From a virus: DNA of 28,892 bases. Each line of letters starts with the position of its first letter. Positions within the stretch are counted from its first letter, which is position 1. Positions 1 through 28,892 of the stretch are shown here, piece after piece. A model generated the notes under the pieces. That model was not told the DNA's origin and made no database searches. It saw only the letters and a program-made list of their open reading frames with translations. The position numbers and the translations under genes are program-made. The DNA lies in the IMG/VR virus record IMGVR_UViG_3300031951_000918, positions 1-28,892 of that record; one strand, 5' to 3'.

Positions 1-68
1 TTCTGGAAGGTATCGCTCACCTGTTTTACTAGACGGTTTTCCACTTTTGGTTCTCCATTTTTGGTCAC
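1..68 (-). CDS. Possible partial CDS, 5' end only
   Basis: On the minus strand a GTG at 68 opens a frame that runs without a stop to the window edge (22 codons, beginning VTKNGEPKVENRLVKQV). It lies 29 nt after the stop of the endonuclease gene and follows the direction of the whole left block. No convincing ribosome binding site precedes the GTG and only 68 nt are visible, so this is inferred mostly from position. The N-terminus is too short for a family assignment. Confidence 0.3.
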   Translation of the reverse strand, partial: MTKNGEPKVENRLVKQVSDTFQ

Positions 69-97
69 CCCAGTTTTTTAAGGACTGCTGTGGCGCT

Positions 98-556
98 TTA
101 AGTGCCATTTCCATAGCTCCCAAACGCTTCTAAATATTCTAATGCGTTATGTAGTACTGCGGGATCGTCTTTAAACATGCCCAAAGCACGATTACACTGC
201 TTACACAATACACCGCGAAACTCTCCGGTATCGTGGTTGTGATCTATTGCGCTGTCAATTAACGTAATTTCTACCTTACAAATTGCGCAACAACCTTCTT
301 GCCGTTCATACCGCTCAACAAGCTGTTCTGGAGTTATTCCACGGCGACTACATCTCTTAGCCAATGTCCACGGGTCTTTTTCTCGGTAATCTGCGATTCG
401 ATGTTGGTTATCTTCAGCCCAATCTTTATGTCGTTTGTATAGACAAGTATTGCAATGACTTTTGTACAGATGCGCCAGTTGACCGCCACGGCTGCGAAAA
501 GCAGATAGCTGTTTTGTTTCTCCACAATCCGTACAAGTCTTAGTGGCCTCAGTCAC
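98..556 (-). CDS. Recombination endonuclease VII-like HNH nuclease
   Basis: A 152-aa protein in the phage T4 endonuclease VII (Endonuclease_7) style. From the GTG start, residues 8-38 hold two CxxC pairs (CTDC, CNTC) that look like an accessory zinc finger. The C-terminal half holds the core: CAIC (90-93), the catalytic-type IDHNHD (104-109) and CKQC (118-121), so one structural zinc is bound by two CxxC pairs around the His-Asn-His segment. Family members resolve branched DNA and trim packaging substrates; that role is inferred here. I chose GTG at 556 because it overlaps the upstream stop as GTGACTGA, a coupling arrangement. The only longer start in frame is a TTG at 592, which would overlap the neighbour by 44 nt. 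It is the last complete gene of the left block. Confidence 0.8.
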   Translation of the reverse strand: MTEATKTCTDCGETKQLSAFRSRGGQLAHLYKSHCNTCLYKRHKDWAEDNQHRIADYREKDPWTLAKRCSRRGITPEQLVERYERQEGCCAICKVEITLIDSAIDHNHDTGEFRGVLCKQCNRALGMFKDDPAVLHNALEYLEAFGSYGNGT

Positions 557-824
557 GGTAGCCCCCGCCCGCTGCTTTATATTTTTTAGCAACTAATTGG
601 CTTTTACGTGCTGACCATTGTCCTGCACCTGTGCCCTGCGTTGCTGCGGCCTTCACCTGAGACACAATCCGCTTGCGCAGACTGGGTTTTGTGTAGTTGC
701 CAGCGGCGTTAACTTTCCCGCCCTCAGCATATTGTGTGAAGTCGGTGTCATCCCTTCGGGCAGTTCTTTTACCCTTGGGCATCTTGGAGGGGCTGATAGC
801 GCCCATACCGCGACTTGACATCAT
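549..824 (-). CDS. Small basic protein, DUF5872-like
   Basis: A 91-aa, very basic protein. Its C-terminal half (about residues 48-91) has the pattern KPSLRKRIVSQVKAA followed by GQWSARKSQLVAKKYKAAGGGY, which I recognise as close to the uncharacterised DUF5872 pattern found in many phages. The N-terminus is rich in Ser, Arg and Lys, and the middle has YAEGGKVN, an AEGGxVN segment also seen in the protein at 1715-2026. It starts 2 nt after the upstream stop with no strong Shine-Dalgarno, so translation is probably coupled. The charge suggests DNA or RNA contact or a virion-internal protein, but the function is unknown. Confidence 0.7.
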   Translation of the reverse strand: MMSSRGMGAISPSKMPKGKRTARRDDTDFTQYAEGGKVNAAGNYTKPSLRKRIVSQVKAAATQGTGAGQWSARKSQLVAKKYKAAGGGYRD

Positions 825-826
825 AG

Positions 827-1039
827 TTACATCATCTTCCCACGGGTTTTACCCTTAGTGCAACATCCGTCTGCACGAGAAGAGGCAGAGCCACCAGCAG
901 CTTTTTTGACTACCTTTGGAGCAGGTTTAGGCGCGGGTTCTTTTTCAACCCTAATGCCACTACCGGGTTCTGCGGGTTTAGGGCCTGTGCGAACAGGTTC
1001 GTCTACTGGGGTGTAGTCTGGGTATTTAACATCTGCCAT
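827..1039 (-). CDS. Small proline/lysine-rich protein with KGKTRG C-terminus
   Basis: A 70-aa low-complexity protein. Residues 8-50 are rich in Pro, Lys and Glu, with repeated KPAP units and no predicted fold visible. It ends in DGCCTKGKTRGKMM, a variant of the C-terminal tag carried by its two neighbours at 1049-1525 and 1715-2026. It lies 9 nt from the upstream gene with the short spacing of an operon. Such extended, charged peptides could be a flexible linker or virion-packaged protein; no function can be given. Confidence 0.65.
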   Translation of the reverse strand: MADVKYPDYTPVDEPVRTGPKPAEPGSGIRVEKEPAPKPAPKVVKKAAGGSASSRADGCCTKGKTRGKMM

Positions 1040-1048
1040 GACCGTTCC

Positions 1049-1525
1049 TTAGCAGGCTTTGCCGCCCTTGTTCATAGTAATCATCTTGCCTTTGGTTTTA
1101 CCCTTGGACTCAATGCCACCACCTTTAGCCGCGAAAATAGGCACTTTTTTGCCATCTTTCATCTTCATGGGCATACCGCCTTTTTTCATACCCATCATGC
1201 TACCTGCCATGTCGGTTTTAGCCATAGGAGTAGGCTTTTTCATGCCATCTTTAGCCGTGCTCATGCCAGCCTTCATTGTTGGTTTACCCATTTTTGTAGC
1301 CATAGTTCCACCTTGTTTAAAAAGTGCCGCATTACCGTGATTGGTTTTCGGCTTGTTTACACCCTGACGATCAGCTCTAGTGCCACTAGAACCAAATTTC
1401 ATACCCTTATCTGCTGACTCAAATTCTTTGCCAACAGACTGTGGTACTCCTGCTTTCTTGGCAAACTTAGGGTTGTTAGCCACCGCCGCCATGAAATTGT
1501 GTTGTTTTTTGCTTGTGCTTGGCAT
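1049..1525 (-). CDS. Lys/Gly/Met-rich small protein with conserved N-terminal domain
   Basis: A 158-aa protein from the ATG at 1525, which has AAGG seven bases upstream; a longer frame to 1567 lacks support. The N-terminus (MPSTSKKQHNFMAAVANNP, then FAKKAGVPQSVGKEF and ADKGMKFG, about residues 1-45) is a conserved block I have seen in phage structural clusters but cannot name. The remainder is low complexity, rich in Met, Lys and Gly (GMKKPTPMAK, GMKKGGMPMKMKDGKK). Near the C-terminus is ESKGKTKGKM, the same tag as neighbouring genes. The start lies 2 nt beyond the stop of the membrane-protein gene. Function unknown; virion-associated is a guess from position. Confidence 0.7.
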   Translation of the reverse strand: MPSTSKKQHNFMAAVANNPKFAKKAGVPQSVGKEFESADKGMKFGSSGTRADRQGVNKPKTNHGNAALFKQGGTMATKMGKPTMKAGMSTAKDGMKKPTPMAKTDMAGSMMGMKKGGMPMKMKDGKKVPIFAAKGGGIESKGKTKGKMITMNKGGKAC

Positions 1526-1526
1526 G

Positions 1527-1715
1527 TTAGACCTTAACAATCCAGCCCTTGCCAACAAAGAAGCCAACGACCAATAAACCTACTCCGATCAGAAACTTCT
1601 CCACAACAGTCTTACCAATCTTTTTGTAAAACTCTGAAGACATCTCTTCGATAGCAAGCTTTGCCGCTTCTTTAGCGATCAATCGTTCGCGGTCGGTCAA
1701 TTCAAGATCAGACAT
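1527..1715 (-). CDS. Small single-pass membrane protein
   Basis: A 62-aa protein from ATG 1715, which overlaps the upstream TAA by one base (TAATG) and has AAGGA at proper spacing; an ATG six bases earlier sits too close to that site. Residues 1-40 are a charged amphipathic helix (LTDRERLIAKEAAKLAIEEM), and residues 42-57 form one hydrophobic segment (FLIGVGLLVVGFFVGKG). The topology suggests a cytoplasmic helix anchored at its C-terminus. It could be a lysis or virion-membrane accessory, but no holin or spanin family is recognisable. Confidence 0.65.
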   Translation of the reverse strand: MSDLELTDRERLIAKEAAKLAIEEMSSEFYKKIGKTVVEKFLIGVGLLVVGFFVGKGWIVKV

Positions 1716-2026
1716 TAGCATATCCTTCCTTTGGTCTTGCCCTTCTGGGCAATTCCATCTGCTGAATTTACATACCCGCCTTCAGCGCAGTTCCACGCTC
1801 TAAGACTCTTGTTAATCCTAGAGTTCGGGTCGTTCGCTGTTTTTGCGGATGTCAATTTCTTTTTCATCCCACTCATACGAGCGCAGAAAGAGTCGCGCCT
1901 TGAGCCGCCCTCGGGTTGCGGCGGTTTCAAGTTCATCCCTTGCTTTTTCGCGGAGGCTCGCCCCTTGGCGTTCAGCCCGCCGTTGGGGTTCTTGCCTTCT
2001 TTGCGTGTCCATGCGGGGCTAGCCAT
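1715..2026 (-). CDS. Small basic protein with GKTKG C-terminal tag (DUF6321-like)
   Basis: A 103-aa basic protein. The segment from WTRKEGKNPNGGLNAKGR through GSRRDSFCARMSGMKKKLT to DPNSRINKSLRAWNC is a conserved phage block resembling DUF6321. It then ends in AEGGYVNSADGIAQKGKTKG plus RIC. Its start overlaps the stop of the preceding gene by 8 nt (ATGGCTAG) and has no clear ribosome binding site, so it probably relies on coupling. Conserved Arg, Lys and Cys residues suggest nucleic acid or metal contact, but this is untested and the function is unknown. Confidence 0.7.
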   Translation of the reverse strand: MASPAWTRKEGKNPNGGLNAKGRASAKKQGMNLKPPQPEGGSRRDSFCARMSGMKKKLTSAKTANDPNSRINKSLRAWNCAEGGYVNSADGIAQKGKTKGRIC

Positions 2027-2303
2027 AAAACACCGTAATAGATGCGCTGGTTGGTAGGACTACATAAAACCCGTTTTCAAACAAAATGCCTTCTGCGGGA
2101 ATTAACGTAGCAATAACGGCGGTGTTAGTTGTGACGTGCAGGGTTAAAGAGTTCCTACCAGCATTTGTAGTAGCGTTATCGTAAAACTGAATTTCTCCAG
2201 CCGTGCCACCGGGGGCTACTTGATAACCACGAACTCTGGTTCGACCAGCATATCCCACACCGCTTGCGTCTAGATGGACGGCTTTTACGTCAGTTTGCAT
2301 CAT
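2019..2303 (-). CDS. Small beta-rich structural-type protein
   Basis: A 94-aa protein with the composition of a beta-sandwich. It has alternating hydrophobic strands (VRGYQVAPGG, EIQFYDNATTNAGRNSLTLHV, GILFENGFYVVLPTSASITVFYG) and no catalytic motif. Similar short proteins in phage head clusters are often decoration or head-tail accessory proteins, and that is my inference. I place the start at the first of two adjacent ATGs, because GGAG lies seven bases upstream; a TTG six bases further upstream is less likely. The ribosome binding site is partly buried in a hairpin (2313-2330). Confidence 0.7.
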   Translation of the reverse strand: MMQTDVKAVHLDASGVGYAGRTRVRGYQVAPGGTAGEIQFYDNATTNAGRNSLTLHVTTNTAVIATLIPAEGILFENGFYVVLPTSASITVFYG

Positions 2304-2312
2304 AATCAATCT

Positions 2313-2343
2313 CCTTGTTTAAAAACAAGGGGCCGAAGCCCCT
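2313..2343 (-). terminator. UUCG-loop terminator overlapping a ribosome-site hairpin
   Basis: On the minus strand AGGGGC-TTCG-GCCCCT (2343-2328) is followed by TGTTTTTA, an intrinsic terminator for the 229-aa gene. Immediately after, CCTTGTTT-TT-AAACAAGG (2330-2313) forms a second hairpin containing the AAGGAG site of the next gene. Both stems need bases 2328-2330, so they cannot form fully at once. This gives either partial termination or masking of the ribosome site. Confidence 0.65.
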
Positions 2344-2351
2344 AGGACTGA

Positions 2352-3041
2352 TTAGTCAAAGTTACCGTATGGGTAAGTAGTAGTTGTACCGATGTTGCCA
2401 TCAGGCTGTGTGTAGCGGATTGTGAAGTAGTAAGTACCACCTGTAATCGCTACGTTAGTGCCGTTGATAGACGCTACTGTAAACACCACTTGAGACAAAG
2501 GTGGTTCGCCATTTATCTGGATGATATCGGTAGAAGTAGATTGCTGGTTAGCCAACTGAGTTGCAGTAAACGCATTGAATGATTGACGACCCACTGCTGG
2601 AGAAGTTAATACTGCTGTCTGTGCGTATGTGCAAGTACCTGTAGCGGCAACATAATCATTGCTGACGTTAACTTGGATAGAGGTCAAAGAACCGCTGGTG
2701 AAGGTAGTGATAACACCAATATCAACGAAGATGTCGTTGATGCGGCTACCTGCTGGGAGGTATGCCACAAAGCCACGGTACACGGTAGCAGAGTCAGCAG
2801 GGATGCTGGTTGCAGTGTATGTAGTAGAAGTGCTAGGTGTGTAAACGGTTGTTATGCCGTTAGGGATGTTGTTTGAGTCAACAAATTGACCAGAAGAGCC
2901 ACCAAAACCAGCAGTGTTTGCTGTGGTGTTAGCGATGTTTAAAGTCGCTGATTGAACGAGGCTTGCGTAGCCTACGTTACGGAAATTACCAAAACGCTGT
3001 GTGCCAGATAGAACTGGGCCTTCAAATGTGGAACGTGCCAT
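2352..3041 (-). CDS. Ser/Thr-rich structural protein, probable head decoration or fibre-like
   Basis: A 229-aa protein rich in Ser, Thr, Asn and Gly with regular beta-strand alternation (TFTSGSLTSIQVNVSNDYVAA, AITGGTYYFTIRYTQPDGNI). There are few charged residues, no signal peptide and no membrane segment, which is typical of phage surface proteins. It is the first gene of a transcript separated from the capsid gene by a terminator and a strong promoter, so it can be made at a level independent of the capsid. Its SD is AAGGA before ATG 3041. I do not recognise a named family; decoration protein is the best reading from position and composition. Confidence 0.7.
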   Translation of the reverse strand: MARSTFEGPVLSGTQRFGNFRNVGYASLVQSATLNIANTTANTAGFGGSSGQFVDSNNIPNGITTVYTPSTSTTYTATSIPADSATVYRGFVAYLPAGSRINDIFVDIGVITTFTSGSLTSIQVNVSNDYVAATGTCTYAQTAVLTSPAVGRQSFNAFTATQLANQQSTSTDIIQINGEPPLSQVVFTVASINGTNVAITGGTYYFTIRYTQPDGNIGTTTTYPYGNFD

Positions 3042-3065
3042 GACAAAAGTCCTTATGCAAAAGTA

Positions 3066-3110
3066 ACTCTACCAATCGTTGCATCGTCTGCTGGGGCAGT
3101 CCGGTAGAGT
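3066..3110 (-). promoter_or_regulatory. Structured 5' leader
   Basis: In the leader before the 229-aa gene, ACTCTACC (3110-3103) pairs perfectly with GGTAGAGT (3073-3066). The enclosed loop contains an inner hairpin CTGC-CCCA-GCAG. The ribosome site lies downstream of the outer stem. The structure may stabilise the abundant mRNA or bind a regulator. Confidence 0.45.
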
Positions 3111-3129
3111 CAATCACCCAGATGTTTGA

Positions 3130-3157
3130 AATATACACCATATTTCTATGATGTCAA
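3130..3157 (-). promoter_or_regulatory. Sigma70-type promoter for the post-capsid transcript
   Basis: On the minus strand, TTGACA (3157-3152) and TATATT (3135-3130) are separated by 16 bp. This is a near-perfect vegetative promoter placed directly after the capsid terminator. It predicts a start near 3123 and a leader of about 80 nt. It suggests host sigma70 RNA polymerase transcribes these genes. Confidence 0.7.
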
Positions 3158-3184
3158 TAAAAAAGGGGGCTTGTGACCCCCTTT
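3158..3184 (-). terminator. Intrinsic terminator after the major capsid gene
   Basis: On the minus strand AAAGGGGG-TCACAAG-CCCCCTTT followed by more T residues (ending at 3158) forms an 8-bp stem with a U-run, starting 4 nt after the capsid stop. It ends the packaging/head transcript and its T-run abuts the next promoter's -35 box. Confidence 0.8.
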
Positions 3185-3187
3185 CTT

Positions 3188-4099
3188 TTAGTATGAACCT
3201 GAAGAGGCAAACATGCCTAAAGGATCAGACCAGCCGAAGCTGTAACGCTCACGAGCCTTGTAACGAACGTTACCGGTATCGAAGTCACCGTCCATGCTGT
3301 TTTGCAGCGGAGTGCGGATGAAATGCTTCAAACCGTTAGGTACGTCAGTTGTCAAGAACCAAGCGCTGGTGTCGGTCAAGTAATGGTTAATGGTGTATCC
3401 CTCTGGGATCGCGCCATTATTCTTGATCGCGTTGATGTCGTTGTTGTTAGTGCCAACGCGGAGGCTGGTTTCTAACAGACGAGTAGCAACGAATTGCAGT
3501 GCTGGTGGGATGATCAACTTCTTAGGCTTAGCAGCGATCAACAGTCCACGCTCATCAGTCCAAGCAGCGATTTGAATAACGGCGGCTTCAAGAGAAGTCT
3601 CGTTCAAGTCAGTTTGGGTAGATGGAGTGTTGGAGTTGACACCGCCAGCAACCAAAGGATGAGCAGTAGAGAACAAAGGTTGACCGTCGCCGCCTGTATA
3701 CAGGGGAGAGAAGCCATTGTTCAACACGGCAGCAGCTTTGATCTGCTTGGTGTAAGCCATAGCACGAGCCAAACCTTTGGTGTAGCGAGCAGACAAGCTG
3801 TCGTACAAGTTATCTTCAATCGCTTCTTCAGTGATTGAGAAACCCAAAGCAATGGTTTCGTGGTTGTAGCGAGTTGTCCATGCCTCTTGAGCATTGTCAT
3901 AAGCGATGGCAGAACCTTCGTTTTTGACTGGTGCGGCAGAGAAGCCAGACAGTTTGGTCTCTTCTTCAAAAGAACGCTCTGAGGTTTCGGTTTCATAAAT
4001 CTCTTTATGTTCCTCACCATAACGGGCGTACTCGAGGCCGAACAAAGCATTTAAGCCGGGAAGGAGTTCTTTAAGTAGTTGTGCGCGTGAAATAGCCAT
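3188..4099 (-). CDS. Major capsid protein (HK97-fold, Mu gpT-like type)
   Basis: A 303-aa protein, the expected size for a mature HK97-fold capsid subunit. The N-terminal region (MAISRAQLLKELLPGLNALF, then EYARYGEEHKEIYETETSERSFEE) and the middle FSITEEAIEDNLYDSLSARY, QPLFSTAHPLV and PKKLIIPPALQFVATRLLET match the phage family annotated as Mu-like major head subunit. There is no long N-terminal delta domain, which agrees with a separate scaffold gene upstream (5439-6419). It has AAGGAG eight bases before the ATG and is followed directly by a terminator, both fitting high expression. Confidence 0.85.
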   Translation of the reverse strand: MAISRAQLLKELLPGLNALFGLEYARYGEEHKEIYETETSERSFEEETKLSGFSAAPVKNEGSAIAYDNAQEAWTTRYNHETIALGFSITEEAIEDNLYDSLSARYTKGLARAMAYTKQIKAAAVLNNGFSPLYTGGDGQPLFSTAHPLVAGGVNSNTPSTQTDLNETSLEAAVIQIAAWTDERGLLIAAKPKKLIIPPALQFVATRLLETSLRVGTNNNDINAIKNNGAIPEGYTINHYLTDTSAWFLTTDVPNGLKHFIRTPLQNSMDGDFDTGNVRYKARERYSFGWSDPLGMFASSGSY

Positions 4100-4112
4100 T
4101 TTAAATTACTCC

Positions 4113-4943
4113 TTAAGCAATGCTTGTGGCAGCGTAATACTGGTGTTGACCGAAGTTCAACTTAACCAGCAACTCTGGGTACTGTGCGAACACAATGGTG
4201 GAGCTACTAGCAAAAGCAGCTACAGGCGCTTGGTTCAAGATAAACGATGTTGCGCCAGCAGAAGCTGCTGTATCAACAAACGAACCCGAAGGGATGTACT
4301 GACCGTTAGAAGCAAGTGAACCAACGTCTGTACCAACAGGCAATGCAAAAGGCAAAGCAGAGCAGGTAACAGTAGCGGTAGAAATGCTAGTGTAGGTAAC
4401 AGAACCCAAGGTGACAACGGTGTCAGGCACTAAGCCCAAAACACGGATTGGCAACGCATCGGTAGTAGCGGGTGTATCGCTAGGAGCCAACAAAGCGTTA
4501 GCAGAGTCGCCAGTATTCACGTTACCAGTGTTGTTAATCATAGCCAAGTTTTGACCAATCATGGCGCGAGCGCCTGAAGCAACAGTAGTACCGGTATTAC
4601 AAACGACAGCCTTGAACACTGTGTCAGGATCATCACAAACAATAGCAACTGCGTCACCAGCCGTTGTTGAAGCGGGCCAGTATTGAGCAAATTGCTTTTG
4701 TTTGGTGGTTGGGTTTGTATAAGAACAACCCAAGAAGACACCTGTAACAGTACCAAGAGTACCAGTAGAAACAGACAAGCGCTGTACATTGCCACGGGTC
4801 AATCCAACGAGATCACCGTAGAAAATGCTAGTCGCGTATCCGTATGGGATCGGATATTCGCGGGTAGAACCTGCAAATACCTGACCACCGATCAGATTGA
4901 TCGGCTTTAGCCCATATGGGGCGTTAACAACGGGGTAAGCCAT
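4113..4943 (-). CDS. Probable head decoration / capsid-associated protein
   Basis: A 276-aa protein rich in Ala, Ser, Thr and Val with beta-rich patterning. It begins MAYPVVNAPYGLKPINLIGG, a start I associate with uncharacterised virion proteins next to the capsid gene in marine and freshwater phages. Hydrophobic low-charge stretches (TVTLGSVTYTSISTATVTCS) resemble capsid-surface domains. It sits immediately upstream of the major capsid gene with a strong AAGGAG site, so it is probably made in bulk. Capsid decoration is inferred from position and composition; a minor capsid role is also possible. Confidence 0.65.
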   Translation of the reverse strand: MAYPVVNAPYGLKPINLIGGQVFAGSTREYPIPYGYATSIFYGDLVGLTRGNVQRLSVSTGTLGTVTGVFLGCSYTNPTTKQKQFAQYWPASTTAGDAVAIVCDDPDTVFKAVVCNTGTTVASGARAMIGQNLAMINNTGNVNTGDSANALLAPSDTPATTDALPIRVLGLVPDTVVTLGSVTYTSISTATVTCSALPFALPVGTDVGSLASNGQYIPSGSFVDTAASAGATSFILNQAPVAAFASSSTIVFAQYPELLVKLNFGQHQYYAATSIA

Positions 4944-4962
4944 TTAAGACTCCTTTAAAAAT

Positions 4963-5436
4963 TTAAGTGCCAGAACCAAACGTCACCTTTGTCGACTTTT
5001 CGGAAAACTTCGACATGGTTGGGTGACTGTCTTTCATGAAATTGTTATCTACAGACTCCATCGTGTCTTTGTTGATCTTCGAGAAGTGAGCCTCTCGTTG
5101 TTTCAAAAACTCCGTTGGAATGCTACAGAGAACCAAACCTCCCACCTCAATGTTGCCTTTAAAGCGACCTTCAGTAGAAGCGTGCATCATCATTTCAGGA
5201 TAATCTTCTGCTTTGCAGGGTTCATATCCTTCTCTCAACTTGCCAGAGATGTTTTGTACGTCAGGCTGTCCCATCATGCTGGCTCTTACCCAGCGGTGTG
5301 TGATGCCTTCACGCGGATTAGGTGACGGTAAAGTTTCGGGAGCTCTCCACGAAGTGGGACGCTGCATTGCTGCACGCGTATCGAGTTCACGAGACAAACG
5401 ATTTTGTGCCTTTTCGGCAGTTTTAACCTGATCCAT
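4963..5436 (-). CDS. Conserved head-cluster protein, unknown function
   Basis: A 157-aa mixed-charge protein. It has RPTSWRAPETLPSPNPREGI near the start, a central IEVGGLVLCSIPTEFLKQREAHFS, and a polar C-terminus (MSKFSEKSTKVTFGSG). No membrane segment or catalytic motif is visible. It starts three bases after the scaffold stop, and its AGAGG site lies inside the last scaffold codons, so the two are coupled. Lying between scaffold and capsid genes suggests a head-assembly role, but I cannot name one. Confidence 0.65.
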   Translation of the reverse strand: MDQVKTAEKAQNRLSRELDTRAAMQRPTSWRAPETLPSPNPREGITHRWVRASMMGQPDVQNISGKLREGYEPCKAEDYPEMMMHASTEGRFKGNIEVGGLVLCSIPTEFLKQREAHFSKINKDTMESVDNNFMKDSHPTMSKFSEKSTKVTFGSGT

Positions 5437-5438
5437 AT

Positions 5439-6419
5439 TTAACCTCTTTTAAGTTGTGCAACCTGTTTAGCATATTCTTCAATCGGAACCCCAAGCCTGC
5501 GAGCGATCGCGGCTTCGGATGCCTTTAACCGAATACGATTGGGTGGAGTACTACGTGAAGCCGGAGCTACAACATTAGTGATTTTTTGAGCACGGCGTGG
5601 AGGTTCATCTTCCTCGTAAACCGGTTCAGCTCTTTTTCTTGGAGGCGGCTCGTCATCCTCTTGGCTCTGATCATCGAAATGTTCAGGAAATCTTTTGCGC
5701 ATCGTTTTATCGATGGTTTTAAAGTACTCTTCAGTACCTATATAGTCCGCACCATACTCGCGTTGGAGCTTTCTGTCAAGTCCTACCGCAGTCATAGTCA
5801 TCTCATCGTCCACTCCGAACCAATCATTGTTGTTATCCAACCACTTTTGGGTGCGTGGAGTCTGCTTTTTCTCAGGCTCTGCACGTTGAGGAGTAGGCAT
5901 CTCACGTTCTTCAACCTCGATGGGTTTTAAACCTTGAGCCTTATCTAACTTCAATGTGGCTTGAGCAATCTCTGCCTGCGCTTCAGTTAGTGCATCTACG
6001 TCGGCTTCTTCGTAAGCCTTCTTATAACGTTGTTTAGCTGATACCAACTCAGCTTCAGCAGCGCTTTTAGACGTCTCAATATAAGCTTGGCTTCCTGTGG
6101 AAAGCTGCTGTTGAAGGCGTTTATTTTCCTCAAATACTTGACGTGCAAAGGTCTCAGCCGCCTCACGCTCACGCTGTGCCTCTTCCTTGGCACGACGCTC
6201 GTCATGATATCCGCGTGTAAACTTTTTTATTCGTTTTTGAACCTTTTCGTCATAACTTGACAATTCTTCGTCTGTTACTTCATCTACAGGTTCCTTAGCG
6301 GGTTTACGGCCCCTGTCCTCTACGGGGGTATCGTCTTCGATTTCTACTTCAAACTTTTCGTCTTCAGCAGCAACATCCTGTTTATCAGGATCGGGTAATT
6401 CAAATTCAGGTAATGCCAT
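5439..6419 (-). CDS. Probable capsid scaffolding protein
   Basis: A 326-aa, highly charged protein. The N-terminus is acidic (PDPDKQDVAAEDEKFEVEIE), residues about 55-160 form a long coiled coil rich in Glu, Lys, Ala and Gln (HDERRAKEEAQREREAAETF, ENKRLQQQLSTG), and the C-terminus is basic (SEAAIARRLGVPIEEYAKQV ending LKRG). An acidic, helical body with a basic C-terminal segment, encoded between portal and capsid genes, is the usual plan of phage internal scaffolds, whose C-terminus binds the capsid subunit. It has AAGGA before the ATG. No protease motif is visible. Assignment is by architecture and synteny, not by a specific motif. Confidence 0.7.
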   Translation of the reverse strand: MALPEFELPDPDKQDVAAEDEKFEVEIEDDTPVEDRGRKPAKEPVDEVTDEELSSYDEKVQKRIKKFTRGYHDERRAKEEAQREREAAETFARQVFEENKRLQQQLSTGSQAYIETSKSAAEAELVSAKQRYKKAYEEADVDALTEAQAEIAQATLKLDKAQGLKPIEVEEREMPTPQRAEPEKKQTPRTQKWLDNNNDWFGVDDEMTMTAVGLDRKLQREYGADYIGTEEYFKTIDKTMRKRFPEHFDDQSQEDDEPPPRKRAEPVYEEDEPPRRAQKITNVVAPASRSTPPNRIRLKASEAAIARRLGVPIEEYAKQVAQLKRG

Positions 6420-6431
6420 GATTTATCCTTT

Positions 6432-6842
6432 TTAAGCAGCGCGACTAATTCCGCGTGGGTCTTCAACAATGGCCTCGACTGAGGTATCCGCAATGATGCG
6501 AAACTCACGACCATGAATTTTCAGGCGGGTGCCTGAATTGGGGCGGACGACAACGAAGTCGCCAACTTTGCAGCTAGAACCACTTGGAAAGCGGGTAGCG
6601 TCTTTGTAACAGTCAGGTCCCATCTTCACTACAAACAATACTGGGGTCAGCACTTCTTCGTAGTACATGGTTTTGCTGTCTTTAATCAATCCAACCTCAC
6701 TATCAGCATATTCTTCTATCGCTTCAGGAACGACAGTCAACATGTAATAGGTAGATGGATCGGGCAACTGTTTAGCCTTGTCTTCGTTACTAGCATTCAA
6801 AATGCCGGACAAGTCCACAGCGGAAACATCAAACTCACTCAT
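6432..6842 (-). CDS. GroES-like co-chaperonin
   Basis: A 136-aa protein with a chaperonin-10-like layout. There is an N-terminal TYYMLTVVPEAIEEY strand region, a central flexible part, then VGDFVVVRPNSGTRLKIHGREF (93-114) and FRIIADTSVEAIVED, matching the beta-barrel closing strands of GroES. It is longer than host GroES (about 95 aa), as phage versions such as T4 gp31 (111 aa) are. Family members cap host GroEL so that the phage capsid protein can fold. Its place just upstream of scaffold and capsid genes supports that. The start at 6842 has GGAG seven bases upstream; a frame extending to 6890 would overlap the previous gene further. Confidence 0.65.
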   Translation of the reverse strand: MSEFDVSAVDLSGILNASNEDKAKQLPDPSTYYMLTVVPEAIEEYADSEVGLIKDSKTMYYEEVLTPVLFVVKMGPDCYKDATRFPSGSSCKVGDFVVVRPNSGTRLKIHGREFRIIADTSVEAIVEDPRGISRAA

Positions 6843-7029
6843 CGGAATACTCCATTTTTTGCACAAGGTCTTTGACAAGTTGTTCTGCATGTGTCAGACC
6901 CCGGATGACACCGCAGACATGCCGATACTCGGCGAAATCTTTTGCACCTCCTCCTGCGAGGAAGGTAACTTGATCACGACGGAGCTTGTCAATCTCCGAA
7001 GCTAAATAACCAAATGTTTGGTTGCTCAT
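6835..7029 (-). CDS. Small helical protein of unknown function
   Basis: A 64-aa protein (MSNQTFGYLASEIDKLRRDQ, then GGGAKDFAEYRHVCGVIRGL). It appears fully alpha-helical. Its ATG overlaps the portal stop (ATGA) and has GGGAG just upstream; its stop overlaps the co-chaperonin gene by 8 nt. Coupled translation between portal and co-chaperonin suggests a head-assembly accessory. No family recognised. Confidence 0.65.
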   Translation of the reverse strand: MSNQTFGYLASEIDKLRRDQVTFLAGGGAKDFAEYRHVCGVIRGLTHAEQLVKDLVQKMEYSDE

Positions 7030-9530
7030 TTATCTCCCTTTTTATTTTGTTGTGAACGCTGTTGAGCCATCTGCACAGCCATCTGCGCTTTATGTTTAGC
7101 TGCATCAATACCCATGCGTAAACCTTCAGCCTGTTGCTGTTTCTGAGCTTTATCTTTAGCGGCAGCAGATTGAGCACCGACTTGCATCGCAGCAATTTGC
7201 ATCTGCGCTTGGATGCGTGATTCTTCAACACGTATACGGTCAGCTTTCTCAGCAGCATCGACTTGTTGCTTCTGTGCTTTGAGTTGTAGGTCTTGCTGTT
7301 TGAGTTGCAACTCCTGCATTTGCATCTGGACAATCGGGTCTTGCAGTTTCTGTTGCGCGGCTTGTTGTTGAGCTTCTTGCTGGTTTTGTTGCAGTAACTG
7401 CTGTGCGGCTTGTGCGGCCTTAATAGCAATCTGATCCGCCATTTCTGGTGGTACACGTTTTTTCTTCTCGCCATTTTCTTCTTTACCCGGCAAGACGATG
7501 CCCATTGCTTCTTCCATCGTACGACGATACTCAAACGCAATGTGCTCGTTTACGTGAGCCATAGCCGCAGCCATAATCACTTGAGCTTGTGGGTTCATCT
7601 GCATCAACTGTTGAATCTTAGGGTCTTGGATTGCAGCCATATGTACAGCAATGTGTGCTTGATGGTTTTGCTCCATAAACGCTTTGACAGGCTTGTGAGT
7701 AAGAATGTCTTGGTTCTCTTGGATTGGGTCGGTAGGTTCTGCGTCATCCTCAGTCTTGACTAACTTATCAGCGTTTTTCACGCCTAACACCTCAATCATC
7801 TGACGATGTAAAAGTGCTAAGTCATACAACTGTGGTGCTTGTTGCGCTAGCTGCAACACGGCCTGATACGTAACAATTTTCTGCGCCATAGTCGCAGCAT
7901 TAGGATCACTAACTGGAATGACGTCTGTTGAGTCATAGTCCGATTTCTTAGCCTTACGATTAGCGTCTTCTGGCTCGTAGTCGTACTCTTCTGGTGTGTA
8001 ATCCGCAATAATCACTTTTAAGAGCTTGAACTCTTGTTTCATTGTGTAGTGCAGACGGGCTTGCACCGCAGTAACTACTTTAAGAGTGCGCTCTAATATT
8101 GCTAACGTCGTGCCTACAGGAGCTTCATTGCTCATGTCTGAGACATTCATATCCCCTGATGAAGCAAATGCCCGGCCTTCTTGGACAATCTGCTGAAACA
8201 GAGCCATTAAAACTTGTGATGGCTCCTTGTACGGGAGTGGTAATATGTTGTCACGGATGCTTCCGGAAGGGACATCTACGTCCCTGAATTCTCCGGGTTG
8301 GATCGGCGTGTCATCACCTTTAATCCGAAGTCCTCTTGATTTAAGTCCGCCGGGGAGATTAGATAGAGTGCCCGCGTCAACAAGTTGGCGGATGAGCATC
8401 GTTGCTGATTTCGCGTAGCCTCCGATAAGGTGGATAAGACCGTAACCATAGAAGCCAAAACCGGGGATGTATTGGTAGTGGACAAAGTGCTGTCGCTTTG
8501 TGTGGAGGATGTCGTCTTCATACCAATTTCTCCTAATAGCTAAGATAGTGCGCGTGCCTTTCTCTATGGTAACTACATACGGTAGCGCAATCCCAGTCTC
8601 ACGACCTTTTTTATCTGTATGCTCAAACCCTTTTAGGTCTAAATTAACATGCATTTCAAGGATGCGGAAGCGATCATCTTGGGTCGCGTTCATCCCTGTC
8701 TCTTCAGCCTTCTGCTTCTCAATGTCGTCTAACTCATAGCCCGGCTCGCCTAGATCAACATCTGCGTAGAACCCAGCTTCTTGCAACCTGACCACTTCTT
8801 GTTCAGTCTTGCGCATGACATGAGTAACACGCTCAGAATCTTCAATATTTGAGCTTCCGTACGGAACAACAATGTCTTCTGCTGGGATAAACACAGCAAC
8901 TTGACGACCCTTAGCCGGATCGAAGTAAACTTTCTTGAATGCGCTACCTGCTAGTGGTAGCGACCACAGCATTTTCTCGTGTTCAGGTCTGTACTCAGTC
9001 ATCACATCTGTGAGCTGATAGTTCATGTCGTCACGCACGCGCTCGGCGGCTTCTTCGCGTAACTTATTGATAGCGCCAACAATCTGGGTCTTCACAGGAC
9101 CTTGTGCTGGAAATGTCTCCATCATGGCTTCTGATTGGAAACGTACGACTGACTCGGTAAGCATCGGGTGGAACACGCCACACGCACCCTGCCAAGGTTC
9201 AGTTCTTTCTTCATAGTTCAAACCAAGCAACTTCAGACCATCGACATACGTCTTGATCCAGTCTCTGCGATCCATGATGTCTTTATCAAAGTCGCTTACT
9301 AAATCATTTGCTAGTCCAGACAAGTCACCCTCGTCCATGTACTCGGCAAGGTTGGCATCAAAAGATTCTGCTGTTTCTTTTTCAGGTTTAATCTGAATTT
9401 CTATATCGCCTACGTGGATATCTATAGACTCTGGGTCTTCAATCTCGATCTCGATTGGTTCTTCGTCCACCATATCAGCAAGCCCCATCGGTGCCTGATA
9501 CAAACCTTTGTCCATCATGCCTGTTGCCAT
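7026..9530 (-). CDS. Portal protein
   Basis: An 834-aa protein, large for a portal. The core (about residues 70-560) contains typical portal features: DFDKDIMDRRDWIKTYVDGL, EPWQGACGVFHPMLTESVVR, the helix QFVHYQYIPGFGFYGYGLIH, then KSATMLIRQLVDAGTLSNLP and GGLKSRGLRIKGDD. The C-terminal 145 residues are a Gln/Ala-rich helical tail (QQLLQQNQQEAQQQAAQQKL and onwards), reminiscent of the helical barrel that extends P22-type portals into the capsid. The N-terminus has an acidic segment (EEPIEIEIEDPESIDIHVGD). Portals form the dodecameric vertex through which DNA enters. It directly follows the large terminase gene with 9 nt between. Confidence 0.85.
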   Translation of the reverse strand: MATGMMDKGLYQAPMGLADMVDEEPIEIEIEDPESIDIHVGDIEIQIKPEKETAESFDANLAEYMDEGDLSGLANDLVSDFDKDIMDRRDWIKTYVDGLKLLGLNYEERTEPWQGACGVFHPMLTESVVRFQSEAMMETFPAQGPVKTQIVGAINKLREEAAERVRDDMNYQLTDVMTEYRPEHEKMLWSLPLAGSAFKKVYFDPAKGRQVAVFIPAEDIVVPYGSSNIEDSERVTHVMRKTEQEVVRLQEAGFYADVDLGEPGYELDDIEKQKAEETGMNATQDDRFRILEMHVNLDLKGFEHTDKKGRETGIALPYVVTIEKGTRTILAIRRNWYEDDILHTKRQHFVHYQYIPGFGFYGYGLIHLIGGYAKSATMLIRQLVDAGTLSNLPGGLKSRGLRIKGDDTPIQPGEFRDVDVPSGSIRDNILPLPYKEPSQVLMALFQQIVQEGRAFASSGDMNVSDMSNEAPVGTTLAILERTLKVVTAVQARLHYTMKQEFKLLKVIIADYTPEEYDYEPEDANRKAKKSDYDSTDVIPVSDPNAATMAQKIVTYQAVLQLAQQAPQLYDLALLHRQMIEVLGVKNADKLVKTEDDAEPTDPIQENQDILTHKPVKAFMEQNHQAHIAVHMAAIQDPKIQQLMQMNPQAQVIMAAAMAHVNEHIAFEYRRTMEEAMGIVLPGKEENGEKKKRVPPEMADQIAIKAAQAAQQLLQQNQQEAQQQAAQQKLQDPIVQMQMQELQLKQQDLQLKAQKQQVDAAEKADRIRVEESRIQAQMQIAAMQVGAQSAAAKDKAQKQQQAEGLRMGIDAAKHKAQMAVQMAQQRSQQNKKGDK

Positions 9531-9539
9531 ATTAAATCC

Positions 9540-11057
9540 TTAGACAGTGTAGAACCGCTCTTTGGCGCGGCGACCTTTAAACCATGTGATGTCTTCTGGT
9601 TCATCCGTGTCAAGACGGATAAACCCACCATTCCTGAATCTTAACAGCGCAAGGGTAGTGGAGTCCACCAAGTCATCGTTAGCTCCGGACGGGAAGTCAT
9701 TGCATTCCTCAATAACTTCTTTAGCCCATCTACGATCTGGTGCATAAACAATCCCACCTTGAAACAGTGACGACACTGCATTCACACGCGCTATCTTGTC
9801 TTGTCCTTTGCCCGGGGTGAACTCCCCCACCGGTATCCCCATGCGTCTGAACTCTTGGTAAAGCACAGAGCCGTTGGACTTCTTCTCGACCATGAACGCG
9901 TCTGGCTCCCACTCTTTATATTCCTCGAGAACGAGCTTCTTGAGGTCTGGGTACTCCATACGTTTCTTAATAGCATTGAGTAAGATGATGCTGTGGTTGT
10001 TGGTTTCCTCGTTATAGAAGACCCCCCATGTAGTCAAGGCGTTGTAGTCGGCACGGGTGTTGGCTTCTTGAGCTGCGTCCAGACTCATGATAATGAACTC
10101 ACACTGCGGAGCGTCTTCTTTGTCCCAGATGCGCCACCACTCCTTCTTTATTAGTGCGCCCTCTTCTGATACAGGGTTCTGCATGTACTGGGCTTCCCAA
10201 TACCGCACGTCCATACCAGCCTTTTTAGACAGCAATTCCTCAATAGACCAGAAGTCGCCCCATAGGGGCTTCTCGTTCAGGATGGCTGGGAACTCAACCA
10301 CTTCCCAAGGGTCAACGTCCTCTTCGCGCTCCATCTGACTCAGTATTTGTCCAGTTAGGTCTAATTTAGACCATCTAGTCATCACGATAATGATCGCACC
10401 ACCGGGCATAAGACGCTGGATAGGACCAGACTGGAACCACTCCCAAGCAGGAAGAAATACATCTGCTCGCCCAGTTTTAGCGTCTTGTTCCGAATGAGGA
10501 TCATCAATAATAAACAAGTCAGCCCCGCGACCAGCAAGAGCACCTCCGACACCAATAGCAAAGTATTCACCATTAAAGTTAGTCCCCCATCGTGATGCTG
10601 ACTTAGAGTCAGATTGCAGTTCTACCTGCGGAAAAATGTCTTTATACGAATCTGAACCCACAAGGTTACGAACGCGGCGACCAAAGTTAACTGCCAAATC
10701 AGCAGTGTGAGATGCCATAATGACCTTCTTATGGGGGAATTTGCCCAGAAACCACGCTGGCGCAAGATAGGAAATGAGCTCAGATTTACCGTGTCGAGGC
10801 GCAATATTAACGATGACACGCTTTTTCTTTCCTGCGGCGATATCTTCAAAGATTTTAGCGAGTCTACGATGGTGAGGACCAACTTTGTAACCGGGATATA
10901 CATGATCAGCGAAGTCTAATAGTGAATCTTTACCTACAATCTGGACAGATTCGCTGTCCCAGACCTTGATTAGCTCAAGAATCTTGCGTTTTTCGTCTGG
11001 CGAGGCCGTGGGCAGCAGACTTTTCAGCTTTTCAATCTGTTGTGGCGTTATTTTCAT
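9540..11057 (-). CDS. terL: Terminase large subunit (packaging ATPase-nuclease)
   Basis: A 505-aa protein of normal TerL length. The ATPase domain shows Walker A APRHGKSE (86-93), Walker B LFIIDDPHS (181-189) and the coupling motif IVMTRW (224-229). The RNase H-like nuclease domain has its acidic residues in IIMSLDAA (Asp327), FMVEKKSNG (Glu391) and ANDDLVDS (Asp461/462). It powers DNA translocation into the prohead and cuts the concatemer. The first 26 nt overlap the small-subunit gene. All key residues appear intact. The Walker A form with Arg-His-Gly-Lys-Ser is common in this family. Confidence 0.95.
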   Translation of the reverse strand: MKITPQQIEKLKSLLPTASPDEKRKILELIKVWDSESVQIVGKDSLLDFADHVYPGYKVGPHHRRLAKIFEDIAAGKKKRVIVNIAPRHGKSELISYLAPAWFLGKFPHKKVIMASHTADLAVNFGRRVRNLVGSDSYKDIFPQVELQSDSKSASRWGTNFNGEYFAIGVGGALAGRGADLFIIDDPHSEQDAKTGRADVFLPAWEWFQSGPIQRLMPGGAIIIVMTRWSKLDLTGQILSQMEREEDVDPWEVVEFPAILNEKPLWGDFWSIEELLSKKAGMDVRYWEAQYMQNPVSEEGALIKKEWWRIWDKEDAPQCEFIIMSLDAAQEANTRADYNALTTWGVFYNEETNNHSIILLNAIKKRMEYPDLKKLVLEEYKEWEPDAFMVEKKSNGSVLYQEFRRMGIPVGEFTPGKGQDKIARVNAVSSLFQGGIVYAPDRRWAKEVIEECNDFPSGANDDLVDSTTLALLRFRNGGFIRLDTDEPEDITWFKGRRAKERFYTV

Positions 11058-11601
11058 GCTTGATTTCTATAACTTCCACGTCAATCGTGCGTTTTTCCAA
11101 CTTAGCAAGGGTCTCGAGCAGCTCTTTCTCGACTTCTTCCATAGATTGTTGCTTATGGGTGACCTCAGAGCGCTTCTTGAATGCATCCACGCCATCAACT
11201 TCACCTAAAGCACGCAGTGCTGTTAGTCGAATCTTGGCATCTGGGTGTTCGGTCTCAGCAACCAGCTTATTTACTACGTATTTCTTAAGGTCAGCCAGCT
11301 CTTTTACGACCATAACGTCGTGTTGGGCAACCATTCCAGCCAAATAAGCAACGGTTTCGTTGGGATATTGGGCTAAATTTACAGCATTTTGGGGCTGAGA
11401 CATTAGGGTTTGTACTATATCTTTAGCCTGATCCTTGTGTTCTTGACCCGGTTCTACGGGTTTACCCGATAGGTCAGAAATCAGCTTTACCGTCCTAGCC
11501 CGCATCTCCAACTCTTCTTTTGGAGACAGGTCTGGCATAGCCTCTGTCGCGGAGACTGGTAATGGGACATCGCTTTCGATGTCAGGAACGAGTTCTTGCA
11601 T
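11032..11601 (-). CDS. terS: Probable terminase small subunit
   Basis: A 189-aa acidic, helical protein overlapping the terminase large gene by 26 nt and heading the packaging transcript, the usual place of TerS. It has ELEMRARTVKLISDLSGKPV, then helices (ADLKKYVVNKLVAETEHPDA, MEEVEKELLETLAKLEKRTI) with a coiled-coil near the C-terminus. No obvious N-terminal helix-turn-helix is visible, so the call depends mainly on synteny. The start at 11601 has no good Shine-Dalgarno (GGAG is 14 nt upstream), and the predicted leader is only about 26 nt. Function as DNA-recognition subunit is inferred. Confidence 0.65.
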   Translation of the reverse strand: MQELVPDIESDVPLPVSATEAMPDLSPKEELEMRARTVKLISDLSGKPVEPGQEHKDQAKDIVQTLMSQPQNAVNLAQYPNETVAYLAGMVAQHDVMVVKELADLKKYVVNKLVAETEHPDAKIRLTALRALGEVDGVDAFKKRSEVTHKQQSMEEVEKELLETLAKLEKRTIDVEVIEIKHENNATTD

Positions 11602-11633
11602 GGAGGAAGTGGCACTCCAGTTATGGTGGCGCG

Positions 11634-11661
11634 ACTATACCAGAAAAATAGGTGTTGGCAA
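11634..11661 (-). promoter_or_regulatory. Promoter of the packaging/head transcript
   Basis: On the minus strand, TTGCCA (11661-11656) and TATAGT (11639-11634) are 16 bp apart, and TGG before the -10 gives an extended -10 element. Transcription should begin near 11627, 26 nt before the small-terminase ATG. Confidence 0.65.
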
Positions 11662-11848
11662 CACGTTCACATAAAGCAGTGGCGTTCAACTTACTAGGTA
11701 TTTGCACAATTCCAGTAAATACGGCGCTAACCCGTACTACGTGTCACCAACAAACCAACTCTACCAAAAAATATATACCCCCAAAACAAACTTGGGACTC
11801 CTACCCGGGGGGTGTTAGGGAAAACACCTATATACAGTAGTAGGGCAG

Positions 11849-11873
11849 AAAAAAAGACCCCACTGGGGGGCCT
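11849..11873 (-). terminator. Minus-strand intrinsic terminator
   Basis: On the minus strand CCCC-CAGT-GGGG is followed by TC and seven T residues (11855-11849). The stem is short but GC-only. It would stop leftward transcription before the terminase promoter region. Nothing on the minus strand upstream needs it unless a small RNA is made there. Confidence 0.5.
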
Positions 11874-11905
11874 AAAGAAGGAGAGACAAAATGCAACTGC
11901 GTTGC
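11849..11905 (-). ncRNA. Candidate small RNA ending in a terminator
   Basis: An extended -10 promoter TGCTATACT (11920-11912, minus strand) lies upstream of a terminator ending at 11849. It predicts an RNA of about 57 nt starting near 11905. The RNA would have a 5' hairpin GCAAC-GCA-GTTGC, an unpaired pyrimidine stretch TCTCTCCTTCTTT complementary to AAGGAG ribosome sites, and a terminator hairpin with U-run. This is the layout of many regulatory RNAs. The -35 region is poor, so expression is uncertain. Confidence 0.28.
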
Positions 11906-11959
11906 GGGTTCAGTATAGCAAGATTTGGGATTTTGCTGTGTTGTTTGTGCATATCTTAG
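11891..11959 (+). CDS. Very short hydrophobic ORF with a strong ribosome site
   Basis: A 22-codon ORF encoding a Cys-rich hydrophobic peptide (MQLRCGFSIARFGILLCCLC then IS). AAGGAG ends 9 nt before the ATG. It could be a leader peptide or tiny membrane peptide. It lies opposite the small RNA candidate, so its Shine-Dalgarno may simply be the complement of the RNA's pyrimidine stretch. Low confidence. Confidence 0.2.
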   Translation: MQLRCGFSIARFGILLCCLCIS

Positions 11960-12033
11960 AGTAGAGAGGTGCGGGAGTCCCAAGCGCCAAAAGAGGGGGC
12001 TGGGGGTATAGGGGTCGGGCATGGCAGGAAAAA

Positions 12034-12063
12034 TTGCATTCTCTCCCAATTTATGCCTATATA
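12034..12063 (+). promoter_or_regulatory. Promoter of the first right-block transcript
   Basis: TTGCAT (12034-12039) and TATATA (12058-12063) are 18 bp apart. The predicted start near 12070 coincides with a perfect hairpin CGACAC-GATGTT-GTGTCG (12070-12087), so the mRNA would carry a stem at its 5' end, followed by GGAG and the ATG at 12108. Confidence 0.5.
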
Positions 12064-12107
12064 TAAATACGACACGATGTTGTGTCGCATTACATTGGAG
12101 ATTGATT

Positions 12108-12395
12108 ATGTTCATTAACCCATTGAAGCACAACCAAATGTTTATCACACCAACTGCAGAGCAACTGATTGATACCGCAGACAGTATGACAAACAAAGCA
12201 GAAGCGTGGCAGATCATGATGTTAGCAATGAACTACTGCTACCAAGAAGTAGAGCGTGAAGTAGCGCGTGATGCTATCGATCGCAAGCGTGTCCGCATCA
12301 TTGCCAGACCTACTACACCAGCAGATGACGAAGCGCAAGAAGAAGAGAAACGTATCTTGTCACTCAACTATCTACTGAAGAATAAGAACATCTGA
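12108..12395 (+). CDS. Small acidic protein, first gene of the right block
   Basis: A 95-aa protein of unknown function, mostly helical (AEQLIDTADSMTNKAEAWQI, then NYCYQEVEREVARDAIDRKR) with an acidic/basic C-terminal third (TTPADDEAQEEEKRILSLNY). I use ATG 12108, preceded by GGAG at 6-7 nt, rather than an in-frame start 87 nt upstream that would begin before the promoter. Its last codons and stop form one strand of stem I and the core of the hammerhead motif at 12386-12437, so coding and ribozyme constraints overlap. As the first right-block gene it is probably expressed early. Confidence 0.7.
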   Translation: MFINPLKHNQMFITPTAEQLIDTADSMTNKAEAWQIMMLAMNYCYQEVEREVARDAIDRKRVRIIARPTTPADDEAQEEEKRILSLNYLLKNKNI

Positions 12396-12437
12396 TGAGT
12401 CTTTAATAGACGAAACTGCAGTGATGCAGTCATGTTC
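12386..12437 (+). ncRNA. Type I hammerhead ribozyme
   Basis: All parts of a hammerhead are present in order. Stem I strand GAACAT (12386-12391); core CTGATGA (12392-12398); stem II GTCT-TTAAT-AGAC (12399-12411), whose first pair is the preferred G10.1-C11.1; core GAAA (12412-12415); stem III ACTGCA-GTGA-TGCAGT (12415-12430), including the A15.1-U16.1 pair and a GTGA loop; cleavage base C17 (12431); stem I strand ATGTTC (12432-12437), fully complementary to the first. Stems II and III are closed and stem I is open, so it is type I. Every invariant core nucleotide is present. Predicted self-cleavage is between 12431 and 12432, separating the upstream gene's message from a 26-nt leader of the next gene. 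Confidence 0.9.
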
Positions 12438-12457
12438 AACTACTTGGAGATATCCAA

Positions 12458-12922
12458 ATGAAAGCACGCAAAGCAAACCCACTGATCACTGCAATCAACG
12501 ATCAGATCAAAACCTACAAACGAGATGCAAACACCTTCCACCAGAAAGCAACTCAACTAACCAAGGATCGTATGTTGATTCGCGCACTGTATGCCCCACT
12601 GTTTGTTAACTTCACCAGAGATGATCAACTCTTTGTTTCCATGTTTGGAGATCGTATCCACTTTAATGTGTATATGCGTGAACTCGATAGTTTCAAAGAC
12701 GAGCGTTTGCTCTCCATCTTGAACACTGCAATGGAAACAATCAGTGATTCTGTTAGAGAAAAAGACTATGCTCAATACGACCACAAAGAGTATTACATCA
12801 ATACAGACGATGTAAATTTGTGCATAACAGCCTATGTCAAAGAAGACAGTCCGACATGCAAGAAGATCATGACAGGCATGGAAGTGAAAGAAGTGCCGAC
12901 ATACAAGTTTGTATGTGAGTAA
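12458..12922 (+). CDS. Unknown 154-aa protein downstream of the ribozyme
   Basis: A 154-aa protein of unknown function. The N-terminal 40 residues are a basic helix (MKARKANPLITAINDQIKTY, then HQKATQLTKDRML); the rest is mixed alpha/beta with aromatic residues (FVSMFGDRIHFNVYMRELDS, HKEYYINTDDVNLCITAYVK). No catalytic or membrane motif is visible. TTGGAG precedes the ATG by 8 nt. The predicted mature 5' end of its message is the hammerhead cleavage site, and a strong terminator follows, so it is effectively a monocistronic message after cleavage. Confidence 0.75.
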   Translation: MKARKANPLITAINDQIKTYKRDANTFHQKATQLTKDRMLIRALYAPLFVNFTRDDQLFVSMFGDRIHFNVYMRELDSFKDERLLSILNTAMETISDSVREKDYAQYDHKEYYINTDDVNLCITAYVKEDSPTCKKIMTGMEVKEVPTYKFVCE

Positions 12923-12925
12923 CAC

Positions 12926-12951
12926 AAAGGGAGCCTCGGCTCCCTTTTTTT
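12926..12951 (+). terminator. Intrinsic terminator
   Basis: AAAGGGAGCC-TC-GGCTCCCTTT followed by more T forms a 10-bp perfect stem with a seven-T run, 3 nt after the stop of the 154-aa gene. It closes the first right-block transcript. Confidence 0.9.
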
Positions 12952-12952
12952 G

Positions 12953-13036
12953 CGCCTCGAGTTTTTGATACCAGTTATTTGTCGTCGCGTGCGTCTATGC
13001 GTGCGAGCTATATAGAGTTTCACGGGGTAAGGAAAC
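12953..13036 (+). repeat. Leader repeat, copy A
   Basis: First of three long copies of an ~80-bp element. It contains ACCAGTTATTTGTC, a GC-rich CGTGCG/TGCGTGCG tract, and ends with the core TTTCACGGGGTAAGGAAA (13018-13035). It lies between a terminator and the next promoter. This copy is the most diverged and its core dyad is imperfect. Confidence 0.7.
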
Positions 13037-13065
13037 TGGAAACTTTTTTCAGAGTCAGCTATATA
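13037..13065 (+). promoter_or_regulatory. Probable promoter for the first paralogue
   Basis: TGGAAA (13037-13042) and TATATA (13060-13065) are 17 bp apart, directly after repeat copy A. The -35 box is weak. Transcription would begin near 13072, just before a 5' stem (13076-13095). Confidence 0.4.
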
Positions 13066-13075
13066 TAACTATCGG

Positions 13076-13122
13076 ACAGTTCAGTTCGGTACTGTTTGCG
13101 GTGTCAGTCACACCGCGTTTTT
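13076..13122 (+). promoter_or_regulatory. Double-hairpin leader with U-run (possible attenuator)
   Basis: ACAGT (13076-13080) pairs with ACTGT (13091-13095). Next GCGGTGT-CAGTC-ACACCGC (13098-13116) is a perfect 7-bp stem followed after one G by five T residues, then TTGGAG and the ATG at 13136. The second stem plus U-run looks like a terminator inside the leader, so the gene may be controlled by attenuation, or the stem may only stabilise the mRNA. Confidence 0.5.
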
Positions 13123-13135
13123 CTTGGAGTTAAAC

Positions 13136-13813
13136 ATGAAAGCTAAAGCTACAGCTTCTGTCGATATGACCACAATCAACAAAGCTATCGCGGATACCTT
13201 TACACCACCATCCAGCATTAAAGACGCGGCTTACCGCTTCGCTCGTATTGGTGAAACTGCTACTGGACTCGCTCGGTTCATTATGGACTCTGCCCCTGAG
13301 TTTCCCGCTGAGACAAGCGCTGAACTCAAAGCGGATTTGTTTGCGGGTTTTATGACTCGCGCACATGAACTGTGGGGTCAGGACTACTTCACTCGCGGTG
13401 AAAGCGGTGTGCTCATCAAAGCGGGTAACTCGCTTGATGGTCAAGCCGAATATCCGAAAGGGTCAACGACACTCAGTCTCCACTACTGCTACTCATTCAG
13501 TCAGCAAGAGTTTGGTCAACTGAAAAACAAAGACCCACAGCTACATGGACTAGTCAAAATAATGCGCGACAAGTTCAGCAAGTATGCGTCAAACAACTTG
13601 TCAGCACTCAGGCGGTCAGCTAACAACCTACTGAATGAAGGTAAGACCCGCGAACGCGGTGCAACAAAAGCCTTTACTGAGTCTGTGACTGAAATGTTTG
13701 CTGACTATGACAAGCGAGTCAAGAACGCTGAGAATCGTGGAGACGATACAGCGAACCCCGCTAAGTTCAGAACAGCAAGAGACGCGTTCTGGAAAGCTTA
13801 CAACGCTAAGTAA
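13136..13813 (+). CDS. Unknown protein, paralogue 1 of a tandem pair
   Basis: A 225-aa, basic-to-neutral protein of unknown function. It shares with the next gene product the motif SFSQQEFGQL (SFSQQQFGQL in the partner), then KFSKYASNNLSAL, TRERGATKAF and NAENRGDDTANPAKFRTARD before a final DAFWKAYNAK. These blocks sit in the same order in both, so the two are paralogues. No known fold is recognisable; the conserved Arg/Lys/Gln blocks in the C-terminal half could contact nucleic acid. Start at 13136 follows TTGGAG; an upstream in-frame TTG at 13124 overlaps that site. It has its own terminator at 13820-13853. Confidence 0.75.
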   Translation: MKAKATASVDMTTINKAIADTFTPPSSIKDAAYRFARIGETATGLARFIMDSAPEFPAETSAELKADLFAGFMTRAHELWGQDYFTRGESGVLIKAGNSLDGQAEYPKGSTTLSLHYCYSFSQQEFGQLKNKDPQLHGLVKIMRDKFSKYASNNLSALRRSANNLLNEGKTRERGATKAFTESVTEMFADYDKRVKNAENRGDDTANPAKFRTARDAFWKAYNAK

Positions 13814-13819
13814 TTAGCC

Positions 13820-13853
13820 TGACCCTGCAGACCGAAAGGTTTGCGGGGTTTTT
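13820..13853 (+). terminator. Intrinsic terminator after paralogue 1
   Basis: CCCTGCAGACC-GAAA-GGTTTGCGGGG (13823-13848) forms an 11-position stem with GNRA-type loop and one mismatch, followed by TTTTT. The similar layout after paralogue 2 (GACC-GCAA-GGTT) suggests both terminators were copied with the genes. Confidence 0.8.
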
Positions 13854-13934
13854 GTTTTGCCCCTGAGACCAGTTATATGTCGTTGCGCGTGTATGCGTGT
13901 GCGCTATTTAGCGTTTCACGGGGTCGTGAAATTT
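13854..13934 (+). repeat. Leader repeat, copy B
   Basis: Shares with copy C a 26-nt identical start (from TTTGCCCCTGAGACCAG through TTATATGTC), then a GC-rich tract, and ends with a perfect dyad TTTCAC-GGGGTC-GTGAAA (13914-13931). This copy gives the clearest core palindrome. It precedes the promoter of paralogue 2. Confidence 0.8.
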
Positions 13935-13972
13935 GTGGTTTCCGCTAGGTTGTGCTAATAAACATCTAGCGG
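13933..13972 (+). promoter_or_regulatory. Promoter of paralogue 2 with a flanking dyad
   Basis: TTGTGG (13933-13938) and TAATAA (13956-13961) are 17 bp apart, with TGC before the -10 (extended form). A perfect inverted repeat CCGCTAG (13942-13948) / CTAGCGG (13966-13972) is centred on the -10 and reaches the predicted start, an arrangement typical of a repressor operator. A further TGAC-GGTT-GTCA stem lies in the leader. Confidence 0.5.
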
Positions 13973-14014
13973 TTGACGGTTGTCAGTCGCATAAACGCTT
14001 TTAACGGAGAAACC

Positions 14015-14629
14015 ATGAAAGCAAAAACCCTCGTAGCATCCGCTACCCCTAGCGTAACGCAAGTTACATTTCTCTCTATCGATAACCTCAAGAACGCGGG
14101 TTACCAGTCGGCATTAGCCGTTGAACATCTTAGCCTTGTTGCCAAGTATGTCCTAGATGCTTGCCCTAACATCTTAGAAGATGTCCCTGCGGAAGTGAAA
14201 GCGCAACTAACGGAAGGTTGGGCGCTTCGTTGGCAAGAACTAAACCCAGCCAAGCGTTACAACACGGAATGGATACCCGATGCCAAGGGTGGCAACGAAG
14301 TAACCCTTGCCTATGCCTTGTCGTTCTCGCAACAACAATTTGGGCAACTACGACAAGCCGAGCCTATTAAGCATGGCGTGATTGGTAACGTAAGAACGCC
14401 ATTCAACAAGTATGCATTCAACAAGATGAAGGCTTTGCTCAAGGCTATCCGTGACCTCAACCCTGAGACAAGGGAGAGAGGAACTACTGATGACTTCGCA
14501 ACTTATGTTGGAAAAGTTATGGATACAATTAAAACTAGATGTAAGAACGCGAAGGCTAGGGGTGACACAACAGCCGACGAAGTTAAGACAAGGGTGGCAA
14601 TAGATGCCTTCCTGAAATCAATCAAGTAA
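14015..14629 (+). CDS. Unknown protein, paralogue 2 of a tandem pair
   Basis: A 204-aa protein. It shares with the preceding gene product SFSQQQFGQL (residues about 107-116), PFNKYAFNKM, TRERGTTDDF and NAKARGDTTADEVKTRVAID before a DAFLKSIK end. Both also begin MKAK. The N-terminal third has diverged strongly, so the duplication is old or the domain is under different selection. The ATG at 14015 follows GGAG by 5 nt; an upstream TTG at 13973 falls within the leader. It has its own promoter and terminator. Function unknown; the conserved C-terminal blocks mark the likely functional surface. Confidence 0.75.
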   Translation: MKAKTLVASATPSVTQVTFLSIDNLKNAGYQSALAVEHLSLVAKYVLDACPNILEDVPAEVKAQLTEGWALRWQELNPAKRYNTEWIPDAKGGNEVTLAYALSFSQQQFGQLRQAEPIKHGVIGNVRTPFNKYAFNKMKALLKAIRDLNPETRERGTTDDFATYVGKVMDTIKTRCKNAKARGDTTADEVKTRVAIDAFLKSIK

Positions 14630-14643
14630 TACTTGATTAGCCT

Positions 14644-14678
14644 AGCCCAGCCGACCGCAAGGTTGGTTGGGCTTTTTT
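14644..14678 (+). terminator. Intrinsic terminator after paralogue 2
   Basis: AGCCCA-G-CCGACC-GCAA-GGTTGG-T-TGGGCT with six T residues: a 12-bp stem with one internal mismatch and GCAA tetraloop. It separates the paralogues from the origin-like region. Confidence 0.9.
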
Positions 14679-14679
14679 G

Positions 14680-14760
14680 TTTGCCCCTGAGACCAGTTAT
14701 ATGTCCCTGCGCGAGCGTGGGCAAGCGTCTTAAATAGCGTTTCACGGGGTCATGAAATTT
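14680..14760 (+). repeat. Leader repeat, copy C
   Basis: Nearly identical to copy B over its first 26 nt and its last 22 nt, with core TTTCACGGGGTCATGAAAT (14740-14758). Unlike A and B it is not directly followed by a gene but by the iteron cluster, so the element is not simply a ribosome-site leader. Confidence 0.8.
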
Positions 14761-15264
14761 GTTCCAAAATTCCAACTCAGTTCCAAGCGGGTTGGAATCG
14801 GACTGGAATTTTGGAACTGAGCAAAGTCGTTCCAATTTGTCGGAACAATGTTCCAACAAAATTCCAACCTGAAAAACCAAATTGGAACCGTGGATAACTT
14901 TTAAATACCTAATGAAATCAACGACTTACACGCGGCTAAATGTGGATAACCTGTGGATATTCCAAAATTCCAGTTTTTTTTGAGGACAACGGACTTTGGA
15001 GCATCATCTCGTTCGTTCATCATCGCCTGCGAGTGTAAGCATTGTGCTAAACAAACAATACATTGCCCATTTATTAAGCAGATAGGTAACTGCCAGCCAT
15101 AACGCAAAACTCTTGGAATTTTGGAACTTTGGAATCATGTAGTACTCACTCACAAAACTATAATACTATTATATAAATATATTATATATACTACTACTAC
15201 TACTAGTACTTTAACTATACTTACCCCTCTTTTTTGTGATTCCAACCCAGTTCCAAAGTTCCAA
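14761..15264. other. Candidate replication origin: iterons, DnaA boxes, AT-rich tract
   Basis: This region has no supported gene. It has 16 exact TTCCAA/TTGGAA hexamers in both orientations (starts at 14762, 14770, 14781, 14792, 14811, 14830, 14851, 14862, 14882, 14960, 15113, 15121, 15129, 15240, 15251, 15259), many 8-11 nt apart. DnaA-box-like CGTGGATAA (14889), TGTGGATAA (14941, exact consensus) and TGTGGATAT (14952) lie in the middle. An AT-rich tract (15151-15222) with a (CTA)5 run is the possible unwinding element. Iterons, DnaA boxes and an AT-rich tract together are the standard parts of a theta-type origin. Confidence 0.65.
15151..15222. other. AT-rich tract, possible DNA unwinding element
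   Basis: A nearly GC-free stretch of alternating A/T (TATTATATAAATATATTATA at its centre) and five CTA repeats (15191-15205). It is flanked on both sides by TTCCAA/TTGGAA repeats. It is the easiest place in the window to melt. Confidence 0.5.
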
Positions 15265-15348
15265 CACCACTTTACAAATAACTAAAAAACGCGTTTTCAA
15301 AAACGTAATCACACCCACCAGAGCGATATAAAATAGTTGTATAAAGAC

Positions 15349-15377
15349 TTGCTTTAAAGAAGTAACTGTGTTAAAAT
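15349..15377 (+). promoter_or_regulatory. Promoter for the 113-aa gene and followers
   Basis: TTGCTT (15349-15354) and TAAAAT (15372-15377) are 17 bp apart. The predicted start near 15384 begins at TTGAGTCGGG, the same initial sequence as the transcript from the 16574-16602 promoter. Confidence 0.6.
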
Positions 15378-15383
15378 CTGAAT

Positions 15384-15442
15384 TGAGTCGGGAGGTAGCC
15401 TGACTCACCCGCTAAATAACATTTCACGGGGTCATGAAATTT
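15384..15442 (+). repeat. Leader repeat, copy D (5' hairpin plus core)
   Basis: Starts with a TGAGTC...GACTCA stem (15384-15408 region), followed by GCTAAATAAC and the core ATTTCA-CGGGGTCA-TGAAAT (15421-15440), a perfect 6-bp dyad identical with copy C over 21 nt. It directly precedes the gene's GGAG site. Confidence 0.65.
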
Positions 15443-15460
15443 CAATCAATGGAGAGCGTA

Positions 15461-15802
15461 ATGAAAGCATCTTTCGTCTATAACATCAACACAACACGGG
15501 TCGTAGTAAGACAACCAAAAGTCCTCGAACGACCATATCACTATCTGCCCCGCCCAATGCGCAAAGCATTGCGCGTTACAACCCCGAAGGCAGTATGCAA
15601 TACGCATCAGGGCGTTGACCACTATCTGCGCACAGACTTTCGCACAGATGACTATCACAATCAGAACTTAGAGTTCTTAGCAAGAGATTACGGCTATGAC
15701 GAGTTCAACGACATTGACAACGAGTTCGAGGGTTTAACTGTATTCGAGCCTGAGAACGAGGTGGAACTCTACGAGTTCTGCACTGGCTACAACACACTTT
15801 AA
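15461..15802 (+). CDS. Unknown 113-aa protein
   Basis: A 113-aa protein of unknown function. The N-terminal half is basic (VVRQPKVLERPYHYLPRPMR, then KALRVTTPKAV), while the C-terminal half is very acidic and aromatic (YGYDEFNDIDNEFEGLTVFE, ENEVELYEF). The strong charge polarity would suit an adaptor or a DNA-mimic/inhibitor protein, but nothing more specific can be said. I prefer ATG 15461, which has GGAG 7-10 nt upstream and begins MKA like its neighbours; an in-frame ATG at 15434 lies inside the repeat hairpin. Confidence 0.65.
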   Translation: MKASFVYNINTTRVVVRQPKVLERPYHYLPRPMRKALRVTTPKAVCNTHQGVDHYLRTDFRTDDYHNQNLEFLARDYGYDEFNDIDNEFEGLTVFEPENEVELYEFCTGYNTL

Positions 15803-15826
15803 TCTAAACAATCAACAATACAAATG

Positions 15827-15850
15827 GCGTTTCATGACACCGTGAAACGC
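15827..15850 (+). repeat. Leader repeat, copy E (core only)
   Basis: GCGTTTCA-TGACACCG-TGAAACGC, an 8-bp perfect hairpin, 23 nt before the ATG at 15874. The loop differs from the other copies and reads almost as their reverse complement, so this copy may be inverted. The 18 nt from GTGAAACGC onwards recur exactly at 23036-23053. Confidence 0.7.
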
Positions 15851-15873
15851 TATTCAACTTCAAAGGAATCAAT

Positions 15874-16038
15874 ATGACAAGAGAAGAAGCACTTGCTGAA
15901 CTGGCTGAGTTGAGACTTAGCAAAGATACAGAAGTAGCGCACGCAGATGCAGACGGTGTTCTGTGTCAACTGCTATCTGCACTGGGATATGAAGATGTGG
16001 TAAAGGCTTACCACGACATAAGCAAATGGTATGCATAA
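15874..16038 (+). CDS. Small acidic helical protein
   Basis: A 54-aa protein (MTREEALAELAELRLSKDTE, then ADADGVLCQLLSALGYEDVV, ending SKWYA). AAAGGA lies 7 nt before the ATG. It looks like a single compact helical bundle; no family is recognised. The stop overlaps the ribosome site of the next gene (TAAGGAG), so the two are probably co-translated. Short length alone is no reason to doubt it: codon pattern and ribosome site are good. Confidence 0.7.
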   Translation: MTREEALAELAELRLSKDTEVAHADADGVLCQLLSALGYEDVVKAYHDISKWYA

Positions 16039-16048
16039 GGAGATAAAT

Positions 16049-16342
16049 ATGTTTTGGAACTATCGAATTGTGAATCTCAGGTCTGAGAATTGCGGTGAGG
16101 ATTGGTACTGTGTACGCGAAGTCTTCTACGACGAGAACGGCAAACTCGAAGGGCATAGCGATGTGTCTGTCGGTAGCGAGTCATTGGAAGATGTATTAAA
16201 TGTCTTGGACATGATGCGCAAGGCGACGGAACTACCCGCGTTGCAAGAGTCTGACTTCCACGACGAGACACGCAAGAACAAGTTCTCAGACTTCTCTGAG
16301 TTCATGGAGTACTGCATCAACAACGATGTCAGGGGGCTGTGA
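16049..16342 (+). CDS. Conserved small phage protein, unknown function
   Basis: A 97-aa protein beginning MFWNYRIVNLRSENCGEDWY followed by CVREVFYDENGKLEGHSDVS. This opening strand pattern, tyrosine-rich with a DENGK turn, recurs in many small phage proteins that I cannot tie to a function. The C-terminal half is helical (LEDVLNVLDMMRKATELPAL). AAGGAG sits 8 nt before the ATG at 16049; an in-frame ATG at 16031 lies inside the previous gene. Next gene begins one base after its stop. Confidence 0.75.
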   Translation: MFWNYRIVNLRSENCGEDWYCVREVFYDENGKLEGHSDVSVGSESLEDVLNVLDMMRKATELPALQESDFHDETRKNKFSDFSEFMEYCINNDVRGL

Positions 16343-16343
16343 A

Positions 16344-16538
16344 ATGAAAGTTACAGTCTATTTCGAAGCGAAGGCGGGTGCGCACATGGTTGCACAGTTT
16401 GACGAAGAAGCAACATACATGGTGTGTCTGCCCGCACTTGAGGAGTTAGCCAAGAGCCAAGGCTACATCGTGACTGAGAGCGTAGACCATGCATGGACTG
16501 CCGAGAAGTTCGAGCCAATCTCAAAGCATGGGGACTAG
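16344..16538 (+). CDS. Small protein of unknown function
   Basis: A 64-aa protein (MKVTVYFEAKAGAHMVAQFD, then EEATYMVCLPALEELAKSQG), apparently a beta-beta-alpha unit. It begins one base after the previous stop (TGAAATG) with AGGGGG 8 nt upstream. An earlier ATG at 16326 would overlap the neighbour by 17 nt and is less likely. No recognised family. Confidence 0.65.
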   Translation: MKVTVYFEAKAGAHMVAQFDEEATYMVCLPALEELAKSQGYIVTESVDHAWTAEKFEPISKHGD

Positions 16539-16550
16539 GGGTAACCTCTC

Positions 16551-16602
16551 ATGTAAAAAAGTTACATATGTAGTTGACTTAATTGTAAAGTTATGATACA
16601 AT
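16551..16602 (+). promoter_or_regulatory. Strong promoter with upstream dyads
   Basis: TTGACT (16574-16579) and TACAAT (16597-16602) are 17 bp apart. Just upstream are ATGTAA-AAAAG-TTACAT (16551-16567) and the overlapping 10-bp palindrome TACATATGTA (16563-16572), which ends one base before the -35 box. The dyads suggest an activator or repressor site. Transcription should start near 16609. Confidence 0.7.
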
Positions 16603-16608
16603 GTATTC

Positions 16609-16682
16609 TGAGTCGGGATTGGAACTGTTCAACAGACTCTAACGGGGTGAGATGCTATCTAGCGTTTCACAGGGTAATGAAA
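16609..16682 (+). repeat. Leader repeat, copy F (5' hairpin plus core)
   Basis: Begins TGAGTCGGG with a GAGTC...GACTC stem like copy D, then GCTATCTAGCG and the core TTTCACAGGGTAATGAAA (16665-16682), whose dyad is TTTCA/TGAAA. TTTTTGGAG and the ATG at 16701 follow. Confidence 0.65.
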
Positions 16683-16700
16683 TCTTTTTGGAGAAAGTGT

Positions 16701-16925
16701 ATGAAAATGAAGTCAGCGTATCAGTCCGCCATTGAGGGGCTGTCTGTAATAAACATCACTCCCAAGGTGTATCTGCTCGTAGTCGATGGCAAGTCTATCG
16801 AAGCCTACGCAAGCAAGGACACAGCCGAGTACGAGATGCGTCTCTGTCAACAGGCAGATGATGAACTCGACGAGCATCATGTCTACCGCATCCGCGAGAT
16901 GGACATCAACTTCCATACTATGTAA
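16701..16925 (+). CDS. Unknown 74-aa protein
   Basis: A 74-aa protein (MKMKSAYQSAIEGLSVINIT, then KVYLLVVDGKSIEAYASKDT, ending REMDINFHTM) with an alternating beta/alpha layout. The segment YLLVVDGKSIEAYASKDTAE resembles small modulator-like proteins with a strand-turn-strand, but no family is identifiable. The ATG at 16701 follows TTGGAG; a longer frame back to 16593 would run through the promoter and leader and is rejected. Confidence 0.65.
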   Translation: MKMKSAYQSAIEGLSVINITPKVYLLVVDGKSIEAYASKDTAEYEMRLCQQADDELDEHHVYRIREMDINFHTM

Positions 16926-16930
16926 TAGTT

Positions 16931-17143
16931 ATGTCTAAACTCAGACCTATCTGTTCACGGTGTGGTGACATCTTTTCTGCAAAGCGTGCCAAGGCGGGTT
17001 ACCCCATCTGTCTGCTATGCGGTGAGGAAGATGCGCGGTCGCGTGTACGCACCATTGCGCCAATGCACAAGAGTAATTACATGCTTATCACAAACCTTGA
17101 TGACCTCAAGGGTATCAACAACAAAGGGGGATTGTTCCGATGA
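16931..17143 (+). CDS. Small zinc-ribbon protein
   Basis: A 70-aa protein with an N-terminal zinc ribbon: CSRCG (residues 8-12) and CLLCGEE (27-33), the two CxxC pairs separated by 15 residues. The C-terminal half reads APMHKSNYMLITNLDDLKGI then NNKGG, a pattern I have seen repeatedly in freshwater phage small proteins. Zinc binding is likely; the function is unknown, perhaps nucleic acid or transcription related. It starts 5 nt after the previous stop with no good SD, and its stop overlaps the next start (ATGA). Confidence 0.75.
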   Translation: MSKLRPICSRCGDIFSAKRAKAGYPICLLCGEEDARSRVRTIAPMHKSNYMLITNLDDLKGINNKGGLFR

Positions 17144-17409
17144 CTTCTAAATATAAATTCTTTAGTGATTCGGGACATGGATTTCTAGAAGTCCCTCTGA
17201 CTGAGTTACAACGACTCGGTATCGACAAAGACATAACGTCTTATTCATATGCCAACAATGGTCTAGTCTACTTGGAGGAAGACTGCGACTACTCTACATT
17301 CATTGATGCGAAAGCCAAAGCCAATGAACCTTTCGACTATGTAGCCATCTATATGGATGGCGATGCACCTTGCCGTGGATACCCACGCTACAACCCTTCT
17401 TCTATTTAA
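17140..17409 (+). CDS. Conserved small phage protein, unknown function
   Basis: An 89-aa protein (KYKFFSDSGHGFLEVPLTEL, then QRLGIDKDITSYSYANNGLV and YLEEDCDYSTFIDA). The block with SDSGHGFLEVP and YLEEDCD is conserved in many phages and often sits next to the zinc-ribbon gene, as here. It starts at an ATGA overlap with that gene. It has a mixed alpha/beta composition with no catalytic motif I can name. Function unknown. Confidence 0.75.
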   Translation: MTSKYKFFSDSGHGFLEVPLTELQRLGIDKDITSYSYANNGLVYLEEDCDYSTFIDAKAKANEPFDYVAIYMDGDAPCRGYPRYNPSSI

Positions 17410-17428
17410 CCATTCACAGGATACTGAA

Positions 17429-18337
17429 ATGAACTTTGAAATCCAAAAACCTAATCACCTCATCTCGCTTGCAAGTTCTGCGCAACTTGTAACTGTGGAG
17501 GTCAATGTGTGGACTGCGACCAAGCAAGACAAACAAATCAGCAACGAGGTGACTTCTTCTAAGAACGCATCTACTGAGGCAGGCAAGTTCACCAAGAACT
17601 TATTGTCTAACTCGCCTGACCACAAAGCATTGCTCAACTATCGGCAGACCGTCTATAACTGGCTTCAGCGTTGCACCTACGACTGGGCGGGTTCGGTTAG
17701 ATTGCTACCAACATTCAGCATTGAAAAATTCATGAAGGAGTGGTCAGCGCATGAGGTTGAGTTCAACAAGTTATTGGACAACTTCATTGACAAGTATCCG
17801 ACCATCGTCAGCGATTCGGCATTCAAACAAGGCGATATGTTTAATCGTTCAGAGTACCCTGAACCCGAAGATATCCGTAGACGCTTCCGCTTGAAGTTGT
17901 TTGTAACAAAAGTACCTGAGAACGATTTCCGTTCGGGCGGTATTGCAACGGCTATCGCAGATGACTTGGAACAACATTACAACAACCAAATCGAAGAGAT
18001 TGTGAATCGGTCAATGGAAGACGCATCTGAGCGACTGGTGGAAATCGCCTCCCGCATCAGTAATGCATGTACAGAGGTCACTGCTGACGAAGACGGCAAG
18101 GTCAAGCGCAAGAAGGTATATGAGACAACTATCAGCCAAGCGCGGGACATTTGCGAGACATTGAAACACTTTAACTTGACAAATAATCAACATTTAGAGT
18201 CTGCTAGGGCGCAACTGGAGGATGCGCTATCGGGTGTCACGCTCGAAGACTTACGCGAGAGTTCGTATGTTCGTTCAACTGTTAAACACGGTGTAGACGA
18301 TATGCTGAACAAGTTCAAACCCCTAACCCTTAACTAA
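17429..18337 (+). CDS. 302-aa protein preceding the MoxR-type ATPase (DUF3150-like position)
   Basis: A 302-aa protein, mostly helical, with a strand segment near the start (LVTVEVNVWTATKQDKQISN) and a middle region YNWLQRCTYDWAGSVRLLPT, then FRLKLFVTKVPENDFRSGGI. The last 120 residues form helices (ADDLEQHYNNQIEEIVNRSM). It lies 26 nt before a MoxR/CobS-type AAA+ gene, where other phages and bacteria carry DUF3150 proteins, and its length fits that group; the match is by position and general pattern only. I take ATG 17429 (CAGGA upstream), not an in-frame start at 17357 inside the previous gene. Confidence 0.65.
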   Translation: MNFEIQKPNHLISLASSAQLVTVEVNVWTATKQDKQISNEVTSSKNASTEAGKFTKNLLSNSPDHKALLNYRQTVYNWLQRCTYDWAGSVRLLPTFSIEKFMKEWSAHEVEFNKLLDNFIDKYPTIVSDSAFKQGDMFNRSEYPEPEDIRRRFRLKLFVTKVPENDFRSGGIATAIADDLEQHYNNQIEEIVNRSMEDASERLVEIASRISNACTEVTADEDGKVKRKKVYETTISQARDICETLKHFNLTNNQHLESARAQLEDALSGVTLEDLRESSYVRSTVKHGVDDMLNKFKPLTLN

Positions 18338-18363
18338 TCATTCACTAACCCCTGAAAGCGTAT

Positions 18364-19467
18364 ATGAGCAAAATCAACTTTTCCCTGACAGCATCTATCA
18401 ACGAGGTCAAAGACCTCATCCGTGAGATTGGCGATACAAATACTATTGCAGTCATCTCTGAACCTGGAGTTGGCAAGTCATCACTTCTAGCGATGCTTGC
18501 TGAAGACAACGGTGACCAATGGCGTAAGGTGGGCGATGACTTCCCTACTGACAAGTATGACTACATCTATGTCGATTGCCCCGTGAAAGACATGATGGAT
18601 GTCGCGGCATCTATTCCCAACCATGCAAGCAAGACTCTTGAATACTATGTCGCGTCTCTCTTCAAGATGGGAAGTGGCAAGCCCAAGTACATCATGCTTG
18701 ACGAGGCGTTCAAGTCCCCCAAACTCATGCAGATTATCTATACCCGATTGATGCTTGAGAAGACGGTGGGCGATGAACCGCTACCCGAGGGTTCGCACAT
18801 CTTCATTACAAGTAACAACGCAACTGACGGTGTGGGCGATACATTCGCGGGTCATGTGGCAAACCGCATCACCATTGTGAATATGCAAAAGCCAACGCAT
18901 GACGAGTGGTTGCAGTGGGCTACTAAGAACAATATATCTAGACCTCTGAGAGCATGGGCAGCGATGACACCGAAGGCATTCAAGTCTTATCTTGACTCAG
19001 ACCAAAACGATAACCCATACATCTTCAAACCATCATCAACTGCGAAGTCGTTCGTGTCTCCTCGCTCATTGGCGAAAGCCTCTCCCATCGTGGATAAGCG
19101 AGACAAGTACACAGAGAACGCATTGACTGTGGCACTTGCGGGTACGGTCGGTGAGAGTGCCGCGAAATCCATAGCGACATTCATATCGGTTGAGAAGAGC
19201 ATGATTAAGTTCAACGATGTGCTTGCGAACCCAACAACTGTGAAAGTTCCTGAAGATGTGGCAACCCAAGTGATGATGATTCTTGAGGCGGTCGACACAT
19301 TAGCATCTCACGATGACCTGAACAAGTATATGCAGTTCGTGAATCGTATGAAGTCGAGCGAGATTCAATCAATCTTCTTCACCATGATATTCCGCAACAA
19401 GCCAAAGATTGCCCGCTACAACACAGAGATTAGCAAGTGGGCAACTGACAACCACATGATTATGTAA
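18364..19467 (+). CDS. MoxR/CobS-type AAA+ ATPase
   Basis: A 367-aa AAA+ protein. Walker A is EPGVGKSS (33-40), Walker B KYIMLDEA (108-115), sensor 1 IFITSNN (146-152) and an arginine-finger-like HVANRI (164-169). The preceding segment YVDCPVKDMMDVAASIPNHA and the TNN/TSNN sensor match the MoxR/CobS group rather than helicase loaders or Clp proteins. Such ATPases act with VWA-domain partners in metal-chelatase-like or remodelling complexes, and a VWA protein gene follows at 19821. The start has no strong SD, so readthrough coupling from the 302-aa gene is possible. Confidence 0.85.
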   Translation: MSKINFSLTASINEVKDLIREIGDTNTIAVISEPGVGKSSLLAMLAEDNGDQWRKVGDDFPTDKYDYIYVDCPVKDMMDVAASIPNHASKTLEYYVASLFKMGSGKPKYIMLDEAFKSPKLMQIIYTRLMLEKTVGDEPLPEGSHIFITSNNATDGVGDTFAGHVANRITIVNMQKPTHDEWLQWATKNNISRPLRAWAAMTPKAFKSYLDSDQNDNPYIFKPSSTAKSFVSPRSLAKASPIVDKRDKYTENALTVALAGTVGESAAKSIATFISVEKSMIKFNDVLANPTTVKVPEDVATQVMMILEAVDTLASHDDLNKYMQFVNRMKSSEIQSIFFTMIFRNKPKIARYNTEISKWATDNHMIM

Positions 19468-19476
19468 GGAAACGAT

Positions 19477-19827
19477 ATGACAGACAAACATTGGACAGAA
19501 GAAGAAAATGGAATACCACACAAGAACGGACACGTACGGTTTTATCTTGTTGGTATTGATGACGATGTGTTCGGCTACCTTGGGTGGTTCGACATGAATG
19601 ATTGGGATGAAGGTTGGAAGAAAGTATATAAGGCCGCAGAGGAACACATTTCTTCTAACAACGGAGAGTTCCAAGTGTTACGCCATGACCAAATGTTGAG
19701 TTTAATGCGGAATGTGCAATGGGCATTTGAAGTTGCATTGGAAGACGAAGACGAAACAACATGGTCATGGTGGTATAGGCAAGAGCGACTTAAAGAAAAC
19801 AAACTTAAGGAGGAATCAAAATGTTAA
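19477..19827 (+). CDS. Unknown 116-aa acidic protein within the ATPase-VWA module
   Basis: A 116-aa acidic, Trp-rich protein (FYLVGIDDDVFGYLGWFDMN, then DWDEGWKKVYKAAEEHISSN). The last part reads ETTWSWWYRQERLKENKLKE. No family is recognised. AAGGA precedes the ATG. Its last codons contain the strong ribosome site and start of the VWA gene (7-nt overlap), so production of the two is linked. It may be an adaptor for the module, but that is inference from position. Confidence 0.7.
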   Translation: MTDKHWTEEENGIPHKNGHVRFYLVGIDDDVFGYLGWFDMNDWDEGWKKVYKAAEEHISSNNGEFQVLRHDQMLSLMRNVQWAFEVALEDEDETTWSWWYRQERLKENKLKEESKC

Positions 19828-21050
19828 CTCAAGAACAGCGTGTTAAGAAGGCGCACATTGCGCTAATGAAGTCTAAGCACACCGTATGGTGGGGTGGGGT
19901 GATGATGATGGGTACATCTGAAGTGAGCGATAAGGGAGGACTTACCGCATACACAGATGGTATCAACAAAGTCTACGGCAGAGCATTCCTCACAGGCGTC
20001 TGCAAGGAGGATGCAGAGGTGGCGGGTCTTGTCTTGCATGAGAACTTACACATCGGTCTGCGTCAAGGGATACTCAACCGTGACCTATGGGTAGAGAATG
20101 CCAAACTCGCCAATGTCGCGGCTGACATGGTGGTCAATGACATCATCATGGAGATACACAAGGAAGACCCCAACCTTGTAAAACTACCTGCGGGTGGGTG
20201 TTACGAGGAACGCTTTCACAACATGAATATGCGTGAGGTGTATCGCTTACTCAAGGAAGAGTGCAAGGGCGGGGGTAGCGGATACAAACCTAAGAAGAAG
20301 GGTCAACCATCTAAAGGTTCAGGGGGTGGTGAACAGCAAGATAGCGAGGAGGGTGATGAGTATTCGTTCGACGAGCATGACTTTGGCAAGATGGATGCAG
20401 AGCAAGCCAAGGATATCAACGAGCGTATAGATAGAGCAATACGAGAAGGTGCAATCCTCGCTGGTCGCTTAGGTATTGACTTGCCAAGAGCAATCACAGA
20501 GATGCTCGAAGGTGATGTTGATTGGAAGAAAGAGTTCGCAGAGTATGTCTCATCGTTCGCTCGCGGTAAGGATGAATACACATGGCGTAAGTTCAACAGA
20601 AGATTATTGCCAAGTGATTTGTTCCTACCATCTGCGGAGACAGAGACTATTGGCGAGGTCATCTATGGCATAGATACATCGGGGTCTATCTCACAGCAAC
20701 AGATAAACGAATTCGCGGCAGAGATTGTCAAGGGTGCGGAAGCCGTATGCCCTGAGAAGATTCGCGTTCTGTGGTGGGACACCAAGGTTCATGGTGAACA
20801 AGTGTTTGAACCCGCACAGTATCAGGAGATAGGTTCTCTATTGAAACCGATGGGGGGCGGTGGAACTAGGGTTTCATGTGTCAGTGAACATATAAATAAA
20901 AAGAATCTCAAGGCAGAGTGTGTGGTCATCTTCACAGACGGCTACTTGGAAAACGATGTCAAGTGGGACATATCGATGCCAACTCTATGGTTGGTAACTT
21001 GTAATAAACAATGGACTCCCCCAACAGGGAAGAAAGTAATGGTGAACTAA
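19821..21050 (+). CDS. Metallopeptidase-like and VWA domain protein
   Basis: A 409-aa two-part protein. The N-terminal domain (1-145) contains an HExxH-type zinc motif, LHENLHIG (72-79), preceded by YTDGINKVYGRAFL and followed by NVAADMVVNDIIME, the layout of VWA-associated DUF2201-type metallopeptidase-like domains. A Gly/Ser/Lys-rich acidic linker (150-190) leads to helices and a C-terminal VWA domain (about 278-409) with MIDAS DTSGS (285-289), GGGGT (345-349) and FTDGY (371-375). It parallels CobT/ViaA-type partners of MoxR ATPases. AAGGAGGA precedes the ATG, the best ribosome site in the operon. Substrate unknown. Confidence 0.85.
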   Translation: MLTQEQRVKKAHIALMKSKHTVWWGGVMMMGTSEVSDKGGLTAYTDGINKVYGRAFLTGVCKEDAEVAGLVLHENLHIGLRQGILNRDLWVENAKLANVAADMVVNDIIMEIHKEDPNLVKLPAGGCYEERFHNMNMREVYRLLKEECKGGGSGYKPKKKGQPSKGSGGGEQQDSEEGDEYSFDEHDFGKMDAEQAKDINERIDRAIREGAILAGRLGIDLPRAITEMLEGDVDWKKEFAEYVSSFARGKDEYTWRKFNRRLLPSDLFLPSAETETIGEVIYGIDTSGSISQQQINEFAAEIVKGAEAVCPEKIRVLWWDTKVHGEQVFEPAQYQEIGSLLKPMGGGGTRVSCVSEHINKKNLKAECVVIFTDGYLENDVKWDISMPTLWLVTCNKQWTPPTGKKVMVN

Positions 21051-21254
21051 ATGGTTGAATATACATATCTCGAATTGTTCTTGTTCTGTACATCTGTTAT
21101 AGGACTAGCGTTCTCATTGAAGTACCGTGAGGAGGCACGCTCTACTCACAACTTTATATCAGCATTGTTTGAGCGACCCGAATTGCGTGAGACTATCTTC
21201 ACCAAGGTTGATGAAGCAAAAGCGTTGCAAGAGAAAATGGAGGAAGCAGTATGA
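21051..21254 (+). CDS. Small membrane-anchored helical protein
   Basis: A 67-aa protein with one N-terminal hydrophobic segment (YLELFLFCTSVIGLAFSLKY, about 5-24) then a charged helix (REEARSTHNFISALFERPEL, ending EALQ-type coiled coil). Probably an N-in or N-out single-pass protein with a cytoplasmic tail. It starts directly after the VWA stop, and its own stop overlaps the next start as ATGA. It may tether the module to the membrane; unproven. Confidence 0.65.
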   Translation: MVEYTYLELFLFCTSVIGLAFSLKYREEARSTHNFISALFERPELRETIFTKVDEAKALQEKMEEAV

Positions 21255-22282
21255 GTTACGGATACGGTGGCATCTTCAATGATGTAAGTCAGGTATGGGC
21301 GGGTGGACTCACCTATGACAAGATGGTTGAGCGCACCAAGACCATCAAGCCTTATCGCGGTGGGTTGAACAATGCTTACCCGATGGGGTGGCGTGAGTAT
21401 TCACGCAGACACTTCCGCGCTAACAAGGATGGTTCGTTCTCTATCTATTACAAGAACCGTGAATCGGTAGATGTTGTAGAGAGTGGTAACTTCAAGGAGG
21501 GGTGGGATAAAGAATCTCTTACGAAGTGGGTTGACAGACAGCATCTTGCTACTGTGTATCCTGACAATACATTTGAGATTCGTCAGCATCTTGGACAAGG
21601 TGACTCGACCTATATGAGTGAAGCGTTCGGTTACTGGTTTCAGTCGTGCGGTGCAAGAGGTGGCACGATTGCATGGAACAGAGCGGGGCATATGCACCCA
21701 ATCTTCAAAGGTATGAGACTTCATCTTGACCCCGCTAAGAAAGCACTAGGAGAGACAGTAACTCCTTACACAGTCTTTCAGAGGAGGGTGAACCGCAAAC
21801 TAGCAAGCGAAGCCCTTGGTAAGTACGAAGAGTTCTTGAAAGTCGCCCCTGTGATGACTGGAGCGATGAGCAAGGATGGCATCATGGAGACAATCAAAGA
21901 CCTAGTTAATGATAAAACCTTTGACAGAGGTGACCCTCAATCATCTATGGCTAACTTTGAAGGACTTGTTGCGTCTCACCGACTGGTGGATGCTGCGATT
22001 CTCTTTATGCTTGCTAACAATATCCATCATATTGGCTATTCAGCATTCCATGAAACGAGACCCCATCTCGGTGGGTATTGGGGTAGTAGCCATTCTCCTG
22101 AACGAGAGGTAGAGTTATTCAATGTTCATCTAAACCAATCGTTGAGTGGTATGTTCAAACCATCAGTAATCAAAGCACACAATGCTTTTAATCTGAAAGA
22201 ACTCAAGGCGGGAACAATCCTTCCTAAGAGCAAGTGGGGGTACATCATTGAGTCCAATGGTGCGCCTGTAATTCGTCTGTAA
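21251..22282 (+). CDS. Unknown 343-aa protein
   Basis: A 343-aa protein of unknown function. It has a His/Arg/Tyr-rich N-terminal third (YPMGWREYSRRHFRANKDGS, then FSIYYKNRESVDVV), a conserved-looking GYWFQSCGARGGTIAWNRAG in the middle, and helices near the C-terminus (LVDAAILFMLANNIHHIGYS). There is no ATP-binding or nuclease motif that I can identify. It starts at an ATGA overlap and belongs to the same transcription run as the ATPase-VWA genes. Confidence 0.65.
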   Translation: MSYGYGGIFNDVSQVWAGGLTYDKMVERTKTIKPYRGGLNNAYPMGWREYSRRHFRANKDGSFSIYYKNRESVDVVESGNFKEGWDKESLTKWVDRQHLATVYPDNTFEIRQHLGQGDSTYMSEAFGYWFQSCGARGGTIAWNRAGHMHPIFKGMRLHLDPAKKALGETVTPYTVFQRRVNRKLASEALGKYEEFLKVAPVMTGAMSKDGIMETIKDLVNDKTFDRGDPQSSMANFEGLVASHRLVDAAILFMLANNIHHIGYSAFHETRPHLGGYWGSSHSPEREVELFNVHLNQSLSGMFKPSVIKAHNAFNLKELKAGTILPKSKWGYIIESNGAPVIRL

Positions 22283-22302
22283 AACTAACTGGAGAAAGCG
22301 TA

Positions 22303-23241
22303 ATGCAAAACTTTATATCATCTATCTGCACACATCCGAATATTCTGAATATTCTTGCGGATGACTCTTCTAACGACAAGAAGGATAGGAACAAACTTCT
22401 AGTGGAGATATGTTCGGCTTTCAATCTGAAAATTAAAGACATATCCAAGAATCAATTAGAAGTTCATCTAGTGACTGCGGAGAACCATCTTAATGCGGGC
22501 TACATATGGGCTTCAAGAAATGGTAATGGGGATACGATTTACTTCTACTCCAGTCCATTGATTTCTAAACAGAAAGGTAGCGCGAATAGTTCCGCAGATA
22601 CAAGGGACTCTAAGAAGATTGCTACTCTGATTGCAAACATTCGCAAGCAAGGCGAGATACCTACTGAGGAAGGATTGTCTAACACATACAAGGCGGGTAT
22701 TCGTTCTGCTTTCAGGTCAATAGGAGAACGCTATGGACATGACCGTTTCGAGATAGATGATTCATTGGCTTTGATAGCAACTAAGGTAATTTTGGGTATT
22801 GACAAGGAGATTATTCCGAGTAATATCGAATCCCTTCAAGCGTGTTACGACAAGTACATGAAAAAGTTAAATGCAGTGAAACAGTTAGAGTCTCATAAAG
22901 AAAGGTTCGCCAAGGGCGCAACCTTCATAGGCGTTATGAGTGACAACCATAATCTAGAACACACCAAAGTTTATTATCTAATTGGTGAGGCTTCATTCGA
23001 TTTAGACAAAGATGAAGTAACGATTCATGGTGGTGTGAAACGCTATTCAACTCTCGCTGATACTTCAGTCGCGGCTGATGCAATGATTATCAGAACATAC
23101 CTTGATGGTAAGGGTAGCCCTGATAAAGACAACGAACTGAGTATGCGTCGCAATGACCACTTCCATCATGAGATTGATGTGGCGCAAGGCTACAACAATT
23201 ACAGAGAATTGTTCGTACTAATCCCCAAGCAACATGAATGA
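22303..23241 (+). CDS. Unknown 312-aa protein
   Basis: A 312-aa protein of unknown function. It has an alpha-helical start (NFISSICTHPNILNILADDS), a central TYKAGIRSAFRSIGERYGHD helix pair, and a C-terminal mixed domain (FIGVMSDNHNLEHTKVYYLI, then DHFHHEIDVAQGYNNYRELF). CTGGAGAAAGCG precedes the ATG. Codons 23036-23053 are identical over 18 nt with the repeat-E region at 15843. Its stop overlaps the following gene by 8 nt. Confidence 0.65.
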   Translation: MQNFISSICTHPNILNILADDSSNDKKDRNKLLVEICSAFNLKIKDISKNQLEVHLVTAENHLNAGYIWASRNGNGDTIYFYSSPLISKQKGSANSSADTRDSKKIATLIANIRKQGEIPTEEGLSNTYKAGIRSAFRSIGERYGHDRFEIDDSLALIATKVILGIDKEIIPSNIESLQACYDKYMKKLNAVKQLESHKERFAKGATFIGVMSDNHNLEHTKVYYLIGEASFDLDKDEVTIHGGVKRYSTLADTSVAADAMIIRTYLDGKGSPDKDNELSMRRNDHFHHEIDVAQGYNNYRELFVLIPKQHE

Positions 23242-23590
23242 AAACTATGTACCGATAATGCACAGTTATCTGTTTGATAGTCTGCGCGTTCCTATGTTCA
23301 TAGAAGGTGACGAGTATTGCATTTGTGTAGGCAAGGGTGAGTATCGCTACTACACCAAAGAGACATTGCCTGACAAAGTGAAAGCGTTGTACTCAATGAT
23401 TCACACAATGCCGTTCAACGATAGACAACCTTGGGAGGTAACACCCATAGATGTTTATATCAACAATCAAGATGCGCGTCTCAACGAGACTGGCTGGCGC
23501 GTATCTGATTCTGTATACATACTAGTACTAGACAACTCAACTCTACAAGAGATGAAGGGAGGTGGCGATGACACCCGAAGGCAAAGTTAA
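23234..23590 (+). CDS. Unknown 118-aa protein
   Basis: A 118-aa protein (RVPMFIEGDEYCICVGKGEY, RYYTKETLPDKVKALYSMIH, GWRVSDSVYILVLDNSTLQE) with strand-rich composition. It overlaps the previous gene by 8 nt and the nuclease gene by 23 nt; the last codons hold the GGAGG site of that nuclease. Coupling with the VRR nuclease gene suggests co-production. No family recognised. Confidence 0.65.
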   Translation: MNENYVPIMHSYLFDSLRVPMFIEGDEYCICVGKGEYRYYTKETLPDKVKALYSMIHTMPFNDRQPWEVTPIDVYINNQDARLNETGWRVSDSVYILVLDNSTLQEMKGGGDDTRRQS

Positions 23591-23858
23591 ACGCAAGGCT
23601 ATTGCGGAACTACAAAAACTTGGCATGTACATCTTCTTCCCCGCAACAGGGGGATTTGGTCGTTCAGGTATCCCTGACATAGTATGTTGTTACAAGGGAA
23701 AGTTTATTGGCATTGAGTGCAAGGCGAATGGCAAGAAGCCCACAGCATTACAACAATCCAATCTAGAAGAGATTGTCAACAACGGTGGTATCGCTATCGT
23801 GATTGATGAGACAAGCGTTTTTAATCTTAAACAAATCATTGAGGAGACTAACCTATGA
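23568..23858 (+). CDS. VRR-NUC domain nuclease
   Basis: A 96-aa protein that is nearly all VRR-NUC domain, a PD-(D/E)XK nuclease of the kind found stand-alone in phages and in eukaryotic FAN1. It has an N-terminal helix (KVKRKAIAELQKLGMYIFFP), the motif GRSGIPDIVCCYKG with Asp38, the IECK site (Glu50, Lys52), and a following Gln helix (TALQQSNLEEIV). Stand-alone members cut branched DNA, probably as dimers, so it may process replication or recombination junctions. ATG 23568 has GGGAGG 6 nt upstream. The next gene starts at its ATGA overlap. Confidence 0.9.
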   Translation: MTPEGKVKRKAIAELQKLGMYIFFPATGGFGRSGIPDIVCCYKGKFIGIECKANGKKPTALQQSNLEEIVNNGGIAIVIDETSVFNLKQIIEETNL

Positions 23859-24034
23859 CACCCGAAGATGAAGAGTTCAACCGTGTAGAGATGGAGTCTC
23901 GCATCAAGCAAGACTATGTGCGCGACATTAAGCAACCATCAAGAGAACAACTAATGGCGGAGGTCGCTGTGCTAACTGAGTTGGTGCGTGTCTTGTCTGG
24001 CAGAGTTAAAGAGTTGGAGGGCAAGCATGATTGA
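23855..24034 (+). CDS. Small coiled-coil protein
   Basis: A 59-aa charged protein (MTPEDEEFNRVEMESRIKQD, then EQLMAEVAVLTELVRVLSGR) with a C-terminal leucine heptad coiled coil. Its ATG overlaps the VRR-NUC stop (ATGA), and the next gene starts within its last codons. It begins MTPE, as does the upstream nuclease. Function unknown. Confidence 0.65.
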   Translation: MTPEDEEFNRVEMESRIKQDYVRDIKQPSREQLMAEVAVLTELVRVLSGRVKELEGKHD

Positions 24035-24185
24035 AGAAGACGATGACATCCAAGACTACAAACGACCTTGGGTTGGTTTGTCTGAACAAGACATCAACGA
24101 ACTAAAACACAACCTACCCGACCTCTACTATTGGGTTGACGTAGTTAGAGCAACCGAAAAAAGATTAAAGGAGTTGAACGCATGA
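24027..24185 (+). CDS. Small acidic protein
   Basis: A 52-aa acidic protein (MIEEDDDIQDYKRPWVGLSE, then NLPDLYYWVDVVRATEKRLK) with helical C-terminus. ATG 24027 has GGAGG 6 nt upstream and overlaps the previous stop by 8 nt; an in-frame start further upstream would overlap far more. Function unknown. Confidence 0.65.
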   Translation: MIEEDDDIQDYKRPWVGLSEQDINELKHNLPDLYYWVDVVRATEKRLKELNA

Positions 24186-24397
24186 CTAAACGAGAAACCA
24201 TAGTGGCATTCATTAAAGATATGTTGCGACCACGCACTCTAAAAGAAATCATTGACATTGAAATGCGTGATGCAACCCTATCAAAGATGCAAGCAGAGAA
24301 ATCGCTTGAGTATGCAATGAGCGTTGTTGAATACAACCGTCAACGCATTCGTAGACTGGAAGAAAAACTTTTAGAACTAGGAGACAAAGATGCTTGA
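24182..24397 (+). CDS. Small coiled-coil protein
   Basis: A 71-aa protein with an N-terminal winged-helix-like stretch (KRETIVAFIKDMLRPRTLKE) and a C-terminal coiled coil (QAEKSLEYAMSVVEYNRQRI, RRLEEKLLELGD). It starts at an ATGA overlap. DNA binding is possible but not shown. Confidence 0.65.
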   Translation: MTKRETIVAFIKDMLRPRTLKEIIDIEMRDATLSKMQAEKSLEYAMSVVEYNRQRIRRLEEKLLELGDKDA

Positions 24398-24491
24398 AAC
24401 AATTGCATGGATAGTATTCTTGATGTGCCTTGGAGGGATAGTTGTTGTAACTGTCGCTGTGGCAATATTTATGTTGAGTAGCGAAGAATGA
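24390..24491 (+). CDS. 33-aa membrane peptide
   Basis: A 33-aa peptide (MLETIAWIVFLMCLGGIVVV, then TVAVAIFMLSSEE) that is almost entirely one transmembrane helix. GGAG sits 7 nt before the ATG; it overlaps both neighbours (8 nt upstream, ATGA downstream). The ribosome site and overlap pattern support translation. Possible membrane regulator. Confidence 0.6.
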   Translation: MLETIAWIVFLMCLGGIVVVTVAVAIFMLSSEE

Positions 24492-24721
24492 AATGCCCAG
24501 TATGCGGTTCATGGTCATCAGTAAAACAAACAAGAGACTCGCCCACATTCGGGCATGTTAGAAGGAGAGAGTGCGCTAATGAACATAGATTCACAACCAA
24601 AGAGGTCTTTATCCCGCAAGAGGCAATTGACGAAGAACGAAGGAATCACCTTGAAGATATGCGCGAACGAATGGAATCCATTCGAGCGCGTAGACGGAAA
24701 ACTACTAGAAAGGATACATAG
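24488..24721 (+). CDS. NrdR-like zinc-ribbon protein
   Basis: A 77-aa protein whose first 45 residues (MKCPVCGSWSSVKQTRDSPT, then RRRECANEHRFTTKEVFIPQ) match the N-terminal zinc ribbon of NrdR: CPVC at 3-6, the triple-Arg segment and C..H RFTT. NrdR's ATP-cone domain is absent; instead there is a basic helix (MRERMESIRARRRKTTRKD). Such short zinc-ribbon proteins are common in phages and probably bind nucleic acid. The fourth metal ligand is probably His. It starts at an ATGA overlap. Confidence 0.7.
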   Translation: MKCPVCGSWSSVKQTRDSPTFGHVRRRECANEHRFTTKEVFIPQEAIDEERRNHLEDMRERMESIRARRRKTTRKDT

Positions 24722-24786
24722 AAAGAACTTGAAATCACAAACATCAACCCAAATTGAAGAAGCCCCTTTTTAACGGAGAGAACAAA

Positions 24787-25299
24787 ATGTCAAAGATGAA
24801 TAAATCAAAACAAGTACTTGCTTACATTGCTAAAAACCCTAAAGCCAAACCCAAAGAGGTAGCGGATGCTTGTGGTGTGAAACTACATACTGTGTACAAC
24901 GTAACATACACGGCTAGGAAGTCAGCGTCCTCAGTACCACTAACAACCCTAGCATTCAATGTGAGCAAAGGTAAGGTAAGTTCTAACGCTGAGATAAGAG
25001 ATAGACTAGCCACGTTACCTATGGTACGAACTCACCCAGTCACAGGCAAACTGCTTATGCAAGGCGGTGCGGACATTGTGACTAAACATCACACTGATAT
25101 GGTCAATGAACCTCCACACTACAAGACTGGCGGTGTCGAGACTATTGACTTCATTGAAGCGAAGAAGTTAGATTACAACTTAGGCAATGTGGTGAAGTAC
25201 ATCACACGCGCAGACCACAAAGGTGATAAGTACGAAGACCTATGCAAGGCGCGTTGGTATCTAAACCGAGCCATTGCTAATGTCTCTAATAACGCTTGA
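24787..25299 (+). CDS. HTH plus DUF3310 protein
   Basis: A 170-aa protein with two parts. Residues 8-45 form a helix-turn-helix (QVLAYIAKNPKAKPKEVADA, then CGVKLHTVYNVTYTARK). Residues 106-165 are the DUF3310 domain (VNEPPHYKTGGVETIDFIEA, LGNVVKYITRADHKGDKYED, KARWYLNRAI), frequent in phages, including next to polymerase genes, and of uncertain function. The combination suggests a DNA-bound regulator or replication accessory. The ATG at 24787 follows GGAG by 8-9 nt; an in-frame start at 24754 lacks a site. Confidence 0.85.
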   Translation: MSKMNKSKQVLAYIAKNPKAKPKEVADACGVKLHTVYNVTYTARKSASSVPLTTLAFNVSKGKVSSNAEIRDRLATLPMVRTHPVTGKLLMQGGADIVTKHHTDMVNEPPHYKTGGVETIDFIEAKKLDYNLGNVVKYITRADHKGDKYEDLCKARWYLNRAIANVSNNA

Positions 25300-27151
25300 T
25301 TTCGAGACGTACTATACCGACAAAGACCTAGGGTTCAGAACACAAACAACGGAAGAATATATCCGTGACCCTAGGTTTGAAGTCATCGGTGTATCTGTAC
25401 AGGTAAACGACGGTTCCCCAGTTTGGTTTTCAGGGGAGCGTGAAACGACACGTAAGTGGCTTGCCCAGTTCAACTGGAAAGAAAGTCTCGTACTAGCCCA
25501 CAACACACTGTTTGACGGTGCGATACTGGCATGGCATTTTGGAATTAAACCTATGGCGCTTGCAGATACTCTCTGCATGGCACGCGCACTTCATGGCGTA
25601 GAGGTTGGCGGTTCACTCGCCAAACTCGCTACGCGCTACAACGTCGGAGTCAAAGGCGACGAGGTAGTTAAAGCAATCAACAAAAGACGAGTCGACTTCA
25701 CACCAGAGGAGTTGGCTTTGTATGGTGAGTACTGCGTTAACGACGTTGACCTTACATACAAGTTATTCCTGTTAATGATTCCTTCATTTCCCCAGGAGGA
25801 ACTCAAACTGATTGACATGACGATAAAGATGTTTACAGAACCTGTTCTGTATGTCGAGCAGTCAACGCTACAAGAACGTCTAACAGAGTTACAAGAAGAG
25901 AAGAGCCGTCTGCTTCAAGGCTTGATGGAGCAACTCAAGTGCGCGACAGAAGAAGAGGTGCGTGAGAAACTCTCTAGCAATAAGAAGTTCGCAGAGGTAA
26001 TAACTGGTTTCGGAATAGACGTACCGTACAAAACAAGCGTGACGACTGGCAAACAAATCCCTGCGCTAGCAAAAAAGGATGAAGGCTTTATTGCCCTAAC
26101 TGAGAATGATGACCCCTTTATTCAACAACTGTGCGCGGTTCGACTCGGCACGAAGTCTACTTTAGAAGAGAAACGTATAGAGCGTTTCATGGATATCGGA
26201 AAACGTAATCGTGGCGCGTTACCCATTCCCTTGAAATACTATGGCGCACACACAGGGCGTTGGTCGGGTACTGACAAGGTGAACTTCCAAAACCTGCCGA
26301 GCCGTGACCCCAAGAAGAAGGCATTGAAGAAAGCCATCGTGCCACCTGACGGCTACATGGTGATTAACTCAGACTCATCGCAGATTGAAGCGAGGGTACT
26401 TGCTTGGCTTGCGGGTCAAGAGGATGTTGTTAAACAGTTTGCCAAGGGCGAAGATGTGTACTCCATATTTGCATCTAATGTGTATGGGAAAACAATCACT
26501 AAAGCAGACCCGACCGAACGGTTCGTGGGTAAGACATGCATTCTGGGTCTTGGCTACGGCACTGGGGCTATGAAGTTACAGCACACACTTGCCACCTCGC
26601 AGCCAGTAAGCGTCAAACTTGATGAAGAAGAGTGCAAGCGTATCGTGGGTGTCTATCGGGACAACAACAGTAGCATCATCGCGCTTTGGAGAGAAGCCGA
26701 CCGTATGTTGGAGAACATGATAGACGGCAAAATTAAAAAGCCTATTGCGTTCGGTGAGTATGAGTGCGTTCACTACGACAAAGATGGAATCATCTTACCC
26801 AATGGCTTTCGTATCCGATACCCTAACTTGCGTCGCGTCACCAAGGATGACAAGACACAGATTGTTTACGATTCACGCAAGGGTGAAGTCTCAATTTGGG
26901 GCGGTGCAGTAGTTGAGAACGTAGTGCAAGCATTGGCGCGTATCGTCGTGGGTACGCAGATGTGCGAGATAAACAATAAGTACAGAGTTGCTTTAACGGT
27001 TCACGATGCCGCAGTAGTTGTGGCAGACGCGGATGACGTTGATGATGCAATAGAGTTTGTAACAAGTGTAATGTCCAAAGCACCTGACTGGGCGAAAGGA
27101 TTGCCAGTCGCGTGTGAGGCGAAAGTAGGAGTAACTTATGGCGACGCGTAA
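25280..27151 (+). CDS. polA: Family A DNA polymerase with 3'-5' exonuclease
   Basis: A 623-aa replicative polymerase without a 5'-nuclease domain. Exonuclease motifs: LDFET (6-10), AHNTLFD (73-79, Asp79) and YCVND (151-155, Asp155). Polymerase motifs: GRWSGTDKVNFQNLPSR before motif A DSSQIE (365-370), motif B RFVGKTCILGLGYG with Arg414, Lys418 and Tyr426, and motif C VHD (574-576). The residue aligned to E. coli Pol I Phe762 is Leu422. All catalytic residues are present. It overlaps the DUF3310 gene by 20 nt and likely replicates the phage genome; no helicase or primase lies in the window. Confidence 0.95.
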   Translation: MSLITLDFETYYTDKDLGFRTQTTEEYIRDPRFEVIGVSVQVNDGSPVWFSGERETTRKWLAQFNWKESLVLAHNTLFDGAILAWHFGIKPMALADTLCMARALHGVEVGGSLAKLATRYNVGVKGDEVVKAINKRRVDFTPEELALYGEYCVNDVDLTYKLFLLMIPSFPQEELKLIDMTIKMFTEPVLYVEQSTLQERLTELQEEKSRLLQGLMEQLKCATEEEVREKLSSNKKFAEVITGFGIDVPYKTSVTTGKQIPALAKKDEGFIALTENDDPFIQQLCAVRLGTKSTLEEKRIERFMDIGKRNRGALPIPLKYYGAHTGRWSGTDKVNFQNLPSRDPKKKALKKAIVPPDGYMVINSDSSQIEARVLAWLAGQEDVVKQFAKGEDVYSIFASNVYGKTITKADPTERFVGKTCILGLGYGTGAMKLQHTLATSQPVSVKLDEEECKRIVGVYRDNNSSIIALWREADRMLENMIDGKIKKPIAFGEYECVHYDKDGIILPNGFRIRYPNLRRVTKDDKTQIVYDSRKGEVSIWGGAVVENVVQALARIVVGTQMCEINNKYRVALTVHDAAVVVADADDVDDAIEFVTSVMSKAPDWAKGLPVACEAKVGVTYGDA

Positions 27152-28190
27152 AGACAAAATCAATATTATTCCAACCCGCGAGTTTTCAGAGGAGACTTGG
27201 CAGAAGGCGATTGAAAGACAAAGAGAAAAATTAAATATCAATTATCAGATTATAAGTTTTGGGAGGTTTGCGGTTGGATACCACGCTCCAACCGTTAAAG
27301 ATGCATTCATGGATAAGCAGTTCAGGGATAAGGCTTTTAAATCAGTTGGTTCACAAATAGCCGCTATAAAACTTATCCACGCTAAATCTAAGATTGAATG
27401 TGTTGACGGTGCAGTAGAGGCTTGGGTAGATGGGATGACAAATTTTCCAAAAATTATTATTGAGAATACTTTTGACCCGCCCGATAACTTTCATGAATTG
27501 TTTATAGAAGAAGGCAAAATACTTTTACCATTCCCTAAGATAGTGGTAATTACAGGTAGCGTACGCGTAGGCGATGAAAAAGCCATACCTCAAGGTCATG
27601 TTAATGAATTTGTATTTTGTGTAGTAGAACAAGACGCGAATGACCTAAGAGGAATACTTGTACATTTTTGCGTGCAAGACGGTACTAACGGGAAGATAGC
27701 CATAGCGACATTAGGCGTGTACGTATCGGAAAACCCTAAATCGCATGTACTAGAAATTAGACCACTGATACCACAATCACAAATTGGTTGGTTAGATGTA
27801 AATGAAATGCAATTGATGATACATCGGGCTATGAGTGCTATCTATATGATGACATTTCATGATGGTGATGTTTGCGTGTCTGTACCAACACCGAGAGAGA
27901 TACAAGTTAACCAAAAGAAAATACGCAAGGGCAAGACGCCTTTGGTTGAGTTCAAACTAATAACCGTAACAGGCAAGAAGCGAGAATTGCCAAGCGTGCC
28001 TCATGGGTCACACGCATCTCCAAGACAACATTGGAGGAGAGGACACTGGAGGAGCTACCGTTCAGGTAAGCGCAGTTGGGTTGCACCAATGCTTGTTGGA
28101 GACGAAGAGAATGGCAAGGTAGTCAAAGACTACGCTATTGGCAATTACCCTGAAGATGCTAATATGCACTCCTCGAAACTCTCAGTTTAA
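27138..28190 (+). CDS. Unknown 350-aa protein with conserved His/Arg C-terminus
   Basis: A 350-aa protein. The N-terminal 260 residues are mixed alpha/beta with no motif I can name (NYQIISFGRFAVGYHAPTVK, PFPKIVVITGSVRVGDEKAI). The C-terminus has a striking block GSHASPRQHWRRGHWRSYRS followed by GKRSWVAPMLVGD; I have seen HxRRGHWR-type blocks in several phage and prophage proteins of unknown function. The codons are visibly richer in A and T than in the polymerase upstream. AGGAG precedes the ATG, which overlaps the polymerase end by 14 nt. It may be a later acquisition into the replication operon. Confidence 0.7.
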   Translation: MATRKDKINIIPTREFSEETWQKAIERQREKLNINYQIISFGRFAVGYHAPTVKDAFMDKQFRDKAFKSVGSQIAAIKLIHAKSKIECVDGAVEAWVDGMTNFPKIIIENTFDPPDNFHELFIEEGKILLPFPKIVVITGSVRVGDEKAIPQGHVNEFVFCVVEQDANDLRGILVHFCVQDGTNGKIAIATLGVYVSENPKSHVLEIRPLIPQSQIGWLDVNEMQLMIHRAMSAIYMMTFHDGDVCVSVPTPREIQVNQKKIRKGKTPLVEFKLITVTGKKRELPSVPHGSHASPRQHWRRGHWRSYRSGKRSWVAPMLVGDEENGKVVKDYAIGNYPEDANMHSSKLSV

Positions 28191-28198
28191 AAACAGTC

Positions 28199-28852
28199 AT
28201 GCAAACACACGAAGTCAAATGGTCTTACTCTGGTCTTAAAGACTACGACAACTGCCCTCGCCAGTACCACGAAGTGAAGGTACTAAAAAGGTACACCAAA
28301 TTCCCTACTGAACAGATGCGCTACGGCACAGAAGTTCACAAAGCAGTAGAGGACTACGTAGGCGAGGGAAAACCCCTATTGCCGAACTATCAGAAATTTC
28401 AACGCCAACTTGACCCACTCGTAGAGATGGAAGGTATCAAGTATCCTGAGTTGCGTATGGCAATCAACTTTGACCGAGAGCCATGCAAGTGGGGTGAATA
28501 CTGGGTGCGTGGCATAGCCGACTTAGTAGTAATAAATGGTGACACAGCGTTTGTGGTTGACTATAAGACGGGTAGTAATAAGTACCCTGATTTAAAACAG
28601 TTACAACTCATGGCGTTAATGGTGTTTGCACACTACCCTGAAGTCCAACATGTGAAGGCAGGCTTGCTCTTTGTTGTGCATGAACACTTCATACCCACTG
28701 AATACCATAGAAAAGATTTGGATACATTGTGGACAGATTTCTATCCAACACTTGAACGATTGCGACTATCGTACGAAAATGGTGTATGGCAAGAAAACCC
28801 AACTCCCCTTTGTGGTTGGTGTCCAGTAAAGATTTGCCAATTTCATAAATAA
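28199..28852 (+). CDS. PD-(D/E)XK nuclease of the Cas4/AddB (Fe-S) type
   Basis: A 217-aa nuclease. It shows WSYSGLKDYDNCPRQYHE (Cys19), RYGTEVHKAVEDY with His47, RGIADLVV with Asp108, the catalytic VVDYKTGS (Asp121, Lys123) and the QLQLMA Gln helix (134-139). Four cysteines (Cys19, and C-terminal CGWCPVKIC at 205-213) match the Fe-S cluster pattern of Cas4 and AddB exonucleases, where one Cys precedes the nuclease core and three follow it. Expected role is DNA end processing in replication or recombination. It is not evidence of a CRISPR system: no repeats or other Cas genes are nearby. Confidence 0.9.
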   Translation: MQTHEVKWSYSGLKDYDNCPRQYHEVKVLKRYTKFPTEQMRYGTEVHKAVEDYVGEGKPLLPNYQKFQRQLDPLVEMEGIKYPELRMAINFDREPCKWGEYWVRGIADLVVINGDTAFVVDYKTGSNKYPDLKQLQLMALMVFAHYPEVQHVKAGLLFVVHEHFIPTEYHRKDLDTLWTDFYPTLERLRLSYENGVWQENPTPLCGWCPVKICQFHK

Positions 28853-28861
28853 GGAACGGTA

Positions 28862-28892
28862 ATGCCCTACGTAAACAAACCTAGACCATACA
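28862..28892 (+). CDS. Partial CDS at window edge
   Basis: An ATG with AAGGAACGGTA upstream opens a frame beginning MPYVNKPRPY. This opening resembles small phage HNH-type proteins that begin with similar basic residues, but only ten codons are visible, so the family is not established. Confidence 0.55.
   Translation, partial: MPYVNKPRPY

Follow-up and report, generated by a model that had tools for sequence, protein, structure and literature searches.

The window analysed here, the whole 28,892-nt stretch of a 28.9 kb virus record, is one of the metagenomic contigs on which this work is based, and it combines leftward structural genes (terminase, portal) with rightward genes that include a DNA polymerase A. 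The first of the rightward units contains a hammerhead element between two co-directional phage genes; the element, both genes and the promoter and terminator candidates around them map to the plus strand. Gene 1 (12108-12395) encodes a 95-aa product and diverges rapidly among relatives, and gene 2 (12458-12922) encodes a product of 154 aa with a 30% identical relative in locus L318. Neither has a family match, and fold prediction for the gene 2 product yielded no fold (pLDDT 39). A possible promoter (TTGCAT-18 nt-TATATA, 12034-12063) precedes gene 1 and is conserved in the related loci L004 and L005; a consensus promoter scan did not pick up this candidate. The terminator scan located a terminator-like hairpin followed by a U-tract 3' of gene 2 (13097-13117) and none between gene 1 and gene 2, and hence both genes are probably carried by one transcript. 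Further along, the genes at 13136-13813 and 14015-14629 are each followed by a strong terminator-like hairpin (13821-13850 and 14644-14673); the proteins of these two genes are similar by eye and may constitute a duplicated pair. In addition, the gene 1 leader contains a hairpin at 12070-12087 (CGACAC-GAUGUU-GUGUCG), and a different sequence likewise forms a hairpin at this place in L004, so that the 5' end of the message may be protected too.

The element spans 52 nt (12386-12437), and its gene joint is tightly packed. The 5' strand of stem I (12386-12391) consists of the last codons of gene 1, whose UGA stop (12393-12395) is the UGA of the CUGAUGA core. Cleavage is predicted, on the grounds of established hammerhead chemistry, between C17 (12431) and A12432, that is, 36 nt past the gene 1 stop and 26 nt ahead of the gene 2 ATG (12458). 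The leader of the predicted downstream product (12432-12457) comprises the 3' strand of stem I, the unpaired A2.7 and a GGAG Shine-Dalgarno sequence within a small hairpin (UUGGA-GAUA-UCCAA). This product would start exactly with an AUG, and the AUG-initial mini-ORF it opens (AUG UUC AAC UAC UUG GAG AUA UCC AAA UGA, 12432-12461) overlaps the start of gene 2. A leaderless mini-ORF read from the cut was considered and rejected: the AUG is probably a coincidence, since L004 has UUG instead, and most other families start without AUG.

Sequence, fold and detection of the element

The original prediction, made from the sequence alone, described a complete type I hammerhead that overlaps the stop codon of gene 1 and lies 26 nt before the next start. 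The first two points hold in full, all the named core nucleotides and pairs being present and the ViennaRNA minimum free energy (MFE) structure agreeing with them; the third holds for the distance from cut to ATG, as the 3' end of the ribozyme itself lies 20 nt before the ATG. Read 5' to 3', the element consists of GAACAU (stem I), the core CUGAUGA (12392-12398), stem II with its UUAAU loop (GUCU and AGAC, 12399-12411), the core GAAA (G12, A13, A14 and A15.1; 12412-12415), a 5-bp stem III hairpin with a GUGA loop (CUGCA and UGCAG) followed by U16.1 (12416-12430), C17, and AUGUUC (12432-12437), which pairs with the first strand of stem I. With U16.1 (12430) pairing to A15.1 (12415), stems I, II and III amount to 6, 4 and 6 bp. 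The consensus core (C3 U4 G5 A6 N7 G8 A9, G12 A13 A14, A15.1-U16.1 and H17) is present throughout, stem I is open and stems II and III are closed by loops, as befits type I, and the cleavage triplet is GUC. Hence, by every defining feature that sequence analysis can test, the element is a hammerhead. It shares with the Rfam family RF00163 (Hammerhead_1) all core nucleotides, the three stems, the open stem I and the GUC triplet; the phage set described below differs from that family in a stem I that is almost always exactly 6 bp and is closed by unpaired A1.7 and A2.7.

Folding of a 60-mer returned exactly the hammerhead structure as both MFE and centroid (-14.7 kcal/mol), and in growing transcripts the hammerhead stems either gave the MFE or lay no more than about 1 kcal/mol above it until the polymerase was some 50 nt beyond the element. 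In a 161-nt context the MFE becomes a competing pairing with gene 2, which we count against the reading favoured below. A switch in which gene 2 would pair with stem III in this way was examined and rejected, the complementarity being broken in L004 and showing no excess over controls.

A descriptor comprising the core and stems of at least 4/3/3 bp matched once in the window and never in 200 Markov-1 randomised windows, both strands considered, and the element was absent from a whole-window cmscan reported up to an E-value of 5. A single-family Rfam search and a purpose-built model, R1, were used after this miss. The former matched RF00163 with 21.2 bits and an E-value of 2e-4, although below the 34-bit gathering score of the family. 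R1 was trained on pattern-scan sequences that include the window's own element, and its score for the window is therefore not independent. Across three array- or single-element phage records, with nearly all matches falling in two array contigs, 4 of 20 Rfam matches reached the threshold, from which it follows that 34 bits is too strict for the phage type I subgroup. A score below 34 bits thus reflects a shortcoming of the Rfam model, whose gathering score serves for detection and does not define the fold, rather than a missing hammerhead feature.

Homologous sites in related phages

In two loci, L004 and L005, the element occupies the same position as in the window. Gene 1 has strongly diverged in both of them, while the aligned stretch that opens with stem I and runs into gene 2 shows a single difference from the window: pair U1.1-A2.1 is A-U in L004, so that the leader differs by the compensatory base alone. 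L002 and L003, with the contigs they derive from, nearly duplicate the window and were excluded as independent evidence. A search with R1 of 50 whole IMG/VR records related by terminase produced 11 matches in 10 records, and these, together with L004 and the window, provided an alignment of 11 distinct homologous sites.

In this alignment, 100% of the stem cells are paired and the core is kept at every site, in agreement with the conservation that the original prediction had proposed to look for in related phages. Eight pairs are changed on both sides, against a shuffle mean of 3.4, and the double-change cells number 21, against 4.6 in shuffles. All three stems covary: three pairs are changed on both sides in stem I, and stem II appears as GUCU, GACU, GACC, GGCU or GGGU with matching partners. 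The unpaired A1.7, immediately 5' of stem I (12385 in the window), is invariant (11/11). This pattern bears directly on two alternative explanations. A chance resemblance to a hammerhead, which the Rfam score below the gathering threshold might suggest, has next to no probability in our judgement, as it is contradicted by the covariation in homologs and by the absence of matches in the 200 randomised windows, and as most Rfam matches in the two array-bearing phages are also below threshold. Alternatively, the fold might act as a structured RNA rather than as a catalyst, either stabilizing the 3' end of gene 1 or serving as its attenuator, and the stable stems II and III directly after the gene 1 stop would suit such a role; every catalytic nucleotide is kept while the stems vary, the element lacks a following U-tract and the terminator scan was negative here, all of which makes this explanation very improbable.

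The position of the element with respect to its neighbours is also maintained. The upstream ORF stops inside the ribozyme at 11/11 sites, at the UGA of the core in seven and at -3 or +12 in the remaining ones, and the cut lies 19-26 nt ahead of the ATG wherever the next ORF is readable (the L319 contig ends too early for an ORF call). Several different genes occupy the downstream position. Since the register is kept while the downstream genes differ, the combination of stop, ribozyme and leader acts as a module that is conserved while the genes around it change. One relative, L321, carries two hammerheads, one on each side of a small gene, and the window carries only one; grouping of several hammerheads is common among intercistronic phage hammerheads but is no requirement.

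The distribution of this module is patchy. The remaining 40 of the 50 terminase-relative records have no R1 match, and while many of them are fragments, some are long, which points to gain and loss of the module. DSL-LC04, HTVC023P and MinM2, whose terminases are the nearest among named phages, lack the element, a blastn search of named phages with 2 kb around it returned no match, and neither did a pattern scan of genome contigs. The absence from the nearest named phages and the presence in only 10 of 50 records, many of them fragments, count against the reading favoured below and make the element dispensable on longer timescales.

The stop, cut and start register in unrelated phages

Beyond these relatives, IMG/VR was examined with two exact pattern scans in which the core and stem II are partly prescribed, one with stem II as GUCU..AGAC (89 stretches) and the other as GCC..GGC (at least 120 stretches). 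ORFs were taken from depositor annotation in some cases and otherwise assigned by a simple calling rule. Among the matches listed, stem I is exactly 6 bp in 146 of 155 type I cases; with shuffled flanks, stems I and III form in 0.5% of trials. In an alignment of 72 phage hammerheads, a set that was picked for intact stems, double-change cells number 312, as compared with 71.5 after shuffling. A1.7 and A2.7 lie outside this selection, and their conservation (72/72 and above 90%, respectively) is for that reason more telling than stem covariation in this set. The first base of loop II is a U in more than 90% of cases and no pseudoknot pairing was seen; the three bases suggest a contact between stem I and loop II, of the tertiary kind that fast hammerhead cleavage relies on, with A1.7 as a probable tertiary-contact base.

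The register seen in the window recurs in this broader set. Among the matches listed, an ATG-initiated ORF begins within 45 nt after the cut in 102 of 140 non-redundant type I loci, as compared with 19% of random same-strand positions, with a median distance from cut to ATG of 26-27 nt. Broken down by scan, and again among the matches listed, the figures are 39/58 for the first pattern and 63/82 for the second, which was run after the register had been noticed. Upstream genes stop inside the ribozyme or at most 5 nt 5' of it in 97 of 132 listed cases, and across the 140 listed loci stop codons cluster at -15 to +5 of C3. This clustering, the stop inside the ribozyme at all the homologous sites and the competing long-range fold could all reflect a regulated switch, in which the cut is conditional on ribosome position, Mg2+, a ligand or a protein and sets the ratio of gene 1 to gene 2. 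We consider it unlikely: the flanks show no conserved sequence resembling an aptamer, the competing pairing behaves in L004 and against controls as described above, and genome compaction could also lead to tight packing of stop, ribozyme and start. A gene family shared by the downstream genes was sought and discarded (105 downstream proteins match 28 scattered PHROGs, none of these with more than five members).

As a separate observation, ten loci (L020, L030, L037, L061, L091, L104, L109, L121, L134 and L202) have no start codon after the cut and present there a recurring RNA of about 110-130 nt, with ACCUUCCGGU near its start, AGUAG...AACCGGA near its end in several loci and a tRNA nearby in some. 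It has no Rfam match in L037 and L104, and the downstream RNA of the AAGGAC group has no supported consensus fold.

In 49 whole contigs R1 finds 112 hammerheads, and in each of the 19 contigs with at least two, all lie on one strand. The T7-like contig G013 (IMGVR_UViG_3300042884_000166, 39.8 kb) has 14 type I hammerheads and its 39.8 kb relative G023 (3300044732_000574) has 13, on one strand in each case and spanning the early region to the late genes (loci L213-L214 and L218-L219); in G013 the gene for a single-subunit T7-type RNA polymerase has a hammerhead on each side. A third contig, G034 (L216, 70000-82750), holds seven near-identical units of ribozyme plus leader before different genes, with 44-45 nt from cut to ATG, and these units make up a predicted repeated expression cassette. 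Among named phages, R1 matches OLIVR1, elemoA, Jormungand and PaP3. An annotated gene starts 26 nt past the cut in OLIVR1; Jormungand departs from this arrangement, as no gene start is annotated shortly downstream. In Flavobacterium phage elemoA (L226, 1167-1274), a hypothetical gene annotated on the reverse strand overlies the hammerhead, probably as an artefact of annotation.

Hammerheads of other topologies occupy comparable positions. Type III elements likewise sit just ahead of start codons, and type II hammerheads (RF02276) are found 12 times in Streptomyces phage Paedore (L227, MH001460) and nine times in R4 (L228, JX182370), on the strand that also bears the genes at 42-51 kb. Every one of the 12 Paedore elements is located in a gap between CDSs annotated by the depositors, on the local gene strand, and none of them is annotated in the stretch of the record that was examined. 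The product that retains the ribozyme differs among types I, II and III, so that what they have in common is the position of the cut. This observation also weighs on the notion of a selfish or neutral cassette that spreads among intergenic regions without any function for the phage. The seven G034 units and the variety of genes downstream of the element in the window's relatives would fit such a cassette. Compensatory changes, on the other hand, indicate selection for the fold, a neutral insert is not expected to show a fixed start/stop register and a one-strand orientation, and the presence of all three topologies at gene joints implies that what these sites have in common is the cut and not a mobile sequence; we therefore regard a functionless cassette as quite improbable.

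Proposed transcript cleavage between the two genes

The interpretation that we consider likely is that the hammerhead cuts a bicistronic phage transcript co-transcriptionally and thereby separates the messages of its two genes. A transcript running from gene 1 through gene 2 to the terminator would be cut during its synthesis, 3' of C12431, with the ribozyme most likely folding as it leaves the polymerase and cutting before downstream sequence can compete. This would yield a gene 1 message whose 3' end is a folded stem III bearing a 2',3'-cyclic phosphate, and a gene 2 message that opens with a 5'-OH and a fixed leader of 26 nt, which includes a Shine-Dalgarno sequence of its own. Once separated, both messages could decay and be translated independently, and the ribosome-binding site of gene 2 would be freed from its upstream context, as in engineered hammerhead insulators. 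Because the stop codon sits in the catalytic core, a ribosome terminating on gene 1 should mask the ribozyme and thereby postpone cleavage; we regard this sub-step as speculative and rather doubtful. A genetically encoded cut between the two messages had been put forward in the original prediction, and the data analysed here lend it support: the sites covary in three stems while both neighbouring genes change, and the same register is found in unrelated phages, in one-strand arrays and between independently annotated genes, all of which is consistent with a message-separating function.

Several known systems offer points of comparison. Polycistronic early and late mRNAs of T7 are cut at intergenic hairpins by RNase III, a process that requires this host enzyme, whereas the window RNA would cut itself without one. 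RiboJ, an engineered insulator derived from the type III hammerhead of sTRSV, is placed upstream of a ribosome-binding site and strips its upstream 5' context; the window element is natural, intercistronic and of type I. The theta/HDV-like ribozymes of gut phages are self-cleaving RNAs of DNA phages, as the window element is predicted to be, but they differ from it in fold and are associated with tRNAs, whereas the window element is set at a gene joint.

The closest precedent is the work of Perreault et al. 2011 (PMC3088659). There, hammerheads in phages and prophages, PaP3 among them, were proposed to divide long transcripts into mRNAs the length of an operon or a single gene. Tandem hammerheads cut polycistronic RNAs of about 2 kb in vitro, in three arrangements, and those of A. 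tumefaciens, one arrangement, cut in E. coli. Self-cleavage of the window element, its co-transcriptional timing and its effects on stability and translation would follow from hammerhead chemistry and from this precedent. Those systems, like ours, lie between phage genes, but they are tandem where the window element is single, and the text consulted makes no mention of a stop inside the ribozyme, of a spacing of about 26 nt from cut to start or of arrays of 12-14 per phage. We found no report of the stop/cut/start register, of dozen-per-phage arrays or of the A1.7/A2.7 signature in the published literature searched, which took in few subscription papers and no preprints. Within that literature, the fold and the 2011 idea of transcript splitting are known, and the register and its scale are apparently undescribed.

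The occurrence of the same type of cutter at gene joints of related and unrelated phages, in some of them at nearly every operon joint, suggests that it may be a general, enzyme-free way of splitting messages. Taken further, hammerheads of three topologies with fixed stop-start spacing might punctuate the transcripts of many DNA phages and be their main form of mRNA processing, independent of host RNases, with the 14 sites of G013 and the 12 of Paedore as extensive cases and the window element as a single-site member; we put this forward tentatively, as a proposition slightly less likely than not. As the Rfam type I cut-off misses most such elements, annotated phage genomes probably under-report hammerheads. 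A 2017 review (PMC6155905) termed the role of hammerheads in bacteria and phages an open question. The register described here, its recurrence in unrelated phages and the existence of cultured carriers, such as Paedore and R4 in Streptomyces and OLIVR1 in Agrobacterium, make the question of hammerhead function a directly experimental one.
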